A DNA stretch of 64,000 bases, from positions 1-64,000 of the forward strand of contig VGWF01000005.1 in the NCBI GenBank assembly GCA_016873715.1, in the 5' to 3' direction. A program made the translations under genes and the position numbers. The stretch comes from Lentisphaerota bacterium. GTDB lineage: Bacteria > Verrucomicrobiota > Kiritimatiellia > PWTM01. Of this stretch, positions 1 to 64,000 are shown piece by piece (position 1 is the stretch's first letter; each line of letters starts with the position of its first letter). Under the pieces are notes generated by a model. The model had not been told where the DNA came from. It searched no databases and was given only the letters and a program-made list of their open reading frames with translations.

Positions 1-11
1 GGGTAAACGGG

Positions 12-102
12 CGGAGCGGGGGGGATTCGAACCCCCGATACCGGATTTAACCAGTATAACGGTTTAGCAAACCGTCGCCTTCAGCCACTCGGCCACCTCT
101 CC
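12..102 (-). tRNA. tRNA-Ser (GCU)
   Basis: Read on the minus strand, the 91-nt sequence folds as a class II tRNA. The acceptor stem is GGAGAGG/CCGCTCC with one A-G mismatch. The anticodon loop TTGCTAA gives anticodon GCU, which reads AGC/AGU serine codons. A long variable arm (ATACTGG pairing with CCGGTAT) and a T arm with a TTCGAAT loop are present. The discriminator is G, as expected for serine tRNAs. No CCA is encoded, since the next bases are CCC. The long variable arm together with the anticodon makes tRNA-Ser the only sensible call. Confidence 0.95.
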
Positions 103-259
103 ATGCGTGCCGGACAGCGCTGCTGGCCCCGGACGCGGGCGAGCGGATACCGTACGGGCGACCGGGGCCGGGCGCAAGCGTTTTCGCGGCCACGGCTGGC
201 GCTAACGGGGCGCGTCGGCTATACGTGGACATGGCCGTGCCGGCCGGAAGGACGCGCGA

Positions 260-1399
260 ATGGAGTTCGACTTCGACCGCATCATCGAACGACGGGGCAC
301 CGACAGCTTCAAGTGGTGGGGCTGCGAGGGGAGCGACATCATCCCGCTGCCGGTGGCGGACATGGACTTCGCCGCCCCGCCCGCCGCGATCGAGGCGCTG
401 CACCGCCGCGTCGATCACGGCGTCTTCGGCTACGCCCGCGCGCCACGCGGCGCCGTCGAGGCCGTCGTGGCCGCCCTGGCGCGCGACCACCAATGGACGA
501 TCGATCCCACGTGGATCGTCTGGCTCCCCGGCGTCGTCACCGGGATCGGTCTCTGTTGCCGCATGCTGGCGCCGGACGAGGCCACCGTCACGTTCGTCCC
601 GGTCTACCCGCCGTTCCTCGACAACTCCGTCCTCGCCGGCCGCCCGCAGACGCGGGTTCCGATCGCCGGCCGCGACGGCCGCTGGGAGATCGACTTCGAC
701 TCCCTCGAGGCCCTCACGCCCCCGTCGGCGCGGCTGCTGATGCTCTGCACGCCCCAGAATCCGACCGGCACCGTGCTCCCGCGCCGCGACGTGGAACGGC
801 TGGCCGCCTTCGCGCTGGGGCGCGGGATGACGATCCTCTCCGACGAGATCCACTGCGATCTCGTGCTCGACCCCGCGCGCCGTCACGTCGTCCCCGCGAC
901 GCTCGACCCCGCCGTCGCCGCCCGCACGATCACCCTGTCGGCGCCGAGCAAGACCTACAACCTGCCCGGGCTCGGCTGCGCGTTCGCCGTGATTCCGGAC
1001 GCGACGCTCCGCCGCGGGTTCCGCGCGGCCGCGGGCGAGTTCGTTCCGAGCGTGAACGCGCTGGGCTACGCCGCGTGCGAGGCGGCCTATCGCGAAGGGA
1101 CGCCGTGGCGCACGGCGCTGCTCGACTACCTCCGCGGCAACCGCGACCTCGTGCAGGCAGAGGTCGCGTCGATGCCGGGGCTGTCGATGAACCCGGTCGA
1201 GGCGACGTATCTCGCGTGGATCGATGCCCGCCGTTCGGGTCTTGCGGACCCGGTGCGCGCCTTCCTCGCGGCGGGGGTGAAGCTTGTCGACGGCGCCCTC
1301 TTCGGCGCGCCGGGTTTCGTGCGGCTCAATTTCGGCTGTCCGCGCGCGCGACTTGCCGAGGCCCTGCGGCGGATGCGCTCCGCCCTGCCTCAGTCCTGA
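260..1399 (+). CDS. PatB/MalY-type PLP aminotransferase, putative cystathionine beta-lyase
   Basis: This is a 379-residue fold-type I PLP enzyme of the aminotransferase class I/II superfamily. The N-terminus (WWGCEGSDIIPLPVADMDF) is typical of the PatB/MalY C-S lyase branch, which cleaves cystathionine or cysteine conjugates. The cofactor-site motifs are NPTG (about residue 168), SDEIHCDL (about 195-202) and the Schiff-base lysine K231 in APSKTYNLPGL. The length is normal for the family and the protein is cytosolic. The ATG at 260 follows a GGAAGG ribosome binding site; a TATACG hexamer at 220-225 may be the -10 box. The gene stands alone, convergent with bioD. Assignment to C-S lyase rather than a transaminase rests on family resemblance only. 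Confidence 0.85.
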   Translation: MEFDFDRIIERRGTDSFKWWGCEGSDIIPLPVADMDFAAPPAAIEALHRRVDHGVFGYARAPRGAVEAVVAALARDHQWTIDPTWIVWLPGVVTGIGLCCRMLAPDEATVTFVPVYPPFLDNSVLAGRPQTRVPIAGRDGRWEIDFDSLEALTPPSARLLMLCTPQNPTGTVLPRRDVERLAAFALGRGMTILSDEIHCDLVLDPARRHVVPATLDPAVAARTITLSAPSKTYNLPGLGCAFAVIPDATLRRGFRAAAGEFVPSVNALGYAACEAAYREGTPWRTALLDYLRGNRDLVQAEVASMPGLSMNPVEATYLAWIDARRSGLADPVRAFLAAGVKLVDGALFGAPGFVRLNFGCPRARLAEALRRMRSALPQS

Positions 1400-1411
1400 T
1401 GCCCGGCCTGC

Positions 1412-1431
1412 CCCCCGCGCAAGGGCGGGGG
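1412..1431. terminator. GC-rich hairpin between convergent genes
   Basis: A 7-bp stem (CCCCCGC/GCGGGGG) with a 6-nt loop lies just after the stop of the PatB-like gene, in the 166-bp gap facing bioD. No T-tract follows, so termination is inferred from position and stem strength. The rest of the gap shows nothing recognisable. Confidence 0.35.
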
Positions 1432-1565
1432 CGCCTGCCAATGGCCATGCGGGATCCATGCCCGGGGGCGTTTCCGCGCGGGCGCCGGTGGGCGTTCTGC
1501 GCGCTCGATGCGGGCGTGGCGGTCGGCATCCGGGCTCGCATTCTCCCCGCGCTTCGCGAGCGCCG

Positions 1566-2279
1566 TCAGGCGCGCAGGAGCGGTGCGATCCAGCGGGTCT
1601 GGGGATGGCGGAGCGCCCGGAGGCATGCCCTGCGCGGCTGGCGTGCGAAGTCGGGCAGGTGGGGCAGGCGGCCGAGGACCGGCACGCCGAACCTGCGAAG
1701 CGTCTCCAGGTTGTCCTGCATCAGGGCGGTCCACCGTTCCGGCCCCGCTTGGATCATCACCACGCCGGCGAGTTCCAGCCCGCGCGAGCGGATCGCCCCG
1801 CAGGTGAGCATCGTGTGGTTGAGCGTGCCGAGGCCGGGCCGCGCGGCCACCAGGACCGGAAGCCGCAGGGCCTGCATCAGGTCGAGCATCGTCCTCCGGC
1901 CCGCGACGGGGACCCACACCCCCCCGGCGCCCTCGACGATCACGGCGTCATGCCGGGCGCGGAGTGCGCGGAAGGAACGGAGGATGGTCCGGAACGAGAT
2001 CACGTGCCCGGCGAGGGCGGCCGACCGGTGGGGCGAACAGGGCCGGGCGAACCGGTAGGGCGACGCCAGGTCCGTCTCGCCGGGTGCGGGCGACCAGCCG
2101 GCCGCCGCCGCGGCGATCCGCAGATCCCCGGAGGGCCGGCGCCCGCCGGGAACGCCCGTCTGCACAGGCTTCATCGGCACGGCGTCGATGCCCGCCGCGC
2201 GGGCGGCGGCGCCGAGGATCGCGGTCAGCGCGGTCTTGCCCGCGCCGGTGTCGGTCCCGGTGACAAAGAAGCTTCTCAT
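1566..2279 (-). CDS. bioD: Dethiobiotin synthetase
   Basis: BioD (237 aa) closes the ureido ring of dethiobiotin from 7,8-diaminopelargonate, CO2 and ATP, the penultimate step of biotin synthesis. Visible motifs are the P-loop TGTDTGAGKT (residues 7-16), MKPVQTG (residues 36-42, with the conserved K37) and VEGAGGVWVP, which is characteristic of the family. I chose the start at 2279 because it places MRSFFVTGTDTGAGKT at the N-terminus as in other BioD proteins; ATGs at 2291 and 2330 would add 4 or 17 residues. No other biotin gene is in the window, so this is an isolated copy. Its 5' end is divergent from the small methyltransferase gene, with only about 30 bp between them. Confidence 0.9.
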   Translation of the reverse strand: MRSFFVTGTDTGAGKTALTAILGAAARAAGIDAVPMKPVQTGVPGGRRPSGDLRIAAAAAGWSPAPGETDLASPYRFARPCSPHRSAALAGHVISFRTILRSFRALRARHDAVIVEGAGGVWVPVAGRRTMLDLMQALRLPVLVAARPGLGTLNHTMLTCGAIRSRGLELAGVVMIQAGPERWTALMQDNLETLRRFGVPVLGRLPHLPDFARQPRRACLRALRHPQTRWIAPLLRA

Positions 2280-2298
2280 CGCGGCGGCCATCCTGCGG

Positions 2299-2314
2299 TA
2301 TAGTGCCGCGGATG
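2299..2314 (+). promoter_or_regulatory. -10 box abutting the start codon (leaderless-type)
   Basis: TATAGT at 2299-2304 is followed after 7 nt by the ATG at 2312. A transcript starting at the usual distance from this -10 would begin at or next to the ATG, so the mRNA would have no leader. No good -35 is visible. On the opposite strand the same bases read CACTATACC, so the site could serve bioD as well. Confidence 0.45.
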
Positions 2315-2761
2315 ATATCACGTCCGCCATCCTATCGTTCGGCGATCCTGGTCACGCTCCAACTCGGGCTGATGGCCTGGCTCTGCCTGGGGACGGAGCC
2401 CACGTGGCGGCGTCCGGCGTCCGCGCTGCTCGTGGTGGCCGGGGTGGCGCTGGGAGTCTGGGCCGTCGTCGCGATGCGGCCTTCGCGGGTGACGCCCTGG
2501 CCCGAACCGCGCGCCGACGCCGAACTCGTCGTGCGCGGGCCCTACGCCTGGATCCGCCATCCGATGTACGCGAGCCTGTTGCTGGCCGGCGCGGGCCTCG
2601 TGGCGCACACGTTCACGGCCGGACGCCTGGCGGCGCTGCTGCTGCTCGCGCCGGTGCTGTGCCTGAAGATGTGGATCGAAGAGCGGGCGCTGCGCGCGCG
2701 GCTTCCCGGCTACGCGGCGTACGCGCTGCGGACGAAGCGGGTGGTTCCGTTCGTCTTCTGA
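2312..2761 (+). CDS. Isoprenylcysteine carboxyl methyltransferase-like membrane protein
   Basis: This 149-residue protein belongs to the ICMT/phospholipid methyltransferase superfamily of small SAM-dependent integral membrane methyltransferases. Hydrophobic segments lie near residues 10-27, 33-52 and 90-120. The family signature is GPYAWIRHPMYAS followed near the C-terminus by a conserved EERALRARLPGYAAY stretch. The substrate cannot be told from sequence. I start at ATG 2312 rather than 2303 because the TATAGT -10 box covers 2299-2304. There is no Shine-Dalgarno sequence. Confidence 0.75.
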   Translation: MISRPPSYRSAILVTLQLGLMAWLCLGTEPTWRRPASALLVVAGVALGVWAVVAMRPSRVTPWPEPRADAELVVRGPYAWIRHPMYASLLLAGAGLVAHTFTAGRLAALLLLAPVLCLKMWIEERALRARLPGYAAYALRTKRVVPFVF

Positions 2762-2780
2762 GGGGCAGGGGAGGGGGCGG

Positions 2781-2843
2781 CATCGAACATCGCACGCCGA
2801 ACGATGGATTCAACAACCAGCAGCCAACCGCCGGCAGGCAGCG
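2781..2843. repeat. Degenerate 7-bp tandem array (9 units)
   Basis: Nine units in unbroken 7-bp register begin 20 bp after a stop codon. Examples are CATCGAA, CATCGCA, CGCCGAA, TTCAACA, ACCAGCA and GCCAACC. The units are related to arrays at 15.2, 38.1 and 60.0 kb. No coding sense is visible. Confidence 0.6.
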
Positions 2844-2893
2844 TCCGAACCTTGGAAGCTCCGCGCGGGCGCACTTCCAAACCTTGGAACTTC
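2844..2893. repeat. TTGGAA-type inverted element, copy 1
   Basis: CTTGGAAG and CTTCCAAA arms flank a 15-nt GC-rich loop and are followed by a further CCTTGGAA. The same architecture recurs at 28620-28668 with a different loop. It lies between two heptamer arrays in a 201-bp intergenic space. Confidence 0.4.
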
Positions 2894-2912
2894 TTTCCCC
2901 CTCCCTAATTCC

Positions 2913-2954
2913 CTCCCGACACCCGACACTCGACACCCGACACCCGAAACCCGG
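2913..2954. repeat. 7-bp tandem array (CACCCGA type, 6 units)
   Basis: The units are CTCCCGA, CACCCGA, CACTCGA, CACCCGA, CACCCGA and AACCCGG. The array ends 8 nt before the ATG of the SAM hydroxide adenosyltransferase. The GGAG ribosome binding site of that gene sits at the array edge. Confidence 0.7.
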
Positions 2955-2962
2955 AGCACCCG

Positions 2963-3742
2963 ATGAGTGCGGTTACGTTGTTGACGGACTTCGGCGACCG
3001 TGACGGTTACGTCGCGGCGATGAAGGGCGTCATCGCCTCGCTCGCGCCGGGCGCGGCGATCCACGATGCCGCGCACGGTGTGCCGCCGGGAGACGTCCGC
3101 GCCGCGGCCTGGGCGCTTTCGCAGTACTGGCGGCTGTGGCCGGAGGGAACGATCCACGTCGCGGTGGTCGACCCGGGCGTGGGCACGGCGCGCGCGGCCC
3201 TGCTGGCGCGCGCGGAGGGCCGGCTCTTCCTCTCGCCGGACAACGGCCTCCTGGCGCTCGTCGCGGCGGAGTCGCGCGACTTCGCCGCCTTCGCGCTGCG
3301 GGCGGATGTCCGCCGCCCGGGCGGCGACTCCGCGACGTTTCACGGGCGCGACGTGTTCGCGTACGCCGCCGGCCTCCTGGCCGCCGCCGGCTCCCCGGAG
3401 GCCCTCGTCGCCGGACCGGCCGCGCCGGTCGCCGTGCCGTGGGCCGGCCCGGTCCGCGCCGCGGACGGTTCGCTGCACGGCGAGGTGATCCACGTCGACC
3501 GCTTCGGCAACGCGATCGCGAACCTGCGTCCCTGCGACCTTCCCGCCGGGGCGTGGCGGCTCGCGGCGGGGCGGGCGGAGTTCGGCCGGCTCGACCGGAC
3601 CTACGGCGACGTGCCGTCCGGCGCGCCGGTGGCCTATGCGGGCTCGTCCGGGCGCATCGAGATCGCGGTGCGCGGCGGTTCGGCCCAGATGGAACTGGAT
3701 TTGCGGCGCGGAACACCCATAATCCTGCGCTCCATTCTCTAG
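2963..3742 (+). CDS. SAM hydroxide adenosyltransferase (DUF62 family)
   Basis: This 259-residue protein belongs to the DUF62 family, whose characterised members use water/hydroxide to split S-adenosylmethionine into adenosine and methionine. Family motifs are LLTDFGDRDGYVAAMKG at the N-terminus, VVDPGVGTAR (about residues 70-79), PDNGLL (about 92-97), VDRFGNAIANL in the C-terminal barrel and a closing GSSGRIEIAVRGG segment. The length is typical. GGAG lies 7 nt before the ATG. The gene runs into pgi after 15 bp, so the two are probably co-transcribed. Its metabolic purpose in the cell is unknown. Confidence 0.9.
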   Translation: MSAVTLLTDFGDRDGYVAAMKGVIASLAPGAAIHDAAHGVPPGDVRAAAWALSQYWRLWPEGTIHVAVVDPGVGTARAALLARAEGRLFLSPDNGLLALVAAESRDFAAFALRADVRRPGGDSATFHGRDVFAYAAGLLAAAGSPEALVAGPAAPVAVPWAGPVRAADGSLHGEVIHVDRFGNAIANLRPCDLPAGAWRLAAGRAEFGRLDRTYGDVPSGAPVAYAGSSGRIEIAVRGGSAQMELDLRRGTPIILRSIL

Positions 3743-9185
<5,443 letters not shown>

Positions 9186-9303
9186 GGAGGACTGTGTCTC
9201 GGCATGGAGCCAGCGGCCAACGAGTCCACGGTCCGCCTCGCTCGGCGGTCCGCCGCCCCACCATAAGGTCGGAAGCCCGAAACTCGAAACGCCACCTTCC
9301 CAC

Positions 9304-9457
9304 CACCTGACACCCGCCACCCGCCACCCGCCACCCGACACCCGACACTCGACACCTGACACTCGCCACTCGACACTTAACCCCCGACACTCGCCACCCG
9401 ACACCTGACACTCGCCACCTGACACTCGACACCCGCCACCCGACACCGGACACCCCT
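9304..9457. repeat. 7-bp tandem array, 22 units in perfect register
   Basis: There are 22 consecutive heptamers of the form CACYYGM (CACCCGC, CACCCGA, CACTCGA, CACCTGA and variants) without a single frame slip. The array ends 5 nt before the ATG of the symporter at 9463. It fills most of the 277-bp gap after the beta-galactosidase. The preceding part of the gap has a CCGCC/GGCGG hairpin near 9233-9248. Confidence 0.85.
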
Positions 9458-9462
9458 CCTCC

Positions 9463-10833
9463 ATGGACGCCCTCAGCAGCCTTCTCGGAAAACTCAGCGC
9501 GATCGTCTGGGGCCCGCCGATGCTGGTCCTGCTGGTCGGCACGGGCGTTGTGCTCACGATCCGCCTGCGCGGTCTGCAGTTCCGCCGTCTCGGCGAGGCC
9601 TTGCGCCTGGCCTTGACGCCCGCGGGGCGGCGGGCGGACCAGCCGGGCGACATCTCGCACTTCCAGTCGCTGATGACGGCGCTGTCCGCGACGATCGGCA
9701 CCGGCAACATCATCGGCGTGGCGACGGCGATCACGGCGGGGGGGCCCGGCGCGCTGTTCTGGATGTGGGTCACGGCGCTGGTCGGCATGGCGACGAAGTA
9801 CGCCGAGGCGATCCTGGCGGTGCGCTATCGCGTGGTCGATGCGAAGGGCGAGATGTCGGGCGGGCCGATGTACTACCTCGAACGCGGGCTGGGGCAGAAA
9901 TGGCTGGGCGTTCTCTTCGCCGTGTTCGGGGCGCTGGCGGGGTTCGGGATCGGAAACATGGTCCAGGCGAACGCCGTCGCGGAGAACCTCCACGAGGCGT
10001 TCGGGGTGGACTACCGGTGGACCGGAGCGGTGCTCGCGGTGTTGACGGGGCTCGTGATCCTCGGCGGCGTGAAGCGGATCGGGAAGTTCACCGGGGTGCT
10101 GGTCCCGGTGATGGCGGTGGGCTACATGGCCGGATGTCTCGTCATCCTGGCCCTTCACGCTTCGGCGATCCCGGCGGCGTTGTGGCGCGTCGTGCACGAC
10201 GCCTTCACCGGCACGGCGGCGGCGGGCGGTTTCGCGGGCGCGGTCGTGATGGCGGCGATCCAGAAAGGCGTCTCCCGCGGCGTCTTCTCGAACGAGTCGG
10301 GGCTGGGCAGCGCGCCGATCGCGGCGGCGGCGGCGCGGACGGGTCATCCGGGCGAGCAGGCCCTGGTTTCGATGACCGGCACCTTCATCGACACGATCGT
10401 CGTGTGCACGATGACGGGCCTGGTGTTGATCATCACCGGATCGTGGGACGACGGCGTGGGGTCGGCCCGCGCGGCCCAGCAGGCGTTCACCCAAGGCCTG
10501 CCCGGGCAGTGGGGCGGGCTCCTGCTGACGTTCGGGATCGTGACTTTCGCCTACTCGACGATCATCGGGTGGGCCTACTACGGCGAGAAGTGCGTCGAGT
10601 ACCTGCTGGGGCTCCGGGCGGTGACGCCGTACCGGTGGCTCTGGGTCGTCGCGGTGGGCCTCGGAGGGGCGGCGAAGGCCTGGGGCGGGGCCGCGCGGGA
10701 GTTCGGCCTCTTCTGGGATCTCGCCGATGTGCTGAACGCGCTGATGGCCGTGCCCAACCTGATCGGTCTCCTGGGCCTGAGCGGCGTGGTGGTCGAGGAG
10801 ACCCGCCGCTACCTGGCGGCGACCGGGCGCTGA
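9463..10833 (+). CDS. Amino acid:sodium symporter (AGCS family)
   Basis: This 456-residue inner-membrane protein of the alanine/glycine:cation symporter family has about ten to eleven hydrophobic segments. Family hallmarks are [16 protein letters not shown] (about residues 71-86), [12 protein letters not shown] and the [16 protein letters not shown] segment near residue 275. It should import alanine or glycine with Na+. The start has no Shine-Dalgarno sequence: the bases before ATG read cctcctcc and directly before that lies a 22-unit heptamer array. Convergent with the next gene across a strong hairpin. Confidence 0.9.
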
Positions 10834-10855
10834 TGCGCCGGCCCTGAAAACGGCG

Positions 10856-10879
10856 GGGGGCGGCGTTGCCGCCGCCCCC
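10856..10879. terminator. Bidirectional GC-rich hairpin
   Basis: A perfect 10-bp stem (GGGGGCGGCG/CGCCGCCCCC) with loop TTGC sits in the 68-bp gap between two convergent genes. No U-tract follows on either side. Termination is inferred from position and stability. Confidence 0.5.
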
Positions 10880-10901
10880 GCGCGGGCCCGACCCCGTCCG
10901 C

Positions 10902-12059
10902 CTACACCATCGGCTGGGGCATGGGAAGGTTCGGGAAATAGGTCTGTGCCAGCAGGGCGTAGAGGAGCGTTCCGATGACGAGGAACGCGAGGATGGCGAC
11001 GATCCCGTAGCCGACGCCCGGCTCGTCCACTTCCTGCACGCCCAGCGCGCGGCTCAGTTCCGCCTCGGCAATCTGGGCCGGGGTGGCGCCCTCGGCGATG
11101 CCCTCGACGCCCGGCTCGCCCTCCTCACGCGCCACGGGGCGCTGAAGCACGAGGGTCTTGGCCCCGGTCGCGGGCCCTTCGCCGCCCCGCTTGATCCGGA
11201 TCGTCTTGCGCTGCGTCGGCGGCGCCGAGGTGTCGACGGCGCCGTCGGGGATCGAGATGCGCGCCGTGGCGCCCTTCTGCTCCGCCTCGCCGGCCGCGTT
11301 CAACTGCACCGTCTTCGGTCCCTGCGTGGGCGGGGCGACGACGGGCCGATGCGCGGGCTCGGCCGGGGCTTCGGGGCGTTTGAGGACGACGGTTTTCGGG
11401 GCGGCGCCCGCATCCGGGCGCTTGAGAATGACGGTCTTGGGCGCCGCGGTGGGGCGCTGCAGACGCACCGTCTTCGGCGGCGTGGCCTTGGCGGCGACGT
11501 CGGCCGGGATGGTCATCTTGCCGGTGTCGCCGAGCGAGCCGCCGGTCGGAAGGGTCTCGTCCGCATCGATCATGATGCGGGCGGTGCGCCCGAGCGCGGC
11601 CTGTTGCGTGATCTGCTCGACCGGTCCGCCGGCGGCCTGGATGGCGCCGGTGGCGACCTTGGACGTTGCCGCCTTCGGAACCGCCGCGGCCGCGAACGGC
11701 GGCACGCGCTGCGAATCGCGCAGGGCGATGCGCGACGTCGACGCCTTCGCGACGGGGATCGCGTCGCCGGGGGCCACGGGTTGCGAATCGTGGATGCTGA
11801 TGCGGGAGGTCTGGGCCTTGACCGTGGCCGAGACGGGGGGAAGCACGGCCGTCTTGGGCGACTTGCCCAGCACGTCCCGGACGTTGAGGGCTTCGCCCGC
11901 GCCCGCCGTCTCGATCGTCGACGGCTCGGCCGCCGCAAGGTCGATGCGGGAGGTGTCCGGCTTCTTCGCGCCGGGCTGGCCGAGGTTCAACCGGATCTTC
12001 GGCGGGATCGGACTTGCGCTGTCCCCGCCGTTCGCCCCGTTCGTTTTTTCGTCCGCCAT
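10902..12059 (-). CDS. Tail-anchored protein of unknown function with repeated Thr-centred motifs
   Basis: I do not recognise this 385-residue protein. It is mostly disordered and rich in Ala, Pro, Lys and Thr, with one hydrophobic helix near the C-terminus (about 348-370) and a short tail ending PMPQPMV. This predicts a C-terminally anchored protein with the bulk in the cytoplasm. About a dozen short motifs recur in two styles: TSRI/TARI preceded by a Lys ([39 protein letters not shown]) and KTV-x-L followed by RP ([40 protein letters not shown]). GGAGG precedes the ATG at 12059. The gene follows trmB on the same strand (33 bp), so the two may be co-transcribed. Confidence 0.75.
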
Positions 12060-12092
12060 GATCTGGCCTCCGCACTCCGCTTGCACTTCAGA

Positions 12093-12752
12093 CTACGCAG
12101 GGGCGCCCGCGGGGTCAATCGGAATCGCGCGTTCCTTCGTGGCCGGGGCGGGGGGCGGAAGGAGGCGGAACGCCAGCCGCCCGATGGGCTTGGACTCCAT
12201 GAAGAGGAGTTCGAAGTCCGTCCGCTCCTCTTCCGCGGGCAGGGCGGCGGGTGCGGGGCCGAACCGGCGGTCGTCCCGGACGATGCCTGCGATCTCGTCG
12301 AAATACGGCAGATGGTCGGTCGCCAGCTGGACGGCGCCGCCGGGCTTGAGCGTCCGGGCGAGCGCGTCCATGAACGGGCCGTTGAAGAGGCGGTGCCGGT
12401 GGTGGCGGGCCTTGGGCCAGGGATCGGGGAAGTAGATGTGGTAGGCATCGACGCTCGCGGCGGGGATGAGGTAGGTGGCGGTGTAGTAGGCGTCCATGCG
12501 CAGCAGCCGGATGTTCTCCGAGCCGGCGCGGGCGGCCTTGCGGGCGATCTTGCGGATCCGGCCGAGGAGCCGGTCGACGCCCAGGTAGTTCACCTCCGGG
12601 CGTCGCGCGGAGCGGGCGAGGAGGAACCGGCCCTTGCCGCAGCCCATGTCGACCTCGACCGGCCGGCCGGGGTGGGGGAAGAGGGCATCCAGGCGAAGCG
12701 GGTCGAGAACGGTGTCCGAGGTCAGCCGCACCTGCATCGAGTCGGGATCCAT
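12093..12752 (-). CDS. trmB: tRNA (guanine-N7-)-methyltransferase
   Basis: TrmB methylates G46 of tRNA with SAM. The 219-residue protein shows the SAM-binding motif [11 protein letters not shown] (about residues 38-48) and the family-diagnostic [16 protein letters not shown] (about 114-129), followed by [13 protein letters not shown]. The ATG at 12752 gives [10 protein letters not shown]; longer in-frame extension upstream is low-complexity GC-rich sequence and looks spurious. There is no Shine-Dalgarno. A TTGCAC/TATCCT promoter lies immediately upstream. The C-terminal part after about residue 165 has diverged from typical TrmB. Confidence 0.9.
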
Positions 12753-12761
12753 AGGCGGCGC

Positions 12762-12791
12762 AGGATAGCCGCGCGGCGCCCGGGCGTGCAA
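12762..12791 (-). promoter_or_regulatory. Putative promoter of trmB, very short leader
   Basis: On the minus strand, TTGCAC (12791-12786), an 18-bp spacer and TATCCT (12767-12762) are followed after 9 nt by the ATG at 12752. The predicted leader is only a few nucleotides. The match was found by eye. Confidence 0.45.
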
Positions 12792-12960
12792 CCGCGATCG
12801 CAGGCGCGCCGGTCGCGCCGGTGCACCCGCGCGACCGGGGGCGGGGCCGGGCGGCGGCCCGGCGGAGCCGGCGTGATGCAGGCGACCCCGATGCGCGGCC
12901 CCCGGGGGGCGCATCTCCGATTCATGGACCTGATCATGCGGGCGCCTTCGTCATCGCTGC

Positions 12961-13145
12961 ACAGGACCGGAGATGCGCCCCTCCGGCCATCACCCCGCGC
13001 ACGATCGGCGGTGGCCCCGCAGGGTAGTCATCACGCTCCGCGTGATGACCGACCTCCGGATTGCGGAGATGTCCTCACGCGGAGCGTGAGGACTACGTTG
13101 GCGCCCGCCCCCGGCCGTCACCCTGCAGGACCGGAGATGCGCCCC
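12961..13145. repeat. Twin-hairpin REP-like element, solitary copy
   Basis: Hairpin 1 (13027-13049) has stem GTCATCACGC with loop TCC. Hairpin 2 (13071-13093) has stem GTCCTCACGC with loop GGA. Both stems are perfect 10-mers sharing the TCACGC half. Flanks (CGATCGGCGGTGGC before, CTACGTTGGCGCCCGCCC after) are the same as in the five-copy array at 30.2-30.9 kb. It occupies the 483-bp gap between trmB and the MoxR operon. The remainder of the gap is GC-rich without ORFs. Confidence 0.85.
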
Positions 13146-13235
13146 TCCCCGTGGGCATCCCCCGTTCCCGCTTCCCCGCGGACGGGGCGGGATGGTAGTC
13201 TCGCGCTTTCTGAATCCGGCTGGAAGGAGACAGCG

Positions 13236-14261
<1,026 letters not shown>

Positions 14262-14267
14262 AAGCGG

Positions 14268-15164
14268 ATGCCCGGTGTTTCCAGCTTCCTGACGCCCGCG
14301 GACGTCCGGCGGATCGCCAGCCTCCAGGTCCTGGCGCGGACGGTCGTCGAGGGCTTCTGCAGCGGCCTGCACCGGTCGCCGCACAAGGGGTTCAGCGTCG
14401 AGTTCCGCGAGCACCGGGCCTACGTGCCGGGGGACGAGATCCGGCGGCTGGACTGGAAGATCTTCGCGCGGCGCGACCGCTTCTACGTCCGCGAGTTCGA
14501 GGAGGAGACGAACGTCCGCGCGACGATCCTCCTCGACGTCAGCGGCTCGATGGCCTACGGCAGCGGCGAGGTCACCAAGCACCACTACGCGACGCGGCTG
14601 GCGGCGTGCCTGGCCTACCTGATGCTCCAGCAGGCGGATGGCGTCGGGCTGGTCAGTTTCGACACGGGCGTGCGGGAGTACATCCCGCCGCGGTCGCGCC
14701 CCGGTCACCTGCGCGTGCTGGTCGACGCCCTCGCGGCCTCGAAGCCCGGTGGGGAGACCGAGCTCGGGCGCGTCTTCCACGACCTCGTCGCGCGCGTCCA
14801 CCGGCGCGGGTTGCTGATCGTGATTTCCGACTGCTTCGGCCGCGTGCCGGACCTGCTGTCCGCGCTGGCGCACTTCCGCCACGCGCGGCACGAGGTGATC
14901 CTGTTCCAGGTCTGGGATCCGGCGGAGCTCGAGTTCCCGTTCCGCACGTGGACGCGGTTCGAGTCGCTCGAGCGCGCGGCCCATCACCAGTTCGTCGATC
15001 CCGCCACGCTGCGCGAGGCCTACCTGCGGCGCGTCGCGGAGTTTCGCGAGGAGCTCAAGCGGGGCTGCCACCGGCACCGCGTGGACCTCGTGCCGCTCGT
15101 CACCGACCGCCCCTACGCCGATGCGCTCGCGCAGTACCTCACGCTGCGCCGGAGGCGGGCGTGA
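14268..15164 (+). CDS. DUF58 / VWA-like protein
   Basis: This 298-residue protein has the DUF58 signature YVPGDEIRRLDWKIFARRD (about 50-68) followed by a von Willebrand A-like fold with the metal-site motif LLDVSGSMAYGS. DUF58 proteins are standard partners of MoxR ATPases, although the biochemical role remains unclear. No signal peptide or transmembrane helix is visible, so it is probably cytosolic or membrane-associated through partners. Its stop is followed after 1 nt by a heptamer array that separates it by 292 bp from the BatA-like gene. Confidence 0.88.
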   Translation: MPGVSSFLTPADVRRIASLQVLARTVVEGFCSGLHRSPHKGFSVEFREHRAYVPGDEIRRLDWKIFARRDRFYVREFEEETNVRATILLDVSGSMAYGSGEVTKHHYATRLAACLAYLMLQQADGVGLVSFDTGVREYIPPRSRPGHLRVLVDALAASKPGGETELGRVFHDLVARVHRRGLLIVISDCFGRVPDLLSALAHFRHARHEVILFQVWDPAELEFPFRTWTRFESLERAAHHQFVDPATLREAYLRRVAEFREELKRGCHRHRVDLVPLVTDRPYADALAQYLTLRRRRA

Positions 15165-15165
15165 A

Positions 15166-15430
15166 CGAACGCCGAACATCGACCATCGAACACCGAACGC
15201 CGAAGGGCGGCGGAGGATCGATGGCGGCGCTTCTCCGGCCGCGTCGCGTCGCGGTCGTCCAGGGCGTCCGGCACGAGCCCGCTCCCATCCTGCCCCGTCC
15301 CCCGTTGGATGTTGGATGTTGGACGTTGGATGTTGGATGTTGGACGTTGGATGTTGGACGTTCGTCCGGAGCCCGTCCGGGTCTGAACTTCGATGTTGGA
15401 TGTTCGATGTTCGGAGTTCGATGTTCGTCC
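15166..15430. repeat. Opposed 7-bp tandem arrays inside the MoxR operon
   Basis: Three blocks are present. 15166-15207 holds six units of CGAACRY type. 15305-15360 holds eight units of TTGGATG/TTGGACG. 15389-15430 holds six units of TTCGATG/TTGGATG type. The first block is complementary in style to the last (CGAACAT against ATGTTCG), so a transcript could form a long imperfect stem. Between them lies about 100 bp of GC-rich sequence. Reading through the array yields a period-7 Met-Leu-Asp-Val-Gly-Cys-Trp peptide, an artefact of 7-bp repeats. Confidence 0.85.
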
Positions 15431-15456
15431 GCGGCCCTCCCCGGGAGGGCGCGGCC

Positions 15457-17607
15457 GTGACGTTCCTCAACATCGTCCTGCTCGGCGGCCTCGCGGCGGC
15501 GGCGATCCCGCTGATCATCCACCTGCTCAACCGGCGGCGGTTCCAGGTGGTGCGGTGGGGCGCGATGATGTTCCTCGACGACATCGTCCGCACGAACCGC
15601 CGGCGCATCCGGATCGAGCAGCTCCTCCTGCTGCTGGTCCGCATGGCGATCCCCGCGCTGCTGGCGCTGGCGATGGCGCGGCCGGTCCTGACCGGCATCC
15701 GCGCGCTGATCCGCCGGGCGCCGTCGTCGACGGTGGTCCTCTTCGACAACAGCTTCTCGATGGAGGCGGGGGAGGCGGGGCGGTCGACGGCGGGGGCGGC
15801 GCGCGAGGAGGCCGCGGCGATCGTCGCGGACCTGCCCCGCGGGTCCGAGGCGGCGGTGGTCGGGATGGCGGGGCCGATGCCGGCGGTGGAGGATCCGACG
15901 GTGGACCTCGTCCGCATCCGCAGCGGCCTTGAGGATGCGCCGGGCGGCTTCGGGCTGGCGCGGATCGCGCCGGCGCTGCAGACGGCGGCCGGGCTGTTCG
16001 CGTCGCGCATGCACCAGGCGGACCGGACGGTCGTCATCGTCAGCGACTTCCAGCGCGCGAGCTGGTCGCCGGCCTCCACCGAGGAGCGCCGGCGCGCGTG
16101 GGACGCGCTCGGGGCGCAGGCCGTGCCGCCGCGCGTGGTCTTCTTCCCGATCGGCGCGGCGTCGACGGACAACATCTCGGTGGAGTCGATCGAGCTGTCG
16201 CGGCCGATCGTCGGCACCGGCCAGCGGGTGATGGTCCGCGCCGGGCTGCGGAACCACGGGCGCAGGGCCTACCCCGACCTGCGCGTGCACTTCCGGGTCG
16301 ATGGCGTCGACCGGGCGGCCGCGATGGTCTCGCTCGCGGCGGGCGAGACGGAGCAGGCCCTCTTCCCGTGCACGTTCGACCGCGCCGGGTCGCACGTCGT
16401 CGAGGTGCGGACCGAGGCCGACGCGCTGCGGGCCGACAACGCCGCGCTGGCCTCGATCCCGGTGCTCGACCGGATCCCGGTGCTGCTGGTCAGCGGCGAC
16501 GCCAACCCCGCGCCCCTCCGGGGCGAGACCGCGTTCCTCGAGATCGCGCTGCAGCCGTTCTCGCGCGGCGGCGGGAAGATGTCCGACCTGGTCGCGACGC
16601 GGGTGACGCCGGAGGACCGCTTCGCGCCGTCGATGCTCGACGACGCGCGGGTCGTGGTCCTCGCGAACGTCCGCCAGCTCTCCGGCGATGCGGTCCGCGC
16701 GCTGCGCGACTTCGTGCGCGACGGCGGCGGCCTGCTGGTGTTCCCCGGCGACCGCGCGAGCGCGGCGTGGTACGCCACGCAGCTTGCCGGCGCGGAGGGG
16801 CTGCTGCCCGCGGCGCTGGGCGTGCTGGCGGGGGACCCGGCGGACGACGCCGGGGCCTCGGCCATCGTCGCGCAGCGCCACACCCACCCGGCGCTCGCGC
16901 CGTTCAACGATCCCCGCCGCGGGAGCCTCGGCGGGTCGCGCATCCGCGCGTGGTACCGCCTCGAGGTTCCGTCCGAGTTCGCGGAGGGCGTGGCGGCGCG
17001 CCTCGACACGGGCGATCCGTTCCTGGTCGAGCGGCGCGTCGGCGAGGGGCGCGTGCTGCTTTCCGCGGTGCCGTGCGACGCCGACTGGAGCAACCTGCCG
17101 ATGCGGCCGTTCTACCTGCCGCTGATGCAGGAGATGGTCGTCCACCTCGCCTCGAACGTCCACCCGCCCCGGAACGTCGAGGTCGGCGACCGCCTCGCCG
17201 CGTTCCTCGCGGAGCCGGAGGGCGAGGCGCGCGCCGTCGTGACCGACCCGGAGGGCACGGCGCACGAGGTGCCGGTGGTCCGCCGCGGGCGCCGGGGCGT
17301 TGCGGAGTTCGCGGAGACGGACCGGCCCGGGCTCTACACGCTGCGCGGTCCGAAGGACGAGCCCGTCCACTTCGTCGTCCGCACCCCGCGGGAGGAGTCC
17401 GACCTCGCGCGCGTGACGGAGGAGGAGATGAAGGCCCTCGCGACCGAGGCCGGGGCGAAGGTCGTCCGGTCCGGCGACGAGTACCGGGAACTCGAGCGCG
17501 AGCGCCGGTTCGGCCGCGAGCTGTGGCGGTCGGCCTGGTGGCTCCTCCTCGCCCTGCTGCTCGGCGAGCTGGTCCTGCAGCGCTGGTTCGCGCGGAGGGC
17601 CGCATGA
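15457..17607 (+). CDS. BatA-like membrane-anchored VWA protein
   Basis: This 716-residue protein starts at GTG 15457, chosen because GGGAGGG lies about 7 nt upstream and the N-terminus TFLNIVLLGGLAAAAIPLII is the classic BatA membrane start. An upstream ATG at 15421 lies in repeat sequence. A second helix spans about residues 55-75. The VWA domain begins at about 85 with the metal-site motif LFDNSFSM. A CARDB/Ig-like section and a glutamine-amidotransferase-like Rossmann section (RIPVLLVSGDANP onward) follow, with a final hydrophobic segment (WWLLLALLLGELVLQ). It overlaps the next gene by 4 bp (ATGA), so the two are coupled. Confidence 0.88.
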   Translation: MTFLNIVLLGGLAAAAIPLIIHLLNRRRFQVVRWGAMMFLDDIVRTNRRRIRIEQLLLLLVRMAIPALLALAMARPVLTGIRALIRRAPSSTVVLFDNSFSMEAGEAGRSTAGAAREEAAAIVADLPRGSEAAVVGMAGPMPAVEDPTVDLVRIRSGLEDAPGGFGLARIAPALQTAAGLFASRMHQADRTVVIVSDFQRASWSPASTEERRRAWDALGAQAVPPRVVFFPIGAASTDNISVESIELSRPIVGTGQRVMVRAGLRNHGRRAYPDLRVHFRVDGVDRAAAMVSLAAGETEQALFPCTFDRAGSHVVEVRTEADALRADNAALASIPVLDRIPVLLVSGDANPAPLRGETAFLEIALQPFSRGGGKMSDLVATRVTPEDRFAPSMLDDARVVVLANVRQLSGDAVRALRDFVRDGGGLLVFPGDRASAAWYATQLAGAEGLLPAALGVLAGDPADDAGASAIVAQRHTHPALAPFNDPRRGSLGGSRIRAWYRLEVPSEFAEGVAARLDTGDPFLVERRVGEGRVLLSAVPCDADWSNLPMRPFYLPLMQEMVVHLASNVHPPRNVEVGDRLAAFLAEPEGEARAVVTDPEGTAHEVPVVRRGRRGVAEFAETDRPGLYTLRGPKDEPVHFVVRTPREESDLARVTEEEMKALATEAGAKVVRSGDEYRELERERRFGRELWRSAWWLLLALLLGELVLQRWFARRAA

Positions 17608-20600
17608 CCGACCTGCGCTTCATGGGCGACTGGGGCCTCGCGGCGCCGCTGGCGATCGCGACGGCGGCCGCGGCGGTCGCGCTCTGGCTCTACCGCCGCG
17701 AGGTCCGCGGCGGCGCGGACCGCGCGGGGCGATGGCTGGCCTGGCTGCGCGCGGCGGCGGTCTTCCTCGTCGCGCTGATGGCCGCCGGCCCGGTCCTGCA
17801 CCACCGCCGCGTGATCGGCGACCTGATCCAGCTCCGCGTGGTGCTCGACGCGTCGCAGAGCATGGGGCGGTGCGATCCGCAGATGGAGCCCGGCCGCAAG
17901 CTCCTGATCGCGCACCGGCTCGGCTGGACCGACGCGGCCGGGCTCGACGCCGCGCCGCTGCGCGCCGCCGACGGGCTCCAGGCCGCCCGCGAGGCCGCCA
18001 CCGCGCCGGAGGCCGCGGCCGATGCCGCCGCCGCCGCGCGCGCGTTCGGCGAGGCCGTCGCCGGGGCGCGGCGCGAGCTGGATGCCGTGCAGGCCGCGAC
18101 GCTCGGCAGCCTGCGGCAGACCGGCGCCGCCGACCTCGAACGGTGGGAGAACCTGCCCGGGAACCTGATCGCGGACCTGATCACGAAGGACGCCTTCCGC
18201 GGCCCGCCGCAGCGCCGCGAGGCCGTGCGCGCGCTGGAATCGCCGCGCAACAGCGGAGACAACTACGGCGAGAGGATCCGCGCCTATCTCGTCGCCCCCG
18301 CGACCGGCGAGTACACCTTCTGGATCACCAGCGACGACGACAGCGAGCTGTGGCTCAGCTCGGGCGAGGATCCCGGGCTGCGCAGCCGGATCGCGTCGAT
18401 CTCCGGCACCTGGGCGCCGCCCGACCAGTGGGAGCTGACCCCGTCGCAGAAGTCGCGCCGCATCCGGCTCGAGGCCGGGCGCCGCTACTACGTCGAGGTG
18501 CTGCACAAGGAGGGGAGCGGCGACGACCACCTCGTCGTTCGCTGGCAGCTTCCGGACGGCCGGATCGAGAGCCCGATTCCGGGCATGCGCCTGCTGCCGT
18601 ACGACGGCGCCGGCGCGGGCGGAGGCGATCCGAAGGCCTCGTTCGCCGCGGACCTCGCCGATCCCGCGCGCGCCCTCGCGGACAAGGCCGCCTCCGGGGC
18701 CGCGGGCACGGGCGAGGAGTTGGCGCGGCTCGTCCGAGTGGCCGAGGTGTGGGAGCGGGAGCTCCGCGCCGCGTTCCTCCGCCACGCCGCGGAACTGGCC
18801 GGCCGGGACGAGCCCGCGATCCGCGCGGTGATCGAGCGCTTCGATCGCACCCCCCGCTGGCAGCGGATCGCCGGCGCGCTGTGGGAGGGCCGCGCGCCCG
18901 CGCTCTCGGCGCTCGCGGCGGACCACGACGTCAGCCTGCATGTTCTCAAGGACGGCCGCATCGAGGAAGCCTGGCGGTCGCGCGCCGGGCGCCAGGACGG
19001 GGCCGGCGAGGCGCCCGCCACCGTGCGGGCCGCGCCGCAGGGCTCGTTCACGGACCTCTCCGGCGCGTGGGCCGGGCTGGATGCGGGCGGCCGGGCCGAT
19101 CCGGCGGCCGACGGGTCCGAGGGCGGGATCCGCTCGGCCGTGCTGCTGCTCTCCGACGGCATCCACAACCTCGGCGAAACGCCGCTGCGGACGGCGCGCG
19201 TGCTGGGCGCGAAGGGCGTGCCCGTGTTCCCGGTCCTCGTCGGCGCGGACCGAGCGCCGGAGGACGTCGCCGTGGTCGGGGTCGATGCGCCGGCGTCGAT
19301 CTTCCACGCCGACCGGGCGCGCGGGCGCGTCGTGGTCGCCGACCACCTGCCCGCCGGGCGGCCGTTCACGGTGCGGATCCTCCGCGGCGACGAGGTCGTC
19401 TGGGAGCAGAAGCTGCTCGGCGAGGGGTCGGGCCTGCGGCCGGTCGAGTACGAGCTGCCCGTCGACCGCCTGGCGAAGGAGGAGACGCTACGCGGCGTGC
19501 AGGGCGTCCAGCGCGCCGGCGTGCGGCTTGACCTGCGCGCGGTCGTGGCGGAGGTCGAGGGCGACGCCGAGCCCGGCAACAACGAGCGGGCGTTCGAGAT
19601 CTTCGCCGTCACGCGCAAGTACCGCGTGCTGCTGCTCGAGGGCCGCGCGCGGTGGGAGTGGCGCTACCTGCGGAACCTCTTCGACCGCGACGAGAAGTGG
19701 GAGACGGTCTCGGTCTTCTGCCCGTCCGGCGAGATTCCGCGCGGCGAGAAGAAGGACGAGTTCCCGGCCTCGCGCGACGCGCTCTTCGCGTTCGACCTCG
19801 TCGTGCTCGGCGAGCTTCCCCGCGCGGCGTTCCGGCCGCAGGAGCTGGAGTGGATCCGCGACTTCGTCGGCGATCGGGGCGGCGGACTGATCCTGCTCGA
19901 CGGCCAGCGCGAGTCGCTGCGGACGCACGCCGACGGCGCCCTGGGGCCGCTGTTCCCGGCGGACTGGGTCGCCGGACGCGCCGAGATCCTCCCTGCCGCG
20001 CTGCGCCTGACGCCGGCGGGCGAGGGGATCGCCGCCCTCGACCTGTCGTCCGACGGCCTCACGCGCAACGCGGTATGGGCGATGCTGCGGCCGCCGCACC
20101 GCGTCGAGCCGCTGCGCCCGAGGCCCGGCGCCGAGGTCTGGGTCGAGGCCGTCACGCGCGGCGGCGAGGGGGTGCCCGCGATCCTCGGCCGGCCCTTCGG
20201 CGCCGGTCGCGTGCTGCACATCGCGTTCGACGAGTCGTGGCGCTGGCGCTACGAGTCGGCGGACAAGCATCCGACGCGCTTCTGGAACCAGCTCGCGATG
20301 GCGATGATGGAGTCTCCGTTCGCGGTCCGCGACGACCGCGCCTCGGTCGATGCCGGCGCGCCGGTGCAGCGTCCCGGCGAGCGCGCGATGCTGCGGGCCC
20401 GCCTGCGCGACGAGCGCGGCCGCGCGCTGACCGGCGCGACGGTCTTCGCCCACGTCCACCGCGACGGCCGCCGGATCGCGGTGCTGCCGATGCTGCCGGA
20501 CGAGTCCGGGGGCGGGGCCTACCGGACCGAGACCGGCGCGCTGGAGCCCGGCGAGCACGAAATCCGGCTGGTCGTGAAGGGCATCCCGGAGGATGATCTC

Positions 20601-20879
20601 CGTGCGCGCGCGACGTTCGTGGTCCGGCCGCGGGACACCGGCGAGCTGGCCGACCTGGCCGCCAACGAACCGCTGATGCGGCAGCTCGCGTCGGTGACCC
20701 GGGGCCAGTTCGTCCGGGAGGAGACCCTCGACGCCGCCGTCGCCGCGCTGAAGCCGATGAGCCGCGGACGGATCGTCGAGAGCGAGACCGTCCTCTGGCA
20801 GAGCTGGCCGTGGTTCGGCGTCGTGGTCCTGTTGCTGACGGTCGAGTGGATCGTGAGAAAGCGGAAGGGCATGCTGTGA
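17604..20879 (+). CDS. VWA membrane protein with inserted PA14 domain
   Basis: This 1091-residue protein has two N-terminal helices (about 10-28 and 47-66) and one at the C-terminus (about 1067-1085); the central bulk is predicted extracytoplasmic. A VWA domain opens at about residue 76 with VVLDASQSMG (DxSxS, D82-S86). It is interrupted by a PA14-type carbohydrate/ligand-binding module at about 211-335 (IRAYLVAPATGEYTFWITSDDDSELWLS is recognisable, quoted in two parts in the family pattern), and resumes near residue 505 with VLLLSDGIHNLGETPL. An amidotransferase-like section (FAVTRKYRVLLLEGRARWEW, from about 670) follows. It overlaps the BatA-like gene by ATGA. A second membrane VWA is usual in such operons, but an internal PA14 is not. 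Confidence 0.85.
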   Translation: MTDLRFMGDWGLAAPLAIATAAAAVALWLYRREVRGGADRAGRWLAWLRAAAVFLVALMAAGPVLHHRRVIGDLIQLRVVLDASQSMGRCDPQMEPGRKLLIAHRLGWTDAAGLDAAPLRAADGLQAAREAATAPEAAADAAAAARAFGEAVAGARRELDAVQAATLGSLRQTGAADLERWENLPGNLIADLITKDAFRGPPQRREAVRALESPRNSGDNYGERIRAYLVAPATGEYTFWITSDDDSELWLSSGEDPGLRSRIASISGTWAPPDQWELTPSQKSRRIRLEAGRRYYVEVLHKEGSGDDHLVVRWQLPDGRIESPIPGMRLLPYDGAGAGGGDPKASFAADLADPARALADKAASGAAGTGEELARLVRVAEVWERELRAAFLRHAAELAGRDEPAIRAVIERFDRTPRWQRIAGALWEGRAPALSALAADHDVSLHVLKDGRIEEAWRSRAGRQDGAGEAPATVRAAPQGSFTDLSGAWAGLDAGGRADPAADGSEGGIRSAVLLLSDGIHNLGETPLRTARVLGAKGVPVFPVLVGADRAPEDVAVVGVDAPASIFHADRARGRVVVADHLPAGRPFTVRILRGDEVVWEQKLLGEGSGLRPVEYELPVDRLAKEETLRGVQGVQRAGVRLDLRAVVAEVEGDAEPGNNERAFEIFAVTRKYRVLLLEGRARWEWRYLRNLFDRDEKWETVSVFCPSGEIPRGEKKDEFPASRDALFAFDLVVLGELPRAAFRPQELEWIRDFVGDRGGGLILLDGQRESLRTHADGALGPLFPADWVAGRAEILPAALRLTPAGEGIAALDLSSDGLTRNAVWAMLRPPHRVEPLRPRPGAEVWVEAVTRGGEGVPAILGRPFGAGRVLHIAFDESWRWRYESADKHPTRFWNQLAMAMMESPFAVRDDRASVDAGAPVQRPGERAMLRARLRDERGRALTGATVFAHVHRDGRRIAVLPMLPDESGGGAYRTETGALEPGEHEIRLVVKGIPEDDLRARATFVVRPRDTGELADLAANEPLMRQLASVTRGQFVREETLDAAVAALKPMSRGRIVESETVLWQSWPWFGVVVLLLTVEWIVRKRKGML

Positions 20880-20882
20880 CGG

Positions 20883-20910
20883 GTCGGGTGTCAGGCGTCG
20901 GGTGTCGGGG
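20883..20910. repeat. 7-bp tandem array (GTCGGGT type, 4 units)
   Basis: GTCGGGT, GTCAGGC, GTCGGGT and GTCGGGG begin 3 nt after the stop codon of the PA14/VWA gene. The units are reverse-complement related to the CACCCGA arrays. Near the far end of the 197-bp gap, CTGACAC occurs twice at 14-bp spacing (about 21047-21067). The middle holds nothing recognisable. Confidence 0.6.
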
Positions 20911-21076
20911 CGGCCGGAGCCACGGGCCGGCCCATGACGCCATGACCCGGCGCTTGCTCCCCGACGCCCCGCATGCGGCCCATCCTCCGCGCCCGGGAGC
21001 GTCGGCCTGTATCCCGGCATCCGAAGCCTGTTTGTCCGCCTCCGCCCTGACACATGGAAGCTGACACCGGAAACCC

Positions 21077-24000
21077 ATGAATGCGGATCCATCCAGCCAA
21101 CCGCCCCCGGTGACGCTCAGCCCCGTCACGGCGGCGCGCATCGAGGAATTCGGCCGCCGGCGCCGGCGGCTGATCGTCGAACGCGGCGTCTTCGCCGCCG
21201 TCGCGGCGTGGTTCGGCGCGCTCGTCGTCGTCGCGGCGGCGGACGGCCTCTTCCTGCTCGAGGACGGCGTCCGCTGGCTGCTCAGCGGCCTGGCCTACGG
21301 GCTCGCGGGCCTGGTCCTGTGGCGCGTGTGCCTGCGCCACCTCGCGCGCCGCGCCGATCACCGGCTGCTGGCGCGGTGGCTCGAATCGACGCGGCCGGAC
21401 CTGCGCGAGGATCTCCTCTCCGCGGTCGAACTCGGCGAGCCGGTGCGGGCGGATGCGTGGGATTCGCCCGTCTTCCGCGCGCGGCTCCAGGACGACATGG
21501 CGCGCCGCGTCGAGGGCATCGACATCCGCGAGATCCTCCCGTTCCGCCTGATCGCCCGGTGGGCGCGCATGGCGGGGATCGCGATCGCGCTGATGGTGCT
21601 GCTCGCCCTCGTGCCCGGTCTGCAGTGGCGGCGGCTGCTCGCGCGCGCCCTGCTGCCCTCGGCCAACATCGAGCGGGTGTCGAAGACGCAGATCGTCGTG
21701 ACCGATCCGACCCCGGCCGACGCGGTGGTCCCGCGCGGCGACACCGTGCCGGTGATCGTCGAGGTCGCCGGCCGCCCGGCGACCGAGATCCACCTCGAGA
21801 CCTTCGCCGCCGGCGCGCGGGCGAGCGTCCGCATGAAGCCGATCGGTCCGCGCCGGTTCACCGCGAACATCGACGTCGGGACCGACACGCTGCAGTACCG
21901 CATCCGCGGCGGCGACGCGCTGACGCGGCGCTACCGCATCACCGCGTTCCCGGCCCCGCAGGTCGTCGCGTTCGCCAAGACCTACCACGCGCCGGACTAC
22001 GCGCGGATCGAGGCCCGCACCGTCCGCGAGACGGCCGGGGACCTCGAGGGGCTCGAGGGGACCCGCGTCGGGCTCGCCCTGACCGTCGACCAGCCTGTGC
22101 GCGCGGCCGAACTGCGCATCGAGCACGGCGGGGCGCCGCGGACCGTGCCGCTGGAGAAGGCGGAGGACGGCACGCTGCGGACCGACCTGACGCTGGCGCA
22201 GCCCGGCACCTACCACGTCCGCCTCGTCGCCGAGCGCACGGGTTTCGAGAACCGCTACCGGCCGGTCTACGAGATCCGCGTGCTGCCGGACCTCGTGCCG
22301 CAGGTCGAGTTCACGACGCCCGAGCGCGACCTGACGGTCACGCCGGACGAGGTGGTGAAGCTCGCGGCGGTCGCGCGGGACGACTTCGGCGTGGCGTCGC
22401 TCGTGCAGGCCGTCCAGGTCAACCGCTCCGCCTGGCGCGACGAGGGCGCCCCGGCCGCGGCGACGAACGCGGAGGTGGCGATCGAGCGTCCGTGGGACCT
22501 GCTTCCGATCGGGCTCAAGCCCGGCGACCAGGTGCTCGTGAAGTTCGTCGCGCGGGACCTCAAGGGCAATCTCGGCGAGTCGACCGTGCGGAGGCTGACG
22601 ATCGGCGCCCGGGGCTTCGACCCGGACCGGATGAAGCCGATCGCGGCCCGCAAGGTCCTGCGCGAGGCGACGGAGCGGTTCTCCGACGCCGTGCGGGCGG
22701 CGAAGAAGACCGACGACGAGGCCCGCGAGGCCCTTCGCAATCCCGAGCGCGATCCGCAGGCCGCCCGCCAGGCGCAGGTGAAGGTCGCGTCGGCGGTCCG
22801 CGAGGCCGCGAAGGCCGCGGAGGCCGTCGACCAGGCGCTGAAGAAGGCGATGGAGACGACGCCCAAGGGTGCGCCGGCGCGCGAGCTGACCGACGTGGCG
22901 AGGGCGCTGAGCCGCACGCAGCGCGGCGATCTCGAGGTCGCGCAGAAGCTGCTCGATGCGCAGCGCGACGCCCCGGCGGAGACCGCGCGCGAGCTGGTCG
23001 AGGACGTGAAGCGGAGGGTCGAGCGCGCGGTGTCGAACTCGGCGGAGATCGACCGCGCCGTCGAGAAGATGCTCGCCGCGGACGAGGCCGCGATGGGCGT
23101 CCGCGACCTGACCGAGCTCGATCGCGAGCACGAGCGGATGGCGGAGCTGACGAAGCGCCCCGAGGGGGCCCCGCCGCCCGAGCAGCTTGCGCGGCGCCAG
23201 GCGGTCGCGGTCGGGCACCTCGACCAGGCGGCGGACACGATCCGCGACGCCGCGGAGCTGTCCAAGCGGGGCGATCTCAAGGAGCTCGCGAAGCGGATGG
23301 ATCAGAAGGCCGAGGAGGCCCGGACGCAGTTGGGCGGCGCGGAGGATCCCACCAAGCCGGTGCCCGCCGACGCGCTCCGCCAGCCGGTGCGCGAGGCGTT
23401 GAACCAGGCCGTACCCGTCGCGGCGCAGCTCCGTCGCGAGGCCGACGAACTCCGGCGCCGCCTCAACAGCGACCACGATCAGCGCCAGCCGTTCAGCGAC
23501 CTCCAGAGTGTCCTTGCGGAGATGTCGCGGCCCGGGAAGAAGGAGGCGGAGGCCCGGCAGGAGCGGACCGAGGCCAAGGCCGCGGCGCTGCGCGACGCGG
23601 CGGCGGACCAGATGAAGGACGCGGCCGCGATCGAGGAACGGCGCGCCGATGCCGATGCGGCCTACATGAAGGATGCGACCACCGCCGCCGCCGCGCTGCG
23701 CCACGTCCGCCCCGAGGACGGCGGCCCCGAGGACGCGAAGAAGCTGGCCGAGGACGTCCGCGAGCTGGCGAAGGCGATGGCGAAGCTCGAGACCGGCCAC
23801 GAACTCGCCGCCGCGGCGCGCGCCGCCGAGTCCATGGCCGCCGACGAGCGGTGGGACCGGCCCGGGACCGAGGCCTCTCGCGAGCGCAGCCGCGCGTGGG
23901 ACGACCTCCGCCAGGACCTGCCCGCGGTCGAGCGCGAGATGCGGGCCCAGCAGTTTCCGAACGAGGCGGCGGATTCCGTTGCGAAGGCCAACAACGGGCA

Positions 24001-26143
24001 GGATGCGGCCCGCGTGAACGAGGAGATGAACCGCCGCCGCGATCAGAACCGCGGCGAGCAGCCCGTCGCCGGTCAGCTTGCGGCCGTCGGGACCGACCTG
24101 GCCGACGCATCGAGGAAGGCCCAGCCGGCGCTTCAGGAGGCCCGCGAGACGCTGGCCGCGATGGCGCCGAGCCTCGCCGAACAGCTCGCCGACGCGCACG
24201 AGGACGCCTCGAAGCTCCGCAAGCAGTCCGAGGACCTCGCCGGCGCGAAGGATACGCCGGCCGACGCCGCGCGCGACGAGGTCCGCGGCGAACTGGCCTC
24301 GCAGCAGCGTCTCAACGAGGCGGTGGACGACATCCGCCAGGCCCTCCGTGCCGACGCCGCCGCGCAGGACATGGCCGAAGCGCAGGGACGCGAGCGCGCC
24401 CGCGATGCGGACGACGGCCTCGCGATGCTCCGCGAGCCGCCGCCGAAGGCCGAGGATCTTCTCCGCGCGGCCGCCGCCGCCCGCGAGGCGCCGCAGCGCG
24501 CTTCGGCGCTCGAACAGGCCGCGTCGCAGCAGGGCCGCCTCGAGAAGGCGCTCGACACGCTCGCCCAGCACTACGCGCAGATGGAGCAGGGGAGCCCCGA
24601 GGGCCTCCGCGCCCAGCTCCGCGCGCAGGAGGCCGAGGCCGGCCTGCAGACCGCCCTCGACCAGGAGTACGGCGAAGCCGGTCGCATGGCCGAGATGGCG
24701 CAGGCCGACGCGCCGCAGACGCTGGCCGGGCTCGAGCAGGAACTGGCCTCGAACGAGGCGATGCAGGCCGCGCTCGACCGGCTCGCGCGGGAGTCGCTCG
24801 ACCGCGCGGCCGCCGACCTCGATCGCGCGGCGCAGGGCGAGAAGACGCTGGCCGACCGGACGCAGGCGATGAAGGATCAGACCGACAGCCGCGAGGCCGA
24901 CCTGGCCCGGCGCGCGGCCGACATCGCGAAGCAGGCCCGCGAACTCGCGAAAGGCCGGGTCCAGCCGGCGGCACAGCAGGCGTCCCAGGCGGCCCCCGCC
25001 GCCGCGCCGCCGCTGCAGAAGGCGGGCGAGGGGCTCGAGCAGGCGGCGGCGATGGTTCCGCGCAATTTCGAGGCCGGACGCGAGACCCTCGCCAACGCGA
25101 TGGAGAACGCGGCGCAGCAGCTGCGCGACTCGGCGCAGTCCGCCGCCGATGCATCGGGGCAGGCCGCGAAGGCCGCCGGCGAGGCTCAGCAGGCCGCCGA
25201 CCAGGCCGGCCAGCAGGCCGCGCAGGCGCAGGCGGCGGGCAACCAGGATGCGGCGTCGAAAGCCCAGGCGGCCCAGGCGCAGGCCCAGGGCCGCGAGAAG
25301 GCCGCCCAGGGTGTCGCCGGCGAGGCGTCGTCCGCCAACGCGGGCGCGAAACAGCTCGCCGATGCCGCGGCCGCCGTCGCGGGCGAGCTCCGGCAGATGA
25401 CCGGGCAGGAACGCGGGGAGCTGCAGCAGTCCGCGCAGCAGCAGGCGCCGCTGACGGGTGCGGCCGACCAGTCCGGCGCCGATATCGCCCGCGCCGGCCG
25501 CCACGAGTCGCGGCTCGGTCGCAATCTCGGCGAGGCGCTCGAGCAGGCCGGCGAGCGCACGCAGGCGACCGCCGCCGGCGAGATGACGCAGGCCGGGCAG
25601 CAACTCCAGTCGCAGCCGACCGCCGAGGCCGCCGCCCCGTCCGTCCGGCAGGCCAGCGACGCCGTCGGGCAGCGCGCGGAGGAACTGGCCTCGCTGATGA
25701 CGCAAATGCCGTCGATGCCGTCGGCGGCCCCCGGGGACGCCGCCGCCGAATGGATGGCCCGCGCGCTCGACCAGATGGACGCGCAGCAGGCGGCGGCGCA
25801 GCAGGCGGCCCAGGCCGCCCAGGCGGCGCAGCAGGCCGCGCAGGCGGCGATGTCGCAGGCGGCGCAGGCGCAGGCGGCGTCGATGTCGCAGAGCCGCGCG
25901 CGCGGCCAGGTGCCCGGCACGCAGCCGAACGAGGGGGCGCCCGCCCACGTCGCGGGCCGTCCCGGGCCGGACGGCGTCACGGCGCAGGCGACCCCCGTCC
26001 CCGAGGACTGGGCGAAGCTCCCTCCGCAGATGGCGAAGGATCTGATGGATGCGAAGCGCGAGAACGTCCCCGAGGAGTACCGCGCGATGGTCGAGCTCTA
26101 CTTCAAGGCCGTCGCGACCGACGCGCAGAAGGCCAACCCGTGA
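21077..26143 (+). CDS. Giant membrane-anchored coiled-coil protein (DUF4175-like)
   Basis: This 1688-residue protein has N-terminal transmembrane segments at about 37-60, 64-84 and 170-190, in the style of DUF4175-type proteins that accompany MoxR operons. Ig-like sections (about 210-500) precede a very long, charged, Ala/Glu/Arg/Gln-rich helical region (about 540-1600) expected to form coiled coil. The last 250 residues are dominated by Ala and Gln (for example QQAAQAAQAAQQAAQAAMSQ), then end in a conserved-looking segment VPEEYRAMVELYFKAVA. No catalytic motif is visible. It is likely an envelope-spanning structural or scaffold partner of the VWA proteins, which is inference. Low-complexity regions may include unresolved repeats. 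Confidence 0.82.
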   Translation: MNADPSSQPPPVTLSPVTAARIEEFGRRRRRLIVERGVFAAVAAWFGALVVVAAADGLFLLEDGVRWLLSGLAYGLAGLVLWRVCLRHLARRADHRLLARWLESTRPDLREDLLSAVELGEPVRADAWDSPVFRARLQDDMARRVEGIDIREILPFRLIARWARMAGIAIALMVLLALVPGLQWRRLLARALLPSANIERVSKTQIVVTDPTPADAVVPRGDTVPVIVEVAGRPATEIHLETFAAGARASVRMKPIGPRRFTANIDVGTDTLQYRIRGGDALTRRYRITAFPAPQVVAFAKTYHAPDYARIEARTVRETAGDLEGLEGTRVGLALTVDQPVRAAELRIEHGGAPRTVPLEKAEDGTLRTDLTLAQPGTYHVRLVAERTGFENRYRPVYEIRVLPDLVPQVEFTTPERDLTVTPDEVVKLAAVARDDFGVASLVQAVQVNRSAWRDEGAPAAATNAEVAIERPWDLLPIGLKPGDQVLVKFVARDLKGNLGESTVRRLTIGARGFDPDRMKPIAARKVLREATERFSDAVRAAKKTDDEAREALRNPERDPQAARQAQVKVASAVREAAKAAEAVDQALKKAMETTPKGAPARELTDVARALSRTQRGDLEVAQKLLDAQRDAPAETARELVEDVKRRVERAVSNSAEIDRAVEKMLAADEAAMGVRDLTELDREHERMAELTKRPEGAPPPEQLARRQAVAVGHLDQAADTIRDAAELSKRGDLKELAKRMDQKAEEARTQLGGAEDPTKPVPADALRQPVREALNQAVPVAAQLRREADELRRRLNSDHDQRQPFSDLQSVLAEMSRPGKKEAEARQERTEAKAAALRDAAADQMKDAAAIEERRADADAAYMKDATTAAAALRHVRPEDGGPEDAKKLAEDVRELAKAMAKLETGHELAAAARAAESMAADERWDRPGTEASRERSRAWDDLRQDLPAVEREMRAQQFPNEAADSVAKANNGQDAARVNEEMNRRRDQNRGEQPVAGQLAAVGTDLADASRKAQPALQEARETLAAMAPSLAEQLADAHEDASKLRKQSEDLAGAKDTPADAARDEVRGELASQQRLNEAVDDIRQALRADAAAQDMAEAQGRERARDADDGLAMLREPPPKAEDLLRAAAAAREAPQRASALEQAASQQGRLEKALDTLAQHYAQMEQGSPEGLRAQLRAQEAEAGLQTALDQEYGEAGRMAEMAQADAPQTLAGLEQELASNEAMQAALDRLARESLDRAAADLDRAAQGEKTLADRTQAMKDQTDSREADLARRAADIAKQARELAKGRVQPAAQQASQAAPAAAPPLQKAGEGLEQAAAMVPRNFEAGRETLANAMENAAQQLRDSAQSAADASGQAAKAAGEAQQAADQAGQQAAQAQAAGNQDAASKAQAAQAQAQGREKAAQGVAGEASSANAGAKQLADAAAAVAGELRQMTGQERGELQQSAQQQAPLTGAADQSGADIARAGRHESRLGRNLGEALEQAGERTQATAAGEMTQAGQQLQSQPTAEAAAPSVRQASDAVGQRAEELASLMTQMPSMPSAAPGDAAAEWMARALDQMDAQQAAAQQAAQAAQAAQQAAQAAMSQAAQAQAASMSQSRARGQVPGTQPNEGAPAHVAGRPGPDGVTAQATPVPEDWAKLPPQMAKDLMDAKRENVPEEYRAMVELYFKAVATDAQKANP

Positions 26144-26204
26144 GGAACGTGGAACGGATGAAACTCCAGACTCCAAGGAAGCGGAACGTGGAAAGGGCGG
26201 AAGG

Positions 26205-27362
26205 ATGAAGGGCGGAGGCTTCGGCAAACGGAGGGGTTCGCCCTCGCGGCGCTCCCCCCGGCTTCTCTCCCTTCTTTCATCCGCCTTTCGGCTCCCTTGG
26301 CGTTCGGGGATGTCCGCTCTTCTCCTCGTTCTCGCTGCAGCCGTCCCCGTTTCCGTTCGCTCCCAGGTGACTCCGCCCGGCGAGGAGCGCGTGGACGAGG
26401 CGATCTCGAAGGCCTTGGGCTACCTGCGGACGCAGCAGAAGAACGACGGTTCGATCACCGACAGCGGCAACGCCCACGCGATGACGGCGCTGGCCGTGAT
26501 GGCCCTTTCGGCCGTCGGAAATCAGGCGACCGACCCGACGCCCGAGGGCGAAACGCTTCGCAAGGCGCTCGACTACCTGCTGGCGAGCGAGCGGCAGCGC
26601 GACAACGGCTACTTCGGCAGCGACGGCTCGCGCATGTACGGCCACGGCATCGTGACGCTCACGATGGCCGAGCTGCTCGACATGGGCGTGAGCCCCGAGC
26701 AGGACGCCCGCATCCGCCAGCGCCTGCGGAAGGGCGTCGACCTGATCCTGTGGTCGCAGGACCGCAAGGAGCGCAACAACGAGCGCGAGTTCGGCGGCTG
26801 GCGCTACGAGCCCGACTCGCGCGACTCCGACCTCTCCGTCACCATCTGGCAGCTCATGGCCCTGCGCGCCTCCAAGAACGCCGGGCTCGACGTGCCGCGC
26901 GAGGCGATCGAGAAGGCCGTGCAATACCTGAAGAAGTGCTACAAGGCCGATTCCAAGGGCAAGGACCGGGTCGGCGGGGCGTGCGGCTACCAGCCCGGCA
27001 ACAACCAGAGCTATGCCGCGGGCGCGGCCGGTCTCCTCGCGCTGCAGGTCTGCGGACTCTACGAGTCCGACGAGGTCCAGGGCTCGGCCGACTGGCTCAA
27101 GTCGAAGAAGCTCGAGTGGGACGGCCGCTACTTCCTCTACGGGACCTACTACTACGCGCAGGGCATGTACCAGAAGGGCGGCGAGTACGCGACGCACGCG
27201 CGGCGCGAGGTCGAGACGATCCTGCTCGCGAAGCAGAAGGACGACGGCTCATGGCGCGCGCAGCACGGCGAGGAACACAACGCCGGCTGCGTCTACGGCA
27301 CCTCGATGGCCGTGCTCAGCCTCTGCGTGAAGTACCACTACCTGCCGATCTACCAGCGCTGA
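26205..27362 (+). CDS. Exported prenyltransferase/squalene-cyclase-fold repeat protein
   Basis: This protein of up to 385 residues has alpha/alpha-toroid repeats of the terpenoid cyclase/prenyltransferase superfamily. Repeats show AISKALGYLRTQQKNDGSI, YLLASERQRDNGYFG, FGGWRYEPDSRDSDLSVTIW and ILLAKQKDDGSW. It lacks the cyclase catalytic DxDD motif, so it is probably a binding or structural member. The hydrophobic MSALLLVLAAAVPVSVRS is an export signal. ATG 26205 has AGGG-GGAAGG upstream; ATG 26310 would start directly at the signal peptide and is a real alternative. Such proteins often close PVC MoxR/VWA operons. The gap after the giant gene is 61 bp. Confidence 0.8.
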   Translation: MKGGGFGKRRGSPSRRSPRLLSLLSSAFRLPWRSGMSALLLVLAAAVPVSVRSQVTPPGEERVDEAISKALGYLRTQQKNDGSITDSGNAHAMTALAVMALSAVGNQATDPTPEGETLRKALDYLLASERQRDNGYFGSDGSRMYGHGIVTLTMAELLDMGVSPEQDARIRQRLRKGVDLILWSQDRKERNNEREFGGWRYEPDSRDSDLSVTIWQLMALRASKNAGLDVPREAIEKAVQYLKKCYKADSKGKDRVGGACGYQPGNNQSYAAGAAGLLALQVCGLYESDEVQGSADWLKSKKLEWDGRYFLYGTYYYAQGMYQKGGEYATHARREVETILLAKQKDDGSWRAQHGEEHNAGCVYGTSMAVLSLCVKYHYLPIYQR

Positions 27363-27364
27363 CG

Positions 27365-28339
27365 TCAGGTCCCGGCGACGATGAGATCCAGCCGCTTGCT
27401 GAACTCCGCCAGCTCGAGGCCGCCGTCCTCGATCGTCAGCCAGCCGCTGTAGCCGATCTCGTCGAGCGTTCGGCGCACGAGCGGCCAGTCGACGCTGCCG
27501 TCGCGCGGATGGACGAACTTCCCGCCGTGGCCGTCGGGGTTGAGCTTGAAGTCCTTGATGTGGCACTTCGCGATGTTCGCGCCCAGCGCGCGGAGCCACG
27601 TCTCCGGCGGCGCGTACTTCACGTGGTTGCCGATGTCGAAGTAGGACTTCACCCAGCGGCTCTTGAACGAGGCGACGAAGTGCGCGTAGAGAGCGGGCTG
27701 CACCCACAGGTTGTTCCAGACGTTCTCCAGCGCGATCACGACGCCCGCCTTCTCGGCCGCCGGGATCAGCCGCTCGACCGCCTTGCGCGAGCGGTCCGTC
27801 GCCTGGTTCTGCGCGTCGATGTAGGCCTGGTACTTCGCGTTGTCGCCCTCGGCGACGCGGGTCACGTGGCCCGTCTTCGCGTCGAACTCGATCCGGAAGT
27901 CCCACGGCTCGGGGATCGGCGCGACCTTCGTGCGGCAGGGGACCAGCAGCACCGCGTCGGCGCCGTAGGCCTGCGCCGCGCGCAGCGAGACCTCGACCGC
28001 CGCGATGTCGGCGTCCACCGCGGCCGCGTCGTCCGCGTTGAAGTTCGCCCAGCCGAAGAGCACCGAGTGGATGCTCAGGCCGAGCTTCTCCGCGATCGCG
28101 CGCGCCGCGGCGGCGGCCTCGGGCGTCGCCGCGCGGTCGTTGGACTCGATCCCGTCGAACCCCGCCGCCTTCAACGAGGTCAGCATCTCCTCCGTCGGCT
28201 TGCCGATCATCGCCTTCCGGAGCGTCGTCTTGAACTTCGCCGCCCCGGCGTGGCCCGACAGCGACGCGGCCCCGGCGGCGAGGGCGGTGGACACGAGGAA
28301 GTCGCGGCGGCTCCATCCTGCGGCGGGCATCGGGCTCAT
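27365..28339 (-). CDS. Tat-exported sugar phosphate isomerase/epimerase-like TIM barrel
   Basis: This 324-residue protein belongs to the xylose-isomerase-like TIM barrel family (AP endonuclease 2 fold). A Tat signal is clear: WSRRDFLVSTALAAGAASLSG. Barrel motifs include GFDGIESND, VVIALENVWNN, KSYFDIGNH and CHIKDFKL, which carry the usual Glu/Asp/His metal ligands. The substrate is unknown; such proteins are abundant in polysaccharide-degrading PVC bacteria. GGAGA sits upstream of the ATG at 28339; longer in-frame extension upstream is repeat-derived. Two bases separate its end from the convergent cyclase-fold gene. Confidence 0.85.
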   Translation of the reverse strand: MSPMPAAGWSRRDFLVSTALAAGAASLSGHAGAAKFKTTLRKAMIGKPTEEMLTSLKAAGFDGIESNDRAATPEAAAAARAIAEKLGLSIHSVLFGWANFNADDAAAVDADIAAVEVSLRAAQAYGADAVLLVPCRTKVAPIPEPWDFRIEFDAKTGHVTRVAEGDNAKYQAYIDAQNQATDRSRKAVERLIPAAEKAGVVIALENVWNNLWVQPALYAHFVASFKSRWVKSYFDIGNHVKYAPPETWLRALGANIAKCHIKDFKLNPDGHGGKFVHPRDGSVDWPLVRRTLDEIGYSGWLTIEDGGLELAEFSKRLDLIVAGT

Positions 28340-28469
28340 GGCATTCTCCTTCGCGATGCCGTCCACCCTAGCCGTCTCCGCCGCGCCGCTCAAGTCCGCG
28401 GATTCGTCCCCGATCGTCGGCGTGGCAGGGGCGCACAGGCATGAACGGCGCATCGAGGATCTCCCGAAC

Positions 28470-28555
28470 GGCGCCGACGGAGCGGCGCCCTCCAGGCCCG
28501 TCCTCTCGGATCTCCATGGAGAACAGTCTGGAGGGCCGCGCTCTGTCGCGGCCGC
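28470..28555. repeat. Two CTGGAGGGC hairpin elements in opposite orientation
   Basis: The element at 28470-28494 (minus orientation) has stem GGCGCCG with loop ACGGAG. The element at 28528-28555 (plus orientation) reads CTGGAG followed by stem GGCCGCG, loop CTCTGT and the complementary stem. A third copy lies at 39692-39718. Both are in the 380-bp gap between the isomerase and the nitrilase-family gene, which holds no ORF I believe. Confidence 0.65.
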
Positions 28556-28619
28556 ACCTACGCGGACTCCGGACGGTTCGTGCTCACGTACGGCAAGCCA
28601 AGCCGATGATTTGGATTCA

Positions 28620-28668
28620 TCCAACCTTTGGAAGCCCGGGCGAGCCGGTTTTCCAGGGGTTGGAAGAA
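28620..28668. repeat. TTGGAA-type inverted element, copy 2
   Basis: CCAACCTTTGGAAG, then a GC-rich centre (CCCGGGCGAGCC) and TTTTCCAGGGGTTGGAAG. The layout matches the copy at 2844-2893 while the centre differs. Confidence 0.4.
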
Positions 28669-28719
28669 CCCCAAGCAACGCCCCGCCGGCCAGCGCGTGG
28701 GGGATGTAGGCGCGCCAAC

Positions 28720-29589
28720 TCACGGGGAGGTCCGCGTCGAAGGCGGAGCGGAACGCCGCACGGGAAGGTCGGCGATTACGATCTCGCTGCCCACGACGCC
28801 TCGCGCCAGGCCGGCGACGGTGCCGTCCGCGCGCAGAATGCAGCTGTGCCCCCGGCCGGGCCATGTCTCATCCTCTTGGGCTGCGGACCAGTTGGCGGCC
28901 ACAACGGCGAATCCGTGCGGGATCACCACGCGCCGGGGGAACTGCAGGGTGAACCAACTCCGTTCATTGGGCCCGTACCAGCCCACCGAGTAGAGAACGA
29001 TGTCGGCGTGCCGCTCCGCGAGCGGGCCGGGAAGCGCATGGAAATCGAAGCAGATCATGAGCCCAAGGCGGCCGAAGGGCGAGTCGACCACCTGGACCGG
29101 CCGGTCGCCGGGCGTACACCATGCCGCATCGCCGGGCGTCCATAGCGCCTTCTTCCGGTGGTGCGCGGCGACGGATCCATCGGGTGCGAGAAGGACCTGC
29201 GAGTTGAAGTACTTGCCGTCCGAGGATTCGATCAGGCCCACGCAGACGTAGACGCCAAGCTCTCGGGCAAGCTCCGTGAATTGGCGCGATGCCGGTCCGG
29301 GAATCGGCTGCGCGATGCGTCCGACGAAGCGGGGCGAGTTCGTGTCGGATGTCCACCCCGTCAGCGTGGTCGCATCCATGTACCCCTGCACGGCACATTC
29401 CGGGGTCACGACGATGCGGGCGCCATCCGCCGCAGCCTGCCGGACCATTCGGACGAGGTTCGAGATGTTCGCATCGACCCGGCCCATGGGCGAGCAGCAC
29501 TGAAGCGCGGCGACGCGAACGGTCGCCTGCGTCGTCGGTTGAGCCGAAAGAGGAAGTCCCGCGAGGACGAAAGCCAGGACGATTCGCAC
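28720..29589 (-). CDS. Exported carbon-nitrogen hydrolase (nitrilase superfamily)
   Basis: This 289-residue amidase-type enzyme shows the nitrilase-superfamily Glu-Lys-Cys triad: Glu in VVTPECAVQGY, Lys in HHRKKALWTPGD and Cys in GLMICFDFHA. The N-terminus VRIVLAFVLAGLPLSAQ is a Sec signal, so it acts outside the cytoplasm. The substrate is unknown. I use GTG 29589, which begins right at the signal peptide. GTG 29661 is the alternative: it overlaps the stop of the upstream GNAT gene (GTGA), has AGAGG nearby and would add a 24-residue basic extension. Either way it is probably co-transcribed with that gene. Confidence 0.82.
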   Translation of the reverse strand: MRIVLAFVLAGLPLSAQPTTQATVRVAALQCCSPMGRVDANISNLVRMVRQAAADGARIVVTPECAVQGYMDATTLTGWTSDTNSPRFVGRIAQPIPGPASRQFTELARELGVYVCVGLIESSDGKYFNSQVLLAPDGSVAAHHRKKALWTPGDAAWCTPGDRPVQVVDSPFGRLGLMICFDFHALPGPLAERHADIVLYSVGWYGPNERSWFTLQFPRRVVIPHGFAVVAANWSAAQEDETWPGRGHSCILRADGTVAGLARGVVGSEIVIADLPVRRSAPPSTRTSP

Positions 29590-29657
29590 GCGGATCGGGG
29601 AGCGGTGAACGGTCCGCGGCCCGTGTCGTCGTCGGACTCCCGGAGGCCCGTGCAGGT

Positions 29658-30149
29658 TCACAGGTTCCTCTCGAACGCCAGGTCGCAGCGGGTGCTGAGG
29701 TGGGGCGGGCGGTAGGGGACGAAGCCGTACCTGCGGTAGAGGGCGATGGCCTCGGTCAGGACGGAGGCGGTCTCGAGGACCATGCGGCGGAAGCCGAGTT
29801 CGAGCGCCTTCGCGATGGCGTGCTCGAGGAGCGCACGTCCGTGCCCGCGGCCGCGGCGGGCGGGATCGAGGTACATCTTCCGGAGTTCGCAGGTGGCCGC
29901 GTCGATCCGGAGAAGACCGTAGGAGCCGGCGACCGTTCCGTCGGGCTCCTCGAGCACGGCGAAGAAGCCGCCGTTGCGGAAGTAGGCTGCTTCGAGGTCG
30001 GCGAGGTCGGCGTCGGTCCCGGCGGGGTCCGGCGCGAGACCGTAGGACTCGAGCACCGGGAAGACGATCCCGACGACGCGCGGGATGTCCGCGTGGGTCG
30101 CCGCGCGGATCACGGCAGCCTGCCGGGCCCCCGGCGTGGCGTGGTTCAT
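29658..30149 (-). CDS. GNAT-family N-acetyltransferase
   Basis: This 163-residue single-domain acetyl-CoA-dependent acetyltransferase has the acetyl-CoA pyrophosphate-binding motif ARRGRGHGRALLEHA (about 97-111), preceded by CELRKMYLDP. The C-terminal YRRYGFVPY strand is typical of small GNAT enzymes. The acceptor substrate cannot be predicted. There is no Shine-Dalgarno; TAGACT sits exactly 6 nt before the ATG, suggesting a leaderless mRNA. Downstream it overlaps a possible start of the nitrilase-family gene. Confidence 0.87.
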   Translation of the reverse strand: MNHATPGARQAAVIRAATHADIPRVVGIVFPVLESYGLAPDPAGTDADLADLEAAYFRNGGFFAVLEEPDGTVAGSYGLLRIDAATCELRKMYLDPARRGRGHGRALLEHAIAKALELGFRRMVLETASVLTEAIALYRRYGFVPYRPPHLSTRCDLAFERNL

Positions 30150-30155
30150 GGCCGC

Positions 30156-30161
30156 AGTCTA
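30156..30161 (-). promoter_or_regulatory. -10 box 6 nt before the GNAT start codon
   Basis: On the minus strand TAGACT is followed by GCGGCC and then ATG (30149). A possible but weak -35 (GTGCGA) lies 17 bp upstream. This matches the TAnnnT-N6-start pattern seen at several other genes here. Confidence 0.4.
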
Positions 30162-30189
30162 TCGCGCCGGCCCGCCGATCGCACGCCGC

Positions 30190-30866
30190 CCGCGACCGCT
30201 CCGCGGACGGGGCCGGCCATCCCCCCTCGCACGATCGGCGGTGGCCCCGCATCGTAGTCATCACGCTCCGCGTGATGACCATCCGGATTGCCGAGATGTC
30301 CTCACGCGGAGCGTGAGGACCACCGGCCGTCACTCTGCGCAAGACCGGCGGTGGCCCCGCATCGTAGTCATCACGCTCCGCGTGATGACCATCCGGATTG
30401 CGGAGATGTCCTCACGCGGAGCGTGAGGACCACCGGCCATCCCCCCGCGCACGATCGGCGGTGGCTCCGCATGGTAGTCATCACGCTCCGCGTGATGACC
30501 ATCCGGATTGCCGAGATGTCCTCACGCGGAGCGTGAGGACTACGTTGGCGCCCGCCCCCGGCCTTCACCCCGCGCAGGGCCGGAGATGCGCCCCTCCGGC
30601 TATCCCCCCGCGCACGACCGGCGGTGGCTCCACATCGTAGTCATCACGCTCCGCGTGATGACCATCCGGATTGCGGAGATGTCCTCACGCGGAGCGTGAG
30701 GACCACCGGCCATCACCCCTCGCACGATCGGCGGTGGCCCCGCATCGTAGTCATCACGCTCCGCGTGATGACCATCCGGATTGCGGAGATGGCCTCACGT
30801 GGAGCGTGAGGACTACGTTGGCGCCCGCCCCCGGCCTTCACCCCGCGCAGGGCCGGAGATGCGCCG
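30190..30866. repeat. Five-copy array of twin-hairpin REP-like elements
   Basis: Five direct copies of the element also found at 12961-13145 are present. First hairpins lie at 30257, 30367, 30477, 30640 and 30750; second hairpins at 30298, 30408, 30518, 30681 and 30791. The first three are 110 bp apart; copies 3 and 5 carry a longer 3' extension (CTACGTTGGCGCCCGCCC onward). Stems are nearly invariant, but copy 5 has a damaged second hairpin (GGCCTCACGT). All of the roughly 800-bp gap between the GNAT gene and grpE is this array; the short ORFs in it are palindrome read-through. Confidence 0.9.
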
Positions 30867-30893
30867 GGCCCGGCGGGTGGCGTCGCGCGCCGG

Positions 30894-30921
30894 TTGACTC
30901 CGCCGGATGGATGGGTATGGT
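30894..30921 (+). promoter_or_regulatory. Putative sigma-70-type promoter of grpE-dnaJ
   Basis: TTGACT (30894-30899), a 16-bp spacer and TATGGT (30916-30921) lie 37 bp upstream of the grpE ATG. I found no CIRCE inverted repeat nearby, so HrcA control is not supported. Confidence 0.55.
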
Positions 30922-30958
30922 AGCCCCTTGCCTTTTCGGCGAGGAGACGGGATTTCAG

Positions 30959-31540
30959 ATGACAGACCCCAGGACCGATTCCAAGGACGCCCCGGCCGCC
31001 GCGGGGGCGTCGGACGCGCCGCCCGCCGCCCCGGCGGCGGAGGAACCGGCGGCCGCGGCGACGGACGAATTGCAGGCGGACATCGCGGCGGTCAACGACC
31101 GGCTGCTGCGGCTCCAGGCGGACTTCGACAACTTCCGCAAACGAACGGTGCGCGAGCGGACGGAGCAGCACACCCGCGCGCTGGAGGACCTGATGCGCGA
31201 GCTGCTTCCGGTGGTGGACCACTTCGAGATGGGGCTGGCGACGGCGGAGAAGCAGGGGATCGACCCGTCGGTCCGCCAGGGGCTCGCGCTCGTGCTCGAC
31301 CAGCTCCGCGGGGCGCTGGGGCGCTTCGGCCTGGCCGCCATCGAGACGTCGGGCAGGCCCTTCGATCCGCACGTCCACGAGTCCGTCGCGCTGGTCCCGT
31401 CGGCGGAGACGCCGCGCGACACCGTGGTCGAGGAGACCCGGCGCGGCTACACGCTGGGCGGACGGTTGCTGCGCGCATCGCAGGTCGTGGTGTCGTCCGG
31501 TCCGGCCGCCGATGCCGCGGCGGAGGCGCCCCATGCCTGA
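30959..31540 (+). CDS. grpE: Nucleotide exchange factor GrpE
   Basis: GrpE (193 aa) releases ADP from DnaK in the Hsp70 cycle. An Ala/Pro/Glu-rich disordered N-terminus (1-40) is followed by the dimerising helix with [14 protein letters not shown] and the C-terminal beta-wing with [20 protein letters not shown] and [31 protein letters not shown] precedes the ATG at 30959. It overlaps dnaJ by 8 bp. No dnaK lies in the window, although grpE-dnaJ is the expected partner pair. Confidence 0.95.
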
Positions 31541-32711
31541 GGCCAAGCAGGACTTCTACGAGGTGCTCGGCGTCGCGCGCGATGCATCGGCCGACGACAT
31601 CAAGAAGGCCTACCGCAAGCTCGCGCTGCAGTACCACCCCGATCGCAACCCGGGGAACAAGGCCGCCGAGGAGCAGGGGAAGCGCATCACCGAGGCCTAC
31701 GAGGTCCTCAGCGACGCGCAGAAGCGGCAGACCTACGACCAGTTCGGCCACGCGGCGTTCGGCCAGGGCGGGGGCGGCGGGGGGCATCCGGGCGCGGGCT
31801 TCGGCGGGATCGACCTCGAGGAGGCCCTCCGGACCTTCATGGGCGCCTTCGGCGGGGGCGGCAGCATCTTCGACAACTTCTTCGGCGGCGGGGGCGACGA
31901 AGGCGGCCGCGAGTCGCACCGCGGGTCCGACCTCCGGTTCGACCTCGAGATCGACTTCGAGGAGGCCGTGCTCGGATCCGAGCGGGAGGTGCAGATCCCG
32001 GTGCTCGAGGCCTGCCCGACGTGCTCCGGATCGGGCGCGGAAGCCGGCAGCAAGCGCGAGAAATGCAAGCAGTGCGGCGGCCGGGGGATGGTGATCAGCT
32101 CCCGCGGTTTCTTCCAGGTCCGCCAGACCTGCCCCGTCTGCCAGGGCACGGGCGAGGTGATCGCCAAGCCGTGCCGCGCGTGCCACGGGGAGGGGCGCAC
32201 GAAGGTCCGCCGCTCGCTGCAGCTCAAGATCCCGGCCGGCGTCGAGACCGGCTCCCGCCTGCGTCTCGCGGGCAAGGGCGAGGCGGGGATGCGGGGCGGG
32301 GCGGCGGGCGACCTCTACGTGGTGTTGCACGTCCGTCAGCACGAGGTCTTCGAGCGGCACGACGAGGACATCTACTGCGAGGTGCCGATCCCGTTCGAGA
32401 TCGCCGCGCTGGGTGGCGAGATCGACGTGCCGACCATCCACGGGTCCGCCAAGCTGAAGATCCCGCCGGGCACGGAGAGCGGGCGCGTGTTCCGCCTCCG
32501 CGGGCAGGGTGTCACCAACCCGCGCAGCGGCATCGAGGGCGATCACCACGCCCGCATCCGCATCGACGTGCCGCAGAAGCTGGGCGGCCGTCAGCGTCGG
32601 GCGCTGGAGGAGCTGGCGGCCACGCTGGACGAGTCCAACTATCCCGACCGCGCCGAGTTCCTGCGCCGCGTGAAGAAGTTCCATGAGCGCCGGTCCGCCA
32701 TGCTCCGCTGA
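31533..32711 (+). CDS. dnaJ: Chaperone protein DnaJ
   Basis: This 392-residue type I Hsp40 co-chaperone of DnaK has a J domain at 7-70 with HPD in [10 protein letters not shown] and a Gly/Phe-rich linker (about 75-125, [13 protein letters not shown]). The zinc-binding domain has four CxxCxGxG repeats: [24 protein letters not shown] and CRACHGEG. C-terminal substrate-binding barrels follow. The ATG at 31533 lies inside the end of grpE. The first 28 nt of the downstream rsmE are inside its own 3' end, so the three genes form one translationally coupled unit. Confidence 0.96.
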
Positions 32712-33474
32712 CGGCGCGCGTCCCGCGCCCGCGCACACCCCGCCGCGCTGCCATGCGGCGCGGCTGCCCCCGGCCGGCGGCGTCCTCGACCTGGACGGCG
32801 ACGAGGCCGCCCACCTCTCCCGCGTGCTCCGCCTGCGGGAGGGCGATGCGGTCGAGGTCTTCGACGGCGCCGGGGCGTGCGCGCCCGCGCGGATCGAATC
32901 GGCCGGCCGCCACGGCGTCCGCCTGCGCGTCGGGGAGACGCGGATGTCCCCGGCATCCGCCTTCGAGGGGATCCTGGTGCAGGCGCTGCCGAAGGGCGAG
33001 AAGAAGGACTTCATCGTCCAGAAAGCCGTCGAACTCGGGCTCGCCCGGCTGGTCTTCGTCGAGTCCGAGCGGTCCGTCGCGCGCCTGGACGCGGAGGGTG
33101 CGGCGCGCCGGGCGGAGCGCTGGGCCCGCATCGCGATCGGGGCCGCCAAGCAGTGCCGGCGCGACCGGCTGCCGGTCCTCGGGGCCGCGCCGGACGTGCC
33201 CGCCGCCGTGGCCTCGCTGCCGGGCGGCGTCCGCATCCTGTGCGAGGTGCTTCCCGGGGCGCGTCCGTTGCGCGGGATCCTGCGCGAGGCGGCCGCGGCC
33301 GGGGTCCGCTCGGTGACGATCTTCGTGGGCCCGGAGGGCGGCTTCGCCGCGGGCGAGGTGGCCTGCATCCTGGGGGCCGGGGCGGCCGTCGCATCGCTCG
33401 GGCCGAACGTGCTGCGGGCCGAGACGGCCGCGCTTTTCGCGATGTCGGCCCTGGCCTACGAATTCGCCGGCTGA
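32683..33474 (+). CDS. rsmE: 16S rRNA m3U1498 methyltransferase, copy 1
   Basis: RsmE (263 aa) is a SPOUT-class methyltransferase that methylates U1498 of 16S rRNA. It shows an N-terminal PUA-like domain ([21 protein letters not shown]), [20 protein letters not shown], and the knot motifs VGPEGGF and [13 protein letters not shown]. It overlaps dnaJ by 29 bp; the start could instead be slightly downstream, since the first 25 residues are low-complexity. A second, more divergent RsmE lies at 62786. Confidence 0.92.
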
Positions 33475-33481
33475 CGGCGGT

Positions 33482-34570
33482 CTACCGGATGCGCGCCGCC
33501 ATGCGGATGCCGATCCCGAGGTAGAGAAGGATCGGCCCCCAGCCGGCGACCCAGGGGGCCGCGTAGCCCTTCTTGCCGGCCCAGAGCCCGACGCTGACGA
33601 GGACCCACGACGAGAAGAACATCAGCACGCAGAGCAGCACGCCGCGCAGCGCGCCCTTGCGGCCGGTCATGTTGCCGAACGGGATGCCGAAGAGGACGGC
33701 GATGAGGCAGCCCCACGGCAGCGCGAGGCGGCTGTGGAAGTCGACCAGGAAGCGGCGGACGGCATCGCGCGACATCTGCGGGTGGGTGCGGATGAACTTG
33801 ATCAGTTCGGCGGCGGAGAGGAACTCGGGCTCCTTGACCTCGTTGGCGAAGTCGTCCGGCACCTCGGAGAACTCCTCCATCTGGCGCATCGGCTCCGCGC
33901 GGGGCGCGCCGCGGGGGCTGCCGTACTCGTCGTAGAGCTGGCGCCGGGCATCCTCGAACCACCAGCGGCCGCCGGCGAACCGGGCGCGCGGGGCGAGGAT
34001 CTTGTAGGCGTCGAGCCCGCGCGCGTTGTGCTGGATGACCTCCACGTTTTGCATCTCGTGCGTGAGGGTGTTGTAGCGGTGGATCATCCACGTCCGCCGC
34101 GCCGCGCGGTTGTGGTAGGCGAGGGGGCCGTAGACGTAGACGCCCATCTTGTCCTCGCGGAGCTGGGCGCGGACGAACTGCCGCGTCCAGTAGGCGGCGT
34201 AGGAGCCGACGGTCTCGTTCACCGCCGTCACCAGCAGCGCGGCGGCGAGCCCGACGAGCGCGAGCGGGGTCATCAGGCGGCCCATGCTGACCCCGCAGGC
34301 GCGCATCGCGGTCAGCTCGTTGTTCTTCGTGAGCCCCGAGAGGCTCCAGAGCACCGCGAGCAGCAGCGAGACGGGCATGATGTAGGTCAGCGACGCCGGC
34401 ACCATCATCACGTAGAACCGGAGCACGCTGAGGAAGGGCGTCCTGCCCTGGATGAAGTCCGTCAGGTTGTTGAAGAGGTCGAAGATCACGTAGACCATCG
34501 TGAACGCGGCGAAGCAGTAGGCCAGCGGGACCAGGAACTGCCGCAAGAGGTGTCGGTCGATGATCTTCAC
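33482..34570 (-). CDS. LptF/LptG family permease
   Basis: This 362-residue inner-membrane permease belongs to the YjgP/YjgQ family, which forms the transmembrane part of the LptB2FG lipopolysaccharide extraction machine. The N-terminus KIIDRHLLRQFLVPL is typical. Three helices lie in the first 120 residues, a periplasmic jelly-roll domain spans about 130-265, and three helices follow (about 275-355, including LALPWGCLIAVLFGIPFGN). Only one such gene is here, so LptF and LptG cannot be separated. The GTG at 34570 has no Shine-Dalgarno but sits 6 nt after a TATCCT box. Implies an LPS-bearing outer membrane. Confidence 0.88.
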   Translation of the reverse strand: MKIIDRHLLRQFLVPLAYCFAAFTMVYVIFDLFNNLTDFIQGRTPFLSVLRFYVMMVPASLTYIMPVSLLLAVLWSLSGLTKNNELTAMRACGVSMGRLMTPLALVGLAAALLVTAVNETVGSYAAYWTRQFVRAQLREDKMGVYVYGPLAYHNRAARRTWMIHRYNTLTHEMQNVEVIQHNARGLDAYKILAPRARFAGGRWWFEDARRQLYDEYGSPRGAPRAEPMRQMEEFSEVPDDFANEVKEPEFLSAAELIKFIRTHPQMSRDAVRRFLVDFHSRLALPWGCLIAVLFGIPFGNMTGRKGALRGVLLCVLMFFSSWVLVSVGLWAGKKGYAAPWVAGWGPILLYLGIGIRMAARIR

Positions 34571-34576
34571 CCGGCG

Positions 34577-34605
34577 AGGATAAACGGGGGTCCGGCGGCT
34601 GACAA
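34577..34605 (-). promoter_or_regulatory. Promoter of the LptF/G gene, leaderless geometry
   Basis: On the minus strand TTGTCA (34605-34600), a 17-bp spacer, TATCCT (34582-34577), then 6 nt and the GTG start at 34570. Both hexamers and the spacing are good. The predicted transcription start is at the start codon. Confidence 0.6.
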
Positions 34606-34677
34606 GCGGGGTTGCGGAAACGAAACGCCCGGCCGTGCGCGGGGATCCGTGCGCGGCCGGGCGTGTCCCGGGCCGGA

Positions 34678-36102
34678 TCAGAACTCGTACATCAGCTGCC
34701 AGCGCGCGAAGTAGCTCATGTTGGAGACCCGGTAGTAGTCCTCGGGGTCGAGGATCTCGAGCCAGAGGTGGCCGGACAACTTGTCGCGCTTGCACAGGAG
34801 GCCCTTGAAGAGGGTGAACTCGCCCTTGGCGACGTAGAGCCAGCCGCGATCGTTGCCCGGGCCGGGCCCGTCGTTCTCGGGGGCCATCATGTAGCCGGCC
34901 ATGGCGGTTCCCTTGAACCACCGGCACGGGGTGAAGGAGACCTCGGCGTAGGGCATGCTGACGTTGGACCAGCGGGCGGCGCCGTCGGCGTCCCAGGCGT
35001 AGATGTAGAGTTCGCTGTACTGCGGCCAGCGAGCCCACAGGGGGTTCCAGCCCTCGATGTCCGACGTGCCGGGATCATCGCCGGAGATGTAGTACCAGCC
35101 GACCTTGGCGCGGGGTTCCCACACGGGCGACAGGCGCGCCTGGACGAAGGCATCGACCATGGCGCCGGTGACGTCCGCATCGCCCTGCTCGCCGACCTGG
35201 TAGGCGGCCTCGAGGTTGCCGTCGACCGCGTCGGAGAACTTCGGCATCAGCCGGAAGCCCGCGGTGTGGAGGTTGAGCGTGTCGTGATGGACCCGGTTGG
35301 TGGCCGGGCCGGAGTCCCAGTCGCTCTCCTGCTTGTAGAGGTAGTAGGCCTCGAAGGGCATCTTCGCGAGGGACTTGTTCTTGAGGTACACGCCGCCGCC
35401 GCTCTCGGTGATGTCGTCGTAGGCCGAGGTCTGGCCGGTCAGGTCGCGGTTGACGCGGTTGATCGCCAGCTCGTTCTCGGGCTCGGTGTAGATGCCGAGC
35501 AGGTCGATCGTCGTCTCCGGGACGAGGGTCTTGAGCGTGACCTTCGCGGCGTCGATGTAGATCGTGCGCGAGCCGTCCTTCGGGGTGCCCTCGAGGATGA
35601 CACGGCCGTTGCCGTACATGAGGTCCTGGCGGCCGATGCGCACGTCGACGGCGCCGTCCAGGAGGCCGCTGGCGTCGAGGTAGAGGTTGTCGACCACCCA
35701 CTCGTCCGGGTAGTCCTGCCCGTCGTTCCGCGGCTGTTCGTAGTGGCGGAACTCCTGCGTCAGCCGGGTGCGCAGGGTGAGGATCTCGGGTGCGGCGATC
35801 TGTCCCCAGACCCGCGGACGGATCCGGAAGTAGTTGTTCTCGCCGCCGCGGGTGTAGCCCGGCGGATCGCGGTTGATCGGAATGAGGAAGGTCTCCTGCC
35901 GCAGGCGCAGGTCGCCGCCCGCGTCGAACGACCATCCTCCGGGGGCGGCCAGGGCCGCGCCGGCGGCCGGCGCGGGCGCGGCCGGTGCGGCCGCGGGGGC
36001 GGGGGTCGGAGAGGCGGCGGGCTTGGCCTCGGCGGCCCGGACGGCCGGGACGAATGCGAGCGCAACGAGGGTTGCGACGGACAGCACGGTGCGGATCTTC
36101 AT
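34678..36102 (-). CDS. Alginate-export-type outer membrane beta-barrel protein
   Basis: This 474-residue protein has a Sec signal (MKIRTVLSVATLVALAFVPAVRA), an Ala/Pro linker (about 25-55) and then a long barrel rich in alternating aromatic strands ending in WQLMYEF, the C-terminal aromatic signature of outer-membrane proteins. LTQEFRHYEQ, VDVRIGRQDLMYGNGR and WNPLWARWPQYSELYIY match the alginate-export (AlgE-like) domain pattern. In PVC bacteria such barrels may act as uptake porins rather than exporters. GGAGACCGC precedes the ATG. It is third in a run with the SSS symporter and its small accessory protein (37 bp). Confidence 0.78.
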   Translation of the reverse strand: MKIRTVLSVATLVALAFVPAVRAAEAKPAASPTPAPAAAPAAPAPAAGAALAAPGGWSFDAGGDLRLRQETFLIPINRDPPGYTRGGENNYFRIRPRVWGQIAAPEILTLRTRLTQEFRHYEQPRNDGQDYPDEWVVDNLYLDASGLLDGAVDVRIGRQDLMYGNGRVILEGTPKDGSRTIYIDAAKVTLKTLVPETTIDLLGIYTEPENELAINRVNRDLTGQTSAYDDITESGGGVYLKNKSLAKMPFEAYYLYKQESDWDSGPATNRVHHDTLNLHTAGFRLMPKFSDAVDGNLEAAYQVGEQGDADVTGAMVDAFVQARLSPVWEPRAKVGWYYISGDDPGTSDIEGWNPLWARWPQYSELYIYAWDADGAARWSNVSMPYAEVSFTPCRWFKGTAMAGYMMAPENDGPGPGNDRGWLYVAKGEFTLFKGLLCKRDKLSGHLWLEILDPEDYYRVSNMSYFARWQLMYEF

Positions 36103-36139
36103 GCGGTCTCCTTTGTCTCCTGCCTTGGGTTCCGGCGAC

Positions 36140-37792
36140 TCACGCCGTCCGGCCGAGCCGGCAGCGTTTCAGGTGTTCTTCGCTGAACTTCCGTGTGAAG
36201 AGGGACACCGCGATCGTCACGGCGATCGCGAGGGGCAGGCCGACGAAGAGCGGGTCGACGAAGGCCCAGATGATCTTGCCGGCGCGGAGGAAGACCTCCT
36301 TGCCCTCGACCATCGCGATGCCCAGCGACCGCACGCCGAAGAGCTTGTTGCACAGCAGCAGCGCGGTCGATTCCTTCTCGTGGACGAACACGAGCCAGAA
36401 GAGGCTCGATCCCGCGCCCGCGAGGAACCCGGCGATCGCGCCGGCCTTCGTGATCGCCCGCGACCAGAGGGCGCCGGCGTACATCGGCAGGAAGGCGCAC
36501 GCGCACAGGCCGAAGAAGATCGCCGTGCCGCGCGCGACGATCTCCGTGCCGGTCTTGCCGAACGCCTTCTCGAGCCCGTAGCTGAGATAGGCGCTGACCA
36601 GGATGCCGACGAGCACGCCGATGCGCGTCACCAGCATGCCGCCGCCCTTGCTGTTCCGGAGCCGCGGCGACTGTTCGGCGAGGTCGCGGCCGAGCGAGGT
36701 GCCCATCACGTGGAACTGGCTGCTGAGCGTGCTCATCGCGGCGGAGAGGAGCGTCAGCATGAACAGCACGCTGAACCAGCTCGGCATCGCCTGCTGGAGG
36801 TACATCGGGATGATCGCCTCGACGTCGCCCTTGGCCGCCGCGATGGAGACCTGTCCGGCGGTGCGGTGGAAGTGGACGTTGGTCAGGGCGCCGACGACGA
36901 ACGCCACGCCGGTCATCATCAGGATGAACACGCCGCCGACGGGCACGCCGCGGTTGAGCTCCTTCTGCGACTTCACCGTCATGTAGCGGACCGCGAGCTG
37001 CGGCTGGGCCAGCACGCCGATGCCGACGCCCATCACGATCGTGCTCACCAGCGTCCACCACAGCGGCGACCCGAGCTTCGGCATGGCGGTCCATCCGGCG
37101 TGCCCGCCCTTCGCCAGCTTCTCCGGGACCTGGGAGGCGAGGTCCGTCAGCGCCTGGTGCGCCGCCGTGACGCCGCCGAGCTTCGAGTAGGTCAGGACGA
37201 TCAGCGCGATCATGCCGAACAGCATGATCGTGCCCTGGAGGGCGTCGGTGTACATGACGCCCTTGATCCCGCCCATGATCACGTAGACGGCGATGATCGC
37301 CGTGAAGACGAACAGCGCGACGTCGTAGGGCACGCCGAGTTGCTGGGTGAGGTACTTCGCCGCGCCGATCAGCACCGCGGACGCGTAAAGGGGCATGAAG
37401 ACGAAGATCAGCGTCGCCGCGGCGCCCTGCAGGAAGCGCGACTGGAAGCGGCGGCCGATCAGCTCCGGGAACGTGTGCGCGTCGAGCCGGAGCCCCAGCG
37501 CCCGCGTGCGCCCGCCGAACACGACGAAGGCGACGAAGATGCCGACGAAGATGTTCAGCACCGTGAGCCACAGCAGGCCCATGCCGAACACGCCCGCCGC
37601 GCCGCCGAAGCCGACGATGGCCGAGGTGCTGATGAACGTCGACCCGTAGGACATCGCCATGATGTACGGGTGCGTCTTGCGGCCGGCGATCAGGTAGTCG
37701 GCGGCCGTCTGCGTCGCCCGGTAGCCGCGGTAGCCGAGGTAGCCGACCGCGAAGAAATACACGATGACAAAGGTGATCATCCAGATCGACAT
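36140..37792 (-). CDS. Sodium:solute symporter (SSS family)
   Basis: This 550-residue inner-membrane symporter has about 13 hydrophobic helices. SSS features are DYLIAGRKTHPYIMAMSYGS near the N-terminus, IMGGIKGVMYTDALQG in the middle (the family signature region) and LLSAAMSTLSSQFHVMGTSL. The substrate is probably a sugar, uronate or other organic acid, inferred from the neighbouring AlgE-like porin. GGGAGGCGC precedes the ATG. It is preceded by a dedicated 58-residue small subunit (16 bp gap). Confidence 0.9.
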   Translation of the reverse strand: MSIWMITFVIVYFFAVGYLGYRGYRATQTAADYLIAGRKTHPYIMAMSYGSTFISTSAIVGFGGAAGVFGMGLLWLTVLNIFVGIFVAFVVFGGRTRALGLRLDAHTFPELIGRRFQSRFLQGAAATLIFVFMPLYASAVLIGAAKYLTQQLGVPYDVALFVFTAIIAVYVIMGGIKGVMYTDALQGTIMLFGMIALIVLTYSKLGGVTAAHQALTDLASQVPEKLAKGGHAGWTAMPKLGSPLWWTLVSTIVMGVGIGVLAQPQLAVRYMTVKSQKELNRGVPVGGVFILMMTGVAFVVGALTNVHFHRTAGQVSIAAAKGDVEAIIPMYLQQAMPSWFSVLFMLTLLSAAMSTLSSQFHVMGTSLGRDLAEQSPRLRNSKGGGMLVTRIGVLVGILVSAYLSYGLEKAFGKTGTEIVARGTAIFFGLCACAFLPMYAGALWSRAITKAGAIAGFLAGAGSSLFWLVFVHEKESTALLLCNKLFGVRSLGIAMVEGKEVFLRAGKIIWAFVDPLFVGLPLAIAVTIAVSLFTRKFSEEHLKRCRLGRTA

Positions 37793-37808
37793 GGTGCGCC
37801 TCCCGGAA

Positions 37809-37985
37809 TCAGAGTTCCCGCTCGACCTTGTCCTCTTCCACGGCCCACTGCCGGACTTCCTCCTCCGGCTCCTCGCCCCCGGGCTCGCGGTTCCAGAAGT
37901 ACGCGCCCCAGCCCACGCAGAGCAGGGCGCTCAGAATGCAAAGGAGATACGCAACGAAGACCCACGGATCGGCCAGCCCCATCAT
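37809..37985 (-). CDS. Symporter small accessory protein
   Basis: This 58-residue single-helix protein begins MMGLADPWVFVAYLLCILSA and continues LLCVGWGAYFWNRE, matching the pattern of small accessory proteins that precede SSS symporters in PVC and related bacteria (GLxDPWxxxAYxLCILSxLLC). The C-terminal tail is acidic. I start at ATG 37985, which has GGAGGG 7 nt upstream; the longer in-frame start at 38093 reaches into repeat sequence and lacks support. It is probably the first gene of the symporter-porin operon. Confidence 0.82.
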   Translation of the reverse strand: MMGLADPWVFVAYLLCILSALLCVGWGAYFWNREPGGEEPEEEVRQWAVEEDKVEREL

Positions 37986-38090
37986 GCCCCAGCCCTCCTC
38001 CCGGACGATTGGCGGCGCTCTCCCCCGTTCCCCCACGAGAGCGCAAAGGCACCGCCGATGCACGTGAATACGGCGGATGGCGGGGGAAGT

Positions 38091-38221
38091 CAATCTTCAA
38101 CATCCAACTTCCAACGCCCAACACCGAACACCGAACATCGAACACCGAACATCGAGCATCGAACACTCAGCATCGAACATCGAAGCCCCAAAGATAAGGG
38201 ACCAGCGTTGGATGTTGAAGA
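38091..38221. repeat. 14-unit heptamer array bounded by a 15-bp inverted repeat
   Basis: Fourteen 7-bp units (CAACATC, CAACACC, GAACACC, GAACATC, GAGCATC and variants) run from 38091 to 38188. A perfect inverted repeat flanks the array: TCTTCAACATCCAAC at 38094-38108 and GTTGGATGTTGAAGA at 38207-38221. The rest of the 302-bp gap between the small accessory gene and the AtpZ-like gene holds nothing recognisable. Confidence 0.8.
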
Positions 38222-38287
38222 GCGCCTGTCACGGGCGCGGGCCCGCGCCGCTTCCACCCTCTGCCCGGCGCGCGCCCGGGGTCCGGG

Positions 38288-38503
38288 TCAACTTCGACGG
38301 TCCAGATCGCGGCCGAACTTCACCGCCTCGTAGACGACGTAGACGAGGCCCGCGAGGATCCCCGCAAGCAGCCCCGCGCGCGGGTGGTCCAGCCGGCGGC
38401 CCGCCCATGCCCCGAGTCCCGCGCACAGGCCGAAGCCGATCAGCATCTGCATCACGCGCGTCCACGCGTCGCCCGCCGCGCGCAGGGGGGATCCAGGTTC
38501 CAT
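38288..38503 (-). CDS. Small membrane protein, AtpZ/AtpI-like
   Basis: This 71-residue protein has two hydrophobic helices separated by a Gly-Arg-Arg-Leu-Asp turn: LIGFGLCAGLGAWAGRRLDH, then AGLLAGILAGLVYVVYEAVK. This GxxxGxxLD and Gly-spaced second helix is the pattern of AtpZ/AtpI proteins that accompany F-type ATPases. No ATPase gene is nearby in the window, so the assignment is tentative. The start at 38503 sits 6 nt after TACACT with no Shine-Dalgarno; longer in-frame extension upstream is rejected as shadow coding. Confidence 0.55.
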   Translation of the reverse strand: MEPGSPLRAAGDAWTRVMQMLIGFGLCAGLGAWAGRRLDHPRAGLLAGILAGLVYVVYEAVKFGRDLDRRS

Positions 38504-38509
38504 GGGCGC

Positions 38510-38515
38510 AGTGTA
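38510..38515 (-). promoter_or_regulatory. -10 box 6 nt before the AtpZ-like start codon
   Basis: On the minus strand TACACT, then GCGCCC, then ATG at 38503. No convincing -35 is visible because a heptamer array occupies the upstream bases. Confidence 0.35.
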
Positions 38516-38534
38516 GCGGGAAGAGGCGGGGGAG

Positions 38535-38590
38535 GGGAGCCGGGATACGGGAGACGGAAGTCGGGGGCAGGGAGTCAGGCGTCGGGGGCG
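38535..38590. repeat. 7-bp tandem array (GGGAGTC type, 8 units)
   Basis: GGGAGCC, GGGATAC, GGGAGAC, GGAAGTC, GGGGGCA, GGGAGTC, AGGCGTC and GGGGGCG lie in unbroken register in the 147-bp divergent gap. They are related to the GTCGGGT array at 20.9 kb. Confidence 0.65.
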
Positions 38591-38650
38591 GGTGGAGGCG
38601 GGGCTGGCCGGGCGCCGCGGAAGAGGGTACAACCGCCGCGGAGACCCGAC

Positions 38651-39658
38651 ATGAACGCACCCGCCATCGACCGCAGGACCTTTCTCCGCACCTCCGCCGT
38701 CGCGGGCGTCGCGCTCGCCTCCGCCGCGCGCGCCGCGGCCCCGTCCGGGGGCCGTCCGATCCGCCTCGGAGCGCCGGCGTTCGCGAAGACCGAGGATCCC
38801 GCGGAACTGGCCCGCTGGCACCGCGCCGCGGGCTACCGCGCGGCGTACTGTCCGAAGATCGCGCTCTCCGACACGGACCGCATCCGCGCCGTCGAGACGG
38901 CCTTCGCCCGGGAGGACGTGGTCCTCGCCGAGGTCGGCCGCTGGTGCAACCTGCTCGATCCGGACGACGCGAAGCGCAAGGCGAACCTCGCCACCGTCAC
39001 GGAGGGGCTTGCGCTGGCCGATGCGGTCGGGGCGCGCTGCTGCGTCGACATCGCGGGGTCCTTCAACCCCGACGTCTGGTACGGCCCGCACCCGGACAAC
39101 TTCACGCCGCGGTTCTTCGATGCCGCGGTGGAGAACGCCCGGGCGATCGTCGATGCCGTGAAGCCGCGCCGCGCGAAGTTCGCCTACGAGATGATGGGAT
39201 GGACGATGCCCGAGTCGCCGGACCGCTATCTCGAGATGATCCGGGCCGTCGACCGTCCCGCGTTCGCCGTGCACCTCGACCCGTGCAATCTCGTCAATTC
39301 GCCGGAGAAGTTCTACCGGAACACGGACCTGCTCAACGAGTGCTTCGACAAGCTCTCGCCGTGGATCGTCAGCTGCCACGCGAAGGATCTCGCGTGGGAA
39401 GTCGAGATGAACGTGCACTTCCGCGAGGTGCGGCCCGGCACCGGCTCGCTCGACTACCGGACGTACCTGCGCCGCCTGGCGGCCCTTCCGGAGCCCCCGC
39501 CGCTGATGATCGAGCATCTGAAGGGTGCCGAGGAGTACGCCGCGGCGGCGCGTCATATCGTCGAAACCGGGCGCGCCCTCGGCCTCCGGTTCGAGCCCGA
39601 GGGGGTCCCGGGGACGTCGGACGTCCAATCACCGCGCTCGCCGGCCTCCGTCATCTGA
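38651..39658 (+). CDS. Tat-exported sugar phosphate isomerase/epimerase-like TIM barrel, second copy
   Basis: This 335-residue xylose-isomerase-like barrel protein has a Tat-type signal, DRRTFLRTSAVAGVALASAA. Conserved barrel elements are FAYEMMGW (Glu ligand), AVHLDPCNLVN (Asp), SCHAKDLAWE and PLMIEHLKG. It is clearly a paralogue in fold of the protein at 27365-28339 but differs in motif detail, so the substrate probably differs. The ATG at 38651 is the first that precedes the signal. Co-oriented with nothing immediately upstream. Confidence 0.85.
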   Translation: MNAPAIDRRTFLRTSAVAGVALASAARAAAPSGGRPIRLGAPAFAKTEDPAELARWHRAAGYRAAYCPKIALSDTDRIRAVETAFAREDVVLAEVGRWCNLLDPDDAKRKANLATVTEGLALADAVGARCCVDIAGSFNPDVWYGPHPDNFTPRFFDAAVENARAIVDAVKPRRAKFAYEMMGWTMPESPDRYLEMIRAVDRPAFAVHLDPCNLVNSPEKFYRNTDLLNECFDKLSPWIVSCHAKDLAWEVEMNVHFREVRPGTGSLDYRTYLRRLAALPEPPPLMIEHLKGAEEYAAAARHIVETGRALGLRFEPEGVPGTSDVQSPRSPASVI

Positions 39659-39691
39659 CCGCCGCCCCGCCGGCCGGACGGCCATGGATGG

Positions 39692-39718
39692 CTGGAGGGC
39701 GCCGCTCCGTCGGCGCCG
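39692..39718 (+). repeat. CTGGAGGGC hairpin element
   Basis: CTGGAG, stem GGCGCCG, loop CTCCGT and complementary stem CGGCGCC. It has the same design as the two copies at 28.5 kb. It follows the stop codon of the isomerase gene by about 35 bp and could act as a terminator. Confidence 0.6.
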
Positions 39719-39794
39719 TGCGGGAGGCCACCGGGGCGGGCTTTTTCCGTATTCCGCGGTGTCCATTCGGGGATTCGAAACCCGGGCTGCCGGA

Positions 39795-39824
39795 TTGCAT
39801 TGACAGACGGATTAGTGGTATTTT
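39795..39824 (+). promoter_or_regulatory. Putative promoter of the HTH/H1-tail gene
   Basis: TTGCAT (39795-39800), an 18-bp spacer and TATTTT (39819-39824). A perfect TTGACA at 39800-39805 is also present but at poor spacing. This is a conspicuous AT-rich island in GC-rich surroundings. A GGAAAGGG ribosome binding site follows before the ATG. Confidence 0.5.
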
Positions 39825-39887
39825 TCGCCCCGGTCCGGCAAGGAGTTCGGGTTTGCGGCCGGGAACGAACGCGGAAAGGGATGGATC

Positions 39888-40463
39888 ATGCCAAACGTAA
39901 TGAAGGTGCTGAAGGACGAGATCACCCGCCTGGCGAAGAAGCAGGCTCGTGCCGTCGGCGGTCCCCTGCGGAAGGATTCCGCAGGTTTCCGCCGCGCGAT
40001 CGCCGCCCTGCGACGCGACGTGGCCGCGCTACAGCGCGACCTGAAGGCCTACACGATCGAGTTCAAGAAGAAGGCCGTCATCGAGCCCGCGCCGGTGGAG
40101 GAGGGGACCCGGATGTGGGTCTTCGGCTCGGGAATCCGGGCGCTCCGCAAGAAGCTCGGCCTCTCGCAGGAGTACTTCGCGAAGCTGATCGACGTCTCGA
40201 TTCAGTCCGTCGCGCTGTGGGAACGCAAGCCGGGACGGCTCGACCTGCGGAAGACGACGCTGGCCAAGATCGCCGCGGTCCGTTCGATCGGCGCGCGCGA
40301 GGCGAAGCGAAGGCTGTCCGACCTGGGTCTGCAGCCGAAGACGCGCGGCCGCAAGCCGGTGTTCGCTCCGGTGGCTGCGCCGAAGCGGAAGGCCGCTCCG
40401 AAGCGGAAGGCCGCGCCGAAGCGCAAGGCCGCGCCGAAGCGCAAGGCCTCGAAGAAGGCCTGA
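39888..40463 (+). CDS. XRE-like HTH protein with histone-H1-like Lys/Pro/Ala tail
   Basis: This 191-residue protein has three parts. Residues 1-60 are a charged helical, probably coiled-coil, segment (VMKVLKDEITRLAKKQARA, AALRRDVAALQRDLK). Residues about 80-135 are a helix-turn-helix of the XRE type (GIRALRKKLGLSQEYFAKLI, SIQSVALWERKPGRL). Residues 165-191 are a basic tail of four PKRKAA repeats ending in SKKA, as in bacterial histone-H1-like proteins. It is a predicted DNA-binding, possibly nucleoid-associated, protein. GGAAAGGG precedes the ATG and a clear promoter lies upstream. Many PVC genomes encode the N-terminal/HTH portion without such a tail, to my knowledge. Confidence 0.82.
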   Translation: MPNVMKVLKDEITRLAKKQARAVGGPLRKDSAGFRRAIAALRRDVAALQRDLKAYTIEFKKKAVIEPAPVEEGTRMWVFGSGIRALRKKLGLSQEYFAKLIDVSIQSVALWERKPGRLDLRKTTLAKIAAVRSIGAREAKRRLSDLGLQPKTRGRKPVFAPVAAPKRKAAPKRKAAPKRKAAPKRKASKKA

Positions 40464-40551
40464 TCTCCTTCGCCGGGACGGAGGATGCGCGTCCCGGCCG
40501 TGAACCGGCGGGCCGCGAGCCGTTGCAGGGTTCCGGTGTCTCGCGACGCGG

Positions 40552-41214
40552 ATGCCGACGATGAATCCGTTCGCCCTTTTTTCGAGCGCCTTCGTCGTCG
40601 GCCTGTCCGGCGCGATGGCGCCGGGGCCCGTCCTGACGGCGACGATTGCCGAATCGCTGCGCCGCGGCTTCGTCGCGGGGCCGCTGATCGTCCTCGGGCA
40701 TGCCATCCTGGAGCTGGCCCTGCTGGCCCTGGTCGTCGGAGGGCTCGGTGCGTTCCTTCAACGTCCCGTGGTGGCCGCCGCGCTGGGGCTGGTCGGCGGG
40801 TCGGTCCTCGTGTGGATGGGCGTGCAGACGGTGCGGACGGCGCGCGCCGCGGTCGAGCAGGGCATGGCGGCCCAGGGCGCGGCGGCCCCGGCGGCGGCCG
40901 GTCTTCATCCCGTGGCCGCGGGCGTACTCCTGAGCCTGTCCAATCCCTACTGGATCCTCTGGTGGGCGACGATCGGCCTGACGTTTGCCGGCCAGGCGAT
41001 GGTCCACGGACTGCCGGGGCTTGCCTCGTTCTACGCGGGGCACATCAGCTCCGACCTGGCATGGTACAGCGCGGTCTCCGCGGCGGTGGCGGGCGGGAGG
41101 CGCATCGTGCCGCCGTCGGCGTGGCGGATCCTGATCGTTGCCTGCGGCGTCGCGCTCTGCGCGATCGGGCTTCGCTTCCTGGTCGGCGGCGCCGGGCGCC
41201 TCGCGGGCGGGTGA
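40552..41214 (+). CDS. LysE family translocator
   Basis: This 220-residue inner-membrane protein has six hydrophobic helices. LysE/RhtB features are MAPGPVLTATIAESLRRGF at the N-terminus and LSLSNPYWILWWATIGL in the middle. The family exports amino acids or related metabolites. An ATG at 40561 is an equally possible start. Convergent with the gspB-like gene 29 bp away. No regulator is adjacent. Confidence 0.85.
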   Translation: MPTMNPFALFSSAFVVGLSGAMAPGPVLTATIAESLRRGFVAGPLIVLGHAILELALLALVVGGLGAFLQRPVVAAALGLVGGSVLVWMGVQTVRTARAAVEQGMAAQGAAAPAAAGLHPVAAGVLLSLSNPYWILWWATIGLTFAGQAMVHGLPGLASFYAGHISSDLAWYSAVSAAVAGGRRIVPPSAWRILIVACGVALCAIGLRFLVGGAGRLAGG

Positions 41215-41243
41215 GGCGGCGGTCCCGCGCCTTCGGCGGCCGG

Positions 41244-41960
41244 CTACGGGCCGCCGGTGCCGACGCGGAACATGCGCTCCTGCCCCTTGAACTCGAGCAC
41301 GACGCCGTCCTCGACGACGCGCATCACGCGAAGCCCCTCGGCCGTGGTCTGGCCGACGTCGACCAGCGCCTTGTTGATGATGACGCTGCCGGCCCCGGCG
41401 CGGCCGGCGATGATCCCCTTGACCGTGAAGGCAGGCCAGCGGACGGCCGCCGGCGGCTTGGCGGACGTCTCCGGGGGTGCGTTCGTGGCCGGCGTTGCCG
41501 TGTCCGGGGAGGGGGTCGCCTCGCCCGCGGGCGGCGCGGCCTTTCCGGGCGGGTCCATCGGCGCCTTGTTGCCCGCGGAGTCCGGGACGGAGGATGTGGA
41601 TGATGCGGCCGCCGCGGACGGTGCCGAGGTGCTCCCGCCAGCCGCGCCCGCCTCCGGCGATGCAGGGGCGGCCGGCGCCGGCTCGCCCGAAGCGTCCGGC
41701 GCGGCGGGCTTGGACTCGGACCGTCCGAACAGCCCCGATCGATGGATGGCGAAACCGCCGGCGCCGAGCAGGACCACGACCAGCACGACGATCATCGCCG
41801 GAGAGACCCGCTTCCGGGCGGGCCCGGGCGTCAGCGGCGGCGGGGGCAACGACCCGGGAGGGGGCGGAGGGCCGGCCGGCGCGGGGGGCGGCGGCGGGGC
41901 GGTCGGCGCGCCGGCGGCGGGCGTTTCCTTGCGGCGAAGTGCGTCCTGGATGATGCTCAC
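41244..41960 (-). CDS. GspB-like membrane protein
   Basis: This 238-residue protein has an N-terminal cytoplasmic SIIQDALRRKE motif, a long Pro-rich stretch, one transmembrane helix (about 56-73), a disordered Ala/Pro/Ser linker and a C-terminal periplasmic domain (WPAFTVKGIIAGRAGAGSVI, then INKALVDVGQTTAEGLRV). The architecture matches GspB, the partner of the GspA/ExeA ATPase in type II secretion or secretin assembly. The GTG start at 41960 overlaps the exeA stop (GTGA), so the pair is coupled. Confidence 0.8.
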   Translation of the reverse strand: MSIIQDALRRKETPAAGAPTAPPPPPAPAGPPPPPGSLPPPPLTPGPARKRVSPAMIVVLVVVLLGAGGFAIHRSGLFGRSESKPAAPDASGEPAPAAPASPEAGAAGGSTSAPSAAAASSTSSVPDSAGNKAPMDPPGKAAPPAGEATPSPDTATPATNAPPETSAKPPAAVRWPAFTVKGIIAGRAGAGSVIINKALVDVGQTTAEGLRVMRVVEDGVVLEFKGQERMFRVGTGGP

Positions 41961-42766
41961 AATACACGCTCCAATTCGGTCGCCGCGCGCAGGGCATCCT
42001 CGCCCGCGACGACGCGTTGTCCCCGCACGAAGGCCGCCAGCATGGCCCGGTCGGAGATCTTGTTGATCAGTCTCGGGATGCCGCCCGACCTCTGGTGAAC
42101 GTGCCGGCTGGCGTCGTCGTCGAACCGCACATCCGCGGCGGCGCCGGCGACGGCGAGGCGGTGCGAGATGTACCGGGCCGTGTCCGGCACGTCGAGAGGC
42201 AGCAGTTCGGCGCGGACCATCATGCGCTGGCGGAGCTGGCGGAGGCCGGGCTCGGCCAGGCGGCGGTCCAGCTCGGGTTGTCCGGCCAGCACGATCTGCA
42301 TGAGCTTGTGCTGGTCGGTCTCCAGGTTGGACAGCAGGCGGACATGCTCCATGAGCGTCGCCGAGAGCGTCTGCGCCTCGTCGATGATCACCGCCACGTT
42401 GATGCCCTGCGATGCGCGGTCGAGGAGGAACGTGTTCAACTGCTCGATCAGGGCGAGGCGCTGGCTCTTGCAGGGCGTGCAGCCGAGGTCCGTCAGGATC
42501 GCCTTGAGAAGGTCCGTCGCCGAGATCGTCGGATTCAGGATCAGGGCCGTCTGGGTCTGCCCGGCGATCTTCCGGAGCACGGCGCGGCAGAGCGTGGTCT
42601 TCCCGCAGCCGACCTCGCCGACGAGCTGGATGAATCCCTTCCGCTCGAGGACGCCGTACACCACGCTTTCCATCGCGTCCCGGTGGTTGTCCGCGAGGAA
42701 CAGGAACCGCGGATCGGGCGTGATGTTGAACGGCATCTCGCGCAGGCCGAAGAACTCCTGGTACAT
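41957..42766 (-). CDS. ExeA/GspA-like AAA ATPase
   Basis: This 269-residue ATPase begins MYQEFFGLREMPFNITPDPR, the hallmark of ExeA/GspA. Walker A is GEVGCGKTT (about residue 50) and Walker B is VAVIIDEAQTLS (about 125). Canonical GspA also has a transmembrane helix and a periplasmic peptidoglycan-binding domain; this version ends after the ATPase, so it is the short form. With GspB it is expected to help place a secretin through the peptidoglycan; no secretin gene is in the window. GGAAGC precedes the ATG. It lies 75 bp after frr. Confidence 0.85.
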   Translation of the reverse strand: MYQEFFGLREMPFNITPDPRFLFLADNHRDAMESVVYGVLERKGFIQLVGEVGCGKTTLCRAVLRKIAGQTQTALILNPTISATDLLKAILTDLGCTPCKSQRLALIEQLNTFLLDRASQGINVAVIIDEAQTLSATLMEHVRLLSNLETDQHKLMQIVLAGQPELDRRLAEPGLRQLRQRMMVRAELLPLDVPDTARYISHRLAVAGAAADVRFDDDASRHVHQRSGGIPRLINKISDRAMLAAFVRGQRVVAGEDALRAATELERVL

Positions 42767-42841
42767 CTCGGTGGCTTCCCGCCCGTCGCGCGCGAGGCCG
42801 CCGTCGCGGAACCGGGTCCGGGCCCGGTCCCCGCGGCGGCG

Positions 42842-43405
42842 TCACACGACCATGACGTCCTTTTCCTTCGCGGCGAGCATGTCGTCGATCTTCTTGATGT
42901 GGACGTCGGTGTACTTCTGGATCTCGTCCATCGAGGCGTTCTTCTCGTCGTCCGTCGCCTTGCCGCCCTTGTTCAGGACCTTGATCGCCTCGTTGGCGTC
43001 GCGCCGGACGTTGCGGATGGCGACCCGGGACTCCTCGGCCAGCTTCTTGGCGACCTTGACGAGTTCCCTGCGCCGTTCCTCGCTGAGTTCGGGGATCGGG
43101 ACCCGGATGATGCGCCCGTCGCTCATCGGGGTAATGCCGATGTTGGCGGCGAGGATCGCCTTCTCGATCGCGCCGAGGGAGGTCGGATCGTAGGGGTTGA
43201 TGACGATCAGGCGGGCCTCGGGCGTCGAGATGTTGGCGATCTCGCGAAGGCGGGTGGCCGTGCCGTAGTACTCCACCTGCACGTTCTCCACGAGACTGGG
43301 CGAGGCCTTGCCGGTGCGGAGGCCGCCCAGTTCCTTGTGCAGGAACTCCACCGCCTTCGTCATCTTGTCGTCGCTCTCGAGCAGGACGTCGTCGATCGAT
43401 TCCAT
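42842..43405 (-). CDS. frr: Ribosome recycling factor
   Basis: This 187-residue protein splits post-termination ribosomes with EF-G. The full family sequence is recognisable: HKELGGLRTGKASPSLVENV, VINPYDPTSLGAIEKAI, GRIIRVPIPELSEERRRELV, the RVAIRNVRRDANE helix and DEIQKYTDVHIKKIDDMLAAKE. The length is exact for the family. It follows pyrH by 28 bp, the usual bacterial pyrH-frr pair. Confidence 0.97.
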   Translation of the reverse strand: MESIDDVLLESDDKMTKAVEFLHKELGGLRTGKASPSLVENVQVEYYGTATRLREIANISTPEARLIVINPYDPTSLGAIEKAILAANIGITPMSDGRIIRVPIPELSEERRRELVKVAKKLAEESRVAIRNVRRDANEAIKVLNKGGKATDDEKNASMDEIQKYTDVHIKKIDDMLAAKEKDVMVV

Positions 43406-43433
43406 GGCTTCCTCTCCTCCGCCCCCGGGGCGG

Positions 43434-44171
43434 TCAGTCCGTGACCAGCGTCCCGGCCGGCTTGCCGGTCAGCACCCGCAGGATCTCGTCCTTGCGGAAA
43501 AAGTCGAACACGACGATCGGAATGCGGTTCTCCGAGCAGAGCGAGAAGGCAGCGGCGTCCATGATCTTGAGGCGCTTCTCCAGCGCCTCGCGGTAGGTGA
43601 GCGTCCGGTAGCGCTTCGCCTTCGGGTCCTTCTTCGGGTCGGCGGTGTAGATGCCGTCGACCTTGGTGGCCTTGAGCAGGGCGTCGGCCTCGATCTCGCT
43701 GGCCCGCAGCGCGGCGGCGGTGTCGGTGGTGAAGAACGGGTTTCCGGTGCCGGCGCCGAAGATGACGATCCGCCCCTTCTCGAGGTGGCGGACCGCGCGC
43801 CGCCGGATGAAGGGCTCCGCGACGGCCGGCATCGCGATCGCCGACATCACGCGCGTGAAGAGGCCCTCGCGCTCCAGCGCCGACTGGAGGGCCAGGCTGT
43901 TGATGACGGTGGCGAGCATGCCCATGGAATCGCCGGTGGTCCGGTCGATGCCGCAGCCCTCTCCGGGAAGCCCGCGGAAGATGTTGCCGCCGCCGACGAC
44001 GATGGCAATCTCGACGCCCATCGCGCGCACGGCCTTGAGCTGCCGGGCCATGGACGTGAAGGTGCCGAAGTCCAGGCTGCTTCCGTCCCGACGGTTCTGG
44101 AAGGCCTCGCCGCTCAGCTTGAGCAGGATCCTGCGGTACTTCAGGGCGGATCGTCTGCGGGCCTGGGTCAT
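43434..44171 (-). CDS. pyrH: Uridylate kinase
   Basis: UMP kinase (245 aa) of the amino-acid-kinase fold makes UDP from UMP. Motifs are [65 protein letters not shown] and [22 protein letters not shown] precedes the ATG at 44171. rpsB and tsf, commonly upstream, are absent, so the operon starts here and goes pyrH-frr-exeA-gspB. Confidence 0.96.
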
Positions 44172-44352
44172 GCGCACCCTCTTCCGTGTATCGGATGTTC
44201 GGGAGCAACTGTATCCCGACGCCGCCCTGCTGTAAACCGTCCGTTCGCCGTCCGTCCGTCGATGGATCCCGGTGGCCGTGCGGACTGCCGGAGGCGCCCG
44301 CGGGATCGGGTCCTGGACCGGCGATCCGCCCCGCCGGCGGGCGACGCGAGGT

Positions 44353-44380
44353 TTGGGGTTGCCTCGTGTTACGATATAGG
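44353..44380 (+). promoter_or_regulatory. Putative promoter of the metal transporter operon
   Basis: TTGGGG (44353-44358), a 16-bp spacer and TATAGG (44375-44380) lie about 68 bp before the first ATG. I found neither a cobalamin-riboswitch B12 box nor a clear NikR palindrome in the 276-bp upstream gap. Confidence 0.35.
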
Positions 44381-44447
44381 CAATAGTGCTACCGGCATGC
44401 CGGCCGGGGGGTGGCCGGGGCGTGAACCATGGGAAGGAGAGGGTGGC

Positions 44448-45242
44448 ATGATCAGGCAGGCTTGGCGGACGGCGGCGGTGGCGATGGCGATGGCGATGCT
44501 GGCGGGGCGGGCGGGCGCCCACCACGCGATGGAATTCATCGAGATGGAGAGCTACTCGACGGCGATGCAGGGCGAGAAGGTCTTCCACCTCCACTACGAC
44601 TACATGATCGACGACTCCGACAACCCGCGGCTCGATCACTGGGAGTTCACGCCGGGCCTCTCCTACGGCATCACCTCCGAACTGATGGCCGACATCCACA
44701 CCCACTTCGCGCAGTTCGGGGCGGACCACGTTGTCGAAGAGCGCCGCGCCGAGTTCGAGCCGGACGGTCCCTCGCCGTTCATGGAGGCCGTCGCGCTGGG
44801 CCTCCAGTACCGGCTGCCGGAATCGTGGCCGGTCAACGTGGCGCTGTCCGGCACGTGGGAGATCCCGTTCGGCCGCTCGGAGGAGCTGCTCGGCAGCGAG
44901 GATGACGTGCTCATCGGGACCCTGATCCTCAGCCGCGAATTCGGCACGCACGGCTGCGTGGTCGCGAACCTCACCTACGAGGTCGAGGGCAGCGAGGACG
45001 AATGGGGCTGGGCGGTCGGCGCCAAGCACCCGATTTCGGCCGACGCCCACGGCATCGCGGCCGGCGTCGAGGTCTTCGGGGATTTCGACGGCACGCGGTG
45101 GAGCGTCCTGCCGGGCGTCTACGCGCCCATCGCGGAGGGCGCCATCCTGAAGACCGGCATCGAGATCGGCCAGGAGCAGGACGAGGCGGAGGCATGGGCC
45201 GATACCCTGCGCGCCAACGTGACGCTGATGTACCGGTTCTGA
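44448..45242 (+). CDS. Outer membrane beta-barrel protein linked to metal uptake
   Basis: This 264-residue protein has a signal peptide ([20 protein letters not shown]) and a mature N-terminus near [11 protein letters not shown]. It shows amphipathic strand patterns throughout and a C-terminal VTLMYRF, the outer-membrane insertion signature. I do not recognise a named family. It is first in the ECF metal transporter operon, 16 bp before the DUF4198 gene, so a role in passing Ni or Co across the outer membrane is likely but inferred. GGAAGGAGA precedes the ATG. Confidence 0.72.
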
Positions 45243-45258
45243 CCCGGAGGACGGCACG

Positions 45259-45918
45259 ATGAGACTGGACGTTCTGGCGGCCGCGGCGGCGATCCTGTCG
45301 TCCCCGGCCGTGGCCCACGAGTACTGGATCGTCGCCGAGCCCGCGTACCCCGCGGCCGGGGCGGAGATCCGCCTGACGCTGGGCAGCGGGCATGCGTTTC
45401 CGAAGAGCGAGATTCTCCTGGGGGAGAAAAAGCTGGCCGGGACCTCGCTGTCCGGACCGGCCGGCGCGGCCCTCGCGTACGTTCCGAAGCGCGGCGACGC
45501 GGCCTGGAGCGCCGTCGCGACCCCGGCGGCGGGCGCGTGGCGCGCCGAGTACGCGCTGCAGAAACCGCTGCAGGATGCACCGGTGCACCGCAGCCGCTGC
45601 CTGGTCGTCTCGGGCGGGAAGGACGATCCCGCGGCGTACGCGGACGGCAAGGGGATCGAGATCGTCCCGCGCCGCGCCGTCTCCGGGCTCCGACCCGGCG
45701 ACGTGGTTCCGCTGGACCTGCGTCTCGACGGGGCGCCGGCCGCCGGCCGGATCACCGTGGTGGCGGAGAAGGGCGGGGCGACGTTCCTCTCCGCAGGGAA
45801 GGACCGCCCCGCGGAATGGAAGGCCGGCGCGCCGGGGTGGTACCTTTTCGGCGTGTCGCACCAGGGCCGGACGTTCTCGCTGTCGTTCCGCGTGCCCGAC
45901 GCGGGGGCCGCCCCGTGA
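45259..45918 (+). CDS. DUF4198-type periplasmic metal-transport accessory protein (NikK-like)
   Basis: This 219-residue exported protein has a signal peptide ending about SPAVA and a mature start [15 protein letters not shown]. Two Ig-like modules match DUF4198 ([42 protein letters not shown]). DUF4198 proteins commonly accompany Ni/Co ECF transporters, where NikK/NikL types replace NikN. His residues near the mature N-terminus could bind metal, although that is speculation. Its TGA overlaps the GTG of the next gene. Confidence 0.78.
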
Positions 45919-46361
45919 TCGCCGGCCGGCCCGCTCTGCTCGCTGCGGCGGCGTGGCTCGCGATGGCGCCGGTCGCGGCCCCGGCGCACGGCCTCCACAC
46001 CGCCCCGCTGTCCGGCGGCGAAGGGGTGAGGGTCGCGTACGACGACGACGAACCGGCTTCGTTCGCCGACGTCCAGGTCTTCGCCCCCGGAGGCGCCCAG
46101 CCGGTCCTGACCGGCGTCACCGACCGCAACGGCTGTTTCCTCTTCCGGCCGGACACGGCGGGCGTGTGGAAGGTGTCGATCGACGACGGCATGGGCCATG
46201 GCGCCCCGCACTTCGTCACGTCCGGCCCCGCGGCATCCGCGACCGCCGCCGCGCCGCCTCCGCGCAGGTCGAAGGCGCAGGGCGTCGTGACGGGGCTCTC
46301 GCTGATCTTCGGTGTCTTCGGCTGGGCCGCCTTTCTGCGGCAGCGGACGAAGCGGGGCTAG
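45915..46361 (+). CDS. Membrane-anchored periplasmic accessory protein (NikL-like)
   Basis: This 148-residue protein starts at GTG 45915, overlapping the upstream stop (GTGA). It has an N-terminal signal segment ([19 protein letters not shown]), a carboxypeptidase-regulatory-like beta domain ([36 protein letters not shown]) and a C-terminal helix ([18 protein letters not shown]) before a basic tail. This is the organisation of NikL-type components that stand in for CbiN/NikN. It ends 2 bp before cbiM. Confidence 0.7.
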
Positions 46362-46363
46362 GG

Positions 46364-46987
46364 ATGCACGTTTCGGAGGGCATCCTCACGGGCCCCGTGC
46401 TTGCGGGCGGCGCCGTGCTGGCCGCCGCGGGCGTCGCGATCGGACTGCGCCGGATGTCCGTCGAGGCAACGCCCCGGACCGCGATGCTGGCCGCCGTCTT
46501 CTTCGTCGCCTCGCTGATCCACGTGCCGCTCGGTCCGTCGAACGTCCACCTGATCCTGAACGGGCTGGCGGGGCTTCTCCTCGGGTGGAGCGTATTCCCG
46601 GCGCTGGCGGTCGCCCTGCTTCTCCAGGCGATGCTCTTCCAGTTCGGCGGGCTCACGGTGCTCGGGGTCAACACGCTCCTCATGGCCCTGCCGGGGCTCC
46701 TCGTGTACCTGGCCCTCGGCCGCGCGGTCCGGGGTGCCCGGACGTCCGCCGCGGTCTTCGCGGCCGGATGCGCCGCCGGGGCGCTGTCGGTCGCGCTGGC
46801 CGGGGTGTTGCTGACGCTCGCGCTCGCCCTGGGCGGCCGCGGCTTCCTCGGCGTTGCCGGGGCGCTCCTCGCCGCCCATGTGCCGGTCATGGTCGCCGAC
46901 GGGCTGGTCACGGGATTCTGCGTCCTTCTCCTCCACAAGGTCCGGCCCTCGGCGCTGGATCCCGCCGGCGCGGAGGCCCCGCCGTGA
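46364..46987 (+). CDS. cbiM: Energy-coupling factor Ni/Co substrate-binding membrane protein CbiM/NikM
   Basis: This 207-residue S component of a group I ECF transporter begins MHVSEGIL; in this family the N-terminal Met-His helps bind the metal ion. Further family features are [20 protein letters not shown] (conserved His residues), [11 protein letters not shown] and [20 protein letters not shown], with about six helices. Nickel and cobalt cannot be distinguished from the sequence alone. Its TGA overlaps the GTG of cbiQ. Confidence 0.92.
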
Positions 46988-47721
46988 GCTGTCTCGGCTT
47001 CCTGGGCGGCGGATCGCGCGTGCACCGGCTCGACCCGCGCGTGCGCGTCGCGTCGGCCGCTCTAATGTCGGTCCCCATCGCCTTGTCCACCGGACTCGCC
47101 GTCCCGGCGATGGCGCTCCTCGCGGGCCTCGCGCTGGCCTCCGCCGCCCGCCTGCCGGAGGCCGCGCTGCTCCGGCGGCTCGGCCGCCTGAACCTCTTCG
47201 TCCTGTTCCTCTGGCTCGTCCTTCCGTGGAGCCCGCCCGGCCCCGGCGCCGGACCGGCGCCGGTGGAGGAGGGGATCCTCCTGGCGCTCGCGATCACGCT
47301 CAAGGCCAACGCCATCGTCCTCGTCTTCACCGCGCTGGTCGCGACGGTCGCACCCGCGGACCTCGGCCACGCGCTCCGGTCGCTCGGCCTGCCGGACAAA
47401 CTCGTCCATGTCTTCCTCTTCGCGATCCGCTACACCGATGTGATCCACGGCGAGTACGAGCGGCTGCGGTGTGCGATGAAGGCCCGCGCCTTCCTGGCGA
47501 AGTTCAACCTTCACACGCTGCGGACGTTCGGGTATCTCGTGGGCCTGCTGCTGGTCCGGAGCCTGGACCGCGCCGAACGCGTCCTCGCGGCGATGAAGTG
47601 CCGCGGGTTCGACGGACGGTTCCGGACGCTCCATGCGTTCGCGATGCGCCCGGCGGACCGGGTGTTCCTCGGCGCGGTGCTCGTTGCGACCGGCGGCTGG
47701 ATGTGGATGGCTCTCGCGTGA
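46984..47721 (+). CDS. cbiQ: ECF transporter transmembrane component CbiQ
   Basis: This 245-residue T component begins at GTG 46984 inside the cbiM stop. It has N-terminal helices (VRVASAALMSVPIALSTGL onward) and the C-terminal coupling motif in AMKARAF and AAMKCRGFDG, the ARG/RG-type motifs that contact the CbiO ATPase. Length and topology are usual. Its TGA overlaps the GTG of cbiO. Confidence 0.9.
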   Translation: MSCLGFLGGGSRVHRLDPRVRVASAALMSVPIALSTGLAVPAMALLAGLALASAARLPEAALLRRLGRLNLFVLFLWLVLPWSPPGPGAGPAPVEEGILLALAITLKANAIVLVFTALVATVAPADLGHALRSLGLPDKLVHVFLFAIRYTDVIHGEYERLRCAMKARAFLAKFNLHTLRTFGYLVGLLLVRSLDRAERVLAAMKCRGFDGRFRTLHAFAMRPADRVFLGAVLVATGGWMWMALA

Positions 47722-48404
47722 ACGACGGTTCGCTGCTGGCCCTGCGCGACGTGTCCTTCGGCTACTCGCCGGACCGGACCGTGTTCCGCGGCGTTTCCCT
47801 GTCCCTCGGTCCGGGCGAGAAGATCGTCCTCTCCGGCCGCAACGGCGCCGGCAAGACCACGCTGCTCCACCTCCTCGTGGGCCTGCTCCGGCCGCAATCC
47901 GGCGAGGTCGCCGCCTTCGGCCGCCCGTGCCGCGGGGAGAGCGACTTCGCCGCCGTCCGCCGCCGCGCCGCCCTGCTGTTCCAGGACTCGGAGGACCAGC
48001 TCTTCTGCCCGACCGTCGTCGAGGATGTCGCCTTCGGCCCCCTCAACCTCGGCCTCCCCCCCGCGGAGGCGCTCGCCCGCGCGCGGGAGGCGCTGGCCGC
48101 CGTCGGGATGGCCGACTTCGAGGACCGCGTGACGCACCACCTCTCCGTCGGCGAGAAGAAGCGCATCGCGCTGGCCTCGATCCTCTCGATGAAGCCCGAC
48201 GCCCTGCTGCTCGACGAGCCCACCGCCGGCCTCGACGACGAGGCGGTCGGGCTCGTCGCGGGCCTCGTCCGTTCCCTGCCGTGCGCCATGCTGATCGTCT
48301 CCCAGGACCGCGCCTTCCTGGATCGGATCCCCTGCCGCGTCCTGACGCTCGCCGCCGACGGCCTCCACGAAGCCTCCGCCGTTGCGTCGCGCGGCGGCGG
48401 ATGA
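47718..48404 (+). CDS. cbiO: ECF transporter ATPase CbiO
   Basis: This 228-residue ABC ATPase shows Walker A SGRNGAGKTTL (about 36-46), the Q-loop in LLFQDSEDQLFCPTV (typical of ECF ATPases), signature HLSVGEKKRIALA, Walker B ALLLDEPTAGLDD, and a switch position occupied by Gln (IVSQDR) rather than the usual His. Only one ATPase gene is present, as is usual for Ni/Co systems, so it would act as a homodimer. The GTG start overlaps the cbiQ stop. Confidence 0.92.
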   Translation: MNDGSLLALRDVSFGYSPDRTVFRGVSLSLGPGEKIVLSGRNGAGKTTLLHLLVGLLRPQSGEVAAFGRPCRGESDFAAVRRRAALLFQDSEDQLFCPTVVEDVAFGPLNLGLPPAEALARAREALAAVGMADFEDRVTHHLSVGEKKRIALASILSMKPDALLLDEPTAGLDDEAVGLVAGLVRSLPCAMLIVSQDRAFLDRIPCRVLTLAADGLHEASAVASRGGG

Positions 48405-48467
48405 TAGGAAGACCGCGTGCCGGCCCGCTCCGTTCCCGCGGCGCGGGCCGGGGAAAGGACCACCGTC

Positions 48468-49838
48468 ATGAAGGGTCGTGTCATCGCCGCGGCCGCCCTC
48501 GCGGCCGCCGCCGCCGCCGTCTCCGCCGCCGCGCCGCCGGAGAAGCCGAACTTCGTCGTGATCTTCTGCGACGACCTCGGGTACGGCGATCTCGGCTGCT
48601 ACGGCTCGCCCACGATCGCGACGCCGAACCTCGACCGCATGGCGTCGGAGGGGACCAAGTTCACCTCGTTCATGGTCGCCAGCCCCGTGTGCTCGCCGTC
48701 GCGCGCCGCGCTGCTGACGGGCTGCTACCCGAAGCGCATCGGTCTCGAGGATCACGTGATCTTCCCGCCGCACCGCCACGGGTTGAACCCGACCGAGGTC
48801 ACGATCGCGACGATGCTGCGGAAGGCCGGCTACGCGACCGCCTGCGTCGGGAAGTGGCACCTCGGCCACGTGAAGCCGTTCCTGCCGACGGACCACGGCT
48901 TCGATTCCTACTTCGGCATCCCGTACAGCAACGACATGATGACCCCCGCGCCCGACGGCCGGAAGGGCGCCATCCTCATGCGCGACGACAAGGTCGTCGA
49001 TCCCTGCGTCGACCAGGCCGCGCTGACGCCGCGCTACACCGAGGAGGCCGTGAAGTTCCTCCGCGCCAACCGCGACCGGCCGTTCTTCCTCTACGTCCCG
49101 CACACGTTCCCGCATGTCCCGCTCTTCACGGCGCCGCCGTTCGAGGGGACGTCGAAGCGCGGGCTCTACGGCGACGTCGTGCAGACGCTCGACTGGAGCG
49201 TCGGCGAGATCCTGAAGACGCTGCGCGAACTCGGCCTGGACGAGCGGACGATGGTCCTCTTCACGTCGGACAACGGTCCGTGGCTCATCATGAACGACCG
49301 GGGCGGAAGCGCCGGCCCGCTGCGCGACGGCAAGGGCACCACCTACGAAGGCGGCATGCGCGAGCCCTGCATCGTCCGATGGCCGGGGCGCGTCCCCGCG
49401 GGCCGCACCTGCAGCGGGCCGTGGGGCTCGATCGACGTCCTGCCGACGATCGCCCGGCTCGCGGGGGTCGAGCCCCCGGCGGACCGCGTCCTCGACGGCC
49501 GCGACGCCAGCGCCCTCGTGCTCGGCACCCCCGGCGCGAAGCCGCCGCGCGAGGAGTTCTTCTACTTCTCGGCCTTCGGCAGGCTCGACGGCGTGCGCGA
49601 GGGACCGTGGAAGCTGCGGTCGGTCGGCGGGAGCAACGAGCTGTTCAACCTCGAGACGGACGTCGGGGAGCGATTCAACGTCGCGACCAACCATGCCGAG
49701 CTCGTCGCCCGGCTCGCGGCGCGCATGACCGCCTTCGACGCCGAACTGACCGCGGCGGCCCGCCCGTGCGGCAAGCTCCCCGGCGCGCCGCCCGTCGGTC
49801 CGCCGAACCGCAAGCCGCAGGAGACGAAGGCCCCGTGA
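48468..49838 (+). CDS. Secreted type I sulfatase
   Basis: This 456-residue arylsulfatase-type enzyme (S1 family) has a signal peptide (MKGRVIAAAALAAAAAAVSA). The formylglycine site is CSPSRAALLTG with C75. Metal-site motifs are IFCDDLGYGDLGCYG and VLFTSDNGPW; KWHLGH is also typical. It would remove sulfate esters from sulfated polysaccharides after maturation by an FGE enzyme not seen here. An AGGAAG-preceded GTG at 48417 would extend it by 17 residues but would bury the signal. Its stop overlaps the GTG of the PL7 lyase, so the two enzymes are made together. Confidence 0.93.
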   Translation: MKGRVIAAAALAAAAAAVSAAAPPEKPNFVVIFCDDLGYGDLGCYGSPTIATPNLDRMASEGTKFTSFMVASPVCSPSRAALLTGCYPKRIGLEDHVIFPPHRHGLNPTEVTIATMLRKAGYATACVGKWHLGHVKPFLPTDHGFDSYFGIPYSNDMMTPAPDGRKGAILMRDDKVVDPCVDQAALTPRYTEEAVKFLRANRDRPFFLYVPHTFPHVPLFTAPPFEGTSKRGLYGDVVQTLDWSVGEILKTLRELGLDERTMVLFTSDNGPWLIMNDRGGSAGPLRDGKGTTYEGGMREPCIVRWPGRVPAGRTCSGPWGSIDVLPTIARLAGVEPPADRVLDGRDASALVLGTPGAKPPREEFFYFSAFGRLDGVREGPWKLRSVGGSNELFNLETDVGERFNVATNHAELVARLAARMTAFDAELTAAARPCGKLPGAPPVGPPNRKPQETKAP

Positions 49839-50584
49839 GACCGGTGCCTCTCGCCCTACTGTGCGCCGTACTCGCCTCGCGCGGACCCGCGGGCGAGGCG
49901 CTCCCGGCCCGCGTGCTCGACCTCACGGGGTGGAAGCTGACGCTTCCGGTGGACACCGGCCGCCCCGGCCGCCCGGACGAGGTCGAGAAGGCCGAGCTGC
50001 AGTCCTTCGCCGCCCCGGACTTCTTTTTCGTGAACCCGGCGGGCGACGGCGTCGTCTTCCGCGCGCCCTGCGGCGGCGCGCCGACGAAGGGGTCGCGCTT
50101 TCCGCGGTGCGAACTGCGCGAGATGAAGCCCGGCGGCGGCGACGAGGTCGCATGGAGCACCGACGACCCCGTGCCGCACGTGCTGGAGGCGGACCTGGCG
50201 GTCACGCGGACGCCGGAGGCCCGGCCGCACGTCGTCTGCGCGCAGATCCACGATGCGGAGGACGACCTCCTGATGATCCGCCTCGAGGGACGACGGCTCC
50301 TCGTCGAGCGCAACGATGTGGGCGATGTCGAACTCGATGCCGCCTACGAGCCGGGGCGCGCGTTCCGCCTTCGCATCGAGGCGGGGGGCGGGCGCGTTAC
50401 GGTCGGATACGACGGCGCGCGCAAGCTGGACTGGAAGGTCTCGCGCAACGGGTGTTACTTCAAGGCCGGCTGTTACACGCAGTCCAACCCGTCGAAGGGG
50501 GACAAGCCCGAGGCCTTCGGCGAGGTCGTCATCCGGCGCCTCACGGTCGGGCGGGGCGGGGACCCGCGGGCTCCGGCCCGGTAG
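49835..50584 (+). CDS. PL7 family alginate lyase
   Basis: This 249-residue protein has a short signal (PLALLCAVLASRGPAGEA). The three PL7 hallmark regions are present: RCELRE (residues 91-96, usually R-T/S-E-L-R), QIH (137-139) and YFKAGCYTQ (208-216). PL7 lyases cleave alginate by beta-elimination using His and Tyr in these motifs. GTG 49835 overlaps the sulfatase stop. With the AlgE-like barrel at 34.7 kb this supports growth on brown-algal or bacterial alginate. Confidence 0.9.
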   Translation: MRPVPLALLCAVLASRGPAGEALPARVLDLTGWKLTLPVDTGRPGRPDEVEKAELQSFAAPDFFFVNPAGDGVVFRAPCGGAPTKGSRFPRCELREMKPGGGDEVAWSTDDPVPHVLEADLAVTRTPEARPHVVCAQIHDAEDDLLMIRLEGRRLLVERNDVGDVELDAAYEPGRAFRLRIEAGGGRVTVGYDGARKLDWKVSRNGCYFKAGCYTQSNPSKGDKPEAFGEVVIRRLTVGRGGDPRAPAR

Positions 50585-50592
50585 GCGGCCCG

Positions 50593-52947
50593 TCAGACCC
50601 CGCTGCGGGATCCGGCGATGACCGCCTGGCCGAAGGCGACGCCCCCGTCGTTGGGCGGAATCTCGACGTGGGTGACCACGCGGAAGCCGGCCGTCCCGAG
50701 CAGGGCCCCGACCCGCTCGTGCAGGATGCGGTTCATGAAGACGCCGCCCGTCAGCGCGACCACGGTGCAGCCGGTCCGTTCGCGGCCGTGGTCGGCCATC
50801 CGGAGCGCGGCGCGGGCGACGGCCTCGTGGAAGGCCCGGGCCCGGGCCGGCGCGTCGGCCGGGCCGGGGCGTTCCCCGTGGAGCCGCAGGAAGAGCGGGG
50901 ACCAGTCGATCTGCATCATCGGTCCGACGGTCTGTGCGGTGAACCAACCCTCCCCGGACGCGGGGCAACCGGGCGTTGCGGACGACGTCGTCCCGGTGCG
51001 CGCGGCGAAACCCTCGAGGCGGATCGCGGTCTGTCCCTCGTAGGTCACGCGCTCCGGGGCGAGGCCGAGCGCGGCGGCCGCGGCATCGAAGAGCCGGCCC
51101 GCCGCATGGCTGGGGGGTGCGTGGAGTCCGCCCGTCGCCTGCCGCGCCCAGAGGGCCGCGGCCTCCCCGTCGACGCGAAGCCGTGCGCAGACCTCGGGAT
51201 CGGGGGGCAGTCCGAGAAGCGCCCACCGCGCGACGAGTTGGCGGCGCGGGTCGAGGACCGCCGCGTCGCCGCCCGGCAGCGGCGCGGGGGCGAAGGTGGC
51301 CAGGCGGACGAAGGCCGCCGGCTCGGGCAGATGCAGGAGTTCGGCGCCCCAGACGGATCGGTCGGGGCCCAGTCCGGTTCCGTCGAACGACAGGGCCAGG
51401 CCGCTTTCGAGGCCGTGCTCCGCGAGGCAGGCCGCGGCGTGGGCATGGTGGTGCTGCACCTCGACGACGGGTACGCCGAGTCGCGACGCGATCGCGCGGC
51501 CGAGTCGCGTGGAATGCATGTCCGGGTGGAGGTCGACCGCGACGGCGTCCGGCTGCAGACGCAGGAACCGGGGCAGGCGCTCCGCGACCTTGCCGAGGTG
51601 TTCGACGGCCTCCGGGGCCTCGAGGTCGCCGATGTGCGGCGAGAGAAAGACCTCGTCGCCCGCGGCCAGGGCGATCGAGTTCTTCAACTCGGCTCCCATC
51701 GCCAGAACCGCGCGTCGCAACGGTCGGGAAAGGCGGACCGGATCCGGGGCCCAGCCGCGCGCGCGCCGCCACAGCTGGGGCCGGCCATCGCGGAGGGTCG
51801 CCAGCGAGTCGTCGGCGCGGAGTTCGATCCCGCGGTCGTGGAGGAGGAACAGGTCGGCGACGTCCGCCAGCGCCTCCAGCGCCTCCTCGTTGCCGAGACA
51901 GATCGGCGCCCCGCTGCGGTTGCCGCTGGTCATGACGAGCAGGTCCAGCGGCGGCGTCGGGTCGCCGGGCAGGGGCCGCGCCAGGAGCAGGTGCAGTGCG
52001 GTGGTCGGGAGCATGACGCCGAGCGTCGCGGCGTCCGGCGAAAGGAGGTCGATCGGCGCGGCGCAGCCGGGCCGCGGATCCAGGATGACGATCGGCGCGC
52101 GGGGCGACGCGAGCAGGGTCGCGGCGGCGCCGGGGACGGCGCAGTGGCGGCGAACGGTGTCGAGGTCCGCGGCCATCACGGCGAACGGCTTGTGCGGCCG
52201 CCGCTTCCGTTCGCGCAGCCGCCGCACCGCATCCCGCGAGAGCGCGTCGGCGGCGAGGAGAAACCCGCCGAGGCCGCGCACCGCGACGGTGAGGCCGGCG
52301 GCCAGCGCGGCGCGCGCAGCGCGCAGCGGATCGCCCCCGGTCGCGCGGCCCTGCGGGTCCGCGAGGCGCAGGCGCGGCCCGCAGGCCGGACAGGCGATGC
52401 TCTCCGCATGGAAGCGCCGGCAGCCGGGGTCGGTGTACTCCGCGCGGCAGTCGGGGCACAGGTCGAAGACGCGCATCGTGGTCCGGGCGCGATCGTAGGG
52501 GCAGTCCTCGATCACGGTGTAACGCGGGCCGCAGTCGCAGCACGTCGTGAAGGGATAGCCGAACCGCCGGTTCGAGGGATCGAGAACCTCGGTCCGGCAC
52601 GCCGGGCACAGGGCGAGGTCGGCCGGCACCACGGGGCGCGACGGGGCGTCGAAGTCGCTCTCCAGGATGCGGAACGACGCCGGCCCGGCCGCGGCCGGGA
52701 TCGTCTCCACCGAGAGCGTCCGCCGACCGTCGATCCGCGCGTGCGGGGGGAGGCGCTTCGGCAGATCGCGAAGGAAGGCGGAGACGCGCCCGGCCTCGCC
52801 CTCGAGCACGATGCGTACGACGCCCGTCCGGTTCTGCACCGTGCCGCCGAGGCCCGCGATCCGGGCGAGGCGGAAGACGGCCGGGCGGAATCCGACCCCC
52901 TGCACGATGCCGCGCACGTCCACCGTCTCGCGGATCCAGGCACTCAT
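50593..52947 (-). CDS. hypF: Carbamoyltransferase HypF
   Basis: HypF (784 aa) makes the thiocarbamoyl group that becomes the CN ligand of NiFe-hydrogenase. Domain order is acylphosphatase (VDVRGIVQGVGFRPAVFRLA, 8-27), two zinc-finger-like blocks (CPACRTEV, CCDCG, CPDC, CPACGPR; about 108-190), YrdC-like (about 200-380) and Kae1-like (VQHHHAHAAACLAEHG, SFDGTGLG, LTGGVFMNR). The full length is present with no break. No hypABCDE or hydrogenase genes are nearby, so it is an orphan in this window. It starts 10 bp after corA ends. Confidence 0.96.
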   Translation of the reverse strand: MSAWIRETVDVRGIVQGVGFRPAVFRLARIAGLGGTVQNRTGVVRIVLEGEAGRVSAFLRDLPKRLPPHARIDGRRTLSVETIPAAAGPASFRILESDFDAPSRPVVPADLALCPACRTEVLDPSNRRFGYPFTTCCDCGPRYTVIEDCPYDRARTTMRVFDLCPDCRAEYTDPGCRRFHAESIACPACGPRLRLADPQGRATGGDPLRAARAALAAGLTVAVRGLGGFLLAADALSRDAVRRLRERKRRPHKPFAVMAADLDTVRRHCAVPGAAATLLASPRAPIVILDPRPGCAAPIDLLSPDAATLGVMLPTTALHLLLARPLPGDPTPPLDLLVMTSGNRSGAPICLGNEEALEALADVADLFLLHDRGIELRADDSLATLRDGRPQLWRRARGWAPDPVRLSRPLRRAVLAMGAELKNSIALAAGDEVFLSPHIGDLEAPEAVEHLGKVAERLPRFLRLQPDAVAVDLHPDMHSTRLGRAIASRLGVPVVEVQHHHAHAAACLAEHGLESGLALSFDGTGLGPDRSVWGAELLHLPEPAAFVRLATFAPAPLPGGDAAVLDPRRQLVARWALLGLPPDPEVCARLRVDGEAAALWARQATGGLHAPPSHAAGRLFDAAAAALGLAPERVTYEGQTAIRLEGFAARTGTTSSATPGCPASGEGWFTAQTVGPMMQIDWSPLFLRLHGERPGPADAPARARAFHEAVARAALRMADHGRERTGCTVVALTGGVFMNRILHERVGALLGTAGFRVVTHVEIPPNDGGVAFGQAVIAGSRSGV

Positions 52948-52957
52948 GGGGAGCGGT

Positions 52958-53926
52958 CTACAGCCACTTCCGGACGCGGAGGAAGATGTACAGGCCGAGG
53001 GTGATCACCAGGGTCAGTCCGCCGACCCAGACATGGCCGTGGTGCCCGACCATCTTGAATTCCGGCAGCGGGAAGTTCATGCCGTAGTAGCTGGCGACGG
53101 CGACGAGGGGCAGGGCCAGCGTCGCCATGACCGTCAGCACCTTGATCACGTTGTTCACCTGCATCTGCTGCATGCCCAGCTGCAGTTGAAGGAGGCTGTT
53201 CAACGAGTCGCGGTAGCCGTCGGCCATGTCGTTGATGCGGGCGAGCCGGTTGAGGAGGTCGCGGAAGTAGGGGAGCAGGGTCTTGCGGACGATCGGGAAC
53301 TCGCCGAGCGCGATCCGCGAGAGCACCTCGCGCTGCGGGCCGACGAACGCGCGCAGCCGCTGGACCTGCCCCCGGAGCGGCACGATGCGCTGGAGGAAGT
53401 CCGCCGGGGGGCGTTCGAGCAGTTCGCCCTCCATGTCCTCGAGATCCCGGCTCAGGTCGGCGAGTGCCGGTGAGTAGTTGTCGACGATGAGGTCGATGAG
53501 GTGATAGGCCAGCCGGTCCGGCGCCCGCGCGTAGGCCTGCGGGTTCTTGTGGATCAGCTCCGCCATCGTCGCGGCGGCCCGCACCGGCTCGCGGTGGAAG
53601 GTGACGAGGAAGTTGCGGCCGATGAAGAAGTCGATCTCGGTGGTGCGGAACTCGTGCGAGGAGTAGTCCACCGCGTGGATGACGAGGAAGAGGTGGTTCT
53701 CGTACTCGTCCACCTTCGGCCGCTCCGAGACGGTGATGCAGTCCTCGATCGCAAGCGGATGGAAGTTGAAGATCGTCTCGAGGATCTGCTTCGACTCCGC
53801 GTCGGTCGGCGCCTCGAGGTCGACCCACACGTGGATGTCCTCGTCGCCCAGCGCGATGCGCAGGAAGTCCGGCGCGCTGTCCTTCGCATACAGGCGCCCG
53901 TCCCGGAAGATGTGTGACCGGATCAT
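52958..53926 (-). CDS. corA: CorA-type magnesium/cobalt transporter
   Basis: This 322-residue protein has an N-terminal cytoplasmic alpha/beta domain, long stalk helices (about 130-250) and two C-terminal helices bearing the selectivity motif YGMNF (in SYYGMNFPLPEF). The protein ends RVRKWL, the usual basic tail. CorA pentamers carry Mg2+ and can admit Co2+ or Ni2+. The ATG at 53926 is preceded by GGAGCGGAAC. It is probably co-transcribed with hypF. Confidence 0.93.
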   Translation of the reverse strand: MIRSHIFRDGRLYAKDSAPDFLRIALGDEDIHVWVDLEAPTDAESKQILETIFNFHPLAIEDCITVSERPKVDEYENHLFLVIHAVDYSSHEFRTTEIDFFIGRNFLVTFHREPVRAAATMAELIHKNPQAYARAPDRLAYHLIDLIVDNYSPALADLSRDLEDMEGELLERPPADFLQRIVPLRGQVQRLRAFVGPQREVLSRIALGEFPIVRKTLLPYFRDLLNRLARINDMADGYRDSLNSLLQLQLGMQQMQVNNVIKVLTVMATLALPLVAVASYYGMNFPLPEFKMVGHHGHVWVGGLTLVITLGLYIFLRVRKWL

Positions 53927-54011
53927 GCCGTTCCGCTCCGCTTGCGCGGCATGATGGCAGATCGGCCCCGCGGGGAAAGCACAATCTGCGCGCCGCCCGC
54001 GGACCGCCGGA

Positions 54012-55946
54012 TCAACGCGGGCCCGACGCGAGGCGCCGGGCCTGCTGGGCCTGGTGGAGATCGGGCGGCCAGACGTCGCGGAGGGGCTCGATCCAGGCGT
54101 CGGATCCGCCTTTCGCCGATCCGCCGCCGTCGCCGACGGCGACGAGGTTGATGCGCGGCCAGTCGGGCGGCTTCGCAAACGTGCCCTTGCCGCGGATGTT
54201 CCAGAAGGTCGTGTGGATGCCGCTGTGCGGGCCGCGGTCGCCCCGGCCGCCGCAGACGTAGAGCCGCGAGGGGTCGCCCGCGTCGAGGTCGGTGAAGAGG
54301 TTCTCGTAGGGCGCGTTGCAGTGGTGGTCGCACGTGAGTTGCTCGGCGGTGCCGTCGGAGAAGACGTTGCCGGTGGCGATGCCCTCGACGGTCAGGTCGT
54401 GGACGAACTTCGTCTCGATCCGGAACCGCGTGAAGAGGCAGTCCTGCGCGGCGCTCGTCGCCCACATCGCGTGGTGGCCGCTGGGGTCCTTGCGGCGCGG
54501 GTTGTCGAAACGGACGTTCTCCACGAGGCAGAAGCGGCAGCCCCCCGCGATGATGCCGTTGTCGCAGTCGAGGAACTCGACGTTCCGGACCCAGCCGTTC
54601 ACGACGCCGCTCATCTGGATCGCGTTGTAGCCGACCTCGAGCAGGTGGGGTCTCTTGGGCACGCCGGGGAATTCAAAGGTGAGGTCCTCGATGCCCATGT
54701 CCTCCGCGCCCGGCTGCCAGGTCCACGCCTCGGGCTTCCACTCGGGGCGCAGGTAGAGCCGCAGCGGACGGGCCAGCGGGGCGCGCGCGCCCTCGACCGC
54801 GACCACGCGGGCGACCCAGTCCATGAAGTTCTTCTTCTCCTTGAACGTCGCCTCGCCCGCGTCGAACCGGTCGCCGTGGATGTAGCGGCCGAGCGATGCG
54901 GCGTTGTTCATCGTCAGCCGGATGTGATCGCCCGGCCGGAACGCGGAGGCGTCGGAGAGCACGATCGCGGTGTCGCCGCGCTTCGCCGGCTCGGCCACGT
55001 CGGCGGCGCGCGAGCCGCGGGACGAGCCTCGCATCGTCACGAATCCGCCGGAAAACGCCCACTTCGACTTCACCTTGTCGACCATCTCGGCGCCGTGGAC
55101 CTCGGCGAGCGACTTCGGGCAGACCAGCACCGTGCGCCCCGGGCCCTCGCCGCGCAGCACGACGCCGCCGGTGCGGAGCGTCAGTTCCCGCGTGATGACG
55201 TAGCGGCCGGCCGGGAGGAGGACGGCGCCCTGCGGCGTCGCGTCGATCGCGGCCTGGATGGCCTCGGTGTCGTCCGTCGATCCGTCCCCCTTCGCGCCGT
55301 GCTTCGCCGCATCCGTCGCGACCGGGATGTCGGGGACGGGCTTCCCGCCGCTCCGGTACCCGGCGAACGAGAAGTCCGGCAGCCGCGAGGCGGGCGTCCA
55401 CTCCTCGCCGTTCGTGCCCCAGAGCTTCGACGGCTTGCCCTTGCCCTGCGCGACCTCAGGCGCCGCGGTGGGGCGGGACGGCGATGGAGTGCGGAAGGAG
55501 GGCAGGGGGTTGAAGGCGGAGTTGGACGGAGCTCCGGAGGCCGGGAGCCGGGAGCCGGCGGCGGAAGAGGCGGAGGGTGGAAGGTCTGGAGTGGAGGGCG
55601 TGGGGCGGGGGTAGAGGTTCGTGGGTCGCGGGGCCCCGGGTGGGATGTCCGTCGTCTTCCCCTCGTCCCCCGTCCCTCGCCCCTCGACCGTTCCTCCGGC
55701 CATCAGGGTGCGAATGTGGCTCTGGTCGACGGCGCTGAGGTCCGCGAGGGACATGGACAGCTTGATGCCGCCGCGGAGCACCAGCAGCACGCGGTCGCCG
55801 GACGACCCGACGTACTCCGCCTCGATCCGACGCCCATCCGCCCGCACCCACGACCGCATCTCCGCGATGGCGCCTGACGCCGTCGCCAGCACCATCGCCA
55901 CCGCCCATGCCGTCGGGCGGATTCGATCAAGCCCCGTCATCCTCAT
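54012..55946 (-). CDS. Exported pectate-lyase-superfamily protein with SHD1 domain
   Basis: This 644-residue protein has a signal (WAVAMVLATASGAIA). An SHD1 (SLA1 homology 1) domain follows at about 30-85 (RSWVRADGRRIEAEYVGSSG, LADLSAVDQSHIRTL), a domain frequent in PVC exported proteins. A Pro/Ser/Thr-rich linker spans about 86-165. A right-handed beta-helix (about 185-640) opens with AAKHGAKGDGSTDDTEAIQAAI, typical of Pectate_lyase_3/GH55-like folds, and contains PAGRYVITRELTLRTGGVVL. The catalytic residues are not assignable. ATGs at 55946 and 55940 are both possible starts. The linker DNA is built of heptamer repeats. Confidence 0.82.
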   Translation of the reverse strand: MRMTGLDRIRPTAWAVAMVLATASGAIAEMRSWVRADGRRIEAEYVGSSGDRVLLVLRGGIKLSMSLADLSAVDQSHIRTLMAGGTVEGRGTGDEGKTTDIPPGAPRPTNLYPRPTPSTPDLPPSASSAAGSRLPASGAPSNSAFNPLPSFRTPSPSRPTAAPEVAQGKGKPSKLWGTNGEEWTPASRLPDFSFAGYRSGGKPVPDIPVATDAAKHGAKGDGSTDDTEAIQAAIDATPQGAVLLPAGRYVITRELTLRTGGVVLRGEGPGRTVLVCPKSLAEVHGAEMVDKVKSKWAFSGGFVTMRGSSRGSRAADVAEPAKRGDTAIVLSDASAFRPGDHIRLTMNNAASLGRYIHGDRFDAGEATFKEKKNFMDWVARVVAVEGARAPLARPLRLYLRPEWKPEAWTWQPGAEDMGIEDLTFEFPGVPKRPHLLEVGYNAIQMSGVVNGWVRNVEFLDCDNGIIAGGCRFCLVENVRFDNPRRKDPSGHHAMWATSAAQDCLFTRFRIETKFVHDLTVEGIATGNVFSDGTAEQLTCDHHCNAPYENLFTDLDAGDPSRLYVCGGRGDRGPHSGIHTTFWNIRGKGTFAKPPDWPRINLVAVGDGGGSAKGGSDAWIEPLRDVWPPDLHQAQQARRLASGPR

Positions 55947-55954
55947 GTGCGCCC

Positions 55955-56263
55955 ATGCAAGAGGAACGGGCCCGAGATGTCAACATGCTGAATGACGATC
56001 TTGTCCGCGAGGCCCGGCGTTTCTCGTCGGCGCGGACAAGGGCCGGCTTGGTGAAGGAGGCGCTGCGAACGTTCATCGAGATCAAGGAGACCGCACGCCG
56101 GCGCGCCACCTACAGCCGGCGCGTATCGGACCTGGACCGGAAGCTGTCGGGGCTGGTGCTTCGCGAAAGCCCGGAGTCAGTTCTGCGAGCCGATCGGGAG
56201 CGCGCGACATCGCCTTGGGTGGTGAAACCCGGCACTCTCGCCTCGCCCGTCGGGCGTGGGTGA
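55955..56263 (+). CDS. VapB-like antitoxin, solitary and possibly degenerate
   Basis: This 102-residue protein contains MLNDDLVREARRFSSARTR, then AGLVKEALRTFIEIKETARRR, which matches the ribbon-helix-helix region of VapB family antitoxins. The usual N-terminal beta strand (R-T-N/T-hydrophobic) is replaced by QEERARDVN, and no PIN-domain VapC gene follows. It overlaps nothing but faces BrnA. I regard it as either an orphan antitoxin or a remnant; start codons at 55955 and 55985 are both possible. Confidence 0.5.
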   Translation: MQEERARDVNMLNDDLVREARRFSSARTRAGLVKEALRTFIEIKETARRRATYSRRVSDLDRKLSGLVLRESPESVLRADRERATSPWVVKPGTLASPVGRG

Positions 56264-56302
56264 GGGGCACACGACGCGCCACGGTCAGGCCGTGGGTCGA
56301 AT

Positions 56303-56542
56303 TCACCCGCCGACTCGGCCCGGCTGGGATGTCCACTTGAGTTCGAGGTGCTTGCGGTTCAGGGCGCAATCGCGCAAGTGGAGGTTGATGAGATTCTGAT
56401 AGGGCATGCCCAACTCGGCCGCGAGCCCCTTGAAGTAGGCGACGGTTGACTGGTCCAGGCGAATCGTGATCGGCTGCTTCAGCGCCTTGACGTAAGGGTT
56501 CCGTTCTCCCTTCATCTTGCCGAAATCGTAGTGTTTCCTCAT
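56303..56542 (-). CDS. brnA: BrnA-type antitoxin
   Basis: This 79-residue protein has a ribbon-helix-helix DNA-binding region, KQPITIRLDQSTVAYFKGLA, then ELGMPYQNLINLHLRDCA, as in BrnA antitoxins. The N-terminus MRKHYDFGKMKGERNPYVK is also typical. It neutralises BrnT and represses the operon. I start at 56542 with GAGG upstream; an ATG at 56557 inside the toxin gene is possible. The toxin gene ends 4 bp before this start. Confidence 0.88.
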   Translation of the reverse strand: MRKHYDFGKMKGERNPYVKALKQPITIRLDQSTVAYFKGLAAELGMPYQNLINLHLRDCALNRKHLELKWTSQPGRVGG

Positions 56543-56546
56543 GGCG

Positions 56547-56837
56547 TTACCTCGCATTCCAGTAGTCGGCCTCTTCCGCTCTGTCTGCCTTGCGCGCCGA
56601 GATGATGCGGATCACGCTGTCGCTCACGCGCAAGCAGTGGCAGACAATCAGCACCCGCAAACGGAAACTGACGCCCAGCATCAGAAACCGGTCTTCATCC
56701 GCCGAATGGTCCGGGTCGAAGAAGCGAAGGGCGCTCTCGTCGAGAAAGACGGTCTGCGCTTCCTCAAAAGTCACCTTGTGCTTGCGCCGGTTGTCCCGGT
56801 TCTTCGCCTCATCCCACTCGAAGCGCACTTCCATCAT
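56547..56837 (-). CDS. brnT: BrnT-type ribonuclease toxin
   Basis: This 96-residue RelE-like RNase toxin begins MMEVRFEWDEAKNRDNRRKH, continues KVTFEEAQTVFLDESALRFF and ends RIISARKADRAEEADYWNAR. These are BrnT hallmarks (WDxxKxxxNxxKHxVxFExA and RIISAR). Base composition drops noticeably in this TA module compared with neighbours, which suggests lateral arrival. The start codon sits 6 nt after a TATAGT box. Confidence 0.9.
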   Translation of the reverse strand: MMEVRFEWDEAKNRDNRRKHKVTFEEAQTVFLDESALRFFDPDHSADEDRFLMLGVSFRLRVLIVCHCLRVSDSVIRIISARKADRAEEADYWNAR

Positions 56838-56838
56838 A

Positions 56839-56872
56839 TGTACACTATACGTACACCGGTTTCGGCGCGCAA
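56839..56872 (-). promoter_or_regulatory. brnTA promoter with overlapping palindromic operator
   Basis: On the minus strand TTGCGC (56872-56867), a 17-bp spacer and TATAGT (56849-56844), followed after 6 nt by the brnT ATG. A perfect palindrome TGTAC-N7-GTACA (56839-56855) covers the -10 box, an arrangement suited to autorepression by BrnA. The mRNA would be leaderless. The remaining roughly 200 bp up to the next gene hold only a weak 77-codon minus-strand ORF (56845-57078). Confidence 0.65.
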
Positions 56873-57084
56873 GATATCATTCCGGGCCAAACGTCCCGTG
56901 GAGATTCCGGCGAAGCGTCCGTGGGCCGCTTCGACCGCCAATCGGACAGCATGTCGTCTTCAACCGTGTGGGAGGGGGCCTGCGCGCAGATGCGACCCGG
57001 TTTGGCCATCCCGCCAACAGGCTTCGAATTCGGCGTCGGTACGACGTTCCCGGACGACTTCATGCCCGGCACTGACATGAACCA

Positions 57085-59871
57085 TCAGTGGCGCGGACTT
57101 CCCGCCTCGAACCGGAACAGCAGCCGGAAGGTCACGTCGCGGCCGGCGAGGCTGTTGGGCTTGCCGGAGGCGCCGCCGTCGTCGGGCTTGCTGAACTTCG
57201 TGCCGATCGGCGGGATCGCGGCGAGGAACGAGACGTCGCCGTCGGGCAGCGGCGGGAAGACGTTCTCGATCGCCTTCTTCGACCAGCCGGGCACATCCTC
57301 CCGCGGCTTTCGCGGTGTGCCGAGACGGAGGAACAGGTCCGGCGTAGCTGACTCGACGGTCATCGTCGCGTCCGGCGCCGCAAGCGTCGCGCGGCGCACG
57401 CCGGCGTAGCAGCCCTTGAACTCGGGCTGGATCCACGACTCGCCCGGCACCGGGTCGTTGTAGTCGCGCCGGAACAGACCGAACCGCGTGCCGTGCATCC
57501 GGTTCTTCCAGACGCGGTACGGGCCCTCGCCAAGCCATTCGACCGACTTCATCCGCGCCTCGGGCCAGTCGAACGTGAGGCCGAAGAACGGCACCGGCGC
57601 GGCCGGGCCGCGCGCACGTGCGTCGAGCTGCAGACTGCCGTCGGGGCGGACCAGCCAGCGCAAGTCGGAGGAACCGTCCGCCGCACGGACCGTGACTTCG
57701 TGCCCGTCCTTCGCGGGACCGTGGGCGACCTTGACCGTGCTGATCGCGGCCGCCGCGGGCGCGATGCGCGGGCCGTTGGCGAGCGGAAGGCGCGCGCCGC
57801 CGGCCTCGACCGAGCGGAGCCGGCCGTCCTTGCGGTCGAACACAAAGCGGTGCCCGCCGGCCTCGATCGCGATCTCATCTCCCGATTCCGTGACCTTGGG
57901 AGCGGGGCCCGATGCCGCATCGAAGCCCTCGGACAGCGGTTGCAGCGGCCAGGACCATGTCCAGAGGTCCGCACCGTCCGGCCCCTTCGCCGTCACGGAC
58001 AGCGCATCGTGCGTTCGCCAGTCCGCCGGCAGCGGGATCCGCAGCGTGCCCTTGCCGCCGGGCGGTACGTCCGGCGCCTCCGACGTCCCCTCGGCAGCGC
58101 GACCGCCCTTTCCGCCGGGCCTTGCGAACGAGTCCAGCCGCCACGCGAAGCGGCAGCGGGAGAGGTTGAGGAAGCTGTACTCGTTCGAGACGGACAGCGC
58201 GCCGTCGAAGTCCGCGGGCAGCGGGCGCCGGGCCTGCGCGACCTGGACGGGCGACCACAATTCGGAGACGGTGAAGACGCTGCCCTCGGGCTCGTGGTTC
58301 GGGCCGACGATGCCGTCGGGCGCGTGGAGGCCGTCGACGTCGATCGCGCCGCCGCGGTCGGTGCGCGCGATGCCCTCGTCCGCGAAGACCCAGAAGAACA
58401 GTCCGCCGCAGTTCGGCGAGCCCTTCATCAGCCCCCAGTGGTCCGCCATGCCGGCGCCGTGTCCTCCGTCGTAGAGTCCGTGGAGGTGCTCGGTGGGCAG
58501 GAAGACGTGCGTCGGATCCTGCAGCTTCTTCGCGACGCTGGCGAAGCCCTCGTAGTGATCGGTGTCGACGCCGGAGTGCTTGTCCCACGGATGCAGCACG
58601 GGCCGCTTGCGGGGATCGTACAGGGCGAAGTCGTCGTCGAGATCGGTGTTCCAGCCGCCCTCGTTGCCGTTGTCCCAGAAGAGAACCGACGGGTGATTGA
58701 CGTCGCGTTCGACCATCTCGCGCACGAGGCGCGCGCCGGTCGCGGTGTCGTAGGGCTCCTTCTGCCAGCCGGCCAGTTCGTCGAGCACGTAGAGGCCGAG
58801 TTCGTCGCAGGCCTCCAGGAACGGGCGATCGGGCGGGTAGTGGCTGCACCGGACGGCGTTCATGTTCATCGACTTCATGAGGCGCACGTCCTCGATGTTG
58901 TCCGCGCGGCCCAGGCAGCGGCCGGTCGCGGGGCGGAACGCGTGGCGGCAGGTGCCCTTGAGCAGCACGCGCGTCCCGTTGAGGAAGAGCCCGGCGCCGG
59001 GGCGGACCTCGAAGGTGCGGAAGCCGAAGCGCTCGCGGACGCGGTGCACGACCTGCGCGCCGCGTCGCAGTTCGACCTCGGCGGTGTAGAGGGCCGGCGT
59101 CTCGGCGGTCCAGGCTTTCGGCGCGGCAACGCGCGTGGAGACGACGACGGCGGACGCGGCGGCCGGTCCGCCCGCCGCCTCGCCCGCGCCCGCCACGGCT
59201 CCGGCGGCGTCGAGGATGCGCACCGCGACGCGGTCGCCGGGCGCGGCGCGCTGGAGGCGAACGTGCGCTTCGAACGCGCCGTCGGCCTCGGCGCGGATCG
59301 CGACGTGGTCGACGAAGGAGTCCGGCAGGACCTCGATGCGCACCGGCCGGAAGATGCCGCCGAAGACCCAGTAGTCGGCGATGCGTTCGGCGTCCTCGAC
59401 GCGCGGATTGGCGGAGACCTTGTCCACCGCGACCTCGATCGTGTTCGACGCGCCGCAGGCGACGAGGTCGGTGACATCGAACGCGAAGGGGTAGAAGCCG
59501 CCCTGGTGTCTCGGCCCCGCGCTGCGGCCGTTGAGCGTGACCGCGGCGTCGGTCATGACGCCTTCGAAGACGAGCCGCACGCGGCGGCCGGCCCAGGCGG
59601 CGGGGGCGTGAAACGAGCGGCGGTAGAGCCCGCGCTCGGCCGACTTCGCCTTGTCGTGTCCATAGTTGTAGCTGCCGAAGCCGTGCTGCTCCCACTGCGA
59701 CGGCACCGGGATCGTGGCCCTCTCGCCCGCGCGCCGGCCGGCGGTGACGGAGAACTCCCATGGCACCGCGTCGTCCGGCCCGCTCCCGCTCAGCGGCAGG
59801 ATCTCGGTCTCCGCCGCCCACGCCGCGGAAGCCATGGCCAGTGCGATCCCCGCCGCTCTGAACGCGTGCAT
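57085..59871 (-). CDS. Secreted GH2 glycoside hydrolase (beta-galactosidase-like)
   Basis: This 928-residue GH2 enzyme has a signal peptide (HAFRAAGIALAMASAAWA). A jelly-roll domain (about 30-200; PVPSQWEQHGFGSYNYGHDK), Ig-like domain and TIM barrel (about 300-560) are followed by C-terminal beta domains. The putative acid/base is E404 in WDNGNEGGWN and the putative nucleophile is E461 in LPTEHLHGLYDGG. Motif spelling differs from the LacZ-type enzyme at 5.5 kb, so it is probably a different GH2 subfamily and substrate. GGAGAGACGG lies before the ATG at 59871; longer in-frame start 60024 reaches into heptamer repeats. Confidence 0.87.
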   Translation of the reverse strand: MHAFRAAGIALAMASAAWAAETEILPLSGSGPDDAVPWEFSVTAGRRAGERATIPVPSQWEQHGFGSYNYGHDKAKSAERGLYRRSFHAPAAWAGRRVRLVFEGVMTDAAVTLNGRSAGPRHQGGFYPFAFDVTDLVACGASNTIEVAVDKVSANPRVEDAERIADYWVFGGIFRPVRIEVLPDSFVDHVAIRAEADGAFEAHVRLQRAAPGDRVAVRILDAAGAVAGAGEAAGGPAAASAVVVSTRVAAPKAWTAETPALYTAEVELRRGAQVVHRVRERFGFRTFEVRPGAGLFLNGTRVLLKGTCRHAFRPATGRCLGRADNIEDVRLMKSMNMNAVRCSHYPPDRPFLEACDELGLYVLDELAGWQKEPYDTATGARLVREMVERDVNHPSVLFWDNGNEGGWNTDLDDDFALYDPRKRPVLHPWDKHSGVDTDHYEGFASVAKKLQDPTHVFLPTEHLHGLYDGGHGAGMADHWGLMKGSPNCGGLFFWVFADEGIARTDRGGAIDVDGLHAPDGIVGPNHEPEGSVFTVSELWSPVQVAQARRPLPADFDGALSVSNEYSFLNLSRCRFAWRLDSFARPGGKGGRAAEGTSEAPDVPPGGKGTLRIPLPADWRTHDALSVTAKGPDGADLWTWSWPLQPLSEGFDAASGPAPKVTESGDEIAIEAGGHRFVFDRKDGRLRSVEAGGARLPLANGPRIAPAAAAISTVKVAHGPAKDGHEVTVRAADGSSDLRWLVRPDGSLQLDARARGPAAPVPFFGLTFDWPEARMKSVEWLGEGPYRVWKNRMHGTRFGLFRRDYNDPVPGESWIQPEFKGCYAGVRRATLAAPDATMTVESATPDLFLRLGTPRKPREDVPGWSKKAIENVFPPLPDGDVSFLAAIPPIGTKFSKPDDGGASGKPNSLAGRDVTFRLLFRFEAGSPRH

Positions 59872-59996
59872 ATCCGTCTCTCCGCTCCGTGCAGCCGGAT
59901 CCCCGCCCGGCGTGACCGGAGCGGGCAGCATAGCGGAGTCGTGGGCGTACGAGAAGGAATGCCTCCGACTTCGGACGGCGGGGAGCGATCCCGGGG

Positions 59997-60100
59997 CGAA
60001 CATCCAACACCCGATACCGAACACCGAACATCGAACACCGAAGTGCGGACGGAGGTTTCAACAGCCAGCGTCCAACAACCAACAGCCGATACGCAACATC
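59997..60100. repeat. Two heptamer arrays between divergent glycosidase genes
   Basis: 59997-60045 holds seven units (CGAACAT, CCAACAC, CCGATAC, CGAACAC, CGAACAT, CGAACAC, CGAAGTG). 60059-60100 holds six units of CAACAGC type. They occupy part of the 378-bp divergent gap between GH2 and GH78. The remainder shows no promoter I trust. Confidence 0.7.
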
Positions 60101-60249
60101 CGGAGTTGGACCTCGGATGGCGCGGAGACGGGGCGGAGCGGCGAGGCGGTTCGCTGTGTGGCCGCTAGGGGTGGACAGTCCGCGCGTGGGCGGCTAGCTT
60201 CGGCGCAACGGCCGCAGCGTGTGCGGCGGAAGCGAAAGGCGGCGGCGAG

Positions 60250-62778
60250 ATGAGCGGGTCGACGAACCACGACGGGATGCGGCGGCGGGACCTGTTGAAG
60301 ATGTCGCTTGCGTCGGCGGGGGCCTTGGGCGTCGGCGAGGCGGCAGGCGCCGCGGACGGCGTGTCCGCGGCGGGGGCGCCGGGCGCGATTCCGGAGGGCC
60401 GGAAGCGGCCGGCGTGTCTCGACCTCGCGTGGGCGAAGGGGACGGGCCTGATCTGGATGGCCGGCGAGTGCGTCTTCTTCGAGAATCCGCGCAACCGGTT
60501 CATGCGGTTCCGGCGCGCGTTCGACGTCGCCGCGCCGCCGCGCCGCGCCGAATTGCGGCTCTTTGCGGACACGCACTACATCGCATGGCTCAACGGCGTC
60601 GAGGTCGGGCGCGGACCGGGACGCAGCGACACGACGTGGGCGCTGTTCGACACGTACGATGTCGCCGCGCTGCTCAAGCCCGGCCGCAACGTGCTGGCGG
60701 TGCTCGCCCTGTTCCACGGGTTCGGCACCGGCGGACGCCGCAGCGTCATGCAGGCGCTGCTGGCGCACCTGGAGATGGAGTCCGCCGACGGCAAACGCTC
60801 GCACGTCGTCAGCGACCGTTCGTGGAAGGCGAGTCCGGCGGACGAGTTCGTCCGTCCGTCGCCGCGGTTGCATGCGACGCTCGGCTGCGCCGAGGTCCAG
60901 GATCTCCGCCGCGCGGACGAAGGCTGGCACCTGCCGGGTCATGACGATGCCGCGTGGGCGGCGAGCGACTACACGAAGCCGTCGTTGACGAACACGCCCT
61001 GGTACCACTTCGCGCCCGAGCCGCTGCCGGCACGGACGCTGACCGACCACCCGTTCCCGCGTGCCGTGCGGTCGATCGACGTCGCGATGCCGCTGCCCCC
61101 TGTCGACGAACTCGGATCGGTCCGCCCCGCCGCCCCGGGCGGCACGGAGTCCGTGTTTCCGGTCCGGGTCGACGGCGGCGCGGCGGCGCGCGTGGTCACG
61201 CTCGATCTCGGCCGTACCGAGGCGGGCTACCTCGCGATCGACGTCACCGGCCCTGCCGGGGCGGTGATCGACGTGCTTTGCACCGAGCTTCTCGTCGATG
61301 GCCGCGTTCCGATCCCCGGAAACGCGCGCGTCCACACGAACCGGTTCATCCTCCGCGACGGGCGTCAGACGCTGCGGACCGCCTTCAACTGGATCGCGTT
61401 CCGGTTCGCGCAGCTCTGGATCTGGACGCCGGGGCCGCTGGAGATCCGCGACGCCACCCTCCGGCGGCTGGAACTGCCGATGGGGCCGGCCGGGCATTTC
61501 CGGTGCAGCGACGACTTCCTGAACCGCCTCGACGGCATCTGCGAGCACACGCTGAGGCTCTGCTCTCAGGATGGCATCCTCGACAGCAGCAGCCGCGAGC
61601 AGCAGCAATGGATCGGCGACGGCCGCTTCACCGCCGTCACGCTGCAGCACCGGTTCAACGCCGCCGTGCTGCACCGCCGGCTGATCGACCAGGTGGGGCA
61701 GGGGATCGACTGGGCGGGCTCGATGGTGCCGCGCTTCCCGACCGGCAACGTCAACGTGTCGCCGATCCCGCTCTACGCGCTCCAGTGGGTGCTCGCCTTC
61801 GGGGACTACGGGCGCTTCACCGGCGACACGTCCCTCGTGGCGGAGTGGCGGACGCAGATTCCGCATGTCCTGCGATGGTTCACGGCGTTCGAGCGGGCGG
61901 ACGGACTTCTCGAGCGGGTGCCGCACTGGATGTACATCGACCTGGGCGAAGCCCACCCGGGCCGGATCCCGTCCGTCGGTGCGGTGAACACGACGCTCAA
62001 CCTCTACTACCTCGCGGCCCTGCGCTTCGCGTCGGCGGCGCTTGGGGCGTCCGATCCCGCCACCGCCGGTCTCGCCGCCCGCGCGACCCGGCTGGAGGCC
62101 GCGATCCGCGCGGTGCTGTGGGACGACGCGGCCGGGGCCTATCGCGATTCCCTCGAGGCGGCCGGCCGGTTCGGCACCCTCTCCGAGGGCGCGAACGCGA
62201 ACGCGCTCGTGCATCTGGAGGCGCCCGGCTCGCCGCGCGCGGTGCGGATCATCGAGTCGGTTTTCGCGAAGCCGCAGGGCGATCCGATCCGGGCGAGCCC
62301 GTTCATGATGAACGCGGTCTTCGAGGCGCTTGGCCGGCACGGCCGGGCGGATCTCGTCTTCCCGATGCTGAAGGCCCGCTACGCGGAGCAGGTCGAGTCC
62401 GGCACGACGTGGGAGCACTGGAAGAGCCACTCGCGCGGGGGGGACAAGGTTCCGAACGGACATTCGCTCAGCCACGCATGGGGCGCGGGGGCTCTGGCGT
62501 TCTTCTTGCGCGACGTGGCCGGCCTGCAGCCGGCGGCGCCCGGCTGGCGCGCGGTCCGCGTGGCCCCGCAGCCCGGGCCGCTGACCCGCGCGGAGGCCTC
62601 GATCGAGACCGTCGCGGGGCGGGTCTTCGCCGCATGGACGATCGAGTCCGGCGTCTTCCGCCTTCGCGTCGAACTGCCCCCGGGCATCGGCGGTGTCGCC
62701 CGCCTGCCCGACGGCACGGAGGCGGCGGTTCCGCCGGGCGGAGGCGAGTTCCGTTGCCCGATGGCGCGCGCGGGATGA
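60250..62778 (+). CDS. Tat-exported alpha-L-rhamnosidase-like protein (GH78)
   Basis: This 842-residue protein has a Tat signal (MRRRDLLKMSLASAGALG, residues 10-27). Beta-sandwich accessory domains (about 60-430; LRLFADTHYIAWLNGVEVGR) precede an (alpha/alpha)6 barrel (about 440-770). Barrel motifs are TLRLCSQDGILDSSSREQQQ, WIGDGRFTA, YIDLGEAHPG and ESGTTWEHWKSHSRGGDKVP, whose acidic and aromatic residues fit GH78. A C-terminal beta-sandwich follows (GLQPAAPGWRAVRVAPQPG). It would release rhamnose from plant or algal glycans. Related six-hairpin families are an alternative. The gene is divergent from the GH2 gene. Confidence 0.85.
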   Translation: MSGSTNHDGMRRRDLLKMSLASAGALGVGEAAGAADGVSAAGAPGAIPEGRKRPACLDLAWAKGTGLIWMAGECVFFENPRNRFMRFRRAFDVAAPPRRAELRLFADTHYIAWLNGVEVGRGPGRSDTTWALFDTYDVAALLKPGRNVLAVLALFHGFGTGGRRSVMQALLAHLEMESADGKRSHVVSDRSWKASPADEFVRPSPRLHATLGCAEVQDLRRADEGWHLPGHDDAAWAASDYTKPSLTNTPWYHFAPEPLPARTLTDHPFPRAVRSIDVAMPLPPVDELGSVRPAAPGGTESVFPVRVDGGAAARVVTLDLGRTEAGYLAIDVTGPAGAVIDVLCTELLVDGRVPIPGNARVHTNRFILRDGRQTLRTAFNWIAFRFAQLWIWTPGPLEIRDATLRRLELPMGPAGHFRCSDDFLNRLDGICEHTLRLCSQDGILDSSSREQQQWIGDGRFTAVTLQHRFNAAVLHRRLIDQVGQGIDWAGSMVPRFPTGNVNVSPIPLYALQWVLAFGDYGRFTGDTSLVAEWRTQIPHVLRWFTAFERADGLLERVPHWMYIDLGEAHPGRIPSVGAVNTTLNLYYLAALRFASAALGASDPATAGLAARATRLEAAIRAVLWDDAAGAYRDSLEAAGRFGTLSEGANANALVHLEAPGSPRAVRIIESVFAKPQGDPIRASPFMMNAVFEALGRHGRADLVFPMLKARYAEQVESGTTWEHWKSHSRGGDKVPNGHSLSHAWGAGALAFFLRDVAGLQPAAPGWRAVRVAPQPGPLTRAEASIETVAGRVFAAWTIESGVFRLRVELPPGIGGVARLPDGTEAAVPPGGGEFRCPMARAG

Positions 62779-62785
62779 GCCGACG

Positions 62786-63538
62786 ATGAACCTGGTCCTT
62801 GTCGAGGCGGGCGAGATGGGCGCGGACGGCGTGGTCGAGGTCCGCGACGGCAGGGCGGAGCACCTGAGGCGGGTCCTGCGTGTCGGGCCGGGGCATCGGG
62901 TGAGGATGGGGATCGTCGATGGCGGGGCCGGGACCGCGGAGGTGGTCGCCGTCTCGGCCGACGGGGTCGTCCTGCGGTTCGAATGCGCGGGGCCGCACCC
63001 GCCGCGCCCGCCGGTCGATCTGCTACTTGCGATGCCGCGGCCCAAGGTCATGAAGCGGCTGTGGGCGCAGCTCGCGGCGATGGGCGTCGGGCGGGTGCTC
63101 GTGACCAACGCGGAGAAGGTCGAGCGGATGTATTTCGACACCCACGTGCTGGATCCGGGCTTCATCCGGGAGCGGCTGATCGAGGGGCTGCAGCAGGCCT
63201 GCGACACGCGCATGCCCCTGGTGACGGTGCATCGGCGGCTCAAGGTGCTCGTCGAGGACGAGGTGGAGGGTCTCTGTCCGGGGACCTGCCGCGTGGCGGC
63301 CGATCCCTCGTTCGCCCGGCCGGTGACCGCCGCGCTCGCGGGCCGGGGCGATCGCCGCGTGCTGCTGGCGGTCGGCCCCGAGGGCGGTTGGACGCCGTAC
63401 GAACTGGATCTGCTCGCGCGCCACGGCTTCGGGGGAGCGGGGATGGGGACGCGGATCCTTCGCGCCGACACCGCGTGCATCGCGCTGCTGGCGCAGGTGC
63501 AGGCCGCGTTGAAGGAGGCCGGCGCCGGCGGATCGTAG
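62786..63538 (+). CDS. RsmE-like SPOUT methyltransferase, copy 2
   Basis: This 250-residue protein of the RsmE family has an N-terminal PUA-like domain (EHLRRVLRVGPGHRVRMGIVDG), LLLAMPRPKVMKRLWAQLAAMG and knot motifs VGPEGGWTPYELDLL and MGTRILRADTACIALLAQV. It is distinct from the RsmE at 32683: the catalytic-knot sequences differ and it contains FDTHVLDPGFIRERLIEGLQ. It may be a paralogue with another rRNA target. It follows the GH78 gene by 7 bp, an unusual neighbour. Confidence 0.88.
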   Translation: MNLVLVEAGEMGADGVVEVRDGRAEHLRRVLRVGPGHRVRMGIVDGGAGTAEVVAVSADGVVLRFECAGPHPPRPPVDLLLAMPRPKVMKRLWAQLAAMGVGRVLVTNAEKVERMYFDTHVLDPGFIRERLIEGLQQACDTRMPLVTVHRRLKVLVEDEVEGLCPGTCRVAADPSFARPVTAALAGRGDRRVLLAVGPEGGWTPYELDLLARHGFGGAGMGTRILRADTACIALLAQVQAALKEAGAGGS

Positions 63539-63625
63539 CGTCCGCCGCCCCGGCCATCGCGCGCCGGGTTCCCCGCCGCCGCCCGGCGGGAGGGCCGGAG
63601 TCCCCGACCGCTGCCGGGGCCGGGT

Positions 63626-63674
63626 TTGCATTGCGGGCCGCATTCCCATATAGTTTCGCAACGTGAAATATTCA
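63626..63674 (+). promoter_or_regulatory. Promoter and possible operator of the marR-like gene
   Basis: TTGCAT (63626-63631), a 17-bp spacer and TATAGT (63649-63654) form a good sigma-70-type promoter. Just downstream TGAA-N3-TTCA (63664-63674) is a short inverted repeat that could bind the MarR protein. The start codon follows at 63690 without a Shine-Dalgarno. Confidence 0.5.
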
Positions 63675-63689
63675 GCTCACAGAAACGAT

Positions 63690-64000
63690 ATGGACCTGCA
63701 GGCCTTTGCCGACGGGTTGGGGCGGCTGATGCCGAGGCTGCTCCGCAACGTGATGGGCCAGGAGCGCAACGCGCTGTCGCAGGGCCGGCTGACGGTGCCG
63801 CAGCTCTCGGTGCTGGACTACGTCGCGGGGGCGGGGCGCTGCACGATGGGGGCGATCGCCGCCGTCTTCCGGATGAAGCCGCCGACGGTGACGGGCCTGG
63901 TCGACCGCCTGGTCCGGCTCGGCCTCCTGCGGCGCGGCCGCGCGGAGGCCGACCGGCGGGCCGTGGTTGCGGAGGTGTCGGCGAAGGGCCGCCGCGTGGT
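63690..64000 (+). CDS. MarR-family transcriptional regulator, 5' part only
   Basis: The window ends inside this gene after about 103 codons. The visible protein begins MDLQAFADGLGRLMPRLLRN and contains LTVPQLSVLDYVAGAGRCTM, GAIAAVFRMKPPTVTGLVDRL and LGLLRRGRAEADRRAVVAEV, the helix-turn-helix and wing of MarR proteins. The ligand and regulon are unknown. Confidence 0.88.
   Translation, partial: MDLQAFADGLGRLMPRLLRNVMGQERNALSQGRLTVPQLSVLDYVAGAGRCTMGAIAAVFRMKPPTVTGLVDRLVRLGLLRRGRAEADRRAVVAEVSAKGRRV

Follow-up and report, generated by a model that had tools for sequence, protein, structure and literature searches.

The window that we analyzed, a stretch of 64,000 nucleotides from a Lentisphaerota bacterium (contig VGWF01000005.1), contains on its minus strand an open reading frame that extends from an ATG at 12059 to a stop at 10902 and translates into a protein of 385 amino acids, to which we refer here by the working name TSRI scaffold. 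The gene is present in a single copy in its own genome, and its position, together with those of the features discussed below, is given in Table 1. The 385-amino-acid protein matched neither a Pfam or NCBIfam model nor a solved structure, and no consistent Pfam match was observed among 44 relatives. Elsewhere in the window, at ∼9200 to 9400 and at 15150 to 15450, short repeated intergenic stretches appeared as repeated peptides in mechanically derived open reading frames; these resemble intergenic repeats of a dispersed or tandem kind.

Table 1. Positions in the window of the TSRI scaffold gene, of the regions of its product and of the Thr-centered motifs
Feature	Position	Strand	Basis
Whole TSRI scaffold gene	10902..12059	-	Open reading frame and translation, 385 aa plus stop; 91 homologues
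GGAGG, ribosome-binding-site-like, seven bases 5' of ATG	12067..12071	-	Read off the sequence
Disordered chain, residues 1-318	11106..12059	-	AlphaFold2 pLDDT <50 almost throughout
Membrane helix, residues 347-374	10938..11021	-	AlphaFold2 helix, block pLDDT 86-92
11-residue tail past membrane, conserved LPFPGR type	10905..10937	-	Alignment A1
Motif A, T36, KPDTSRIDL	11937..11963	-	Relatives keep KSDTSRIDL
Motif B-like, T70, SPKTAVLPP	11835..11861	-	Motif scan
Motif A, T84, KAQTSRISI	11793..11819	-	Motif scan
Motif A, T108, KASTSRIAL	11721..11747	-	Motif scan
Motif A-like, T132, KAATSKVAT	11649..11675	-	Motif scan
Motif A-like, T159, LGRTARIMI	11568..11594	-	Motif scan
Motif A-like, T179, LGDTGKMTI	11508..11534	-	Motif scan
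Motif B, T197, PPKTVRLQR	11454..11480	-	Motif scan
Motif B, T209, APKTVILKR	11418..11444	-	Motif scan
Motif B, T223, APKTVVLKR	11376..11402	-	Motif scan
Motif B-like, T250, GPKTVQLNA	11295..11321	-	Motif scan
Motif A, T265, KGATARISI	11250..11276	-	Lys, Thr and Arg invariant in A1
Motif B, T286, QRKTIRIKR	11187..11213	-	K-T-I and I invariant in A1
Motif B, T302, GAKTLVLQR	11139..11165	-	Motif scan

A reading made from the sequence alone had described the protein as a disordered chain with a single membrane helix at its end. This description is correct, since AlphaFold2 assigned pLDDT values below 50 to almost all of residues 1 to 318 and a confident helix to residues 347 to 374, which as the single helix of the 385-residue protein lies close to the C terminus, in a tail-anchored layout. 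The best hydrophobic window spans residues 353 to 371; none of 91 homologues has a second one, and the best window is followed there by a median of 17 residues. The tail past the membrane is conserved across homologues as LPFPGR or LxWPGK, which suggests a contact outside the cytoplasm that the model proposed below leaves unexplained. The chain itself is rich in Ala, Pro, Lys and Thr (8.9% T, 7.7% S), and no FHA domain was detected either by Pfam in the 385-amino-acid protein or in the C-terminal modules of 44 relatives.

Distributed over the disordered chain are two related classes of Thr-centered motifs, class A being K-x-x-T-[SA]-[RK]-[IV]-x-[LIV] and class B [PR]-K-T-[IV]-x-[ILV]-K-x-P. 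The sequence-only reading had counted about a dozen such motifs with basic residues; we found 14 Thr residues in a T-x-x-[ILVM] context with basic flanks, and the number of copies is far above that reached by shuffling. T-x-[RKVQT]-[ILV] occurs 12 times, with 1.8 ± 1.3 copies expected (maximum of 7 in 2000 shuffles), and [KR]..T..[ILV] occurs 15 times, with 1.9 ± 1.5 expected (maximum of 8). One correction is that the two classes are not evenly intermixed: K-x-x-T-S/A-R-I is found mostly in the first half of the chain and P-K-T-V-x-L-K/Q-R-P mostly in the second. The abundance of sites is a family trait as well, with a median of 8 motif Thr residues (range, 4 to 18) in family proteins longer than 220 amino acids, compared to 1 in shuffles and 1 for the corresponding Ser pattern.

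The identity of the central residue was assessed by a masked scan, in which the rest of the motif was required and the Thr position was left free. Among the 91 homologues, class A sites (K-x-x-T-[SA]-R-I-x-L) carried T in 256 cases, S in 2 and V in 1, and class B sites (P-K-T-I-x-[IL]-K-x-P) carried T in 160 cases, S in none and P in 1, i.e., 416 of 420 masked sites were Thr; the homologues were partly recovered via their motifs, so that the counts are somewhat biased toward motifs, but the whole open reading frame was scanned after recovery, and the contrast between Thr and Ser as well as the orthologue comparison below depend little on this bias. In the same 91 homologues, the +3 residue was I, V or L in more than 95% of the sites, and variation in the flanks was conservative (R or K at +2, I, V or L at +3). 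When all Thr residues of the family were tallied without preselection, I, L, V or M was found at +3 in 41% (background, 17%), and a basic residue (R or K) occupied +2 in 36% and -3 in 28%, with a background of 14%; the same tally for all Ser residues was patternless, with 13% at +3.

In the three closest orthologues, identity was 77 to 80% at motif positions and 44 to 48% in the linkers. All 13 scored motif Thr residues were kept, compared to 6 or 7 of 17 other Thr and 8 to 10 of 17 Ser residues. The homologues thus show the opposite of a family in which the motifs are lost and the rest of the chain is kept, the outcome that had been named in advance as refuting the sequence-only reading. The near-absolute preference for Thr over Ser, combined with an aliphatic +3 residue, is what would be expected of a phosphothreonine site read by FHA domains.

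Querying named genomes directly by pattern with this one protein yielded nothing; a profile built on the conserved C-terminal module (A1) succeeded and matched 197 of 288 Kiritimatiellia genomes, from 98 of 113 genera. The wider A2 profile detected the scaffold in 98 of 116 class genomes, and one genome scored as lacking it (G105) also carries a scaffold gene, on the same contig and strand as frr. The gene is nearly universal in Kiritimatiellia. Divergent relatives outside the class retain the repeated T-x-[RK]-[ILM], the helix and the short tail. Relatives in family f18 (L151 and others) have DQTMKIDDDALSTGNLKDALAD-type repeats in tandem; this variant is acidic and retains T-x-K-I. The earlier statement that no family with this layout was known proved accurate in that no described family covers the protein, and we found no description of it in the literature; the protein is nevertheless no orphan but a member of a large undescribed family.

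The 77 scaffold neighborhoods analyzed contained trxA in 52 cases, frr in 42 and pyrH in 42, most commonly in the order pyrH-frr-[gene]-trxA on one strand, which confirms orthology where sequence similarity is low. Genes that by eye resemble rph and mutY adjoin the scaffold gene in a few genomes. A redox role together with the adjacent thioredoxin was ruled out, as the chain is nearly free of Cys (0.01%). The family of the source genome has lost this gene order; next to its scaffold gene lie genes for a TrmB-type methyltransferase and a Na/Ala symporter as well as a MoxR-DUF58 cluster. In the window, the cluster adjoining the scaffold gene (13272 to 17607) comprises MoxR, DUF58 and VWA genes. 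Fusions of FHA domains to MoxR-type AAA ATPases were also seen, both in the own genome (L006, on G000:C7) and elsewhere (L173, L185, L188 and L192).

Co-occurrence with Ser/Thr kinases and FHA domains had been proposed as a check of the kinase-substrate reading, and in the sampled genomes the scaffold was always accompanied by both: none of the 116 class genomes carried it without an FHA domain and a Ser/Thr kinase. Pkinase (PF00069) was missing only from five genomes of family f16. FHA (PF00498) was missing from these five and from one f30 genome, and from no others; none of the six carries the scaffold. Each of the five f16 genomes is at least 93% complete, and neither a Hanks-type kinase nor an FHA domain was detected in any of them. 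The scaffold is missing from all five f30 genomes, four of which have no or only weak FHA matches; the fifth (G091) has a strong FHA match yet no scaffold. These two were the only lineages with good assemblies and no scaffold, the other absences falling in assemblies that were 68 to 89% complete. At the f16 and f30 loci (L272 to L281), other genes, often coaBC-like ones as judged by eye, take the place of the scaffold and trxA after pyrH-frr, and no scaffold was seen at the loci other than that of G091. A weak f16 match (L273_0; E value, 0.0012) was rejected as an unrelated short PEGA-like protein by sequence. Outside the class, FHA was found in all 12 genomes matching the scaffold profile and was absent from 4 of 25 others. 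Since the co-occurrence is based on two lineages, it is supportive and does not amount to independent statistical proof.

The genome from which the window derives encodes an FHA protein (G000:C9:26486-26986, minus strand; L004 and L206) in which an FHA domain is joined by a short linker to a C-terminal membrane helix. Orthologues of this tail-anchored protein (L207 to L235) occur in 83 of the 116 genomes, nearly always one in each, and in none of f16 and f30. Their alignment shows conservation of the phosphothreonine pocket residues GR, S-x-x-H and T-N-G (Gly, Arg, Ser, His and Asn are listed as FHA signature residues in PMC5549992), and they share a juxtamembrane motif of the SISPFG type. The nearest solved relative is GarA, and scores lie far below the NCBIfam cutoffs for OdhI and FhaB. 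Among single proteins, this tail-anchored one is our strongest candidate for a reader of the scaffold. At the threshold used it was not found in some carriers of the scaffold, most conspicuously f18, and other FHA proteins must therefore serve there if the model holds.

Small soluble FHA proteins (L168, L174, L181, L183 and L195; alignment A3) share a conserved GKGY-S/T-TILxEIV extension, and several small FHA proteins end in basic strands (RINIKRP, ITIKRK) that resemble motif B minus its Thr. The GKGY type was rejected as a universal reader, as several carrier families (e.g., f9 and f24) match its profile only generically.

The architecture, the conservation of the motifs and their Thr residues, the class-wide orthology and the co-occurrence are best explained, and probably so, by a tail-anchored disordered scaffold that is phosphorylated on multiple Thr residues and read by FHA domains. 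Of what had been proposed from the sequence, a multisite kinase substrate with FHA docking is accordingly phrased here as the best-supported reading. The C-terminal helix would anchor the scaffold to the cytoplasmic membrane, leaving the long chain on the cytoplasmic side. Hanks-type Ser/Thr kinases would phosphorylate several of the Thr motifs with their aliphatic +3 residue, and FHA domains would dock on the resulting phosphothreonines. In this way, the scaffold may recruit proteins with FHA domains to the membrane, multivalently and to an extent graded by phosphorylation. FHA domains are specific for phosphothreonine (PMC3953482) and choose by the +3 residue (PMC5549992), and sites dependent on the kinase PknA prefer Leu or Val at +3 and Lys or Arg at +4 (PMC7164672). 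The aliphatic +3 residue of the motifs and the basic +4 residue of class B match these PknA-dependent sites, but the basic residues upstream of Thr in the scaffold differ from the acidic ones reported there (PMC7164672). It also counts against the model that the conserved neighbors pyrH, frr and trxA give no hint of signaling, and no signaling link was seen in the gene neighborhood of either the scaffold or the tail-anchored FHA protein. Our literature search found neither a phosphoproteome of the clade nor a paper joining the clade with FHA domains or kinases, their substrates or their readers.

Alternatively, the motifs might act as unmodified docking peptides, with each T-x-R-I-x-L or T-I-R-I-K-R-P segment adding an extended edge strand to a folded partner whose groove would need both the hydroxyl and the methyl group of Thr. 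The alternation of polar and hydrophobic residues in T-x-R-I-x-L is indeed strand-like, with positions +1, +3 and +5 often aliphatic, Thr favors strands, and the Thr-less ends of some small FHA proteins described above suggest that the strand itself may be a ligand. However, a strand position should also accept Val, Ile or Ser, in conflict with the outcome of the masked scan, and docking of this kind leaves the joint absence of the scaffold with kinases and FHA domains unexplained; we regard it as unlikely. Less likely still is an electrostatic tether to DNA, RNA, ribosomes or anionic lipids, in which phosphorylation, if any, would merely tune charge. Basic residues do flank each motif, and the frequent location of the gene directly after frr would hint at ribosomes near the membrane, but an invariant Thr and an aliphatic +3 residue are both superfluous if charge alone matters, residues of the K or R type at -3 and +2 are conserved in only 84 to 85% compared to 99% for Thr, and the source-genome family retains the protein without linkage to frr. 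That the chain is merely of low complexity and under little selection, with repeats arising by chance or local duplication, would fit its composition and its freely drifting linkers, but two results exclude chance repetition, namely the scarcity of motif Thr residues in shuffled proteins (median, 1 per protein, compared to 8 observed) and the contrast between motifs and linkers in the closest orthologues; in addition, families that have diverged deeply still carry the motifs at a single syntenic position.

A phosphothreonine scaffold of the kind that we favor would have partial counterparts in known systems. Rv1747 of Mycobacterium tuberculosis possesses two FHA domains and a disordered linker and is served by the kinase PknF; in vitro, it is driven toward condensates by phosphorylation, and it forms clusters in the membrane (PMC9312465). 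Like the scaffold, it is a membrane protein with a disordered segment, and it involves FHA domains and Thr kinases as our model predicts for the scaffold, but its FHA domains and linker lie within one ABC transporter chain, whereas the scaffold chain is devoid of folded domains and would be read by a separate protein. In the Agrobacterium TssL-PpkA-Fha system, an FHA protein reads a phosphorylated Thr on the cytoplasmic portion of a membrane protein (PMC3953482); TssL, however, is an otherwise folded secretion component with one such Thr, whereas the scaffold family has up to 18 motif Thr residues and no link to secretion. GarA, OdhI and FhaB contain the phosphothreonine-binding domains most similar to the FHA domain of the candidate reader, which unlike them has a C-terminal membrane helix and the SISPFG-type motif.

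Among eukaryotic proteins, the disordered linker of human MST2 carries seven pTM sites that are read by the FHA domain of SLMAP (PMC5663475). It resembles the scaffold in being disordered and in having several phosphothreonine motifs and an FHA-type reader (both predicted for the scaffold), and it differs in its pT-M-x-R/K consensus and in that the sites are located on the kinase itself. SLMAP is tail-anchored. LAT of T cells combines one membrane helix with a long disordered cytoplasmic tail bearing many phosphosites for modular readers; it relies on phosphotyrosine and SH2 domains, and its order relative to the membrane is opposite to that of the scaffold, so that it offers an analogy only. 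The scaffold family is an undescribed, class-wide one that belongs to none of the known FHA or phosphothreonine scaffolds but most likely functions as they do.

As the family lies outside all Pfam and NCBIfam models, its members are probably annotated as hypothetical proteins everywhere. The clade possesses several Hanks-type kinases and FHA proteins, for which the scaffold resembles a common hub. We tentatively extend this to the possibility that Kiritimatiellia have a near-core, dedicated multivalent phosphothreonine scaffold, comparable in logic to LAT or the MST2 linker, with a tail-anchored FHA reader, converting kinase activity into graded FHA clustering, and that a divergent form of the scaffold exists beyond the class. 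The candidate sites are known to the residue, which makes the specificity of kinases and readers testable with short peptides. If true, the model would provide a bacterial case of a pure multisite phosphothreonine scaffold and would assign a role to an undescribed conserved gene of the pyrH-frr-trxA neighborhood.
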